This document shows positions 1-64,000 of a stretch of DNA of 64,000 nucleotides, piece by piece; the stretch's first letter is position 1; each line of letters opens with the position of its first letter. The translations under genes and the position numbers were made by a program. Location: positions 247,027,536 through 247,091,535 of the forward strand of contig NC_092877.1 of the NCBI RefSeq assembly GCF_028372415.1, written 5' to 3'. The stretch is from Notamacropus eugenii. Its lineage: Eukaryota; Chordata; Mammalia; Diprotodontia; Macropodidae. Under the pieces are notes generated by a model. It was not told the DNA's origin. It saw only the letters and a program-made list of their open reading frames with translations, and ran no database searches.

Positions 1-956
1 ACTCTATCTCAGGACTTTTGGCATTGGTTGTATATTTAACTCTAGAAGTGATTTAGGATATGTGTTTAATATGTGAAAGTCCTGAGATTCATGAATTCTT
101 ACCTTAAAACCAATCATGGATGACAAAAGGAACTTATTTTTCTTTTCCTTTTTCCATTAAGAGATTGAATTCTTCTGGTAAAGGTTTCTTTTGGTTCTTT
201 CCATCATATTCTGCTTTACAGAGGTTTCTTTTAGTAACCTTAAGTATAAAAATCATGTGCTTGTTTTCATTAAAACTTTTTTCTTTACATACTTTTGCAT
301 GAGTTTTTATATTCCTCATCATTTGACTACATAATTGTAGGCAGCAGCAACACTTTAATTAATAAATCTAATTGTGAATACTGAAGTTATAGAGTATTTG
401 TTCAATTATCCATAGATGGCACAAATTTTGGAATTTTACTAAGCACTTGTCAACATCTTTATAATCTTATTAAAACATAGAATTGCTATATTAGACATTA
501 AGTATTTTATTGCTCATATAAACCATATTATTACTCTTTAAGAGGACTGAGATTTTAGACTATAAAACATTAAATTAATTTGTATTATAATAACTACTTA
601 CATTTTTTAATAAGTGGGATCATAGAATTTGAAGAGATTATCTTCTCAAGCTTTCATAACATTCCTCAAGAAAAAAATAGTGCTTGTAATTTGTCATGAT
701 TCTATAACATTTCCAAATTGTAATACTCAAAAAAATACTCCTTACATTAATGTTGCACCAAGGGTCTTCGAAAATACTTTTAAAGGGAGTCCTGCATAGT
801 TACAAAAAATGAATATATCAACAAAGTAAGTTTCAATAGGTTTTCAAACCTAGTTTAAAAAATACTCCTTAGCCTTTGGACTCCTTAGCCAAAGGAAAGG
901 GCATCACACAATTCCTAGGGGAAAATATAAATAAAGGTTAAAAAATTCCAGTGTTA
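1..956. other. AT-rich sequence, nothing recognised
   Basis: This stretch is AT-rich with many short A and T runs. The only open frames are about 60 codons, overlap on opposite strands and show no recognisable protein. I see no repeat that I can name with confidence. Confidence 0.6.
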
Positions 957-1082
957 GGAGAAAGAGACAGACAGATGGAGAAAGGAAAACAGAGAAAGAC
1001 AGAGACAAGGACAAAGTTAGTCAGAGAGAGAGACAGAGAGAGAAAAAGACAGTGAAGGACAGACATACAGACAAAGATAGAG
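957..1082. repeat. Purine-rich GACA/GAGA low-complexity tract
   Basis: The plus strand is almost pure A/G with interspersed GACA units for about 125 bases. It reads as a degenerate (GA)n/(GACA)n microsatellite. Confidence 0.75.
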
Positions 1083-1727
1083 TAAATCTAATTGAAATCT
1101 AGCTAGTCAAATCAAAACTCACCCAATTATAGAAATAAGAAAGAAACACATATTTCTAAATACTGTATTAAACACTTTCAAAATAATATGCCTTTTGATT
1201 CTCAAAAAATATCATGTGAGATTGATGATATTTTTTAATATTTGAAGAAAATGGCTTCAGGTTTAATGTTCTTCAGGCCAAAAATACAGGATGATTTCTG
1301 GCTTTGACAGAGCTATTTGTAACCTGTTCACCTTAATATCCACCTGGGCTACCAATCACCTTTAAACAAATTTATAACCCTGAGGCAGCCGAAAGTTGGG
1401 GTTTTAATTTTTCCTCTAGAGAGTCTGGCTTGTTTTCCTTCTCTGCAATTGAAATATAAGCTTCTGTAGAGATGGAATTGGTGGATGACTTGTGTTTGCA
1501 TCTGTAGGGACTGGCACAGGGTTTTGTGTAACTTCTTTGATTGGATACCTCATAGGGAGTTATTTAATTGATTATTGGAAGCCCAAATGAACAAATAGGA
1601 AGCTACAAGATCAGGTATGGACTTTTTCCCAGGAAAGGGGATGATAGGCAGGGAAAGTAGACATGCCCAGTGTTCAAAGAAGAAGCAGACTGCAATGTGT
1701 GACAGAAAGGTCCATAAGCTTGTAGCT

Positions 1728-1730
<3 letters not shown>
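1083..1730. other. Unassigned sequence
   Basis: No coding frame, RNA gene or named repeat is visible between the purine tract and the CT microsatellite. Confidence 0.5.
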
Positions 1731-2585
<855 letters not shown>

Positions 2586-2850
2586 TGATAGGTTATAAGT
2601 TGCATAGAGTACTGGACATTAAGCATGAAAGACCTGAGTTTGAATATGGCCCTGAAAACTTGCTACCTGTATTACCTTGGACAAGACATTCAGTCTGTGT
2701 CTATTTCAGTTTCCTCAGTTTTAAAGGGGAATTACTAACAAAATCAATCTCACAGGGTTGTTGTGAAGATTAAATTATATATCATCTGTAAAGTACTTTG
2801 CAAATCTCAAAGTGCTATATAAATCCTACATTACTACTATTACTACTAAT
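2586..2850 (+). repeat. MIR/CORE-SINE
   Basis: The order of landmarks matches a MIR-type CORE-SINE: a degenerate tRNA-like head with gacctgagtttgaat (B-box region), a CORE region (accttggacaagacattcag), a cagtttcctcag segment, then gttgttgtgaagat and the aagtactttgcaaatctcaaagtgctatataaat tail region. It is well preserved compared with most MIRs in the window and ends in a short TAC-rich run. Confidence 0.85.
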
Positions 2851-3047
2851 ACTACTACATTTAAAAAGACTGAAATATAGCTTAGCAGGGAAATTTCAAA
2901 TGGATAGTATACTAAAACTAGAGAGGAATGTGACAGAAATGTGTAAGAAAGTCTGTAGAATGTGAAGTGGTGAAGCTTATGTGGAGTCAGGGTCCTCCAT
3001 CCTTGGTACTATCTAGTCAGCTCATTTTCCATCCCACCATTCCCACC

Positions 3048-3427
3048 ATGGCAGATGAAGACCTGGAAGCCCTGTGGAGGCAGAGGCTGGCTGAACTGTG
3101 GGTGAAGCATAAGGATTCTTCTGTTGACCAGCATAGCAGGAGGCAAAACACAAGGAAGCAGCGATGAGAAATGATATTCTAGCTCAAGTTCTGGATCAGT
3201 CAGCATGGGTCAGGTTAAGTAATTTAGCACTTGTAAAGTCAGAAAGGGCCACAGTAGTATAATATTACCTTATACAGATGGCAAGATGTGGACAGCTGAG
3301 TGGAAAAGTATCAGAGAAAGGACTGATAGAAATTCTTGAAAAAGTAAGCCAGCAAACAAAAAAGAAAATAACAGTTCAATTCAATAGAAGAAAAGTAATG
3401 GATTCTGATAAAGATGATGCATATTGA
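3048..3427 (+). pseudogene. PDCD5: PDCD5 processed pseudogene
   Basis: Intronless copy of programmed cell death 5, a small (about 125-residue) apoptosis-associated protein. The ATG at 3048 opens with MADEDLEALWRQRLAEL, close to the known N-terminus MADEELEALRRQRLAEL. The match continues in a second frame with [55 protein letters not shown] and [14 protein letters not shown], and the stop lies at 3425-3427, where the real protein also ends. At least one frameshift (near residues 27-30) and in-frame stops (the equivalent of 'AQQEAKH' and before YYLIQMA) break it. No intron is present across the whole CDS, so this is a reverse-transcribed mRNA copy. A poly(A) tail and flanking duplication were not clearly found, which suggests an old insertion. 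The short frames on the opposite strand are shadows. Confidence 0.93.
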
Positions 3428-3644
3428 AATTTCATGTTTAAGACTCAAAAATTTCTTGAAAAATTTCTAGGAAAAGATACTTGGCAGAAGTGAAGATTTA
3501 AGTAAATGGTAACTTTGCTTTCTACATACATTTTGAGAAAGAGGAGAAAATAAGTAGGACCTACTTATGCAAAATTTTTAAAAAAGAGAATGTTTGCAGA
3601 AAAGCTAACGATAAAAAAAATTTATATGAGACACTGATGTAGTG

Positions 3645-3875
3645 CCTTATAAGTAAAATTCTTTACTTACCTTATCTCACCTGGGCCTCACTACTACTTC
3701 AAACACAAACTTGTGAGGTACATACTACAGGGGATTTTTATCCCAGTTTTATTGAAAAAAAAATGGTCCAGAACACTTGATTGTTTTTACAAACTAAAAG
3801 ATATCAGAGGTAGGATATCAATGTCAGTCTTCATAACTCCCAATCAAGTATTTTACCAGTTATTCAAAACTGATT
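3645..3875 (-). repeat. MIR-type CORE-SINE, minus strand
   Basis: In reverse orientation the sequence follows the usual MIR order. The plus strand shows a gcactt-like start, ttatctcacctgggcctcac, acttgtgaggtacatactac, a tatcccagttttattg segment and a tcttcataactcccaatcaag end. It is diverged. Confidence 0.65.
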
Positions 3876-4117
3876 TTCCTAGAATTTTTCTTTTGAAATT
3901 CTGCTTACTGTTTTGATCTATGTTCTCCCTACATATTTCAGACCATGGTGTGATATAAACTGAGGAAAAATGAAAAAAAAAACTTTAAAAATTATGTTTA
4001 GGAAAGAAAACAGGGGAAAAGATAAAAATAAATGCTTAAACATGTTGGTGAAATATTAATATCTGGTTAATAATGAAATGTACTGCTAAATTTTATTTGT
4101 TAAACTTTATATGCCAT

Positions 4118-4222
4118 ATTGTCATCTACATATGCTGTCTGTTTTGTTCATTCTTACCTCATTTATAAATTTGATGAATGTATCATTTATGTCCACGTTC
4201 ATACCACTGATAAAAATTACCT
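4118..4222 (-). repeat. CR1/L3 LINE fragment
   Basis: A short stretch with ataaatttgatgaatgtatc and cactgataaaaat matches the part of CR1/L3 reverse transcriptase that, on the minus strand, encodes the region around FADD. It is a small version of the clearer relic at 5560-6270. Confidence 0.5.
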
Positions 4223-4309
4223 GATTAGAGGAACTGGAGTTGGTGAACATGTAAAAGAGAAAAAAAAAATAGTTGTGGGAACACTTCCTTTCTTCAAATT
4301 TGTAATTTT

Positions 4310-4440
4310 GCAATGTAGCATAGTAGATAGAAAACTGGACTTGAAGAGAAGACAAATGGGTTAAATACTTGCCTCAATACAAATTAACCATGCTCCTGGC
4401 AAGTCACTTTTACTTTAAATATTCTTTGGAACCCTAGGAT
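4310..4440 (+). repeat. MIR fragment
   Basis: The head gcatagtagatagaaaactgg and the CORE-like ctggcaagtcactttta are visible. The remainder is diverged or missing. Confidence 0.5.
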
Positions 4441-4571
4441 TACAAATTTCAGAGAAATTTCCAACTTACATTTGTAGAGGGAGTTCCTTGTATTAATGAC
4501 AGACAGGTCCTATTACTATGAAATTGTAAAGGATTGTTGGAGTGGTTAGGTAGAAAGAACATTGATGTTGT

Positions 4572-5400
4572 TATGTTCATCCTTCGTTTTCTAAGAGAAT
4601 CATGACATCATAGAAATGATGACATGATTTGCCTTTCTTTTAATGGATAGAGGGCTGTGCAAGGTCACCAGCCTCAATTTCTCCTGCTGAGTCATATGGA
4701 TCCAGTGACCAGATAGGATGACTGGAGATGGCCCAGGATACAATGGGAGACCTTGGCCTTTTAGGCTAAGGCCTTTTCAGGTACTCACTTAAAGTGAGAC
4801 AATGCCCATTCAGTGAATAGGCCTCTTTAAAAGGTAGTTTTGAGGATGGCTCCTTTAGTAGAAAAGAGAAAATAAATAGATAAATCATTCTGGGAGGGGG
4901 AGGAGCCTCAGGGTTGTTGTTTCTAAGAGAGATTGTTACTATTGACATTCACTGTAAGACAGGAGGGTCCAAAACCACCCATTGAATGAAGGCTAGGCAG
5001 GGACCCTTCACCGTTCAATCCATGAGCTTCAGAGTGTTTGGGGTCCAAGGCTTTAGGGGAAATAAGAAAGCAAAGGGAAGGGAAGGGAAGGGAAGGGAAG
5101 GGAAGGGAAGGGAAGGGAAGGGAAGGGAAGGGAAGGGAAGGGAAGGGAAGGAGTTAATCAGCTAGCTGGGTCCCAATTTAGGCAGTTCAGTCTACTCATA
5201 GGTTGTGTTCATCCTTCATTTTTGAAGAAGACCATGACATAAAGATGATGACATGACTGGCACTTAACTTTGATTTGAATGAGGGAGGGCTGTGCAAGGT
5301 CACCAGTCTCACTTTCTCCTCCTGAGCCATCTGGATCCAGTGACCAAATATTCATCAGGATGCCTGGAGACGGCCCAGGTTACAATCCTGGGGAGTTGTT
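4572..5400 (-). repeat. Composite RTE-tailed retroposon with internal purine tract (copy 1)
   Basis: Read on the minus strand, the order is: a SINE-like module (5400-5203) ending gaaggatgaacacaac, a short linker atgagtagac...gggacccagctagct, a TTCCC pentamer tract (5151-5073), a unique spacer with cctattcactgaatgggcat, and a second copy of the same module (about 4770-4572). The same order and both junctions recur on the plus strand at 55150-55987, so this is one element family and not chance neighbours. The module's end (gatgtcatgattctcttag..., gaaggatgaaca) resembles the tails of RTE-mobilised SINEs in marsupials. No coding capacity is visible. Confidence 0.75.
5073..5151. repeat. (GGGAA)n pentamer tract
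   Basis: About 16 perfect GGGAA repeats lie inside the composite retroposon. The equivalent position in the second copy holds a TTCC tetramer tract, which points to expansion from a shared pyrimidine-rich core. Confidence 0.95.
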
Positions 5401-5559
5401 TATGTATTTTTCCGCTCTTGAACCCATTCCCAGTGAAAGTAGGTTTCTAAAACTCACAGCCATCTACTTCCTCTGTATCAGTTCTTCCTGTCACACCTCA
5501 TTTGGATAAAATAAGGTCAGTCTTTGTTTTGCTACATACTATTTGTGCAATTTCACAAA

Positions 5560-6270
5560 TTTCTTCATCTCTTTAAGCCTGAGAGTCTTCATTAGTAGAT
5601 GTCAAATAAAACAAGTTTAATCCGTTGTTCACATAATAGCCCTTTAAATAAATGAAGACGGCTATCAATCCCACCCCTACTCCTTCTCTTTTCCATGTTT
5701 ACCTTTTCCAGTACTTAACAGATACAGTTTCAAACCTCTTCACCATCCTATTTGTCTTCCTGTAGACATCTTATAAAGTGAAAGTTCGTTTAAGACTACA
5801 GTGTCCAAATTAAAGGCAATGCCTCAGATTTAACCATCAGATATCATCTGATTAAAACAGAGCACAGGGGATTAAACCTGCCTTATTCCTGAAAGATGTG
5901 CTTCTCTTAAAATAGTGCAAGACTGAATTAGCTTTTTGGTTTCCACATTGCATTCCTGAGCATACATTGAGCTGGGTCCAGTAAACACCCTCAGATGTTT
6001 TGGGTTTTTTTTCCTCTCATATAAGCATTTTGCTCCCATACTGCACTTGTGAGGTTTATATAAGACCTTACATTGATTCTTATTGCATTTTTTCTACTAG
6101 AGTCAGAGGAATTCTCTAGTCTTTAAAGGCATTTTTAATCCTGACTCCATTATTTAATGTTATCTACTCCTCCCACCTTGTTGCCATCTGCAAATGTGAT
6201 GAACATGTCATCTTTGTCTTTAACTGAGTCATCTATAAAAATGTTAAATTGTGTAAGGTCAAAGAAGAAT
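5560..6270 (-). repeat. CR1/L3 LINE reverse-transcriptase relic
   Basis: Translated on the minus strand, fragments spell the C-terminal half of a CR1-type reverse transcriptase: NIFIDD followed by FADGNKVGG (the FADDTKLGG catalytic box, diverged), then NRMVKRFETV and GLIAVFI, matching the known order NIFINDLD - FADD - RMVKGLE - GDMIAVFKYLKG. The plus strand correspondingly reads catctgcaaatgtgatgaac and tagccctttaaataaatgaag. Frames are broken in many places. This is an ancient amniote LINE that lost activity long ago. Confidence 0.82.
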
Positions 6271-6960
6271 CATATAAGCTTCAGTTATTATTATTTCTTT
6301 TTAGACAGTAGTAAATCAAGGAAGAATTATTTATGGCAAGAATTAAAAATATAAAGGTTAGGCTTCTTTGGAGAATCTATGGGTCTTAAACTCATACTGT
6401 TAACCACAGTTCAGATTTGCTAAATGAGACTGCTTCTGTGTGCTGGTGATAGGGCTCTGATAATAGAACACCATGTAGGTGAGGTGAAACATCTGTTATT
6501 CTTCATCAATAGTTAAATGACTCATGCTTTTTAATTAATCACCTTTATTAGAAACTAATTATTAACTTAGATGGCAACTCTGTAATGGTAACTAGATGAA
6601 CATGAAAAGTAGTGACACCTTGCCAAGAGAGTATCACCCAGCAGTAAGCAATGACTGCCAGAGCCCAGAAAACTGTCATGAAATACTATTCCATGTTGCA
6701 TTACATCCCCAAAGGGTTCCTGGGCTCTTGCTCTGGGAGTGATTCTCCTCAAGGAGACAGTATACAGTTTTTACAGGGCATGGATTTTTTTTTTTTCCTT
6801 TCACTGTGACACTTTCATTTGTAAAGAACTGCTACATGTGTAATCCTTTAAAATGCTTTCAGAATCCTAGAAAATGTCTGTTCTAAAAAGAGACACATGG
6901 AAAGTTTGTCCTTGCTATTCACATTGGCATAGATGTCAGCTTTCAGAAACTTTTATTTAA
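6271..6960. other. Unassigned sequence
   Basis: No protein, RNA gene or nameable repeat was recognised. Confidence 0.5.
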
Positions 6961-7160
6961 TATGCTATACATATGTGTATATATACGCATGTGTACATAC
7001 ATACATATATATATATATATATACATGTACATGCTTTTTTTCTTGGACAGTGGAGGAGAAGAAATCAATGAACTAATTCAACTGTACACTAATAAACACA
7101 GACACAGAGAAGAGAGACAGAGAGAGAGAAATACAGACACACACAGAGAAACTAAAAATA
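6961..7160. repeat. Low-complexity TA/CATA and GACA/GAGA cluster
   Basis: A TATACATA/TATG run (to about 7030) is followed after a short gap by a GACACAGAGA-rich run (7095-7150). The short frames here arise from the repeats. Confidence 0.7.
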
Positions 7161-8019
7161 AAACATAGACAAAACCCTTTACAAAACTATAAGCAATCTT
7201 GGACATAACGGTAAGGAGAAATATATTCCATGAAAGAAAAAAAATGATAAAGGCAAAATTTTCTTGTGCTCCAGGACTTTAAGGTATGTTAAAACACATA
7301 ATTCTGTTTTGTTGTTTTGATTTTCCTCCAGTATTAAACAGTTATAGAGACAGGTTAGCAAAACAAGATACAGATTTTGAACTAATATTTCAAGCTATTA
7401 GAATTCCAGAAAAAAACATTATCCATTTTTTTTGTTCACTCAGTGATATTTCCTTTAATTGTATTGCTGTAGGTTAGACATATTATTTCATTCTGCTTTG
7501 TAAAGCATGGAAGAAAGTGTCAAGCACTACAACTCCCATATTTATATACTTGTATGTGATATTGATATATCTATATGTGTATGTTTGTGTGTATATATAC
7601 ATTTGGTTTTGAGCTAAAGAAAATTTCACTTCCTTATTTACCAGCATAATCAAAATTTAAGAAAAGAAAATGTTTATAATAGTTGTATATTGAATATATT
7701 TGCATGTTATAAATTTCTAGAACCATACTGGTGGGAGGACTTTGAAGGCGTAAAACTGTCTTTGTCTAAATAACCAAATATAGCAACATCACCATCTACA
7801 AAAGGAAATTTGGAGAACCATCTGATTGGGAGAAACACTTATTTTATGATTTCAAGTGCTTTGCTTTGGAATTTTAAAATCTGTCACATAATCAGTACTA
7901 ATCTTAATCAACTCATCTTTTCAGTTTTGTTTTTTTTTTTTTTCCTTCAAGCTCAGGAAAGTATCCTGGGGCCTGTAAAACACAGCATGATATCAAAGTG
8001 CGTACAAGGGAGGAAAAGT
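7161..8019. other. Unassigned AT-rich sequence
   Basis: No gene or named repeat is visible. Isolated poly-T runs occur. Confidence 0.5.
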
Positions 8020-8200
8020 TTTAGCTTTGTCTCTAATTTAAACTCTTTTTTTCTAATTAGGTAACCTTTCTAGACAGTCTCAGTCTTCCTCTTTTTTTTT
8101 TTCAAATGGCTATAATAATACCTGCATTGCAAAATTCATAATGTCATTGAAAGTAAGCTGACTGATGTAAAAATAAAAATTTAGAAACCTGAAAAGTGCA
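8020..8200 (+). repeat. MIR 3' half
   Basis: The segment has the MIR order gtaacctttctagacagtctcag, then aaatggctataataatacctgc, then a diverged tail. The head is missing or unrecognisable. Confidence 0.6.
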
Positions 8201-10969
8201 AAACAAATTCACTTACTTCAATTCTTCAAAAAGCCTAGTTTCTTTGTCATCTTACTTCTACAACCAACAGAAATAGTAACCCAAAATACATGCTGGATAG
8301 TCATCCCTAGGTCCTACAGCTAAAATAGTCTTTTATCTAAATGGCCAAATATTGAAGAACATTTATTTTATTCAAATTTATCCAAATTTGTTCTCAGCAA
8401 ATGAAAAAACCATATCCATTGCCAAGATAATACTTCCAGTTTTTTAGACTTTGTATGTTCTACTCAGTTTTGAGAGACTAGTGCCTCCTCCATGCCAAAA
8501 TAAATCTTCTACGTTAGCTTGTAGTGGCAGAATTCTTAAATCATTCTCTCTGGGCAAAGGTTATACAACGTTCTTTGTTTACATCTTTCTGATTTTTTTT
8601 TTTGTCTCTTTGACTTCATGGAAAAGAGTCCTTATTAGAGAGATGTATGAAATAATACTTTTCTGTACTTATATTTCCCTTGAGTCTTTACACACATACT
8701 AGAATGAGGCTCATTGAGTAATAATTGCACTACTGGAATTCAGTGGATTTGTGTTAGATTGTTTTGTTTTGTTTTTTTTCATTTTGTTTCATTGCTCAAA
8801 TGACATTGCAATTAGAAGTAAGTGACCTGTAACATCAGAAGATTAAACAAACATTAAATAGTTTTCTATAATACTTCCTCTGCAGTTCTGATGCAATTAA
8901 TTCTTCAGTAGTTCAGCTATAATATGCCAGCCAAATTTCATTCAGTGTAAACATTTTAATGTTTGAATTTTATGCTTCAGAAATAGGCTGTGCTGGTTAA
9001 TGGGAAATATATTAGAGAGATTACATTCAATTAACATATTTTATAGCATGTTACATCTATATATACAACTTGATATTTTTAGATATATTCTCAAATAAAT
9101 AAAACTCCTTTATAACAAACAGACTATTCACAAAAAAGTTATAGCTCTTTAATGGTAACAGTAGTATTGATGGCTGACAGAGAAAACTCTACTAGCGAAA
9201 TTTGAGGGCCTAGAAAATAATGAGATAAGTATATATTTTAATCCTAGGAATCTTTCATACTGAGGAAAGTCTGGGAGTAAGTAACAATCAAAACAAATTG
9301 ATGAAAAACCAGCATAATAAAGAGATAACTGAATTAGAGGAATCAAAGAAAGACCTATATATTATGTGCTGAGATTTTTTTTTTAATTTAAAGCATAAAA
9401 GTCTAAGTTGGAAGTCACCTAAGCTGGATGATTCAGGGTAGTATAAGGGAGAAAATGTGGATCTAAAAATAAAATAAAATACCATTTAAAAAAAGGATCA
9501 CCTGGAAAGTTATAAAGTACTATATATGTAATGAAGCAAAGCAAACTCCCCTAACATGGAAAAAATAATAAGACATGAAAGGTTTTTTTCTCCTGTTATG
9601 ACTCAAGCATAGATACCACATCAAAAGGATAAATGTCAGCCTGGCAAAGTGAAAAGATACAGGAAAATATGTACTTGAAAGGGATATTATTGTTTATTAA
9701 CAGGTCTATTTCATTAAAGATCAAACGAAATGACTACTTAGAAAGAACTCACAGTCTGTATAGACATGACACTACTTTCCCCCTCCCCACTCAGAAAGAG
9801 AGTAGTATATAAAATCTTAATAGGAAAACTATCTTGTTCTGTACAGATGTTGAAGTTAAGCAGTCACAGATGTGGACAATTTCAAAGGAAGATATTCAGT
9901 GTTTGTTATCATTCAGTGGAGGCTATGTGTCTTATTATTTTGGGTAATTCTAAATAGATAGACAGAAGACTTACCAAACTGAGGAAGTGAACATTACTAA
10001 GGATAATATTACTAAGGAGAGTAATCAGATCTCCTTAGGTAGTTTTTCATGCTTTATTATATTAGATCAAAAGGTGTTTTGTACCTGCTTCACCACAGGC
10101 CAAAGTAGGCACAGTTAAGGTGGAAGTCAACAATGGAGAGGTCAGAGTTAGGGAGGAAGAGGAGAAGGGTTCAGGAATTAGGTACTTATTAACAACAGAA
10201 AACAAGCATTTCATGGACAAATCTGGACTTCAGTTTCTCTTCACAGGAAGCTAAAAACAAGTTATTTAAGAGACTCTTACCTTTACAATTTACTCAATTT
10301 TTTGGTACATGGAAGATCTTTTAGCTTTTTCCTCTCTTTCAGGTACTAAATACATTCATTTGGCCACCTAGAAATTCCTACTCTGATATTCTACTTGGAC
10401 CTTCAAAAAGAGGTGTTATAAAGAACTTCACTTTTCATGTAGAGGCTGCACAGGATAACTAACCTCAGACATCAACTTCAGTTCTGAGATTCTGTAACAC
10501 TGTTTTTCTATGATTTCTACCATATTTGACAAAGGTTTTCCTCACCCCCTCCCTTTTGAAACTGATGTTTTCCATATCTCTAGTCTTCAAGGTCTTCCGA
10601 AGTGTCTAACTAGCTAAAACTCACAGTCATGGATGTATGACATACATATACATTTATGTGCGTGTATATATGCAGCATATATGTAATACATATATATGTG
10701 CATGCGTGCATATATGTGTGTCTGTCTGTATTATATATATATACATATATATGTATATATACATACATATACACATTATTTTCCCACACTAAGTTGTTTG
10801 ATACATTTTAATGACATCCTATTTGTGCTTTAGAATGCTAAGTTTTCCTGGTGTCTTGAAGGTTATAGAACGAAAGTGCAAACTCAAAATATTTTTTGAA
10901 TCAAAATATTATTAAACATTAATGAATAAGTTCATAAGCAACCATATTGAAAGTTCTTGATTTTGAGGG
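8201..10969. other. Unassigned AT-rich sequence
   Basis: About 2.8 kb with no supported gene. A TATA/CATA low-complexity patch lies at 10640-10790. Open frames are 60-83 codons, scattered on both strands and unrecognised. Confidence 0.5.
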
Positions 10970-11130
10970 TGTTATCCACATTTACTATCTCATTGGATTC
11001 ACCACAGCATTTGTGAAAGGTGGGAGAGCTGATGTTTCCCATCATAAGGAGGAAGAAATAAGATCTAGATGCTTAAATAATTTAGCAAAGACCACATAGA
11101 GAATGTATAATGGAAGTAGGACTGAACACA
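10970..11130 (-). repeat. MIR-type SINE fragment
   Basis: The plus strand shows tactatctcattggattcac, then gatgtttcccatcataaggagg, and tttagcaaagaccacatagag, the reverse-oriented landmarks of a MIR. Confidence 0.6.
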
Positions 11131-12369
11131 ATCTAAAGGCAATATCTTTACCACATGAAATGACATTACTAAATCTTAAAACTTTAAAAACAAAATAAAA
11201 CATTTTGTTTCCATTATGTTTTCATTACATAGAAAATAGATACCATTAAGGTTTTTAAAAAATATTTTTATTTTTTTTAATAGCATGCTTTTCTCTTTCA
11301 TAACTGCACAGTATCAAGCTGTAATGCTAATGACAGTTAAACATCTTCCACACCCATTAATGGACCTGCCCATGAAGGGAAACTTGATTAGGAGGGATTT
11401 GTTGCTGTTGTTGTTGTTGGAAGGCCCACACCTTTTGTTATTTCCTAATGAAGCACTGGTTTTCAAGGGTTCTGATGTCCTCTGTCTCTGAAAAGGTATT
11501 TATATATACTCTGAGGTGAGGTTTTGCTTTGGGGGTACTCAATGGAAGTGTTTGTCCAGATGAGACTCTAGGAAGCCACTACAAAGCCCCCCTCCCCCTA
11601 GTTTTGAAAATCCAGATGTTGGCACTTCTCTCTCTTGTAACTATGTATGTATTACTTATCCTCAGACAGTTGGAAGCCCAGTCTGTTGATTTTTATTTCT
11701 TTGTATCTTCTCTGAAGTTCAGGGTACTTTTTCCCCTGAACTAAGTGAATGATACTTGTGCTTGATTAAAGTACATTGTTGGCCCCTCAGAAGTTGCCTT
11801 TTCTTTTAAAAAAACTCAGATCAAAGAACCTATACAGCATAACCTCCTGTGTAATTCAGGGTCCTTCCTGATACACAAGTACTAATAGTTCATTAAACTA
11901 TTTAATACAGAAATTCCTCATCTTTCCAGATGGGGCATCCTGCTTTTAAAGGAGCAAAACTATCCCTGGAGCTGAAAAGTTTGAGTAAGATCTTTTGTGA
12001 TATCACAATTATGTTAAAAATTACCTGCTATAATTATCTCTTCTTGCAAAATTCCATTATCTGGTATCTTCATTGTGAGCTAGATTATGATGAATTAGGA
12101 GGCAGACAAAAGCAAATAGTTAAGAACAAAGACAAAAGGGAGAAACCAGCATAATATAAAAGTAAAATAAACTCTATTTGTTTCTTAGATTTATTAGCAT
12201 AGACTTCTCAAAATGCATTTTGAACTTGGAAAAAGTTGTGTGAAACAAAAAATTTAATGAAAAAAAAGAAATAAAATACATGTTTCATAAAAGCCCAATG
12301 CATTCTGCTTTAGGAAATACATATCAGCTGTTATTATAAAGTAATTCTAATGTCCCTGAACTAGGTTGA
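11131..12369. other. Unassigned sequence
   Basis: The 68-74 codon frames at 11285-12154 show no recognisable family. A GTT trinucleotide run occurs near 11403. No named repeat was found. Confidence 0.5.
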
Positions 12370-12640
12370 ACAGTGAGTACAGTGTTGGAGTGAAGTGAAG
12401 AAGACTTGAGTTCAAATCCAAATAATAGTCATCTAACCTTGTCTATCTCAGTTTCTTCCTTTGTAAACATTTTGTAATATCATCATCATAATAATATCAT
12501 GTACAATAATATAATAATAATTTTTTATAATATCACTCACATCACAGAATTATTGTGAGTATAAATAAGATATTTCCGAAGTTTGCTGCAAATCTTAAAG
12601 TACTATATAAATTATAGTTGTTATATTATTAGCTATTTAA
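12370..12640 (+). repeat. MIR/CORE-SINE with internal ATA expansion
   Basis: The head contains agacttgagttcaaatcc, followed by a CORE region, tatctcagtttcttcctttg, an expanded ATA/ATC-rich segment, gaattattgtgagtataaat and a tail with aatcttaaagtactatataaa. Confidence 0.75.
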
Positions 12641-13179
12641 GCAAATATCTAAATTTCAAAAACAAATGATGTATACTTATACTTATAATAGTTACAATTA
12701 AATTATACTTATGGTACTCACATTTATAATTATAATTAAATTGTTCTTATAATTAAATAGATAAATTATTAGTGAAGTTATATTATCAAAGAGACTACAT
12801 TTCATGTGATAACCAATTATTCAACAAATAGTGAAGTAGCATAAAACTGAGTCATTGATAATAATGAGTAACTGTGGAAATACCTTTCTTTCCAAACAGC
12901 ATGAAATATAATTGGAAAATAGACAAATATCTTGATTAACATCCATCAGATTTGTACATTTGCAATAGTAATGTGACAAATCACTAATTTTAATGTTCAT
13001 GTGAAAGTTAACAGAACAAAATCCCCAACTGCATATTGATAAAAATTCAAGGCTTTTGCCAAAAAGAAACAAAGAATCTGAAACCTCTCATTATACAATG
13101 CCAGGAGCTAAAATTGAAAATGTCTTTGAAAAGTCATTAGATTTATCCTTAATATTTTTAAGATTACTTAAGGGTGCAT

Positions 13180-13385
13180 TATGTAGGGAAAAGACAAATG
13201 TTATGAGAGTCAGAAAGTCTGTGTACAAATCTGTGTTTTGAAACAATATCTGCTGCGCTATATGGGAATCATGTCATCTGCGAATTTCAGTTTCCTCCTC
13301 TTTAAAATGTATTTAGTGTCTATCTTACAATCTGTTATGGGGAAAATACTTTTTAAACTTCATAATATAATATCTAGTACCTTTA
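13180..13385 (+). repeat. MIR fragment
   Basis: Diverged MIR landmarks are present: gagagtcagaaagtctgtgta, gggaatcatgtcatctgcg and tcagtttcctcctctttaaaatg. Confidence 0.55.
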
Positions 13386-13439
13386 TTTCTGTCTTTGACT
13401 AGCTTGGAATATATGCTTAAGAATTAAAAGATTCTCAAA

Positions 13440-13570
13440 TATACAAAAAAGATCCCAATAGTGAGTGTTGGTGGAAGACATGCAAGCAACTATGCTTTGG
13501 TTAAGCTGTAAACTACTGCAACCATTCTGGAAACCAACTTGTAATTACGCTTTTTAAAAGTTTTTAAATT
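13440..13570 (+). repeat. L1 ORF2 C-terminal fragment
   Basis: The stretch ggttaagctgtaaactactg...caaccattctggaaaccaac corresponds to the L1 ORF2 C-terminal segment HCWWDCKLVQPLW. It is a short, old, isolated piece. Confidence 0.6.
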
Positions 13571-13759
13571 GCCCTTTTAAAACACTTTAAAAATATGAGT
13601 TATTCTGTCAGGGTGAGTATTCCATCCACTACCACAGATCCAAACACCTCTAAGCCTCTAAGTTTCTCCAGACAAAGAGTTACTAGGTTAAAAAAGTAAT
13701 AATAGCCATCTACAGAACTTTGCCAAAATTAGGTAGGGCTGGACCTTGGAAACTAGGTT

Positions 13760-13985
13760 TACGTCAGATAAAAGGATCATAAATTTAAAGTTAGAAGGGT
13801 ACTTAGAAGTCATTTAAACTAGTTGTTGAATTTTTTAAATGTGAAAAATCAGGGTGAGAGAGATTGGGTAGTTTTCACACTGTCACTGAACTAGTAAATG
13901 CCTTTGGCATGATTTGAACCCACGTCTTCCTGACTCCAAGTAGAGTACTATATCCAATACCCCTGCTCAATGCTTTTCCATGTAT
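13760..13985 (-). repeat. MIR-related SINE, minus strand
   Basis: The plus strand shows ggatcataaatttaaagtta, agaagtcatttaaactag, a gtcactgaactagtaaatg segment and gatttgaacccacgtcttcc, the common order of a reverse-oriented marsupial MIR relative. Confidence 0.75.
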
Positions 13986-14079
13986 CTGAGTAAATATACC
14001 TGAGCTTATTCTTCACTTTCATGAATTTTTGAGAACCAAGTCAATTCCAGAATGAGAAAATCAATCTGTCATTTCTAAA

Positions 14080-14385
14080 CTCTTTGAGATTAGTGCTACT
14101 TTTTGCCTTTTTTTTTTTTTAAGAACCTCTGGACTTAGCATAGTGGCTGGAACATAGTGGGTGTTTAATACATGCTAGCTGATTGTCAAAAACTATTGAT
14201 TAAACTTACCATATGTCAGACTGTGGTAAGCACTAAGGTTTCAAAGAAAGATGAAAGCAGTAGTCAAGATTTTAAAGAAAGAGACAAAATGCAATGACTG
14301 CAATAATAATGATACTGATGATGACAATAACAACTAATATTTATATAGCACTTACTAAGTATAAGGCCCATGGAAGATGTTTCTT
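14080..14385. repeat. Cluster of L2/MIR end fragments
   Basis: A plus-strand L2-type end (gcatagtggctggaacatag, then gtgtttaatacatgctagctg) is followed by a reverse-oriented fragment (taccatatgtcagactgtgg, taagcactaagg) and a MIR tail (atttatatagcacttactaag). Individual limits are approximate. Confidence 0.55.
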
Positions 14386-14734
14386 TTGTAAATAGAAGTA
14401 ACCTCAAAGTGAATAGACTAGCCTTCTCCAGATGCTGGGATTTGACTTTTCTTGAAGGAAATCAGGGAAGCTAGAAATGAGAGGAGAGGAGGGAGAGTGT
14501 TTTAGGTATGAGGGGATGGTATCAAATTATCAATCAGGAGGAGTGTCATGTGTGAGGAATAACAAGTAAATCTATGTAGCTAGAATGCTCTACATTTACA
14601 CTATACATATAGTGTAAAATATAATGCTTATATTTCTATATTTCTGAGATTTTGATTCATACTTCATCCAAAACATTTAACAAATCTACATTCTTTTTAT
14701 GTGAAAATAGCAATGCCAGTAACATTGCCTCCTT

Positions 14735-15010
14735 CACTCAATTCACATTTATTCAATTGACATTCATTATACATTTGTTTTTAAAATACTTGGGGTTGGC
14801 CAAGGTGTGGGGGAGATAAAAAGAAATGAATTGGCAAGGTTGCGTCTGCTCTCAAAAGTTTAATAGTCTAGCAGAAAAGATAAGGCAGTGACACAATAAA
14901 CATTCACTAAGTCAGACCATGTAAACTTCAAAGAAGTGCAAAGAAAATGCATTGAGCTTTCTGAGGAGGGAGTATGAAACATCTAGGTCCAGGGAAGTCT
15001 CCCACTGAGG
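14735..15010 (-). repeat. L2 3' end, minus strand
   Basis: The reverse-oriented L2 end order is visible: tcacatttattcaattgacat, then a ggagataaaaagaaatg stretch, a ctgctctcaaaagtttaatagtc segment and tctgaggagggagtatg. Confidence 0.5.
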
Positions 15011-15154
15011 GCTTCAGCTGATGGCAAGGAGAAATGACTCATTTACCCAAATATAATCCAGCAGTGATTACTTGTGTTAAAAGGGATAGTAAATTGTTTC
15101 GGAAATCTAAAATGATTACTGTCCTTCAGCAAGAGCCCAGTAGAAATCTGCTGC

Positions 15155-15352
15155 TGTTTGTCCTTCAAGTCCTTCATGATATCAGGGAGGTGATACTTTG
15201 GCATGCACGCGAATTGGATTTAGGTAAGAGAGAGCTATGCAAAGTCATCAGCCTTATTTTATCCTCTAGAGTCATCTGGGTCCAGTGTGCCAGATATGGA
15301 TCCAGACAACTGGAGATAGACCAGGATGTAGTTTGGGACCAGTGAAAATCTA
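15155..15352 (-). repeat. RTE-tailed SINE module, single copy
   Basis: In reverse orientation this matches one module of the composite retroposon: ccttcaagtccttcatgatatc, agagctatgcaaagtcatcag, tcatctgggtccagtg and actggagatagaccagga. No second module or pyrimidine tract is attached. Confidence 0.7.
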
Positions 15353-16374
15353 CATGTATCAGCCACTTTTATAACAGTTGACACCAGAATAGGAACACTG
15401 CAGACAAATACTGATATTAATTCAAGTTTAAGACTGAACAAAATGTGATCCATGATAGGCCCAGGGGGGCAAGGATTTGAGTATAAAGCATAGCACAGAG
15501 TTGAACTGATTCATGAAGGAATCAAGAAAAGGAACAGAAAACTGTAGCCAGTGAAAGTGTCATGACCTGGAAAGAACTCAAGAAGAGAAGGATTGCAGGT
15601 TATTGTGAGGATAAAGAACAAAGTTAGGTGTTATAAGATATTGAAAATGATATAATGATAAAAACTGTTAAAATAAGAACAAGGTATTTTCAAGTTGATA
15701 ATATTGGAAGTGGGATATACCTAGCTGATGACAAAATCAAGCACAAGAACATCTCTGTAGCTAAGTTGAAATGAAAGAGTAAATCATGTGAATTTAATAA
15801 TAGAACTGGGAAATTAAAGTAGTTCAGGGAACATCAATATAGAAGGTGCCTAGTATGGGGCAGGTATTGGCATGATGAAGTTGAATAGTATAATCATAAA
15901 AATGAGGTTGCTAAATCTCCCACCATGACACACAGTGAATAAGAGGATTGTTAGCAAAACTGCAACCATTTCTAGAAAAGGTGTCCAATGTTTCAGTGTA
16001 ATCAGGATGGAGGCACTTCTCAATAAGTGCCAGAAAACAGAAGTGAGAAAGGAAAGGGTTTAAGAAATGGAATAGAGTTTAATTATGGGAATACTTCCTG
16101 AAAATTAAAAATTAAAATTTAAGCGTTTTAATTGTCATCAAAATAACTTGTGTGATAAAAAGTGACAACACAACCTAAATGAATTGACTTATTCAGTACC
16201 ATATCAAACAAACTACTAAATAATTATTGTATAGGTCTAGAAAAACCTTAACAAAATTCATTCAGAAAAACAAAAGGTCAAGAATATTAAGGGTCTCAAC
16301 AAATATAGTGATGTCTGAAAGAAGTGAATATGTCTAATTATTTGGTCAAATATATGTCCATTCAATTTTTTACT
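15353..16374. other. Unassigned sequence
   Basis: No gene or nameable repeat was recognised. Confidence 0.5.
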
Positions 16375-16700
16375 ATTTCAAGAAACATTTAATAAACAAA
16401 TATTTTGTTCAAGGTTTTCTGAAATGCATTGGTAATATCTAAAGAAAAAAAAATATTCCCAACCTCAATTGGCTTAAAGTTAATACACACAAACACACAT
16501 ATACATATACACATACACATACATACATAGTTATATGTACATACACAAAGTGGGTATAGTTAAAGAAAAATAATAAAATCTCAGAAAAAATGACATTTGA
16601 GCTAAACATTTATATAAATGTAGTATTACAGAGATGAAAGGAGAAAGTATTCCAGAAATCGGGAAGGAATGACACAGCCTCTTTTGAGTATTTACTCTCT
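16375..16700 (-). repeat. L2 3' end, minus strand
   Basis: The plus strand begins with agaaacatttaataaacaaat and continues, after a CA/CATA microsatellite (16485-16545), with tgacatttgagctaaac and gaaagtattccagaaatcggg, the reverse complement of the conserved L2 3' region. The 119-codon minus-strand frame here lies on this relic and is not treated as a gene. Confidence 0.55.
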
Positions 16701-17925
16701 GATCAACACTGTAATAATTTCTAAGGATATAAATGGGAATAAATAAGATGCTCAGTGTTCTCAAGTATTCTCTTGATGCAACACAACAATCAGTACAAAG
16801 AAAAAAAAACAGAGAGAGGGCTGTAATTGGGGGGCAAGGGGAAAGGATGATCTGGAAAGGGACAAGAGAGAAGAGAAACACAAAAAACACAAAAATCTAG
16901 CACTAGAATGATAATGATTTATGCTATGTTTTTAGAGATCGTTTGCTTTCACTTAATACAAATAATTCTTCTTTGAATGGTGTGAAAAAAAAAAAAAACA
17001 CAAAACATAAAGGCACATTTGTAGCAGGCCTGATTTTCAACTACTGCTCCATAAAGCTACAACTTGAATGCTAACTAAATTGGATGCTAGACTATTAATT
17101 ATTCCAAAGAAAAAGAGGTAAACATGATATCACCAAGGAATTATATGGTAGAATGAAAAGATAGTTTCACCACACAGACAGAATGATGAATAATAAGAAT
17201 AAAACCAAAGCAATGTACTGGAATCCCCCAAAAATATTAGGAGAAGCTAAGAAGAATTCAAATATGCTGAATGAATTCTCTGGGGACCACTTTTCAGAGG
17301 ACTCAGACAAGAGTTGGACAGCAAGGCCCAGTGTGGTCAGATTGTGATCTGCATTCACAAAGTGAACTCTAAAATTGATGAGAGCACAGTTTTATTTTAG
17401 TATTTGAGGGCACTAATAATTCAGTTTGATGCCATACTTACAGTCAATTTTGCTCCACCAAAATATCCTTCACTTGTCCTTTTTGAATTTCATATTGCCT
17501 GTAGAATATTACTCTTATCTTGGCATATACATTGCAAATTATATTTTTGTTTTCCAAAATACTAAGTATTTCATTATTCTCAGTAGAATCTGACTCTATA
17601 TCATCTTATGCCATACAGCTGATGATTGCAAATAAGATCATTCTGTAGGATGGCTTTCAAGCATGTTATCACTACACTATAATTTATAGTATCATTATTT
17701 TTCATACTCAAATAACAAGAAACTTCAGAGACTTGGAGCTAAAACAGAATTTAAAGGTTAAATAGAATAAATTGTTAACTGAGCAGGAATCCTGGCTATA
17801 AAAAGCTGCATTATTGTCATTTAGCCTCCAATGGAAGAGCTTTAAGGAAAGGGAAATAATAGCTTCTCCCAAAGAAACCATTCTGCTTTTAGAAAGGCCT
17901 CATTGCTCAAAAAAGTTTCCTGACA
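16701..17925. other. Unassigned sequence
   Basis: No supported gene is present. A poly-A run lies near 16984. Confidence 0.5.
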
Positions 17926-18724
17926 CTTGAGCTTCCAAGAGCCAAGATAGCAGAGTAAACCTTATATTCTCTCATTCTCTTATTATTGACCTTGAAACAC
18001 CCAGAGCATACAACCCCAGGAAAAGTCCTGGAATAGTGGAGCCAGCAGAAGGGATACAGCAGTTGTCTAGATTGGGAGGGTAGGAAGATCAAAGGAAAGA
18101 GTTTCATCTACTGTGGCTGAAGGGGACCAGGGAAGGCCTGGAGGTGTCCAGCAAGCCCTGCCTCAGTGTGCCAGACAGATATCTTGAGCCTCGGGAAGGT
18201 AGAGACATCAAGAGATCAATAGCAAGACCCCAGGTGTGCCTTCACAAAATCAGGGTAATCAGCAGAAACAAACATGGTGCATTATCCACCAATCGCTGTG
18301 CTCTAGCACACCCTTAGAGGAGAAGGAGGAGAACCCCAGAAGCCAGATATCAGTCTGCAAGCTTCAGTGTAACTCTGGGAAACCTCAGAAACACTTCACA
18401 TATCCTCAGCCTTGGCACACACCAGCTAGTTCCAGCTCAGCACAAGTTAAGTTGCAGCCTTATACAGCTTCTAGCTGACAGAACCAGAGGCTACAGCACC
18501 GAAAGCCAGTAACCATGCCCATAGCCACAAGCACAAGAAGTATGGGACAGAGCCACTGTTTCCTAGAAGTAGAGATCCATTCTAAAAATCAGGATAAAGG
18601 CAATCACAATGAACAAGAAGAAAACTACAAAAGCAAAGACCGTAGAATCTTACTATGGGTAAAGGGAAGAACAAAATATGAATTCAAAGAGGACAGCATG
18701 ACATTATATCCACATCTACAAACT

Positions 18725-19625
18725 CAAAACGGAATATGAATTGGTCTCAACGCCAAAAAGTATTTTTGGAAGAAGTCAAGGGAGATTTTAAAAGCCAAAT
18801 GATAGAGGCAGAAGAAAAAATTGACCAATTCCATTAAAAATAAAAGGGACAAAATGGAAAAGCATCCCTGAAGAAAACAAATCTTTAAAAATTAAAATTG
18901 GTGAAATAAGTAAGGAGATGCAAAATCTAACTGAAGATTACAATTCCCTAAAAGTTTGAATTGGGCAAGTAGAAGCTGATGGCTCTCTGAGGCATCAAAA
19001 ATCAGTCAAACAAAACCTCACAAAAAATGAAAAAAATGGAAGAAAACATGAAATATTTCATTGGAAAAAAAAAATCTGACCTGGAAAATATATCCAGGAG
19101 AGATAAAATAAGAATTATTGGCCTACCAGAAAGCCAAGATGAAAAGAAAAGAAATAGCCTGGTCAGTATCTTGTAAGAAATCATCAAGGAAATTGCCTGG
19201 ACATCCTAGAAGCAGACAGTAAAATATCATGGAAAGACTCCACCAATCCCCTCCATAAAAAGATCCCAAACTGAAAACTCAAGGAATATTGCAGGCAAAT
19301 TCCAGAATTATCAGATCAAGGAGAAAATACTGCAAAGATCCAGAAAGAAACAATTCAAATGTTGTTGAACTACAGTCAGAATCACACAGGACCATGCAGC
19401 TTCTACATTAAAAAATTAGAGGGATTGGAAGATGAAATTCTATAAGGACAAAGAGCTGGATTGCAACCAAGTATTAACAACCCAGCAAAACTGAGCATAA
19501 TCTTTCAGGTAAGGAGATGAACATTCAATGATATAAGGATCTTCCAGACCTTTCTGATAAAAAGGTCAAAGCTCAATGGAAAATTTGATCTTCAAATGCA
19601 AGACTCAAGAGAGGCATAAAAAGAT
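18725..19625 (+). pseudogene. L1 ORF1 relic
   Basis: ORF1 protein is the RNA-binding chaperone of L1. Here a lysine- and glutamate-rich coiled-coil region (from about 18740) leads into the conserved middle segment GLPESQDEKK (about 19120), then NIAGKFQNYQIKEKILQ and KKQFKCC, matching the order of the better preserved copy at 57203-57769. Multiple stops and frameshifts are present, including one right after the coiled-coil start, so no full-length product is possible. Confidence 0.82.
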
Positions 19626-20184
19626 AAATGGGAAGAAAAAACAGACAAATCTTATTATTCAATACGGACAAACTATTTACCTTCCTATATGTTGATTCTG
19701 AGAATGTTGTATTCATAATGGCATTTAAAAGGGATATACATAGACAGACAGTGTGGGTATAAATTAACAGATGTGATGATAAAAAACGCTAATTAAAGAG
19801 TACAAAAGCAATAAAATAGGAGAAAAGGAGGCATAAAAGGGTAAATTATATCAAATGAAGAGGCACAAAAACATACTACATAGAGGGAAAGAAGGGAGAT
19901 AAGCATTATGTGAGCTTTACTCTCATTGGATTTAGTTTGAGGTGGCAATAATGTAATCTACTCAGCAGAGAAATATAACTTGCCCTACAAGCAGTAAGAT
20001 GGGAAAGGGGAAAGAAAAGGGGGGGATTTAAAAGGGAGGGAAGAAATTGTAAAGGAAAAGGGAAAGTAAAAGGGAGGGAAAATTGAAGTGGGGTGGCCAA
20101 AAGCAAACCTGTTTTGAAGAAGGGAAGGGAGAAGGGAGAAATAAAAGCACAACTAGGAAGGATTGGATGGAGGGAAAGACACAA

Positions 20185-21455
20185 ATACTGTTCATAACTA
20201 TGAATGGGAATGGGATGAACTCTCCCATAAAATGGAGGAAGATAGCAGAAAGGATCAAAAAGTATAATCCTACAATATGTTGTTTACAAGAAACACATAT
20301 GAAATAGGTGGATACACATAAAGTAAAGTTAAAAGTCTGGAGTAGACTATATTATGCTTCAGCTAAAGTAAAAAAAAAAGCAAAGGTAGTAATTCTAATT
20401 TCAGAGACAGCAAGAGCAAACTTATGTCTAATCAAAAGAGATAAGGAAGGAAACTATATCCTGCTAAAAGGCACCATAGACAATGAAGCAATATCATTAC
20501 TAAACAAGTATACCAAGTTGTATAACATCCAAATTCTTATAGAAAAAGTTAAGGGAATTGCAAGAAGAAATAGACAATAAAACTATACTAGTGGAGGAAT
20601 TCAAAATCTCACTCTTTGAACTTGATAAAAATAACCTCAAAATTAACAAGAAAAAAGTTAAGGGGGTAAATAGAATTTTAGGAAAGGTAGATATGATAGA
20701 ACTCTGGAGAAATTTCATGGAAATAGAAAGGAATGTATATTTTACTCAGCGGTATATGGTATATACACAAAAACTGACCATGCGCTAAGGCATACGGACC
20801 TCACAATTTAGGGCAGAAAGGCACAAATATCAAATTCATCCTTTTCATCTCATAAAGCAATAAAAACATATATGCAATAAAGGACCATGGAAATATAAAC
20901 TAAAAATTAATTGGAAACTAAATCTTATCCTAAAGAATGAGTGGGTCAAACAATAAATCATAGAAACAGTCAAGAACTTCATTCAAGAGCATGGCAAAAA
21001 TGAGACAACATAGAAAAACTTATGGGATGCAAAAAGCAGTTCTTAGGGAAAGTTTTATTTCTCTGAATACCTGCATGAATAAAAGAGAGACAGAAGAGAT
21101 CAATAAATTGGGCATGCAACTGAAGCAGTTGGAAAAATAACAAATTAAAAATCTCCAATTAAATACCAAATTAGAAATATTGAAAATGAAAGGAGGGATT
21201 AATAAATTTGAAATTAAGAAAACTATTGAACTAATAAATTAAACTAACAGCTAGTTTTATGAAAAAAACTTGCTAAACCTTGAGTTAATTTGATTTAAAA
21301 CAAGAAAGAAGAAAACCAAATTACCAGTGTCAAAAATGAAAAAGTAAATTCACCACCAATGAAGTAGAAATTAAAATAATAATTAGGAATTATTTTGCAC
21401 AATTGTACGCCCATAAATTTGACAATCTTAGTGAAATGGATGAATTTTAATAAAA
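20185..21455 (+). pseudogene. L1 ORF2 endonuclease region relic
   Basis: The N-terminal apurinic endonuclease domain of L1 ORF2 is recognisable from MNGNGMNSPIKWRKIAE, then NPTICCLQETHMK (the catalytic QETH box), VVILISETARANLCLIKRDKEGNYILLKG, and weak matches to the following linker. A stop follows the QETH box and several more lie downstream. Similarity stops near 21455, before the reverse-transcriptase motifs. Confidence 0.85.
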
Positions 21456-23410
21456 ATATTGTCATTATTTTTTCTTAAATTAATTTGGAAGGTAGGATAT
21501 GATGGCTTCCTCAGCCTCGGGTTTGCCTTTGGGTGGGCAAAGGTTCCACAACAGCATCTGAAGCATTTTTTTCCTAATTAATTGAGAAATCTTGGACAAA
21601 TGGATGCTTTCATGGCATTTATATGTCAATAGGACATTTCCCCCAAGCAGAGAAAGAAGATATTCAGTATCCATCCATGTCTGAAGTAGCATGAAGGACC
21701 AGCGAATTCTTTCTCTTAAGTTGAGGTCTCCACACAAGCCTAAGAATGAATAGATTCCATTTGGAATAAGAGAGGAGAAAAGAATTTATGTGTGCTGGAC
21801 ATTTTATCAGAATGTTACTTTAGTTGAATATATGAATACATACTGAAGAGGATTTCTACATCTTGGGGTCTATATTTGGAGGCCTACATATTCCCTGGAG
21901 AATGTATCTCTAAAGAGGAAAAGAAAGAAGAGAGGAGACGAAGTCTCATCATAAAACCTGGAAGTCAATAGAATTGGATTTTGGTACACAGTAACATTAA
22001 CATTGGCATTGGAAGACTGCAGAATGAAAAGAGCTACTGATCTCCAATGATATAGGAGTGGGTGAACTACATTTCCAAATTGGAAAAAACAGTACATCAT
22101 TCCACAGATCAGCAATATATTTTCACCATACTGACAAGTGTTTCATCAGATTTGGCTTCAACTATTATTATCCTTACAATAATGCCTCCAATAGCAGTTA
22201 GCGTAAGTATCATGAAGTACTATCGGTCTAGTTTCCTCAAGATAGTAATATTCAAATTTGTGTACATCCTGGTTTCTTTCCAAAGTAACAAAATATTAGA
22301 GACAGTAATACATCTTAGTTTGACTTCACTAAATGATTCAGAAGAGGTTTCTCATGGGAAAATAAAATTATTACAATATTATATTACTGGTCATATTTCT
22401 TGGTTCATTAAGTAAGAAGCAACAAGAGAACACAGAGGCCTGACTGAAGCCCATTCTGGTCTCTATCCCAGAGTCAGAAAAGATGTGGTGTTTGAAGGAG
22501 ATACATAGTGCTCAGATCAGTAAAGAGCATCCCATAATGGAGGGTTGACTTCTGAGCTACAGATTCAGAGAAAAGAAACTGTACTTAATGAATTTGAATG
22601 CAATGTAGTCCCTACTGAATGTATTTTAAATCTGACTCCTCTTTGGCTACCACTCTAGCTCAATGTGTGAATATTCTTTATGCTCTGGGAAGAGGCTGAT
22701 GGTGACTATTAATGTGAAGTAATTCTGGTATTTACTAGGAAATATCTAGAGAGTAAAATCATAGAATTGTAACATGCTAGAAATTGTCTAATTCAACTCC
22801 GTCAGTATGACATTGTGGAGTTGAAAAGTCCCAAAGTGACTCTGAAGAACTCTTTGAGCTTACAGAGCTTTATAAATTACACCAAAATACAGGATTTCTT
22901 AGTCAAGATCCAGTATGTCAAACCTGTGAAGTGGTCAATTGGGAACATAAGGATTCAAAGAATAATCAAGTTGGCTAAAAGGAAAGCAAGAAAGTAGATG
23001 CATCCCCTTTAGGAAAAGAGTAAGCATTTCTGGATTAAGAGAAGACCTTTGCATATGTCAAGGATGGCATTAGACATCATAAGAAGATATTTGGGCAAAA
23101 TCAAAGTCCTAATACAGAGTGGGCCTGAGGTCTCTGTAAACTTGCTGTAGATGCTCAACATAATCAGAGAGGCTCAGCCATTTCATGTGAATACACTTCT
23201 TACCAAGTTGTGGTAAAGATGGACTAAAGACTTTTGCCACTGGAGAGTTCATTTTATTTTAATTCAAAAATGTCAACAAGTGGAAGCTGCTATAAAATGC
23301 CCTGGAGATTCATGTCAGGTGAGATATCTGGTATCTATGTAGGGACTACAAGAACAAAATTAAAAAATACTTTTCTACAAGTAAAGTCAGATCCTAATAA
23401 TTGCAAAAAT
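21456..23410. other. Unassigned segment splitting the L1
   Basis: About 1.95 kb that does not resemble L1 occupies the place of the reverse-transcriptase core. It holds a 117-codon frame (22062-22415) and broken coding-like patches (for example CDSEELFELTELYKLHQN and SQDPVCQTCEVVNWEHKD read from about 22837) that I cannot assign. It could be an insertion of another old element that also removed L1 sequence, or pre-existing DNA between two separate L1 pieces. Confidence 0.5.
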
Positions 23411-24691
23411 AGCAGTTTCAAGTAGTTTGATAGGCCAAACTAATATAAAGGAAATGACAATTCTATCTAACTTTATTTACTTATTCAGTGCTATACCAAT
23501 CAAACTACCAAAAAGCTATTTTGTAGAGCCAGAAAAAAATAATATCAAAATTCATCTGGAAGGACAAAAGGTGCAGAATATCAAGGGAGTTAATGAAAAG
23601 AAATCCTAGGGAAGGTGGCCTAGACATATGAGATCTTTAATTGTATTATAAAACAGTTATCATCAAAATCACTTAGTACTAGCTAAGAAATAGAAGGCTA
23701 GGTCAGTGGAATAGGTTAGATAAAGAAGAAATAGTAGTCAATGATTATAGCAATCAGCCGATTGATCTCCAGCTTCTGGGATAAAAACTCACTGCTTGAC
23801 AAAAAAAAATGCTGGAAAAACTGGAAAATAATAGTGTGGCAGAAATTGGTCATAGACCAATATCTGATGACCTATACCAGAATAAAATCCAAATGGATAC
23901 ACAACCTATATATAAATACTGATGCTATAAACAAATTAGGGGAGCAAGGAATAGTTTATCTCTCAGATTTATGGAGAATGGAGAAAATTGTGGTGGAACA
24001 AGAGAGAACATTATGAAATGCAAAATGAATGATTTTAATTACATTAAATTGAAAAGTTTTTGCACAAAATCAATCCAACCAAGTTTAGGAGGAGAGCAGA
24101 AAACAGGGATAGAATTTTTACAACTATTGTATTTGATAAGGGCCTTATTTCTAAAATGTATAAAGAACTGAGTCAAATATACAAAAATACAAGTCATTCT
24201 TTAATTGATAAAAGGTCAAAGAATATGAACAGGCACTTTTCAGAGGAAGAAATTAAAGCTATCTATAGTCATATGAAAAATGTTCTAAATCACTATTGAT
24301 TAGACAAATGAAAATCAAAACAGCTCTGAGGTACCACATCACAACTATCAGACTGGTTAACATGACAAAACAGGAAAATGACAAATGTTGGAGAAGATGT
24401 GGAAAATTTGGAACAGTAATCCGTTGTTGGTGGATCTCTGAGCTGATCCAACCATTCTGGAGAGCAATTTGGAACTGTGCCCAAAGGGCAATAAAAATAT
24501 ACATACCCTTTAACCCAGCAATATCACCTCTAGGGCTGTTTCCCAAAGATGTTATGAACACAGGGAAAGGACTCACCTGTACATAAATATTTGCAGTAGC
24601 TCTTTTTGTGGTGGCCAAGAATTGGAAACCTAAGGGATGCCCATCCTTTGGGGAATTGTTGAACAAGTTGTGATAAATGAATATAATGGAA
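23411..24691 (+). pseudogene. L1 ORF2 C-terminal region relic
   Basis: Translated pieces follow the L1 ORF2 C-terminus: IGQTNIKEMTILSNFIYLF, FSAIPIKLPKSYF, then KIKTALRYHITTIRL, DKCWRRCGKFGTVIRCWW (the cysteine-rich CW region), LIQPFWRAIWNCAQRAIK and PFNPAISPLGLFPKD, ending in MEYY. Frames at 23741-24586 are pieces of this one relic. The 135-codon minus-strand frame is its antisense shadow. Confidence 0.88.
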
Positions 24692-24865
24692 TACTATTGT
24701 AGTATAAGGAATGATGAGCAGGTAAACCTTGGGAAAACCTGGAAAGACTTACCTGAACTGCGTATAATATTCTCCTGATTCTGCTCAATTCACTTAGCAT
24801 CAGTTCTAGTAAGTCTTTCCAGGTTTTCCCAAAGTCTACCCATCATTCCTTATACTACGATAGTA
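24692..24865. repeat. Fold-back duplication in the L1 3' end
   Basis: The left arm 24692-24753 (tactattgtagtataaggaa...gaaaagtcttac-type sequence) is repeated in inverted orientation at 24809-24865. The arms agree at about nine positions in ten, apart from a 4-base gap, with a 55-base loop. The loop's right part (gctcaattcacttagcatc) is also L1 sequence in reverse, so the inverted piece extends L1 beyond the left arm before forward L1 sequence resumes. Confidence 0.9.
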
Positions 24866-25255
24866 CACACAGTGTGAGAAGACTGATTTTGATAGACTTA
24901 GCCCTTTTCAGCAATGTAATGTCCTAAAATACTTCCAAAATGCTCATGATGCAAAATTCCCATCCACATATAGAGAAAGATATAAGGAATTGGAACACAG
25001 AATGAAGCAGACTATTTTCTTATTTATCATGTTTCATTGTGTTTTGTTTTGTCTCTCATTTCCCTCATTTGTTATAATTCTTCTGTATAACATGACAGGT
25101 GTATGAATGTATTTAATAAAAACGTATGTATGGAAACCATATAGGATTGCATGACATCTGGGGGGGGTCAAAGAAGCAGAGAAAATTTAAAACTTATGGA
25201 AGTGAATGCTGAAAAGTAAAAACAAATAAATTAGTAAATTTGGAAAAAAAATTAA

Positions 25256-25690
25256 AAAAGAGTTAACGTTAAATTTCTAAATTTGCCTCTGTATAACTTC
25301 TATCCTTTGCTTCTACTTGTGCTTCTTGTGCTCCTTTCCAGCTGATTTACAACCTGTAATTCTGTTAGCATAATAGGTAATTACCCCTTTCATGGTAAAC
25401 TCTAATTATTTCATCCAAGGGATCAATAACCAAAGGGTCAACAAACCTCTTTATTTGAATCCCTTGGCTCTTATCCTATTGAAGATTGTGCCCTGTCGAG
25501 GCCCAGCTTTGTATTCTTCTTAAAATTTAGCCTTAATTTCTTACAATTGGTAGTAAAATTAAATTAAAGGAAATCAAAAAGCCATAATGAATATATTCAG
25601 TATCAATTTATGTTATATAAAAATCAAATTGCAGAAAACTCATTCTTTTACACCTCCTTAATTTATTTACTGTCCTATCCACCACACTGG
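25256..25690. other. Unassigned sequence
   Basis: No gene or nameable repeat lies between the L1 tail and the L2 relic. Confidence 0.5.
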
Positions 25691-26960
25691 CTTTTGCAAG
25701 TCACTTCATCTTTCCTCAAATCCCTTACTTTCCCCCTTATAAGCTAAGGCTCTTGCCTCATTTTTCACTCTTAGAAAGAATATATTCCTTAAGAGTTTCA
25801 AGTAGCTTCTTCATGTTACATAATTCAGCTGATTTCTCCCACTCTTTCCTACTTCCTATCCTTATCATATAAGAAGTGTTGGATATTCCCTTTGTTGAGG
25901 CAAATCTTATGTCCACCGGTGATTGCATTCAATCGCATCTCCTTCAGAAGAGTTTCCTCTCTCTCTCTCATTCCCATCCCCATTCAGTTATCTCCATTAT
26001 CTCATGATAACTGAATACTTCCATTCTGTCACTAAGGTTTCATTATTTCCTCACTAAAAACTCTCACTTGATTGATGTAGCTCTTCTAGCTATCCTGTAT
26101 CTCTCCTCTAATGTTTGAAGCTGACCTTACTGAGTTGATCTACAATTAGTGTAATACATTTTCTCCCATGATTTTCTCAGTTCTCTGCTGTCTGACCTGA
26201 TCAACTGAAATTGCTTACTTTAGAGACTTTAATTAATACCTTAATTGCCAAATTGAATGTATTTTTTCTAGACGTTTCTGAAGAATTTGACAATCAGTCA
26301 TCATCTTCTCAATGACATGGGGGAGCTATGTGGTGCAATAGATAGAGTACTAGTGTAGGAGTCAGGAGGGCCTGAGTTCAAATCTCACCTCAGATACTTG
26401 ACACTCACTAGCTGTGTGACCTTGGGCAAGTCACTTAACCCCAACTGCCTCATCCTGGATCATCTACAGTCATCCTAATGCATATCTAGTCACTGCATTC
26501 AGATGGCTCTGGAGGAAAAGTGAAGCTGCACAGCCCTCCTTCACTCAAAACAAAGTCACGTGCAAGTCATGTCATTATTTCTCTGATGGCATGGTCTTCT
26601 TCAGCAACCAAAGAGAAATACACATTGACATTCACTTCTCTTTTCTTGACACTGCTTTCCCCTAGTTCTCCTTTCTTTTTCCTCACTTTCAATTCCTAGA
26701 TCTCCAGACTTCCTTCAAGTCTCAGTCAAAACACAATTTTCTCAAATAAGCCTTCCTGATCCCGCATGTCATTGCCTCTACTTTGAGGCTATTTCCATTT
26801 TATCCCAAATATATTATATTTGTAAAAATCATTTGCATATTGTTTCCCCTCTCTCAGCCCCCTTTAGATTGTGGGGTCTTTGAGTACAAGGACAAATATT
26901 TCTTTATATCTACAGTGTTTACTACAGTACCTGGCACATTGTAGTTTCACTCAAACAAAC
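25691..26960 (+). repeat. L2 LINE relic split by a SINE
   Basis: Just before the SINE the sequence reads LDVSEEFDN (gacgtttctgaagaatttga), matching the L2 reverse-transcriptase motif LDLSAAFDTVDH. Just after it, ttcttgacactgctttcccc and the tail order cttccttcaagtctcagtc, gccttcctgatcccgc, ttgagtacaaggacaa, cagtacctggcacattg match the L2 3' end. The part upstream of 26250 is less certain. Confidence 0.7.
26318..26630 (+). repeat. Chimeric SINE: tRNA/CORE head with RTE-type tail
   Basis: The head has gggagctatgtggtgcaata and gcctgagttcaaatctcacc (tRNA-like A and B boxes), then the CORE gctgtgtgaccttgggcaag tcacttaacccc. The body switches to the module found in the composite retroposon (gtcactgcattcagatggctc, cagccctccttcactcaaaa, gatggcatggtcttcttcag). 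It interrupts the L2 relic, with possible flanking copies caatgacat (left) and cattgacat (right). Confidence 0.85.
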
Positions 26961-27671
26961 AAACCTCAAGAAAAATATAGAAAGTTTAAAAAATGCTTCT
27001 ATTTATATTCAGATACCATCAGTTGTTACTTTGGGAATTCATACCGTTTTTCATCATAAGCCCTACAGAGTTGTCTCAGATCATTATATTGCTTAGAATT
27101 GCTAAATCATTCACAGTTGATCATCTTACAATAAATTGCTACTACTTTGTATGCAATATATGTCACTTTGCATCATCTCATATAAGTCTTTCCAGGTTTT
27201 TCTGAGAGCATCCTGCTCATAATTTCTTACAGCACAATAATATTCCATCACAAACACATAGCACAATTTGCTCAGTCATTGCCAAACTGATGGGTAGCCC
27301 CTCAGTTTCTAATTATTCTCCTATCTATGACAACAGAAAACACCTGATATTAATGTGTGTATATATGTAATATATACACACATGTATGTGTGTATATATA
27401 CATATATGTGTATATATGTAAATATACATATGCGTATATATATACGTGTGTATATATATATATATATATATGTGTATGTACGTATGTATTTTTTTTTCCT
27501 TTTGGAATACAGATGCAGTAGGGCATTGCTGGTCAAAAGGTTTGCATGATTATATAGTCTTTTGGTCATAGTTCCAAAATGTTCTATAGAATGGTGGAAT
27601 TAAGTCACAACTCCACCAATAATGCATTAATGCCACATTTTTGTGACATTCCCTCCACTATTTGTCATTTT

Positions 27672-29123
27672 AGCTTCCACTTGTCCAAATCTAATTTTTA
27701 TCAAATTGTTTTCTTGAGTAAACTTTTGCATATTCTTTTCCTTCTACCCAATTATTCTTTTGAAGGAGCTATTTTCTCCAGCTAGTTTTTCTATTTCCTT
27801 TTCCGTTCATCCATTTTTCCCAGTTAGGTTTTGTGCTTGTTTTTCCATTTGTCCAATGTCCTTTTTAATGAGCTGTTCTCTTCAGTGAATACTTTCTTCA
27901 TACTTTTAAAATCATTGGCCAGTTTTTCTTCTGTTTCTTTAATTTGGCTGTTAAAATCCTTCTTCAGCTCTTGCAAGAGTGCTCTTTGTGCTTGAGACCA
28001 GATCATAGTCTCTTCTGAAGTTTCAGATGTGAGTACAGTCTCAATGCTGACGTCTTTGGTATTCATGTTTTTGTCCTTGTTCTCATAGAAAGATTCTATG
28101 GTCTTTTCTTTCCTGCTTTTCTTCTTATACGTGATGATGAGGCTTTGGTTGTTGTGACCTCTGGTTCTTTCAGTTAGAAGCTAAAGTACTGATGCTGAGC
28201 TGGCTAGTGTGAGAAAGCAGAGGCCAGGTAAAATCTTTTTGTGTTTCCTCTCATTTACCCTAGATCTAACTTGTTAAGTGTGCGACAGGGGTGGTCTGTC
28301 CATAGGTCTCCTCTGCTGAGCTAGAGCATAGACAAGCTCAGTGGTTGGTGATCTCGGCTGCCCCAGTGTCTTACAATTTCCTCTGGCATGCTAAGGCACA
28401 CCTGAGACCCCAGTGTTGGTGGTTGCAAGGCTCCACCGCCCTGGGGCTCCAGATCTCCTCCTGCTCAGATGGGGCTATCTGCGACAGCTCCAGTCCTGCA
28501 CTGACCCCCTCCTACCATAGCAAGAAGGATCCTCCTGAGTGATTTTCCTGGCCTCACATGCTAAGAGACTGTTTGACCCTTCTATTGTTCCCACAGTTCC
28601 AGGATTTTTCTGGGGAAATATTTTATGGTTCTTTCAAGGTCAACAAGGAGAGGGAGAGAGAGCATTTACTGATCGCTCTTCCATTTTGGCTCTTGTAAGT
28701 TCAAGTAGGTGATTACAGACATTTAAACTATGAGATAATAGTATCAGGAGAAGCTGCTGCAGATACTTGGGACTCTGTGGCTCTCACTCAGGTCTGCTGG
28801 ACTCCTCTCCTGAGCTGATATGCCCAAGATTCCCCAGTGCAGCCACTGCCTCAGACCACCCACGGCTTCCTGCTCTGCTGTACTGTGGCAGAGATGTGCT
28901 TCACTGTCCAATGTGTGCTCCTCCACCCCCACAGAACAGAATTTTCCTATAGATCTTCCAGTCTGTCCTGGGCTGTGAATCTGCCAAAGTCTGTCTTCTA
29001 TTGAATTCTGCCTCTCCAAAATTTGGTCAGATTCTCTTTTTAGAGGTATCTGAAGGAGTTTGTCTAAGAGCTTAGGTGAATAGTTGCTCTAACTCCATCA
29101 TCTTGTCTTCGCCCCACCCCCAT
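27672..29123 (-). mobile_element. 3'-truncated L1 fragment nested in another L1
   Basis: On the minus strand it starts near 29123 with an L1-type 5' end (gaagacaagatgatggagtt). It runs through a 5' region and into the ORF1 coiled coil (MNTKDVSIETVLTSETSEE at 28066; QRALLQELKKDFNSQIKE; ENSSLKRTLDKWKNKHKT), and stops abruptly within ORF1. Flanks resemble each other: ccctacttttgtcatttt at 29124-29141 and ccctccactatttgtcattt at 27651-27670, both from the surrounding ORF2. No poly(A) tail is present at the 3' side. A second gagccaaaatggaag 5'-like motif occurs near 28690 on the minus strand. Confidence 0.65.
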
Positions 29124-30045
29124 CCCTACTTTTGTCATTTTGCTTTTTGGTCCTGTTAGCCAAACTTAGGTATGATGAATTACCTCACAACTGTTTTAAT
29201 TTGCATTTCTCCAATTAATAAACATAATATTTTCTCATATGCCTATAGAGAGCTTTGATTACTTCATCTGAAAGCGTGCATATCTTTTGATCATTTAGTA
29301 ACTGGGGAATGATTTTTATTTTCATAAATTTGATTCAGCTCTCTATGTTTGAGAAATGAGACATTTATCAGAGAAACTTTCTTCCAGATTTTTTTCACAA
29401 TTACAACTGCTTGCTGTACTTCTTTTCATCCTATTTCCCCCATGTTTGTTCTATTTTCTGTCTCTTTTTCACCTGTTCCTCCTCAAATGTGTTTTACTCC
29501 TAACTACCTCCCTAATCTTCCCTCCCTTCTATGGCTGCCCCACTGCCCCATTCTCTTATGCCTTTCTTCTCATTTTTTTCCTCTTGGGTAAGAAAGATTT
29601 CTATACCTGATTGAGTGTGTAGATTATTCCATCTTTGAGCCCACTTCAATGGAAATAAGGTTCATTCACTCTAATCACCTCTTTCATCTTCTCTACTTTA
29701 AAAGCTATTTCTTACTCATTTTATATAATGTAATTAGGTTCATTTTACCTTCCCCTTTCCTTTTCTCCCAGTGCATTCCTCTCTCTTTCCTTAATTTAAT
29801 TTTTAGATACCATCTCTTCATATTCAATTCACACTCCTTCTAATTACCCTAATAATGAGAAAGTTCTTAGGAGTTACAAGTATCATCTTGCCATATAGGA
29901 ATATAAACATTTTAAACTTACTAAGTCCCTATGATTTTTCTTTCCTGTTTATGTTTTTCTTCTCTTGAGTTTTGTATTTGAAAGTCAAATTTTCTATTCA
30001 ACTTTCCTCTTTTTATCATGAGTGCTTGAAAGTCCTCTATTTTAC

Positions 30046-30545
30046 TGAATGCCCATTTGTATTGTTAATGTATTGTTAATGGAATGGGAAGATCTATCCC
30101 ATTCATTAATATTCCTATATGACCTGCTTAAGTCATATGGAAGCCTGAGCGACTTGAGTGTAAGTCACATATATCAGGACAGGGTGGAACAGGAAGGGTA
30201 ATATAGAGCAGAGAGGAAGTAAGACAGAACAGGCAGAGCTGGGAAAGAGAGAGGAAGCAAGCAGTTAGTTGTGAGTGAGAGAAGTGAATTTTGCTTAAAG
30301 TAATTTGTTTGTGGGTTGTCCTGATAATGTAGACTCCTTGGTTACTATGATAGATGTCTAAGTTATTATGATGAATTTGGCTTTCTGGTATATGAATAAA
30401 CATCTTGGTTGCATCTCCAGTGAAAAGAGTCTGTTATAACCTGTAATTCAAACCTGGAAATGTGCCAGAATGTTCAAAATGCCACTCTGGGTATAACTGT
30501 GGTGAGATACCATTTCAACCAACCCCTACCCTCCACTCCTCTAAA
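30046..30545 (+). mobile_element. LTR-like fossil (candidate solo LTR)
   Basis: About 0.5 kb interrupts L1 ORF1: L1 sequence stops near gcccatttg (30057) and resumes near 30545 with ggattatattcaattttgct. The segment has the length and layout of a solo LTR, with an AATAAA signal (gaataaacatcttggttgc, near 30395) in its distal half and no coding sequence. An 11-base direct repeat tattgttaatg lies at its left edge. The exact ends and family are not established. It looks old and carries no internal genes. Confidence 0.4.
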
Positions 30546-32243
30546 GGATTATATTCAATTTTGCTGGGAAGGTGATTCTTGCTTGTAATCCTATCTCCCT
30601 TATCCTCTGGAATATTATGTTCCAAGCCCTGCAATCATTTAATATAGAATCTGCTAAATCTTGTGTTATACTGACTTTGGCTCCATGATACCTGAATTGT
30701 TTCTTTCTGGCTATTTATAATACATTCTCCTTGATTTGGGAGCTCTACAACTTGGCTATAATATTCATGGGAGTTTTAATTATGGCATCTCTTTAAGGAG
30801 ATGATCAGTGGATTCTTTTAGTTTCTATTTTACCATCTGGTTTTAGAATATCAGGGCTGCTTTCCTTGATAATTTCTTGAAAGAATATGTCTGGTCTCTT
30901 TTTTGATTATGGCTTTCAGGTATACCAGCAATTTTTTAAAAATTGTTTCTCTTGGATCTGTTTTCCAGTTGAGTTATTTTTTCCAGCAAGATATATCAGA
31001 TTGTTTTCCATTTTTTTCATATGTTGGTTTTGCTTTATTGCTTCTTGATTTCCCATAAAGTCATTAGCTTCCATTTGTTCAATTCTAATTTTTAATGAAA
31101 TATTTTCTTCAGTGAACTCTTGAACCTCCATTTCCATTGGTCCAATTCTACTTCATAAAGAGCTTTTTTTTTTTCATTAAATTTTTGCTGCTTTTTCCAT
31201 TTGTTTTTTTAAGGCACTCTTCTCATCTTCTCCTCTCCCCATTTGGCTTCTTCTATTTTGTAAGGTGTAATTTTCAGTATTTTTTATGTCACATTTACCA
31301 AGCTACTGACTCTTTTTTTTCCATGATTTTGTTGTATCATTCTCATTTCTCTTCCCAATGTTTCTCTACTTCTCTTATTTGATTTTCAAAATCTTTTCTG
31401 GGCCCTTACTTGACCTGAGACCAATTCATATTTTCTTAGAGGTTTTGGGTAAAGGATATTTGACTTTATCTTCTTATGAGTATGTGTTTTGATCTTCATT
31501 GTCACCATACTAATTTTTTATTTCAGAATTTTTTTTGTTGTTTGCTCATTTCTCCAGTCTATTTCTTTACTTTTCACTTTTTGTTAAAGTGAGGTTCTGT
31601 TTCCAGGGTTGGAGTGTGCATTGTCCAAAGTTTGAGGATTACGCAGCTGTTTTCAGAGATACTTCTAAGAAATTGTAAGTTTTGTTTTCTTCTAAGGTGG
31701 TATGACCTAAGTAAAATACATATTTACTACCCTCCTGGCTTGTGTTCTGGTCTGAGTGATCACAAGTACCCTTTTCTGCCTTGGAATTGTGATGAGGGTC
31801 TTTGCTGTACTGCAACTGCAAGCTTTGGTGTGCTAGTGCTCATCCTTGCCCTGCAACTGTGCCCTGGATCTGAGTATGGGCAAAGCAACAGCATCCTACC
31901 GCCAGTGCCAGCAAAGAAACTCTATCTGATCAGGTGTTAGATCATCTTACTGTAGTTTGTGGGGTGAGAGCTCAGGAAGAAACTGCTGATTTGGTAGCTC
32001 ACAAAACCTCCTCTTGGTTTGCTGGGGCTAGGTTTGTGCTGGTGCATTCTGTGCTCAACTGTGACAGACCTTTCTTACTGACCCACTAAATTGTCTTTGA
32101 CTGAAAATTTTTTCAACCCATTATTTTGTGGCTTATTATTCTGCTATATCAGGAAGTGTTTTATGGCATTCTTCAAAGGTATTCAGAGGAGTTTGGGGGA
32201 AAGGTCAGGCAAGTTGCTGCTTTTACTCTGCCATCTTTGTTCA

Positions 32244-33054
32244 GTCTCATGTTGTATGTTTTTAATAAATGCTTTTTGATTGGATTTTGCAGCTTTAAAT
32301 ACATAAGCTCCCCCCCTTTATTTCTTAGCTATTCATAATCTTATAATTTTTGTGTTAAACATAGGGAGTTCCTTCATATGATTGTCTGAGTATGATAAAA
32401 CACAATTAATCTCTCACTTCCCTAAGCATAGATTTTTTTTTTTCCTATCCATGCAGCATAATATCATAGATTTTTTTCCCCATGGACTGGGATCCCATAT
32501 CATAAATCCTTCAGCCAGTCAAATAACTTACCAGAATAGTGGAGAAAGAAGTACTGATAATTCTGGGGTTATCTCATATACAAGATGGAGAATTAGACAT
32601 TTTTTCTAAGTTCAGACTAATACCTAAAAAAAAAAATCTAGAAGAGAAATGATGTGCCAGATGTACAGCAATTGCCAGTTGATACATAGAACAAAAAGAA
32701 GGACAGCCTCAGCAAGATAAAATCCTTATGAATTAATGCCAGATAATGCTAATCCTTAAAGCATTCAGTGAGAATCCGTTTCCTATCAGCCACCACAACT
32801 CTGAGGACAAAAGTATGAAACAGTGTTATAGATTCTATTTGCATCTGATAATTCTATAATTCCCCTGCAACTCATCCTACCAACAAGCAACAGACATTGA
32901 TTCTGTGTAACAGTTTTGGGAGAATTTTTGAATATATGTTTTTGGGTGGGAGGGGTTTTGATGTCTTTTACCTAGAATTTCCCAAATTATGACTCTGACT
33001 AAAACATCTGCCTGCTATCCTCTGCAAATTATAGATGTATATAGATGACTGTGT
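32244..33054. other. Unassigned sequence
   Basis: No gene or named repeat was recognised between the L1 5' end and the tetranucleotide tract. Confidence 0.5.
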
Positions 33055-33093
33055 ATGTGTGTGTGTGTAATCTATCTATACCTATATATACAT

Positions 33094-33094
<1 letters not shown>

Positions 33095-33138
<44 letters not shown>

Positions 33139-33139
33139 A
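33095..33139. repeat. (TATC)n tetranucleotide repeat
   Basis: About 11 perfect TATC units follow a short TG run (33055-33069). Confidence 0.95.
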
Positions 33140-33429
33140 TCTATACATGGGGAATTGAAAAATTACTTCAGCCTGTGTCCGGAAGGAAAAGAGACAATAT
33201 AGACGATAGTATTATCATGATTGGCTATAGGGTGAAAGGGGCTGAAATGTATCTTGAGCCAGTCTTTTCCCACCTAAGGCTCTTCGGTGATTGTCAATCC
33301 CGATTCAATTTAATTCTTCTAATTTGAGAGGAGGCTAGATCAACTGTGTAGTTCAGCCCTGGAATATATTAACTAGCAAAGACATAAGAGTTAGAAAAGG
33401 ATTGTCAGATGAATAATATGGGAGAGGGG

Positions 33430-34481
33430 GGAGTGAAACACCCAAACATTTCAAAAGAAAGAATACTTAACAAGATATAGTAGGTAAATTGATAAATCAA
33501 TAGGGCAGATCTGAAAACTAGAAGGATGATTACAAAGCCATCAAAGAGATTACAAATTTCTGCTAACAAATGCAAGTCAAAGGAAAATTGATTAAACCTT
33601 ACTGGAATATAAGATGCCAGTCCAATTCTATAACAACATGCAACAGTACAACAAAAACAGAGATTCCTGAATGGTTCAAAAATAAAATGTAACTTAAAAA
33701 AAGAAATGAACAAATACAAATCTTTATAACTCACAAAACAAAATTAATAATTATAGTAAACATTCTATTGGCAGAAAATAACTGAATCTATTATAACAGT
33801 TTTATTTTAAAAAAAAGGATTAAAAGTTGCTGAAGACAAAAATGTTGAAGTGGATGAAAATCCCACAGGAAAATCAAAAGGCAACATGTTAAAACAACAT
33901 ATTATTTCCAAAGAAACAGAAGCTATTAATCTCAAAGACAGTATATACAAAGACGAGTTAAGAAGTATGGGTTCAACAGAAGGACATAACAAAATAAAGG
34001 AAGAAAAGTTTATGTAGGAAAACTACACTGAACTTATGAATACAGAAAACAAATGAGCAGAATAATCAAGAAATAATTCATAGGAACAACAAAACTATGA
34101 TGATGACACATCAAAGAAAACAGAACTGTATTTTAAACTCTAAAAGAAATAGCTATTAAATTCATCAATTCCAATGACAAACAGCATATTCTTTATCCAG
34201 TCAAGAAACAAAAAGATCCTCAAGTATAAAGAAAAGACCTTTTGAAAAACAATTTATTTTAGTGCCCCCTTGAAAGTACAGAAAGAAAATTAAAGGTATC
34301 TTTCAAAAAATTAAGTATTCGAGTTGTGATCCAAAATGATATAGCCTGTAAACATGACTCCAACTATCAATTAAATAGATGGATGCTCACTCAAAAAATA
34401 GCATGTGAAATGTCTCTAAGAGGAAGAACAGAAACGAATGGAACATCAATTTGCAACTATATCAAAAAGAAGAAAAAATAA
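33430..34481 (+). pseudogene. Degenerate coding-like sequence, source unknown
   Basis: Several plus-strand stretches read like broken protein: NVEVDENPTGKSKGN and KETEAINLKDSIYKDELRS (about 33840-33960), then TAYSLSSQETKRSSSIKKR continuing, after a one-base shift at a C run near 34265, into an open 72-codon stretch at 34263-34478 that includes LSIRVVIQNDIACKHDSNYQ and ACEMSLRGRTETNG before TAA. No intron-like gap is obvious, so an old processed gene copy is possible. I do not recognise the parent, and chance open frames in A-rich DNA are a real alternative. Confidence 0.35.
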
Positions 34482-34699
34482 TGATAAATAAGTGAAAAAA
34501 AATAAGCCCTCAAAACTGAAGGATAAAAGAGAAATTCCCCATGTTTGGAGGTTAATTTAAAAAAAAAAAGATCTGTAGATTTTTTTTAAAAGATCATCAG
34601 TTGTTAAAAAGTACAGAGATATAACATTTATGATTCATTTTAAAAATAGGAAAGGGAAACAACCAATGCACTGGCATATGCCTTAGTGCCACTTTCTTC

Positions 34700-35178
34700 C
34701 CCTCCCACAATGAGTCAATATATTTTATAAGGTGAACTACCATAGCTAGCAAGTGTATAACTGTAAAAGAGGTTTGAAAATTGGGGGAACTATTTATTAT
34801 ATCAATAATGAAAATTACATTCCTTTCAAGCTTCTACTTATTTTGGATAATGCCTCAGGTCATCCTCCTCATCTAGATGATTATAATGAATGTGAAAAAG
34901 TGGTTTACTTTTGTCCTAATACTACCTCATTATTACTTCCTATGGATCAGGATGTGATTACAAATTTCAAGGCATATTATTTACGCACTACATTTGTTCA
35001 GGCAATTATAGCTTTAGAGGCAGATAAGGACTTGATATTGAGAGATATATGTAAGTCTTATAACATTTACCATTCAATCTGGAAGAGTAATAAGGTATGA
35101 GAAGATGTAACAGAAATATTTATGAAGAAAGGTTGAAGGAGAAAAAAGTATTCCTGCAGTTCCTTCCTGATTTTCATG
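34700..35178 (+). pseudogene. Tigger/pogo-type transposase relic, 5' part
   Basis: The frame at 34753-35100 matches the DDE (pogo/Tigger, DDE_1) transposase core: FKLLLILDNASGHPPHLDD carries the second catalytic aspartate, followed by VVYFCPNTTSLLLPMDQDVI (the conserved PPNTTSLLQPMDQGVI box, third acidic residue) and TNFKAYYLRTTFVQAI. After a stop at 35098 the relic goes on as EDVTEIFMKKG up to the RNF7 insertion. The N-terminal DNA-binding half was not recognised upstream. This is a dead DNA transposon. Confidence 0.9.
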
Positions 35179-36641
35179 GAAAAAAAGGATGGAGGTGGCG
35201 GGCTCGGTAGCTAACGGTCGGCCGGCTCTTCCCTGCGGCCGCCTCTGGAGGGAGCTGCAGCCTCTCCCGAGGAGGCTTGGCCCCGCCGCCATAGCTCCCC
35301 GCCGCGCTCGCCCCAAGCCTTTCCCCCGCCAGCCGGCCAGGCCCGCCCGCGCCGCCATGGCCGACGTGGAGGACGGAGAGGAGCTTGGCGCGCCGGCCTC
35401 GCACTTGGGCAGCTCGGGCTCCAAGGCAGGCGACAAGATGTTCTACCTCAAGAAGTGGAACGTGGTGGCCATGTGGAGCTGGGACGTGGAGTGCGACACA
35501 TGCACCATCTGCCGGGTCCAGGTGATGGATGCCTGTCTTAGATGTCAAGCTGAAAACAAACAAGAAGATTGTGTTGTGGTCTGGGGAGAGTGTAACCATT
35601 CCTTCCATAATTGCTGCATGTCCCTGTGGGTGAAACAGAACAATCGCTGCCCTCTGTGCCAGCAGGACTGGGTGGTCGAGAGAATAGGCAAATGAAAGCC
35701 CAGGGCATCATTGAGTGCCATGGTCTGAGGCCCTGGGTATGGCACATAAGGGGTAAAGTCCTCCAAAGATGGCATCGCTTCACTTGTCTTGCCTTGGTAA
35801 AAGGAATGACTTGGACACTTGCTGAAGTTAGGTTGCGGCATTTGGTCCCCTTTCTTTTTAGAACTTCTTTACAAGTAAGAACAGTGTGTTAGAGATGACA
35901 TTCTTTTCTCTTTCTTTGGTGTGAATTGTAGATAACTGCTTCGAAATGCCATATTAGAGAAAACAGCTTCAATATGAATGACTTTCCTAGTCTCTCTAAA
36001 GTCTAGGATAAAGGAAATCAGGAGAGTAAATTCCATTCAGACAAGATAATTTTGCATGTTTATAGTTAATCATTAAAAGTTATTGACATCAATGAAAAAG
36101 CATTCAAATCTGATCCATGTAAGGTATGGTTTGGTACTAATAGTATTTTTTTCTCTGAAAATAACTAATTTATTCAGTGTTCATGTCACTATGTTAGGGT
36201 TTTGGCTTCCATTTTAAGTTTTTGTTAAAAACAAGATTAAAAATTTTATGACTAACTTAATAGTGACCAGGGCAACCAAAAATTGTATTTCTCTGTTTCA
36301 GAGAAATTGAGTCTTGGTCGTCTTATAAGGTTTTATCTTTTATTGTTTAGTGAAATCTATACCCAGAACTCTATAAAGCTCTATAAAATCATTGAGTTAT
36401 GGACGCATAAGTATTTCTAGATCACACTTTGATTTTTGCCATGTTATATTTCTTTAAAGGTGATTTATATTGAATACCTATAAGAAAAAGATGTTTGATT
36501 CACTTCTTAGACCTTTAATGAAAAAATTATAATCACATAACACTATTTGATAAAGATTAAAGATTCTATTAAATTGTTTAATTACTTGAACTGTGACATA
36601 ATAAATATTAATCTAATTTAAAAAAAAAGAAAAAAAGGATG
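35179..36641 (+). mobile_element. RNF7: RNF7 retrocopy with target-site duplication
   Basis: The inserted mRNA copy is flanked by a perfect 13-base duplication, gaaaaaaaggatg, at 35179-35191 and 36629-36641. It contains a GC-rich 5' untranslated leader (35192-35356), the complete coding region (35357-35695), a long 3' untranslated region with AATAAA at 36600-36605, and a short A run (36620-36628) before the second duplication. These are the marks of L1-mediated retroposition. It landed in the transposase region of a Tigger relic, whose sequence resumes at 36638. The short clean tail and intact frame suggest a fairly recent copy or one under constraint. Confidence 0.93.
35357..35695 (+). CDS. 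RNF7: RING-box protein 2 (RNF7/RBX2/SAG), intact retrocopy
   Basis: RNF7 is the small RING-H2 subunit of CUL5-type (and some other) cullin-RING ubiquitin ligases; it recruits the E2 enzyme and also has a redox-sensitive role. The frame encodes 112 residues (human: 113) without a stop or shift. It starts MADVEDGEELGAPASH in a strong Kozak context (gccgccATGg). The cullin-binding segment KKWNVVAMWSWDVECD is followed by the RING-H2 cross-brace ligands C46, C49/C52, C60/C63, C72, C79, H81, H84, C87, C98 and C101, and it ends DWVVERIGK. From memory of the human protein, it differs at a few places in the first 50 residues and once near the end (E108 for Q), plus a one-residue loss near residue 24. 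The RING is otherwise identical apart from A-to-T at 50. It has no introns, so it is a retrocopy and not the parental gene. Whether it is transcribed is unknown. An in-frame upstream ATG at 35189, contributed by the target site, would add 56 residues. Confidence 0.9.
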   Translation: MADVEDGEELGAPASHLGSSGSKAGDKMFYLKKWNVVAMWSWDVECDTCTICRVQVMDACLRCQAENKQEDCVVVWGECNHSFHNCCMSLWVKQNNRCPLCQQDWVVERIGK

Positions 36642-37200
36642 AAACTGATGAAGTGAGGAATAAGATTGTGAAATTAGTGCAAGAGTTAGCACAAGAAGTA
36701 GTGAATAAAATCAATTATAAAATTAGCACAACAATAGACAGAAGTAAATGAGAATGATATGCAGAAGTCCATTGAGTCTCATGGAGAACTGTGGAATGAG
36801 GATCTGATCAAACTGCTAGCTGCAAAGAATGAAGAAAGTGAAGCTCCAGAATTGCGACTGAGCCAAAAATGTTGAAAACAAAATAATTAACAGAAACATT
36901 CAATCATTTGAGTGATTCTTTTATCTTGTATTGAAAATATAGGTCCAAATATTTCAAGATTTAAAAGTTAAAAGATTACTTGAAGACAACATTGTTTGTT
37001 ACACAGTTCAAGGGGGTTCCCAGAGCCAATACCCCATCAATGGTACAATATTTAATATGTGTGCATTTTAGTATATTTTATAACTTGCATAAAGGTATTA
37101 TTTCGTGTATGCCTTTGTTATATAGATTAAGTGAAGAAGGTGGGTAAGGGAAAATTCCCGTTTAGCAAAAATTAGATAGATAGATGTCTAAGGAATGGTT
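36638..37200 (+). pseudogene. Tigger/pogo-type transposase relic, 3' part
   Basis: Directly after the RNF7 insertion the relic continues with DETDEVRNKIVKLVQELAQE, VVNKIN, and NDMQKSIESHGELWNEDLI then KLLAAKNEESEAPE, matching the acidic C-terminal region of Tigger transposases (the ELTNEDL box). Non-coding 3' sequence follows. The terminal inverted repeat was not identified with certainty, so the right limit is approximate. Confidence 0.8.
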
Positions 37201-38945
37201 TACACATGTAAAATGAGAACTATATGTTCAGTCAATGCTGAACATTTGTGGGTTTAACTTCCATGACTTTAAGCATTCAGGTGATTTTATTACAAACCAC
37301 ATTTTTACGTTCGGGTTGGCAGATGGCACACATTTGTGGTTATATGCAATAGAGGGGAAAAAAATAGTTAGAGGCCAAGCAGATGTCCTGCCTCCCCCAC
37401 CACCTTCACCTGCAAGTTCCCCAGCACCCTTACCAAGCCGTGGAGCAGCACCAAGCATGGCTAGTCCCCACTGTATGGAAGAGCTAAAGACTGGGTTGAG
37501 GTGCTGGAGTGTGATGGGGGCAGAGTGGGGGAGGGAGATTCTGAGCTCTGACAGAGGAGCAGGGACTCACCCCAAGGGATGACCTTTGCACTGGGGAACA
37601 GATCAACCACAGAGCTGAAAGAAATGAAAGGTGAAAGGCTTCCTTCTTCCTATTTTTCTTTTTACCTTGGGGTTGAGAAGAATTAATTTTATACTATTAT
37701 ATTAAAAAATACTTTATGATCCATTGTTTTCCTTTTATTTCTGTTAAAAAATCAATTTCTGAAAAGGTCAATCAGCCACCGAAGGGCAAGGCTGATGAGA
37801 TTTGTTTCTAGTTCACAAGACACGTGCTAATTAACTAGGCAGGTGAGACTCCAGTCAACTAGGGAATCTAATTTCTATTTAGAGTATAGACAGGATACAG
37901 TATGGGTAAGCCTTTGCCTGAGGGAAGAACACTCTCCCTTTTAGAGAGGAGGACAACCCAGCTCATGAAGAAGAAAACTACCTAGAGACGTTCAGGGGAA
38001 AATGGCTTCAACTGTCCAGATGCCTTGAGATTGCTGAATGTCATGAGCAAGCCACTTTCTCCTCAAGAGCTGAAGACTTTTAGCCTAGCTCCTCATTAAA
38101 TGTCTACTAATAAGGATTGAGTTTCACTTGTCAGAGGAGTTCCCTTTCATGAAGAATGTAAGAGTTTCAGTGTCTCCTTACCTCTTTCATTACCAAGAGA
38201 AACCACTGACCATTAATTTATTGATTATTAGCTAGTCTTATTAATAAATTGATTACTAATTGCCCAGAAACTCAATTCCTTGGGTTCTCATTCATCTCAG
38301 GAGTTCTTTTGACACTACTGCTAGTATCCCTCTCCCACCATCCTGCTTTGCTTTTCCTCCACCCTATATTTTATGGCTTATATTTCATGGTTCCTATATA
38401 AGGAAAAGTGCATATTATCAGAGTTATTTGTTATAAAGAATTATTTGTTCAAAAGTGTATCTTCAGAAATCTGAAGTGAAAGATTACATTTTTTGGTGCT
38501 TGTGGGAACCCAACCCTCTTCTCCATTGGTTCAATGTATTAATATTTGCAATTTCACTGTTTCACCATTTTCTAGGAATATTAGTCCCAAGAAAGTTGAA
38601 GAATGATTATGAGTATGTGTGTGTATATGTAAAATTGGGCATATTTAGTAATGGTCAAAATAAATTGTGTACATGGACATCATGAGCTACTGGTAGTGCA
38701 AGAAATGATTGATCTGATGAACAGAGCTCATAAAAACTGATTCAGAATAAAGTTAGTATGAAAAAATCTATATATATTACAAAAATATAAATGGAAATAA
38801 CAATAAGAAGAAACAATAAAACTGACTCCATGTAATATCATGATGACCAAGATCTACCCAGATCAAAATTTATGATGACACATCCTCCAAGTTTATGTAG
38901 AAATGAGGAACAATGGGTGTGGACCACAATAAAAATATCATGCAT
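37201..38945. other. Unassigned sequence, with a locally GC-richer patch
   Basis: About 1.7 kb. The part near 37380-37580 is GC-richer than its surroundings and holds an open 115-codon frame (37235-37582) with a proline-rich stretch. I recognise no domain, and it may be Tigger 3' sequence or neighbouring DNA. The region 37780-38420 shows no named repeat. Confidence 0.45.
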
Positions 38946-41533
38946 TGTGAATTTCTTCATTAATTTTGTTGAATTTTTGTCCATTTTTTATACTAATTTA
39001 TTTTTAGATTTCAGCATTCACTTCCACAAGATTTTGAGTTCCACATTTTCTCCCCATCTTTCCTTTCCCTTACCCCAAAAGACATGCATTCTGATTACCC
39101 CTTCTGCCTTTCCCCAATATGTTACATACTCCTCTTCCCCTTCTCTTATCCTCTTTCCTCTTATTTTCCTAGTAGGGAAAGATAGATTTCTATACATCAT
39201 TGCCCATATATGTAATTTCCCAATTGCATGTAAAAGTAAGTTTTAACAGGCATTTTTAAAACTTTGAGTTCCACATTCTCTCCCTTCCATCCTATCCACC
39301 CACCATCATTGAGAAAGCACACAATTCTATATAGGTTATGCATGTGTAGTCATGCAAACCACTTCCATAATAGTCATAGTGTGAAAGACTAACTATGTTT
39401 CTTCCCCATCCTATCCTCTCTCCCATTTATTATATTCTCTCCTTTGACACTGTCCCTCCTCAAAAGTTTGTTTCTGATTACCCCTTCTTCCCATTTGCCT
39501 TCCATCATTCGCTCCTCTCTCTTATCCCTGACCCCTGACTCCCACTTTCCTGTAGAGTAAGATAGATTTTCATAACCAATTGAGTGTGTATGTTACTCTC
39601 TCCTCCAGCCAAATTCAATTAGAGTAAGGTTCACTCATTCTTTCTTATCTCCTCTCTCATCCCCTCCATTGTAAAAGCCTTTTTTTTTTTTGGCTCATTT
39701 TATTTGAGATAATTTACCCCATTCTATATCTCCCTTTCTCCTTCTTCCAGTGCATTCTTCTCTCTGATCCCTTAATTTTATTTTTTAGGTATCATACTTT
39801 TATATTATGTATGTATATATTTATGTGTGTATGTATATGCACATACATATGTATATATGTCTATATATGCATGTATAAATATACACATATGTATGTATGT
39901 GTATATGTATATGTGTAGGTGTATACAAAGCAAGTTTGTGTGCATGTTTATGGATATCTATATAAACTGCCTCCAACTTATATTCCTTTCAACTACCCTA
40001 ATATTGAGAAAGATTTCAAGAGTTACAAATATCATCTTTCCACATAGTAATGTAAAAGTTCAACTTTAATTAGCTGAACTTACGATTGTTTTCCTAATGA
40101 AATATTTCACATTGTATTCCTTTTTTTTCCCTTTGTTGGTTTTGTTATTTAATGTCTTGATTTATCATAAAGTCATTAGCTTCCATTTGCTCCATTCTAA
40201 TTTTGAAGGACTTATTTTCTCCAGTGAGCTTTTGGACCACCTTTTCTTTTTGACTAATTTTGTTTTTCAAGACATGCTTCTGCTCACTGGGTTTTTTTGG
40301 ACTTCTTTTGCCATTTAAATTAGTCTGCTTTTTAAGGTGTTATTTTCTTCAATATTTTTTGAGTCTTCTTTAGCAAACTGTTGATACGATTTTTATGATT
40401 TTTTTGTACCATTTTTCTTTCTGTATGCAATTTTTCTTCTACTTCTCTTACTGGATTTTCAAAATCCATTTTGAGCTCTTCTATGGCCTGAGACTAATTT
40501 CTATTTTTCATGGAGCCTTTGGATGTAGGTGGGCTGACCTTGTCGTTTTCTTCTGTTTGCATGTTTTGATCTTCCTTGTCACCAAAGTAAAATTCTATAA
40601 TCTGATTTTTTTCCATTGTTTATTTTTCCAGCCAATTGCCTCTTTTTTTTAGTTCTTTGTTAAGGTAGAACTTTGCTTCCAGTTTGGAGGATTTATTGCC
40701 CTGAGCATCAGGGGTTTTGTGTAGTTACTTTCAGAGATATTTCTGTAAATTTTCAGTTCTTCCAAGTTTGTATGATCAAAGAAGAGGTGTTTGTTCCTCT
40801 TATCATCTATGCTCTGGATTGTGAATGACCACAAACACTCTTTTCTTCCATGAAATTATAAGGAGTATTCCTTCTCCACTGCTGCCATAAGCTCCACCAT
40901 GCCAGTGTTCCTCCTCACCCCAGGACTGTCATCCAGATTCAAAGAGGAAAAAAGCAACAGAATTCTGCCTCAGTGCCAGCAAAGAAATCTCTGCATTCTT
41001 GCTTTCATCAGTGTCTTAATCCCTGTACCACTAGTGGGCTTGAGAGTCTGGGAAGTAGCCACTGCTGCTGCCACCACCCAAGAACTAACCCAGACCACAC
41101 TCCTTTCTCACCCAGTTCTGACAGACCTTTCCTACCATATTATAAATTATTTTTGGTTTTTATGGATTGAGAAGTTGTCTTTGGTTTCTGAGAAGTCAAA
41201 AGATTGTCTTTGATGTTTCTGAGTTGAGAAGTCTGGAAACTGCCACAGCTGATGATGATTCAGTGCCCTGAGGCCTGCTCTGGGTATGCTATGCCTCATC
41301 TATGTTGGCATGGACCATGCTGGACTGTGTTCTTCTCTCAGACTGGTGCAACAGACTTTCCTGTCAACCTTCCAGGTTGTTTTGGGTTGGAAATTTTTTT
41401 CACTCTGTCATTTTGCGAGTTCTACTTCTCTAGAATTTGCTCAAAGTCATTTTTACAGGTACTTGGAGGGGTTTAGCAGAGAAGTCAAAAAAATCCCAGC
41501 TTTTGCTCCATCATCTTGGCTCTTCCCCCCCCT
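38946..41533 (-). mobile_element. Half-L1 (HAL1-type) element, minus strand
   Basis: On the minus strand it starts near 41533 (gagccaagatgatggagcaa) and has a 5' region to about 40650. It then has the ORF1 coiled-coil part (starting near MEKNQIIEFYFGDKED, then EELKMDF, SFKIRMEQMEANDFMINQ) to about 40090, and jumps to the 3' untranslated region (agttgaactt...), ending near 38990 in gtggaagtgaatgctgaaatc. It has no ORF2 sequence, and the ORF1 RNA-binding C-terminal half is also missing. The spacer is interrupted by a TATG/CATA microsatellite (39800-39930). The 3' end is shared with the copy at 55988-58783. Confidence 0.8.
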
Positions 41534-43684
41534 TTTTATATTATTCTATAAGAGATGACTTTCTTGTGGGGGAGTACAGTTTAAAACATAATAGTGCAAA
41601 AACAAAAAAATATAAATTAAAAGATTAAAAATTACTAGAACATATACCTCTATGGGAAATATCAAATGTTAGTGATATTATATTCAAAACTCCTTTTTGT
41701 TTGGAGTGGAGGGAAGGTCAGCTTATGATGAGGAATAAATCAGCTAAAAGAATGTTAGATTCTTATTGATATTCTACATTTTTTTCCATTTGGGACAAAA
41801 ATGAAGCATTCCTGGTCCTCCACAATCATATGTTCCAAAGAAAATACAATAAACAAATTTGCACACACACATACACACACATAATTATTTGAATGTAGTA
41901 CATAGCAAGGAGCATTCATGGGAATAAGTCTGTAGGGTCTATCTCATGCAGTTTGCATGGAGCTCCTGAGCCAATATGTGGGCCTCTAGCGAACTCTAAG
42001 TGATCCTTTGTTAGTTTTAACCAACATCATGACAGAGATTTGGGGTCAAGGAAGCATTTCAGTTCAAAAAGTAAAACATATCTCCTCTTCTGTCCTCTCC
42101 CATAATCTCATCTCCTGACCTATCCTTTCCTGTCCTCTCCTGTCATCTCCTGTCCACTTTTCTCCTTTCATGTTCTCTCCTCTCACAACCTTTCCTCTTC
42201 TCACTTCATCCCTACCCTCTTTTCATGTTTTTTCCTCTCCTCTCCCCTATCCTTTTGTCCTGTCCTCTCTCCTCCTCTTCCTCTTCCTTCTGCCTCTCTC
42301 CATCCCATCACTTCTCCCCTTCTCTACCTAAAGCTCTCTTACTGTTTGTCTTTATATCTGTATCATTCTATCTCTTTATAACCCTGCCTTACCAAAACTT
42401 GGCAATATGGCAAGTGAAAGCTCCTGACAGAGAAGAAAATGTCCTATTTACACCAACAATCACTGGGTCTCAGAGCAGTTAAGATGTGCCTGAGTCTTGG
42501 AAAATTCACCATGCTTTCATAATGTATGTATCAGTTTTTCCAGATTATATGACAATTGTTAAATGTTACTACTTACTGAAGTATAGTCAATCTACATCTA
42601 TGAGCCTTTTTTGTTTATCATTTGTTTTGTGTAGAGGAAATAACTACCCTAAATGCAACCTATGCTGGAGTCTTTCCTTTTGGGAGATCCTAAAAATTAA
42701 TCAAATTTAACTATTAAGTGATTTTTCCCTCTAGGGCTCCAACACAGTGTTTAAAGAGCCAGTCACTATGAACAAAAGAACTTGACTACTCTTCAGGTTC
42801 CAGGTTCCCAGAGGACAGAATCTGTTCCTTCCAAATGTGTCATCAGTTGGTAGGGTCCCTATACTTCAGGGTTTCTTAACTTTAGGTCCATACACTAATA
42901 ATGAATTAGAATATAGAGTGAATAAATGTAAATTATATGTTATATGTGTTTATTATATACCAGTATATGTGTGTACATACATATGAAATACATATGTGCA
43001 TATATGTATTTAATGAATGCATCTTTATATATGTGTGTGTATACAAATACAAAGCAGACACAAAGTACCTACAACTGGAGGAACCAGAAAAATCTTTTTA
43101 AAGAAGTTGTACATGAGACAAAGCTTCAAGAAAAACAGAGATTACAAGAATTGGAGGAAAAAGAACAGAACTACAGGCTTATGGGGCAGAAGACACAAAG
43201 GCATTTAACTGTTACAGGTCAATAGAAAGAACATCATACTTACACAGATAATTTTAAAGATAAAGGAAGAATCACATCTTGGTAATATAAATATTCACTG
43301 TCATAATTTAATAATGAAGATTTTTAAATTAATTGTGGAGTATAACAAGTCAAGATTTTAATACACACTAAGAAAGTTTTGAGTTTCATATTTAAAAAAA
43401 GATTGGATTATACATGTTTCAAAGATGATAATATTTAGAGTTAAAACTATGTGGAAATGCATACTATATTTTGGAAATAAATTTGCCAAACAAACCTCAA
43501 ATGGTAATAGCTTAAATAGCTATAGGAACACCAAGGAAGTAACTTTGGCTGGGCTGCATATTATATGGAATAGAATGAGATTTAAGCAGCCTTCAGAATT
43601 AAGATGGCTTCCAGTTAAATGCCAAACCTATTCTTTTCTAGACAGTATTTTCCTAAGTACTCATTTTAGTTATGCTCAATTAAT
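41534..43684. other. Unassigned sequence with a C/T-rich tract
   Basis: A degenerate pyrimidine tract built on cctgtcctctc-like units lies at 42070-42310, and TATG/CATA low complexity at 42930-43050. No gene was recognised. The 96-codon frame at 43425-43715 shows no family. Confidence 0.5.
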
Positions 43685-43900
43685 AAATTTAGAGCTGGTA
43701 AGGACCTTAGTTTAGTCTAAACCTCCTCATTTTAATAATGTGGAAAATGAGGCCCAAAGACTTTGAGTCTAGCTCAAGTTCAGAGGCAGAAAGAGAAAAT
43801 CAAGATTTCTAACATGTGTGATTCAAATCGTAGTACTCTGGCTCCAAATATAGCATTCTACCATTGTATCATTCTGTTAGGCTGAGGTAAACTTTCACTT
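43685..43900 (-). repeat. MIR-related SINE, minus strand
   Basis: The order atttagagctggtaaggacc, cctcctcattttaataatgtgg, aaaatgaggcccaaagac and gtagtactctggctccaaat matches a reverse-oriented marsupial MIR relative. Confidence 0.8.
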
Positions 43901-43964
43901 CTTGAATGAAACCTTTTCTGATGATAGCATGATATGGTAGAAAGAACAGCCAGAAACCTTTGAA

Positions 43965-44180
43965 TTTCATCATAGAATGACATGTTTATAAGTAAGAAGT
44001 CCATTAGATATCATATATTCTAAATGCGTCATTTCACAGTTGAGACAACTGAGATCTATAGAAGGAAAATGACTATAGAAGTCACACAGGTAGTATATAG
44101 CTGAGGAAAGATTTGAACTTAGGTCCCCTGATACCAAATAAAGCACTCTTCCAATAGTACCATACTACATCTCAAGTCCT
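43965..44180 (-). repeat. MIR-related SINE, minus strand
   Basis: The same family as the preceding repeat and in the same orientation: catcatagaatgacatg, tttcacagttgagacaactg, gaagtcacacaggtagtata and gatttgaacttaggtcccc. Confidence 0.8.
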
Positions 44181-45194
44181 ACTTCTGACTCAGCTGTATA
44201 TTCTTGAGGTTGTTGCTGAAGCCCTCAAAAAATCAATTTCTTCATTTTTGAAATGAAGGGATATGGATTTTTCCTGTAAATTCCATGAGTCTGTGACAGC
44301 AGCTAAGTTTGATCTCATGTACATACCGATTTATTCTTTTTCTTCCTGTTTTCAGTCTTCTATTGATGGTACCTCTTAGAAAACTGGGACCACCTATTTT
44401 ACTTGCTGTGTACTTTTGTATTGTTTAGTACAGAATTAAATAAATGTGATTGGTTATTGATTTACTACCACACTTTACATAGCATGAAATAAATGAGGCC
44501 AATCTAATCAAGTATTTTACAAAGGAATGCTTTATTTTGTTAATCCAGTATGTTTGGGTGCTTGTACTCATAATTTTACCTGAAAAAAAGTGAATAAAAT
44601 TCCCATTAATATGAACATATTGTAGTTCAATCAATGAATAGATATCTGTCAATAATTCCGCAGTGAGGAACATGCTCATCTCAAGTCCAAGTTTTAATTT
44701 TTATTGACATTGGGTGGCTTCAAATGAAAATAAAACATGGGATTAGTTGCACTGTAACAATTATATTGTAGTTGAAAGCATATGGAAATGAATTTCTTAC
44801 TAATATAACCTGAATAAATTTGATAAAATGGAAGGCATTATAAGAAAATAGCCCAAAGAGTTCATTCCCTATCATTTATATTAGACATAGTCATTCCCTT
44901 ATTCGAAAATAGTTGTTTCTAGCAATTCAGTATGCTGATATGGGCTATGACAATAATGTTAATTTTATGTATTTATGTTACTTACATAAATTTTAGAGAT
45001 AACTAACTCATCTACTCTATAATATTGGTATATTTCTATAATAGTCTAATGATATTTATGCATTCTTAAAATAGTTTTAATCAAAATTATTGCTAGTTTA
45101 ATGTAATGAACAATATAACTTAAAGAATAAATAAATAATTCCTTAATTAAAGAAGTTCTGTGATGCCTCTTCAAAACATCTCTGAATTTATGAT
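44181..45194. other. Unassigned AT-rich sequence
   Basis: No gene or clear repeat is visible. Confidence 0.5.
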
Positions 45195-45300
45195 TACATT
45201 GGATTTGGAAGTGAAAAAGACATACTAGGTCATTTAACCCAAAACCCTCATTTTGTAGACGAGGAAACTAATGGCAAAGTTAGACAAGCTATATCTTAGG
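45195..45300 (-). repeat. MIR-related SINE fragment
   Basis: A short piece with acatactaggtcatttaaccc and tttgtagacgaggaaactaa. Confidence 0.65.
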
Positions 45301-45884
45301 TACCGTGTCAATCCCTCTCCCTCTTCCCCCCTGCCCCTACATTAAGAAGAAGGAAGTCCATATGCACAAAAAAGGGATAAAAGTTAAAAGCAACAACTAT
45401 GGCTTGAGGGTTGTGATATAATGGGAGAAGTTTTCAACTAAAGCAACTAAAAGAATTATCACAGTAGACAGGAAAGTGAAGTTAATAATTGTCTAACATC
45501 TGTTCAAGGAAGTTGATTGCATAGTCACATACAAATAGCTTCCTTCTCTTTGCCACTTTTGTATAAAATTAAAACTTTTAAAGATGCATATTGAAAGATT
45601 TTAGTCTCTACATTACATGCTTACCATGACTAAAACAACAGAAAGACAGTACTGTCTCATTTAACCAGATATATTTGTGGGTTTCAATACAGTCAAAGCC
45701 AGGGAGCTAAGGGAAATGGAAAAAAAAAAGCAAACAAAAACCTGGTGTCTCTTGTGACATCAACTGAGATGCTAAAAATTTAATGGACTAAAACTTATAT
45801 ACTTTTCTTATAAATCATATTTATTAAGCACTTATTTTGTGCCAGGTGCTTTGCTATGCTCTGGATAGTAGCTGGTTGGTTGTG

Positions 45885-46310
45885 GTCCTTCCTCCTTGAA
45901 GAGGACCAAATTGACATCACCATGATAAAGTGAAGTTGCAGTGTAAATGACTGTGGCTAACCAGACCAATACGGGCTTGAAATGCTCTACCCCAGATTGG
46001 GCCTTGTGAACATTTGATGTGGTTACTCCAAATCTGGCTATCCTATGTTTCTTTTGTGCTGTTTCAATTTTGTTTTGCTCATAGACAGGCATGTTATTGC
46101 AGAGTGGTCCCATCCCATCTCCCATGTCACACTGTCAAATCCAAAGTTCTTGAGAGAGACCTTGAGGGTTTCCTTGTATTGCTTCTTCTGACTACCATGT
46201 GATCACCTACCCCATGCGAGTTCTCCATAAAATAGTCTTTTTGGCAACCATACATGTTGCATGCAAACAATGTGGTCACCCCGTTGGAGTTGTGCTCCAA
46301 TAGCATTTAT
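45885..46310 (-). repeat. RTE LINE relic, C-terminal region
   Basis: On the minus strand the translation reads DHIVCMQHVWLPKRLFYGEL and then KKQYKETLKVSLKNFGFD SVTWEM. This matches the RTE ORF C-terminal order GHICRM..LPK.LLYGEL...KKRYKDTLKKSL...IDP..WE. A stop and shifts break it. An L2-type end fragment (45815-45875) sits just upstream on the window's plus strand. The relic is significant as a likely source of machinery for the RTE-tailed SINEs nearby. Confidence 0.8.
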
Positions 46311-47754
46311 TCACATGCATCCTACTTTATTTGATTGGCTAGTTTTCATAATAGCTGTAAATTAGAAAAGATATCTGACTACTGGGGATGAGAAAATGAT
46401 AGCAATGAAAAATCATAGCTTACAGGAGGAGGAAGAAAAGCAATACAAAGCATGTACACCACCTAAAAATGACAATTTGGGAGTCATTTGGACTAGGAAC
46501 AATCAACCTTCCCTAGGGGATCCATGATGGCATAGTGCAATAATTAATGTTCTTGAAAAGAAAATGAAACAATCAATTTTAGAAAAAAGTCTTTAGAAAA
46601 GTCTTTAATTTATTAATAGATTTAGTGGTTGAAGACTTAATACACCTTATTAAAATCATATTTATAGTTGGTGAATAAAAAATGAAAAAATTCTACACTA
46701 GGCTCCAAGATAGAATATAATTTGCTATATTTTGATGTTTTGAAATATATATTTTCTAAGAGTTATGGATTCACTCCATGCTCCTGGAGATCACAACCCA
46801 TTCAGACTTTGTTATTCAATGTGATTCAATAATTTGCCCTTTCATAAATCCTGCAGACTATTGACTCAATGGATTGTAGCCCTTCCTTTCAAATATTTGA
46901 TGAGCTGTGTCTACCAGTATATTTGTGCTACTTGATATTCCCTTCACAACTGCCATGCAACCAGCCATCATTTTCTAGTCTTACATTTTCTTCGTGATGT
47001 ATTTCATCTTAATTCTCATATTCAATCTACCATTGGTTATATAGTGCAGCCTACTCCCAATAATTATGTATCTAGGTAGAGTACCTATCTGGCTATATGT
47101 CATTTTTTTTATAATATATTTTTCTTCTATAGCTTTTTCTGTATGACTTATCTGGATCATTTCTCTGTGAGGGCTATGGCTCTTAATTAACAGATCTTAT
47201 TATAGGAACCAAAAGCTAAGATTTTAATTGTAGACAATTTTCAGAACAACATCTTTAAGCAGGAACATTAGCATGGCCTTCATATCGTTACAGAATTTTG
47301 TCCTAATTGTACTTTATCAAAAACATCCTCCACAACTCAGATTAGATCTTTGATGAGTTTTTCCTTGTGCTCTACTTTGCTCAGTGTTTGTACTGGATGA
47401 AGTTATGTATTTGATTACATCTACCAAGCAATCTTGGATGACTTTAATATATGTAAAACAGTCCCATAGCCTAGTCTAAATTTATTGGCTGTATTACATT
47501 CTGACACCTCATTTCTAAAAAAAAAAAAAAAAGTAGAAAAAATATGGTGGGATTTTATATTTATGACATATCGGTCAGTTTTATCATAGTGGAGAGAAGA
47601 TATGTTGTACAAATTATCTGTCTGTTGCTTTTTTTTTAATCAATTACACCTTCAACACATGATGGACCATTCTTGTATTTGATGTAGATACGTAAATAGA
47701 CATATGTGTTGGTAATTTCTGCTGCCTTCTCCCTTGCTTTAAAAGTAATGATAG
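46311..47754. other. Unassigned sequence
   Basis: No supported gene. The stretch 46700-47450 looks like old repeat DNA on the minus strand, but I cannot place it in a family. Confidence 0.4.
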
Positions 47755-48250
47755 TATGTAATGCAACACTATTGTGATGTAAGAAATGATGAACAGGAAG
47801 ACTTCAGAAAAAATCTATAAAGACATATGAACTAATGCTGAGTGAAATGAGCAGAGCCAGAACATCATACGCAGAAAGAGGCAGAGTGTGTGAGTACTCT
47901 TTCTAATAGACTTAGCACTTCACAGCAGTACAAGGATCTGAAACATTTACAAGCACTCAACACAAAATGCCATCCACATCCACATACAGAGTCAGAACAC
48001 AGAAAGAAGTAGACTGTTTTCTATTTTGTTATGTTTTTGTTTTTCTCATGGTTTTTTCCATTTAAAAAAGAAAATCTTCCATGCAACATTATTAATGGGA
48101 AAATGTGTTTAAAAAGAATGCAAATGTAGAACCCATTTAAAATTGTTTGCTGTCATGGGGAGAGAAGGGGGAGGTAGGAGGAGAAAATTTTAAATTTATG
48201 TGATTGTTGAAAACTGATAACAAATAAATTAATTTTAAAAAAGAAAAAGA
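47755..48250 (+). repeat. 5'-truncated L1 3' end
   Basis: The order of landmarks is atgatgaacaggaagacttc, ctaatgctgagtgaaatgag, gacttagcacttcacagcag, atccacatccacatacagag and aaattttaaatttatgtg, ending in an A-rich tail. It matches the 3' end of the L1 at 24700-25255. A possible short flanking repeat (aaagtaat) is too weak to call. Confidence 0.85.
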
Positions 48251-48553
48251 ATGAAAGTAATCCTTTCCATTTAAGAGTTTGATATGATTTCATTGTCAAT
48301 CCTCACCCTTATACTAAATGATGCTTTTGGCTACTTTTTCCTATTTTATTATTACAAGTGCTCTTTGTGAATGTTCTAAAATGCAACAATCTGAGACTAT
48401 TGCTTTGAATAGCTGAGTTGAGTATAGTTGAGTTTGTTGCACCCCAAAATATTTTAGAGTGCCAGAATTTTTCAGAATTTTGGTTCTTGGTATTCTCTAA
48501 ACCATGAAATGAAATATTATTTTGCTCTAGAAAGCAAAGTATTTAAGATGAAT

Positions 48554-48554
<1 letters not shown>

Positions 48555-48606
<52 letters not shown>
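48555..48606. repeat. (CA)n(TA)n microsatellite
   Basis: About 17 CA units run straight into 9 TA units. Confidence 0.95.
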
Positions 48607-49469
48607 CATGGCAATTATTACTAATTCATATTAGCAATAAACAATGGTCATTAAATCACATTAAAAATGCATGGAAGAGAACAGAAAGTTCAAAGGTAAA
48701 CAAAAAAATAGGATATCTTTGAAACTATTTCTTTGAATTTGCTACATAGTTAAAAATCAAGTTGTATAAGGTAGATATTAATGGCATCACATATGATCTT
48801 CTTTTTATGCTCTATGTGGTATAATGGAATTATTCTTATTTTGTGTTTTTAAAATTCAGGATAAATATATATATACACACATATGTATATATACATATAT
48901 GTGTTCATATGTGTATGTATGTATTTTAACAAGAAAAGCAAATCAGAGTCTTAAAGGCTTTCTTCCTTCACTGTGTTGTCTATGGAAATAAAAAAAATGA
49001 TTTCTGCAAAAATGTAACAACAATTGTATGTTGTTCAACCAACGGGTGGTTCTCAACGTTTAGTGAAACATATGACAAAGAGTCATGTTTCATAAAAGTA
49101 TTTACCACTGTAAGTAGCAATGACCAGGACAGAGTTCAAAAGGAAAAATAATTTCCTTTATATAATAAGGTCATCTGGATGCTACTGTTGGGAGATAACG
49201 CTGTGCTGATTGTATAAAGGACAAAGAAGAAAAGTTCAAAGCCTTCTAAATGACATCCATAATTGTTCAAAGGATTTTGACTTGTCTGTATTCTTTCATA
49301 AGTCTTTCAGAGTGGATCCACTTCACATACTTAGAGACACCCTATAATTTCTCCCTCTATTTCTCTTGGCTTTGCATAGATATCAATAGAATATACAGGA
49401 TGTTTATATCAAGTGTCTTACAATTTAGCTACCAAAACATCTGATCAATGTGACACCTTTTTTGGTAAC
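48607..49469. other. Unassigned AT-rich sequence
   Basis: A TATA/CATA patch lies at 48865-48925. No gene was recognised. Confidence 0.5.
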
Positions 49470-49590
49470 ACATCTTTTTGGTAGTTTGTAATGATCTTCC
49501 CTTGCACAATTCTTGAGTTCAGGGACTGTTGTATTTTCTTTTTCTTACTTCTATCACAGAATGTCTTAGATAAAAATGCCTATTGAATTG
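49470..49590 (+). repeat. L2-type 3' end fragment
   Basis: The piece cttgagttcagggactgttg followed by a pyrimidine-rich stretch and gaatgtcttagataaaaatg resembles the L2 3' end. Confidence 0.5.
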
Positions 49591-49699
49591 AATTCAGTCC
49601 TTAACTGGAAATACATAGCAACCTCTTCATGCCCGTAATATACTTCTCCACTGCTTAAATGAAAGGAATTAAATTTTTAAAAATCATGTTTCATAAACT

Positions 49700-49945
49700 T
49701 TTGCAGCTCTGTGGCACATTTGATAGAATGCTGGAGCTGGAATCAAGAAGATCTAAATCTAAATTCTGCCTTAGATACTTGCTGGCTTGGTTACTCTGGG
49801 TAAGTCACTTAATTTTTTGTCTGCCCCACTTTCTTCACCTATGAAGCAGAAATAATGATAAAAGTTTTCTCCAGGGATTTTTTTGAGAATGAAATGAAAT
49901 ATTTATTGCAAAACAAGTCACTGTACAAATACTATTGTTTTATTA
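49700..49945 (+). repeat. CORE-SINE
   Basis: A tRNA-like head (gcagctctgtggcacatttg atagaatgctgg) leads to a B-box region, the CORE ggttactctgggtaagtcac, then cttcacctatgaagcagaaa, and the tail ttgcaaaacaagtcactgta. Confidence 0.8.
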
Positions 49946-52900
49946 TTGTGATTATGGAATACTTTTGAACTATTTATGGTGTCATTTATATCATTTTTGT
50001 GTTTTCCATTTACTTAACAGGCTATATTAGTAATAACAGATACATAAATCCCTTTTGTCTTTATTAAGTATTGTTCCTACATGGACTGATGTATTGGTCC
50101 TTGTTATACCATTGAATTTTTTTCTTAATATCTTTAATGTTTATTGGCAAAGTCTCCGTTTTAGAATTCATCTTAAATTGAGGTTTGGTGTAGTAGATTT
50201 TCTGTAACTGAGATATAATAGATCGCAAATATAATGTTCAGAGAGCTGACCTCTATTCAGAAAGTCTAGGGGAAATCATTAAGGCTATAAATCACAGAGA
50301 AGATAGACCATTATAGTTAAAGGGAGTTTCCTCACTTGGGTGTTTCCAAAACTAGTGAGATCATAGCTCCAGGTCTTTATTTCCTGCAAAAAAAAAAAAA
50401 AATGAAGAAAATTTCTGAATCCATTGCTTAAATACCAGAGCTAACTATTTCTGAGTACTTCTTTTAATAAGACTGCAAGTCAACATCTTTTTTTTCTCAA
50501 AAAGTAAGCAGAAATGATAAAGTGAGTACCATATCTGTCTGTGTATTTTTCATGATTTCTCATTGTAATCCTAACAAAAAAGTTACTGCCAAGAAGGTCA
50601 AATGATCTCCTCACCATACATGTGTTCACTTTCAAATTTCCAAGCAACTATTAATAAGTAAAAAAGAAATGGAGTAAGCTAGCTAAAACTAGCTATTAAA
50701 TGTGTGAAACACTTATCAAATCAATACCAAAAAAAGTTTCAGGAAATAAAACCAAGAATTTATTCTAGAATAGCAGTAGAAAGCAAAGAACATCATTGTG
50801 GAATGAAAGGCCATTTATTAACTAAGGTAAGATGTGAACACATCTAAATGTTTGCATATTCATATCCATTTTTTATTATAGTGACTTGTGGTGAGTATTA
50901 AATCACTTAAAGCAAGACTTCATTTTTGCAGTCACCCTCATTATCCTATGCAATGGTCAAACTCAGAATTTTTAAGTTGTAATCTATTTTTCGTTGATTT
51001 ACACTTTGATCAGGGATAAATACATTTATCCAGATATGAAAGGGAATATTGCTTCATATTTTCCTTAATTGGATAGCATATAAAGATCTTTCATTAGATA
51101 TAAACTGCTCACTGTCTTTATTTAACATCAATATTTTCCTAACCATACTATGTGGATGTTAATCATGGAACATCATGGTCTCAAAGGAATCAAATATCCA
51201 AGTTAACTAAAGGAAATAGTGATGATTTCATGAAAAAAAAAAGACAATCTAGATACAATGTAGCCTTTAATGAATCATTCTACCAATGTGCAATAAAACT
51301 ATAGTCACACAATAAAAACTGAAACAGTTACCAAGATATCTGGATATTTCCCAATCATAAGTTTTTGAAATATATTAAAAATAAGGTTTGTATGTGTATA
51401 TTATATACATACACACACATATTCTCATCTCATTGATTTTATCACTGTGTGAATCCAAGCTATATACTTAGCAATTTATTGTTTTACAAATCAATACAGC
51501 TTCCAAACTTTCAGTAAGTACGCATACAAATGTACAAATATGTGTGTATACATAGTGTGCATTTTGAATATAACTAGTTTATATGTATACATATATATAT
51601 ATAAACATTTATATATGCTCACATATATACAAAATATGTGAATATGAATATATTTACACATATGCATATATTACACATGCATATATATGCACATATATCA
51701 GTCAGGTTTGCAATTCTGACAAAAACCATGTAATCAGTATCAGTGTATCTTGATAATATAATATTGCTCTTCATTTAGGAGGTTTTTCACATGTGTTGAT
51801 TTGTGAAAGTTTATGGAATAGAGAGTATGACTTGTAATTCAATAATTATGAAACCTGTATGCAGATTCAGTTTAAAAAATAAATATATAATTTATCATAA
51901 TCAGATTTATATGGAATGTCTTTATATAAAGTAAAAAAAACAAAAACAAAAAAACACCAAAAACTAGGTGTATTTCTCCTCCCTGTCTTGTTTTTCCAAT
52001 ATTCATTTGCACTTTCAGGATGAATTCCTACACGATGGTTACACTTCGGTTTCATGGAGTACTGTACTCATCACCATAACTCCTTAAACCTACTTATGTT
52101 TTACCAATTCATAATCAGTCACTTTACTCCTTGCAAAGATATTTACTCAGATTGCAGAGCAGGAAAAATAGTTGTAAAACATTCCTCCTACGAATATATA
52201 GAGTGTCAGTGGAAACATGAACTCAAACTAGAACTAATGACAAGTTTGTACAAGTCCTGATACTTCAGATAATGGAAGTTGTTTTTTTTTTTTTTTTTCC
52301 TTTCTCTCTGTAGATTTCTTGGATAGCTTTCTAAGGTCAATCCCTTATGTAGGGTGAGTTGTGCATCTGTATCCCCAAGGTTCTTATACTCCCACTGTCT
52401 TTTCTATTGCTAAGGCATCTACTCTTTACATCTGCTTTTTATTTTGGGCTACTTGTCTCTGAATATTCATGTCTATCTGGAGTGTGTTTCATAGATGCCA
52501 TCTCTACTGAGATGCTGTATTTCTCCTTCAAAACTAAATGGCTAATTCAGGATGGGAAAAGTGGAAAATCCCTTCCTTCCATATTCAGGGATATCATTCA
52601 TAAGCATTTCTCTGGTTATAAACAGAACCATTCTTGAACTGCCAAAATTCATCTAGGGCTTAGCTATTTAAAGCCTCCAGAGACATGACTAATTTATTTC
52701 CTACCCAATGGCATTATCATTAACTCAGTATCTATTTGAGAGAAGTGTACTTCATTAAAGAATTATAATGGAATACACATTGTTAACACAGTACAATTAA
52801 TTTGTCGACACTATCTCTGTCCACATCAGTTGAGGTGGAGAAAGTGACAGACCATGTGCCCCTTTTTCACCTCCTCATTTGTCTCCTCATTTGTAATACA

Positions 52901-53799
52901 TGCATATGTATATGCATAGATATGCATATGTGTAAGTTTATATTTTTAATATACTTCTCTATTTTCTCTATTCCTGTAAGTAGAAATGAAATGGAAAACA
53001 ATTGATTATTGTGCCCTGCGGTATTACATAAGATCTTTGATTCTTATTTTTTTTTAAATAAACTCTGTAACATTCAGATTTTTCTAAACTCTAGATATGT
53101 GTCATCCTCAGAATTTTCAAAATCATAATGATAGTATGTTGTGAAACTTTCTCTTTTGATGTGAAATCTTCTGAAAAAAAATTGGAAAGACTTTTTAAAA
53201 TGTGAGGGGGAGCTACCACAACTATGTCAGGACTTACAATAAACATATTTTATATAAAACAAATTCCTAAACATGCTATCTAAAAAAAAAAAAAAAAAGT
53301 TGAAAGCTGAAAACAAATGCTGAGTCACTAATATCAGAAGCCGTAATACTTCATTAGCTCAATAACTAAATGATACGGATATTCTCACACTGTTCTGATT
53401 ATTCTCAAAGAAATACTTCACTAAGATGAAATAAAATCTAAAAACATGTTTGGAATTCTAATCAACAAGACAGAACAAGTTCCAATTTGGAATATAGTAC
53501 ATGAAAAATAGAAATCGCTTTGGGAATGTCTGCTACTTTTAAGTTTTAATCCTGAAATTCAATTTTACTTAAGAAAACTAGGTGTTTTTTTTCCAACAAA
53601 TCAAAATATTTTAAGCACAGTTAAAGATCTTTATAAAAAGCCAACTTAGATTTTTTATTCAGATGGCAAGGACAGTAAAGCCTCAAATCAAAAACAAAAT
53701 GGTAGGCAGCTGGATGAATTCAAAATCCTTTCTTTATTTGAAAAGACCAGAGACAAAGTTATCAACATTAGTTCTGCAAATTTGACTACAGAAAATAAA
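49946..53799. other. Unassigned AT-rich sequence
   Basis: Nearly 4 kb with no supported gene. It contains TATA/CATA patches (51395-51420, 51530-51700) and poly-A or poly-T runs (50388, 52280, 53280). Open frames are short (62-92 codons) and unrecognised. Confidence 0.5.
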
Positions 53800-53895
53800 A
53801 TTACATTTTAATGTGTATTGACATAATATCTGGGAAGCACTTTAAACAGTCCCTGACACATAGTATCCAATTAGTAAATGCTTATTCCCTTCCCC
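53800..53895 (+). repeat. SINE/L2-type tail fragment
   Basis: The stretch gggaagcactttaaacagtc followed by ccctgacacatagtatccaa and attagtaaatgcttattccc is a typical end of MIR/L2-type repeats. Confidence 0.55.
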
Positions 53896-54343
53896 TTTCT
53901 CTTGTTGCATTCCAACGCCAAAAGCCCACAGGAATAGATTGTATCTTTCTCATTCAGTGACTTTTGGATATAAGGATTTTAAAAATCTATGACTCTTGTC
54001 CTTTAAATATGAGAAAAAGGATTAAAATGAATCCACTAAATTACTCTGAACTTCTCTTACTGTGTCAAATAAGCAAACTAGTAGTCATGCAAGAAAAATT
54101 AATGCATCAATCTCAATATGAGTGTCTCTGGGTGAACTATAAGCATATAAATATTGGTGTTACAATATACAGCCTAGATATCACAGAATATCAGTCATGA
54201 GGAAAATCAGAGGACATATAGACCAACTGACCAATCACTTAAAAAAAATTAATTTTCCTGCAGTGTACCAAATAAGTATATGCAATTTTCCTTCAGAGGA
54301 GGCAAAATGACCCACTATTTCCTGTTTGTATAACTCTGTGAGC

Positions 54344-54348
<5 letters not shown>
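53896..54348. other. Unassigned sequence
   Basis: No gene or nameable repeat is visible. Confidence 0.5.

Positions 54349-54415
<67 letters not shown>
54349..54415. repeat. (TG)n microsatellite
   Basis: About 33 uninterrupted TG units. Confidence 0.97.
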
Positions 54416-54416
<1 letters not shown>

Positions 54417-54564
54417 TGCACATGGGGGGAGGGGAACAAGAGGGTTTGTTGTGATTTCTTTGTTTTCCTTATTCATTCACACTGCTTAAATTTACCTTTA
54501 TATAATCTACATGTATTAGTCATACTTTTGTTTTATAAGGCCAAGAAGAAGAAATCTAGTCCTT

Positions 54565-54710
54565 TTATTACATACTAGTGCCCTTAAATACTTGAGGATG
54601 ACTTTCATGTCCCATCTAAATTTTCTCTTGTCTAAGCAAAACATTACCATTTTCTTTAGTCTGTTCTTATATAGATAACTTTAGACCTCTTATCATTTGG
54701 TTGTCTTGTT
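54565..54710 (-). repeat. CR1/L3 LINE fragment
   Basis: The plus strand reads tgcccttaaatacttgaggatg, catgtcccatctaaattttc and agtctgttcttatatagata, the reverse complement of the C-terminal CR1/L3 segment that is also preserved at 5560-6270. Confidence 0.7.
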
Positions 54711-54874
54711 GTTATATTCTGTATTGTAAAGCTACATAATATAAGAACAAGACAATACTGCCTTAAATGTGACACCAATAACTGAACAGCAAAACAGCTA
54801 TTAATGTGATGAACTTCTGTCCTCATAAAGAGACAGCTTACAATAGGGTTACATTGATAAATGGTTGTTTCATT

Positions 54875-55010
54875 TAATCAATAAATACATATTTAATATC
54901 GACTATTTGTGATGAACTATTAAAATTTTAATTGATGTTTGGTCCCCTGTTCCAAAAAAAATTGCATTCTAATAGGGGAGACAAGTTATGTAAACACATG
55001 TGTATAAATA
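54875..55010 (-). repeat. L2-type 3' end fragment, minus strand
   Basis: The segment atcaataaatacatatttaa ... gcattctaataggggagaca resembles the reverse-oriented L2 end. Confidence 0.5.
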
Positions 55011-55470
55011 AAGATGTCTGTATATATGTATTCACAGTAGTCACATATTCACATACATATACTAATTGTTTACATGAGTACATATGTCTATGTATAGGTA
55101 TACACACATATTAATTACACCTGTGATTTCATTAGAATAATAAATTCCCATCAGTCAGCCTAATGAATATCTGGACACTGGACCCAGATGACTCAGGAGG
55201 AGAAACTGAGGTTGGTGACCTCACTCCCTCACTCAAAACAAAGTCAAGTGCAAGTACTGTCATCATTTCTCTGATGTCATGGTCTTCTCCATAAACGAAG
55301 AATGAACACACACTGTGAGTAGACAGAGATGATTGAGTGGGGACCCAGAGAGCTGGGTAACCCAGCTCATCCTCTCTCTTCTGTCTCCCTCTCTCCTTCC
55401 TTTAGGGCTTTGTGGTTTACTGGATACATGTCCTTCCCTCCTTTCTTCCTTCCCTCCTTTCCTAGTTCCT

Positions 55471-55551
55471 CCTTCCTTCCTTCCTTCCTTCCTTCCTTCC
55501 TTCCTTCCTTCCTTCCTTCCTTCCTTCCTTCCTTCCTTCCTTCCTTCCTTC
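55471..55551. repeat. (TTCC)n tetranucleotide tract
   Basis: About 20 perfect TTCC units lie inside the composite retroposon. Confidence 0.96.
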
Positions 55552-55973
55552 TTGTTCTCAAAACCTTAAACCCAGGACACTCTGAAAACCATGGAATGGA
55601 CAACAATAGGTCCATGCTCAAGCTCCACTTAATGGCTGGCTAAGAGTGACTATCACTAGTAACAATTTATTTTGATTTAGTTATTTTTTCTTTTGTTAAT
55701 TAAATGGGCCATTCCCTGACTACTTATTAAAGAGACCTATTCACTGAATGGGCATTACCTCCCTCTAAGTGAGTATTGGAAAAGGTCAGGCTAAAAATAC
55801 TAAGGTCTCCCATGGCATCCTGGGCCATCTCCAGTCACCTTGATGAATAACTGGTCACCGGACCCAGATGATCTACGAGAAGAAAGTGAGGTTAGTGACC
55901 TTGCACAGTCCTCCCTCCCTCAAAACAAATTGAAGTGCAAGTGAATCATTTCTCTGATGTCATGGTCTTCTTT

Positions 55974-55987
55974 GAAAACAAAGGACA
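55974..55987 (+). repeat. Target-site duplication of the half-L1, left copy
   Basis: The 14 bases gaaaacaaaggaca recur exactly at 58784-58797 and bracket the half-L1 insertion. Confidence 0.95.
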
Positions 55988-58783
55988 GGGAGCCAAGATG
56001 GCAGAGTAGAAAGATGCACATACACATAGCTCTGAACCCACAGCCCATACAACAGCTACAGGGAAGTAACTCACGGCGAATTCTGCACCCAAAGGCCACG
56101 GAACATTGGAGTGAGGGAGATTTCTGTTCAGGAGAGACCTGCAAACCTCTCGCAAAAGGTCCTTCACGCTGCGGACTGTGCGCCGGAACTGGGAGCTGAG
56201 TACAGCCCTGCCGCGGCCACGGCACCGAGAAGAAAAGATCTGAGCAGGCTTCAGGGACAGGATCTCCAGCGGCCACTCAAGTCCCTCCACCCACAGATGA
56301 TGGGGGTCGGTGAGAGAGTCTCTTTGGCAGGTCGAGAGGGGAGTTGGATGCCTCCATAACTCAGCCCCCCCCCCCCCCCCGCCCTGGGAGGTAGAGGCTG
56401 GGAGGCGGCTGCAGACAGGAGCTCCCCAAGCGGGCGGGAGCCTAGATCCATTGTGGAAGGTCTGTACATAAACCCCCCGAGGGAACTGAGCCTGAGAGGT
56501 GGCCCTGCCCCTACCTCAGCAACTGAACTTAATCTCACACTGAATAGCAGCCCTGCCCCCGCCAAAAGCCCTAAGGCTGGAAGCAGCATTTGAATCTCAG
56601 ACCCCAAACACTAGCTGGGAGGATCAGGAGACAAGGTGGGTGTGAGGATAATATTCAGAGATCAAGTCACTGGCTGGGAAAATGCCCAGAAAAGGGAAAA
56701 GAAATAAGACTATAGAAGGTTACTTTCTTGGGGAACAGGCATTTCCTCCCTTCCTTTCTGATGAGGAAGAACAATGCTAACCATCAGGCAAAGACACAGA
56801 AATCAAGGCTTCTGTGTCCCAGCCCACCCAATGGGCTCAGGCCATGGAAGAGCTCAAAAAGAATTTTAAAAACCAAGTTAGAGAGGTGGAGGAAAAGCTG
56901 GGAAGAGAAATGAGAGACATGAAGTCAAAGCATGAACAGCAGATCAGCTCCCTGCTAAAGGAGACCCAAAAAAATGTTGAAGAAAATAACACCTTGAAAA
57001 CTAGCCTAGCTCAATTGGCAAAAGAGGTTCAAAAACCCAATGAGGAGAAGAATGCTTCAAAAGCAGAATTAGCCAAATACAAAAGGAGATTCAAAAGCTC
57101 ACTGAAGAAAATAGTTCTTTCAAAATTAGAATGGCACAGATGGAGGCTAAGGACTTTATGAGAAAATAAGAAATCACAGAACAAAGCTAGAAGAATGGAA
57201 AAATGGAAGATAATGTGAAATATCTCATTGGAAAAACAACTGACCTGGAAAATAGATCCAGGAGAGACAATTTAAAAATTATGGGACTACCTGAAAGCCA
57301 TGATCAAAAGAAGAGCCTAGACATCATCTTTCATGAAATTATCAAGGAAAGCTGCTCTGAGATTCTAGAACCTGAGGGAAAAATAAATATTCAAGGAATC
57401 CACAGAACACCGCCTGAAAGAGATCCAAAAAGAGAAACTCCTAGGAACATTGTGGCCAAATTCCAGAGTTCCCAGATCAAGGAGAAAATATTGCAAGCAG
57501 CTAGAAAGAAACAATTCAAGTATTGTGGAAATACAATTGGGATAACACAAAATCTAGCAGCCTCTACGTTAAGGGATCGAAGGGCATGCAATAGGATATT
57601 CCAGAAGTCAAAGGAACTAGGACTAAAACCAAGAATCACCTACCCAGCAAAACTGAGTATAATACTGCAGGGGAAAAATTGGTCTTTCAATGAAATAGAG
57701 GACTTTCAAGCATTCTTGATGAAAAGACCAGAGCTGAAAAGAAAATTTGACTTTCAAACACAAGAATGAAGAGAACCATAAAAAGGTGAACAGCAAAGAG
57801 AAGTCATAAGGGACTTACTAAAGTTGAACTGTTTACATTCCTACATGGAAAGACAATATTTGTAACTCTTGAAACATTTCAGTATCTGGGTACTGGGTGG
57901 GATTACACACACACACACATGCACACACACACACATACATAGAGACAGAGTGCACAGAGTGAATTGAAGAGGATGGGATTATATCTTAAATAAATGAAAT
58001 CAAGCAGTGAGAGAGAAAGATATAGGGAGGAGAAAGGGAGAAATGGAATGGGGCAAATTATCTCTCATAAAAGAGTCAAGCAAAAGACTCATTAGTGGAG
58101 GGATAAAGAGGGGAGGTGAGAGAAAAACATGAAGTCTACTCTTATCACATTCCACTAAAGGAAAGAATAAAATGCACACTCATTTTGGTATGAAAACCTA
58201 TCTTACAATACAAGAAAGTGGGGGATAAGGGGATAAGCACTGTGGGGGGGGGGGGATGATAGAATGGAGGGCATGGGGAGGAGAGTGCAATTTGAGGTCG
58301 ACACTCATGGGGAGGGATAGGATCAAAAGAGAATTGAAGTAATGGGGGACAGGATAGGATGGAGGGAAATATAGTTAGTCCTATACAACACAACTATTAT
58401 GGAAGTCATTTGCAAAACTACACAGATTTGGCCTATATTGAACTGCATGCCTTCCAAAGGGAAGGGGTGGAGAGGGAGGGAGGTAAAGAAGTTGGAACTC
58501 AAAGTGTTAGGATCAACTGTTGAATAATGTTCTTGCCACTAGGAAATAAGAAATACAGGTAAAGGAGTATAGAAAGCTATCTGGCCCTACAGGACAAAAG
58601 AGAAGACGGAGACAAGGGCAGAGAGGGATGATAGAAGAGAGAGCAGATTGGTCATAGGGGCAATTAGAATGCTTGGTGTTTGGGGGGGGGGAGGGGAGAA
58701 AAGGGGAGAAAATTTGTAACCCAAAATTTTGTGAAAATGAATGTTAAAAGTTAAATAAATAAATTTAATATAAAAAAAAGAAA
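55988..58783 (+). mobile_element. Full-length half-L1 (HAL1-type) element
   Basis: It starts gggagccaagatggcagagt, has a GC-rich 5' region (to 56681) and ORF1 (56682-57769), and passes directly to a 3' untranslated region containing a CA tract (57905-57935) and purine-rich spacer. It ends in aaatgaatgttaaaag, an A-rich tail and the 14-base target-site duplication. There is no ORF2, which is the definition of half-L1 elements; such elements must borrow the reverse transcriptase of an L1. It inserted near the 3' end of the composite retroposon. A run of 16 C bases at 56365-56380 and a 9-10 base G run near 58248 are mutational slippage or copying marks. Confidence 0.9.
56682..57769 (+). pseudogene. 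Half-L1 ORF1 (L1 ORF1p-like), lightly broken
   Basis: ORF1p is a trimeric RNA-binding chaperone. The ATG at 56682 gives MPRKGKRNKTIEGYFLGEQ, the same start as in the element at 63938. A coiled coil (EELKKNFKNQVREVEEKLG, KHEQQISSLLKETQKN, NTLKTSLAQLAKEVQK) follows. The RRM/C-terminal half is intact from 57203 and includes TTDLENRSRRDNLKIMGLPE, IIKESCSEILEPEGK, IQGIHRTPPERDPKRETPRN and YPAKLSIILQGK, ending FDFQTQE at 57769. A shift near 56785 and further shift/stop changes between 57110 and 57200 separate the parts, so no single product is made. Confidence 0.88.
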
Positions 58784-58797
58784 GAAAACAAAGGACA
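58784..58797 (+). repeat. Target-site duplication of the half-L1, right copy
   Basis: An exact copy of the 14 bases at 55974-55987. The composite retroposon's end (aacacaaattccc) continues after it. Confidence 0.95.
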
Positions 58798-58849
58798 AAC
58801 ACAAATTCCCACCAGAGAGACAATTCTGTTTATTGATGTAGATCATCAT

Positions 58850-58995
58850 CCACTCTCCAACTTCTAGTTTTAGTGGCCTCAGAGTCATGATGGTAAATAC
58901 CTTGCTCAGGGTGGTACAAGCAGTGTATGTCAGAGTCTATAGTTGAATTCAGGATTTTCTGACAGCATGACAACTTCTCTCTCATGCTATCCTAT
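58850..58995 (-). repeat. MIR-type SINE fragment
   Basis: The order tagtggcctcagagtcatgatg, ccttgctcagggtggtacaa, gttgaattcaggattttctg and catgctatcctatctctgag fits a reverse-oriented MIR. Confidence 0.6.
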
Positions 58996-61110
58996 CTCTG
59001 AGTGTGTGTGTGTATGTGTGCATGTGTGTACATATGTTGTAAGCCTTTTCTCTGATGCATGTTAGCTGTGGGAATATATGCAAATCACTTATTTCTCTGA
59101 GTTTCAAGCAATTAAGACTAAAAGTTATAGAAATGAAAAGGAGTGAGTCCATGGAGAGTCTCAGTATTAACTAAATCACAGATTTTTTGACAAATTACGT
59201 GAATTTTTTTTTTAAATGAAAGGACATATGATCTCCCAAGATTACTATTTTGCATGTTAGATGACTTAGTATGTATTCTAAGGACACTTATGTTAGCATT
59301 CTAATGATGTTCTCATGACGTCATCAAAGTAAAAGCATACTTAAGAATTTAAAATTATTAATAGATAGCTTCATTTAAACTTCCCTTTATATTAGCCTCT
59401 TTATAGACCCCAAGATTAAACAAAAAAGACATCTGCCTCTTTTGAGAACTCTTTACATATGGCAATTTTAACAAAATTAATAAAAGGAATTATTCAAGTA
59501 ATATATTTATATTGAATGAAAGTAACTTTTCATTTTATTTTGGAGTCCCTACATATCCTTCCATGAAGCCAGTACAAATTAGAATACTTAATTGATGGAA
59601 AGCAATGAAATGAAAATTCAAGTTTCATGTAAAATTGCTGAAAAATAGTGCCTTACTCTTAATGCTATCTCTCTTTTTTGATAATAAAAGTTTTGTACTC
59701 CCCTGACTCCACTATGGTTCTTATCTCAGACAGATTTTGGAGTATTGCTGTTTAAACTTATGGAAAGATATTGTCTTCCTTTGTGCCAGAGATATCACAG
59801 ACATTTATATACTAATGAAACAGCTGATCCACACAACAAATCTTATACTATAGTCAATGATGGTTAATAAATAGTAAGCTGACATTTATCCTACAACGAA
59901 AAATCAGTTTCTTAGGGCCAGAGATTCCTTTTCAGATCCTAGGTGAAGCCCTATGACACCTACACTTGTTTCATATCACTAATACTTCCAAGTACATCTT
60001 ACTCATTCTGGATCACCTTAAGCCCAGGCTCAATACATATCACACAGAAATATGTTGTAAAGCAAGAATAATGATTTCCTGTCAGTGATCAGTGAAGAAG
60101 TCTTATGAAAATCAGAGAAAAATAGATGTTCAGTTGGATGGGATTTCATGGGATGTTTGACTTCATTCCTTGTTAACACAGAAATATGCCTCCTAACATG
60201 TATAGCTTTGGATGCAAGTCTGACTGTTGCAGAGCCAAGAGTGATGTATTTTTCCATGGACAGAAAAGTCAACACCAAGGAAACAGCCTCTTGAGCAATG
60301 AAATAGTGAATGAGGTTAAATCATTTATTTGTGATCGGAAGGTAGCAAGGGAAAGGATAGCCTGAGGAAGAGAAATGCTACAAATAAGGAATGAGGCTAG
60401 CCTCTGTTGGTCAAAAACTCTGAGAATGACAATAAGGAAAATTTCCCCTTTTCATCTTTTACCTGTTCAAAGCCCTAAAAAGTGAGCCCCTTCCTCCTCT
60501 TGCATAAAACAGTTACAGAGAATTTTTGTTCACAGTGATCTCTGGCTTATCTGAACTTGCATTATTTATTGTCTATGTTCCAGATGTAATTCAATTCACC
60601 ACATATTTCTTAAAGCCATATTTTCTTTCAATTATCAAGATGTTTGGAGAATTAATTGGAGATGGGGAAGCTAGAGGAAGGAAGAAAAATTAGGATGTTA
60701 TGGCAGCACCACAGATAAGAAGTTATGAGGGACTCAGTTATGGAGGGAAGATTTGACCATTTCAGGAGAGAAAAGTTGATGAGAACTGCAATGAATGTAT
60801 AATTGACAGAACTTTGTACGTGGATGGATATGGAGGATGATGGAGAGGGATGACTTGAGTGTGACTTTGAGCTTGTCAATCTTGATGACAAGAAACAATG
60901 CGCCCTTACCAGAAATTGTAAGAAAAGATACATAATGAGTATGTTTTTGGATATGTTGAGTTTGAGAGGAGGATAAGATATCAAGGCAAAGATGCCCAGC
61001 AGGTATTTGTTCATGCCTAAAGTTCAAAATTGAGAAAGGAGTTTGCTATACAAATTTGAGGCTCATATACATAGACACAATAACTGAAGCCATGGGAGCT
61101 ACTGAGATGA

Positions 61111-61111
<1 letters not shown>
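58996..61111. other. Unassigned sequence
   Basis: No supported gene. The part 60650-61110 (with ggatatgttgagtttgagagg and gaagccatgggagctactga) looks like an old, widely shared mammalian repeat, but I cannot name its family with confidence. Confidence 0.45.
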
Positions 61112-61150
<39 letters not shown>

Positions 61151-61156
61151 TACACC

Positions 61157-61210
<54 letters not shown>
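61112..61210. repeat. (CA)n-(GA)n compound microsatellite
   Basis: About 18 CA units are followed by a short linker and about 25 GA units. Confidence 0.95.
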
Positions 61211-61215
<5 letters not shown>

Positions 61216-62524
61216 TATGAAGAGGACTCATATATGACTGTAAAAAAGGTGCAATTTATACCTCATCTAACTTGTTAGTTCATTTGTTTTTACTATAGGC
61301 TTCATAGAGATTTTCTTTTTCCTTATTTGACATTTTTGCTTTCCTTTTATTTCTAATAAAGTAATAATCAACACTTGAGAACAAGGATTTGAAAATTCAT
61401 CTTCATGTAGTTTTGCGTACTCATGCTTATAAACTTCATATATTATTCAACAAAAACAATATAATCATCATAAAAAAGAAAGCACGGACAACTAAGTTTC
61501 CAAAAGGGGTAAAAGAAAAGAGTCATAGAAGTAAAAATTGTTCACACAATCAGATCCATAAATCTCCCTGTGGCTAATTAGATTGGCAAAAGTTCCGTCA
61601 AATAAATATTGTTCTCTCACCTTTGTTTTCCAGCTAGTTAGACCATGAATATGATCTCATATGATGATCTGTTACCATATTATGGTTTGGATTGAATCCC
61701 TTTTCACAATGAGGAAATCCGGCACTTGTTTTGCTTTTCACTTAACGAATTGGAAAGGGCATAGGTAAGAAAGTTCATTATCAGACTTTATTTTCAATTC
61801 TCAGAGTGGAAGCAAATATTTTAGATCAAGAATTTTAAGGGTAAAGACAAAAGAATAAGCTGCAAATATTTCACATATATGTATATATTCATATGTGTGT
61901 ATGCAAACATACATATATACACATACATAATTTATGAATAAAGTACCTAGTTTATTTCAGTTTTTTTCCAATGTTTTAATTAAAAGACCTGAAGTTGCTC
62001 TAGGCAAGGCCCGAGTAACTAAATAAACTATTATATTTAAAGTTTTTTAGCCAATTGTCATCAAGATGGTCATAATGACATTTTAAAATAAGTCTATTTA
62101 TGAGTCTGGAATGAATATTTGCAATTAAAAAGTTATCATTAAAAGATCCCTCCAGTGATATGCTTTTCCCCCTCCTGTCTTATTACCCTTCAATTTTAAA
62201 GAATTGTCCTCAAAAAAATGTGAAAAGATCCTAGAAGTTTCTTACTCCAGTCTTCTACATCACAAATTCTTTCCTGGTCATTTAATTTCATATAAATACT
62301 TCCACTGGCAGCGACCTATTTTCATCATACTAGCCACTTAATTCTTCAAAGGTTTTATAATTTTTGTGTAGTTATTTTGGTTGAGTAAAACAAACAAACA
62401 GCAATCAGCACATATAATTTCTGTACTTTTGTTCTAATTTTGTCCTCTGAATTGTTAACAAATAAATTTTCCATTCATATAATATCCTTTTAAATATTTA
62501 AATGTAATTACTGTATCCTAATTT
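61211..62524. other. Unassigned AT-rich sequence
   Basis: A TATA/CATA patch lies at 61870-61930. No gene or confidently named repeat was found. Confidence 0.5.
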
Positions 62525-62870
62525 GTAGATCTGAGCCTGTCACTTCCTTGTTCAAAACTCTCAAGTGACTCTTTATTGCTTACCCCTTTGGCATTCCTCT
62601 CTTTCCACAAATTGACTCCAGTCAATAATTTTCTAATCCAATTTCATTTCATCTTAGTGCCTTTCTAAAACCTTTCCAATCTAGGCAAATTTTATTTCTT
62701 GATTTATTTTTTTTCAGATTGAATTACCCAGCTTCTGCATCTGTACTTTTGCATACATTATCTCCCACACATTGAATCAGTTCTTTTCACTCTGCTGGTT
62801 GAAGTATGTTTATTTTACCTGTAGCCTTCACTAAATGTTACCTCTTCTAAGCTGGAAATGATCTTTCTCT
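62525..62870 (+). repeat. L2 LINE 3' region
   Basis: The L2 order is visible: cacttccttgttcaaaactc, gcattcctctctttccacaa, gcatctgtacttttgcatac, then ttcttttcactctgctggttg. It is diverged. Confidence 0.65.
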
Positions 62871-63110
62871 CTTTAAATATTTCACATAACTGTTTGAGCC
62901 ATTCCATGTCCAGGAGAGCACTTTACAGAAAGTTACAAGTTACAAAATGTTTGCTTTATTGAACTGAATTATGTTAAGTTTTCTCTTTTGTAGATGCATT
63001 TCCTTCTGTTACTCATAGTATAATATTACTTTCAAGCCCGTAACCTTTCTGTTTTTCCTTCTGTGCCTCTGTTTTACTTTCCTAATGTTTCTGTTAAAAA
63101 GATATAGCCA

Positions 63111-64000
63111 GGGGGGCGGAGCCAAGATGGCGAAGTAGAAAGACGCACATACACATAGCTCCGAACCCACAAAACACAGAACGGCAGAGGGGACTAACTC
63201 AGGGCGAATTCTGCACCCAGAGACCACGGAATATTGGAATGAGGGAGATTTCTGTTCCAGAGAGACCTGCAAATCTCTCGAGGGGGATCCTTCGCGCCGT
63301 GGACTGGGCGCCGGGGCGAGAAGCAGAGAGCAGCCCTACCGTGGCAGCGACAACGTGGGAAGAAGATCCTAGAGGGCTGCGAGACGGGATCTCCAGCGGC
63401 CATGCGGGTCCCCCCACCCACAGAGGGACCTGCAAACCTCTCGCAAAAGGTCCGTCGCTCTGCAGACGCAGCGCCCACCCCGGACCGTGGCTCTGAGAGG
63501 CACAGTTCTAAGAGGGTTCCGGAGGCGGGATCTTCAGCAGCGGCACGGACCCCCCCACCAACAGGTGACTGACAGGGGTAGGTGAGAGAGTCTCTTTGGC
63601 GGGTTGAGAGGGGAGTGAGGTGCCCCCATGGCTCAGGCCCCCCCGGGAGGTGGGGACTGAGAGGCGGCTGCGGATGGCGGATCCCCAAGTGGGCGGGAGC
63701 CTGGATCCATTGTGGAAGGTCTGGGCATAAACCGCCTGAGGGAATTGAGCCAGAGAGGCGGCCCTGCCCCTGACCACCTGAACTTAATTTAACACTGAAT
63801 AACAGCCCTGCCCCCGCCAAAAGCCCTAAGGCGGGAAGCAGCATTTGAATCTCAGTCCCCAAACGCTGGCTGGGAGGACCAGGAGGCAAGGTGGGTGTGA
63901 GGAGAACATTCAGAGTTCAGGCCACTAGGTGGAGAATATGCCAAGAAAAGGGAAAAGAAATAAAACTATTGAAGGGTACTTTATCGGAGAGAAAAAAACA
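63111..64000 (+). mobile_element. L1/half-L1 5' end, GC-rich and young-looking, cut by window end
   Basis: It begins gggggcggagccaagatggc, then has a CpG-rich 5' region that holds two copies of a 130-170 bp unit (about 63256-63420 and 63423-63565) where the element at 55988 holds one. ORF1 starts at 63938 with MPRKGKRNKTIEGYF and stays open for all 21 codons to the window end. Retained CpGs suggest a younger copy than the others here. Whether ORF2 follows cannot be seen. Confidence 0.88.
63938..64000 (+). CDS. L1 ORF1 start (partial, runs off window)
   Basis: The ATG at 63938 begins MPRKGKRNKTIEGYFIGEK, nearly identical to the ORF1 start at 56682. It is open to the last base. This is the N-terminal basic segment of an ORF1p-type nucleic-acid-binding protein. 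Confidence 0.75.
   Translation, partial: MPRKGKRNKTIEGYFIGEKKT

Follow-up and report, generated by a model that had tools for sequence, protein, structure and literature searches.

RNF7 (RBX2/SAG) is the RING subunit of CUL5 ligases, and solved RBX2 chains, such as 9eg1 and 7oni, which we take to be human, are available for comparison. Processed retrocopies of the LINE-1 type are recognized by the loss of introns exactly at splice sites, by an A tail behind the poly(A) signal and by a target-site duplication, usually of approximately 7–20 bp. All of these hallmarks are present in the RNF7 copy described here, which lies within a window (the whole stretch of DNA analysed) of 64 kb at C23:247,027,536–247,091,535; its duplication measures 13 bp, and it differs from LINE-1-type retrocopies in nothing essential. 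Compared with the sibling RNF7 copies of the same genome, however, it is younger and more intact. Our reading, to which we assign a probability of about 0.92, is that it is a young processed RNF7 retrocopy, most likely neutral, made from a parent gene located approximately 83 Mb away. Literature searches for RNF7 as a retrogene or retrocopy, and for RBX2 RING mutants, found none, and a search for an RNF7 processed pseudogene returned a sole match which, by its title, concerned zebrafish and arsenic. Several thousand processed pseudogenes have been reported in mammalian genomes (PMC2657826) and, because they are so numerous, a single locus of this type matters little; what this one offers is a clean, dated case in which an intact frame is no evidence for a retrogene.

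Structure of the retrocopy, its parent and its insertion site

The retrocopy occupies positions 35192–36628 of the window on the forward (+) strand and is flanked by perfect target-site duplications (GAAAAAAAGGATG; 35179–35191 and 36629–36641, both +), the 5' and 3' copies being identical at 13/13 bases. It begins with a 5' UTR (35192–35356, +) that aligns to parental exon 1, followed by an intact RNF7/RBX2-like frame of 112 codons plus stop (35357–35695, +), recognized as an open reading frame, by a Pfam match and by alignment to the parent, and by a 3' UTR (35696–36619, +) that shows four differences from the parent in 925 bases; A36620 may also be templated. The poly(A) signal AATAAA is found at 36600–36605 (+), and a remnant poly(A) tail of nine A residues, the first of which may be templated, at 36620–36628 (+). 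The start codon at 35357 lies in the context GCCGCCATGG. The 112-codon frame, its start, the poly(A) signal, the A tail and the perfect 13-base duplication named in the first-pass annotation are thus all confirmed, and its coordinates are exact.

The GC-rich leader extends for 165 bases upstream of the ATG and opens with a base, G35192, that is not templated by the parent, which has T at this position, and that may derive from the mRNA cap; judged from the copy only, the 5' end of the retrocopy would correspond to the true transcription start of RNF7. The ATG that ends the 5' duplication (35189–35191) is in frame with RNF7 and opens a frame of 168 amino acids (35189–35695, +); the parent has TAG at the matching place, with no in-frame ATG between this TAG and the RNF7 start. 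Antisense frames of 107–177 codons overlie the retrocopy and are taken as composition effects, and Rfam and tRNA scans of the 64-kb window gave no match.

A protein search of the 3.445 Gb genome for RNF7-like loci, which scores best candidates only, gave 16 matches, two of which belong to the RNF7 parent gene, located on the same contig (C23) approximately 83 Mb from the retrocopy. The parent consists of three exons with GT-AG introns; the 48-base exon 2 falls outside the protein matches and was located by alignment, and exon 3 carries the 3' UTR. The retrocopy is continuous over both parental exon junctions, exactly at the splice sites, in agreement with its earlier description as intronless, and the parental alignment likewise supports the claim that the full 3' UTR was copied. 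At the 3' end the retrocopy reads AATTTA and then the A run, where the parent has AATTTATTTTGTG, with TTTTGTG at the place of the A tail. Against the spliced parental exons the retrocopy is 98.9 % identical, with 16 substitutions in 1428 aligned bases and one 3-base deletion, the odd first base being counted apart from the 16. These substitutions are distributed as 5/164 in the 5' UTR, 7/336 in the CDS and 4/925 in the 3' UTR, the last corresponding to 99.6 % identity.

The sequence immediately upstream (34750–35178, +) is a host relic with a DDE_1 domain (PF03184, E=8.1e-10, over 100 residues of the frame), presumably a Tigger/pogo-type DNA transposon, and a possible downstream part of the same relic lies at 36642–36840 (+). 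When the flanks were joined in silico as an empty site, a comparison confined to this sequence alone, one frame ran open across the joint until a stop. Stops interrupt the host-relic frames beside the DDE_1 stretch, and it is of this host relic that the earlier description of nearby relics as heavily broken holds true. Elsewhere, positions 57191–57766 (+) of the window hold an L1 ORF1-like frame in which the domains Transposase_22 and Tnp_22_dsRBD are recognized, a remnant of the class of elements that generate retrocopies.

Encoded protein, age and pattern of mutation

The retrocopy frame matches Pfam zf-rbx1 (PF12678) with E=1.5e-21, and its top solved relative is the RBX2 chain 9eg1_K (E=2.5e-68), to which 103 of 112 residues are identical. 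The figure for the parental RNF7 protein is 107/112, with every RING Cys/His retained; all Cys and His residues from residue 47 onward match those of the parent, which confirms that the RING zinc ligands are complete. In parental numbering the predicted protein changes are P10L, the loss of one Ala at 24–25, S31Y, A37V, A51T and Q109E, and the change at Thr49 is silent. A37V falls in the N-terminal strand, which in RBX2 pairs with the cullin, and A51T lies between two zinc ligands. Among the chains shown, Ala37 and Ala51 are invariant in the parent, in four solved RBX2 chains, in an apparent RBX1 exon of the same genome and in five solved RBX1-type chains.

The age of the insertion was estimated from the 3' UTR, with the older sibling copies as outgroups (two to four per site, unalignable or deleted stretches excluded, read by eye). 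The siblings side with the retrocopy at three of the four differing sites, which would be changes in the parental lineage or a variant of the sequenced parental allele; the fourth site, where two siblings match the parent and one matches the retrocopy, was scored as a retrocopy change. The resulting age is approximately 1 Myr (Poisson interval 0.3–2.5) at an assumed 2.2e-9 per site per year, with intervals of 0.6–5.5 Myr at 1e-9 and 0.15–1.4 Myr at 4e-9, dates that are subject to the parental 3' UTR perhaps evolving more slowly than neutral DNA. The rates are assumed values, since a literature search for a marsupial mutation rate gave nothing on a marsupial by title.

A Nei–Gojobori count in the CDS gave five non-synonymous and two synonymous differences (pN/pS 0.60). 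Codon 37, however, is GCT in the parent and GTG in the window retrocopy and in the sibling copies on C14 and at C23:244, a pattern best read as an ancestral GCG with repeated CpG loss, the parent having undergone a silent change later, although GTG may possibly have been passed on through a source allele common to the three copies. If codon 37 was ancestrally GCG, the count becomes 5:1 and pN/pS 1.19. Over this range (0.6–1.2) the ratio is indistinguishable from 1, and six or seven coding substitutions give the test hardly any power; weak selection on the retrocopy, whether purifying or positive, would be compatible with so few coding changes. The first-pass annotation had named near-identity to the parent, or a ratio near 1 together with a lack of unique transcripts, as evidence against function, and the parental alignment returned near-identity and these two ratios, as far as they can be computed and with little power.

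In a neutral simulation of six substitutions the frame stayed intact in 66–75 % of runs, depending on the CpG rate, values that are somewhat overstated in that no indels were drawn and the starting frame was already without codon 24. The frame and all 12 Cys/His residues were retained together in 38–52 % of runs, and at least five amino-acid changes were seen in 40–57 %. With frames surviving this often, the fact that this one is intact does not speak for function.

Differences are concentrated at CpG sites: 5 of 89 parental CpG positions differ, as against 11 of 1339 others, a 7-fold excess (P=0.002). Two of the five CpG-type differences, both in the 5' UTR, have the retrocopy base in the sole alignable sibling and may be parental changes, and for a third there is no reliable sibling alignment. 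A similar ratio is found in the older C14 copy (10/36 CpG versus 47/1196 other positions, summed over CDS and 3' UTR). Within the first 337 bases the retrocopy retains 33 CpGs, compared with 39 in 340 in the parent, and this CpG-rich 5' region could give the retrocopy some promoter activity.

Probable neutral insertion and its rivals

Intron loss, the A tail, the duplications and near-identity to the parent are observed directly, and from here we infer the enzyme and the age. LINE-1 machinery would have reverse-transcribed a spliced and polyadenylated RNF7 mRNA of the parent on the same contig and, approximately one million years ago, inserted the resulting copy into a DDE_1 transposon relic that was already old. 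Since then the copy would have behaved as a neutral processed pseudogene, gaining amino-acid-changing and CpG-type mutations which have so far been too few to break the reading frame; the frame is thus intact most likely because the copy is young. This neutral reading is based on pN/pS, on the simulation and on comparison with the older sibling copies, and a parent in the same genome, siblings that are both older and broken, and a simple simulation together account for the open frame. Of the two possibilities raised by the first-pass annotation, the very young insertion is borne out by the 99.6 % identity of the 3' UTR and by the perfect duplications, and the working retrogene is not. The latter, an RBX2-like subunit serving cullin-RING ligases, for example in testis, is what the intact frame, the full set of RING Cys/His residues, the strong start context and the long 5' UTR might suggest, yet we consider it improbable: pN/pS is not clearly below 1, A37V and A51T alter alanines common to RBX1 and RBX2 and so count against it, and an open frame is to be expected at such a young age. 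We found no sign of constraint and rejected a functional retrogene for this reason; a working retrogene is possible, without support, and the retrocopy is probably an ordinary processed copy. It is interesting to speculate, as a distinctly long shot, on a newborn gene for an RBX2 variant, transcribed from the carried-over CpG-rich 5' region or from a neighbouring promoter and yielding either RBX2 with A37V and A51T or the 168-residue form, whose first 56 residues would be new; the product might act as a modified or dominant-negative partner of CUL5. Transcription, if it proved to occur, would make the retrocopy a very recent duplicate of the gene for a ligase subunit, at a stage when its fate is still undecided.

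The retrocopy branch is richer in coding than in 3' UTR changes (6/336 versus 1/925 on the retrocopy lineage, P=0.002; 7/336 versus 4/925 when unpolarised, P=0.01), as would be expected if a new RBX2 variant had recently come under positive selection. Of the six coding changes, however, two are G>A substitutions at CpGs of the parent, and the one at codon 37 most plausibly goes back to a CpG as well. Leaving out the CpG-type changes reduces the comparison to 3/336 versus 1/925 (P=0.06), with some excess still remaining, and a non-CpG coding-site excess was not significant in any of the four older copies tested. The 5' UTR is also more divergent, at 5/164 from the parent, although the sole alignable sibling carries the retrocopy base at three of these sites. 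With the excess partly due to CpG and the counts tiny, we rejected positive selection, which we regard as very unlikely. Least credible of all is an old retrocopy rejuvenated by gene conversion from the parent: the two do share a contig, but approximately 83 Mb separates them, near-identity spans the whole 3' UTR and the perfect duplications lie outside any parent-like tract. Distance and the uniformity of the identity led us to reject it.

Sibling copies in the genome

Further RNF7 copies were found at C14:422.57 Mb (94.6 % DNA identity over the best stretch), C23:194.87 Mb (89 %), C23:244.01 Mb (86 %) and C23:124.32 Mb (76 %), and one additional match of the protein search is a second piece of the copy at C23:194.87 Mb. 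Read by eye, the C14 copy has a 13-base duplication of its own and an open frame of 102 codons; the original start and two RING-region Cys residues having been lost, this frame was judged to be open by chance. From their translations we take the matches at C4:300.07, C4:412.22 and C2:326.02 to be an RBX1 exon, a broken RBX1-like copy and APC11, respectively.

The genome contains at least six insertions of RNF7 retrocopies, the window copy included, and four of the six lie on the parent's contig, which makes up 11.3 % of the genome. The binomial chance of this is 0.002, or 0.01 without the window copy (3/5) and 0.013 with the C4 duplicates counted singly (4/9), values that derive from a best-candidate protein search and from a hypothesis formed after the data had been seen.

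The C4 duplicates are four RNF7-derived fragments (L019, L040, L041 and L042) within approximately 100 kb (C4:220.25–220.35 Mb), each with at least one internal stop. They are 67–72 % identical to stretches within parental mRNA bases 148–384, spanning the joint of exons 1 and 2, and L019 shares 82–83 % identity with each of the others in the best stretch, flanks included; they probably represent one old retrocopied piece, multiplied by later segment duplication. In the copy at C23:194.87 Mb the 3' end, read by eye, extends beyond the poly(A) site of the window copy into parental downstream sequence, which points to an alternative poly(A) site.
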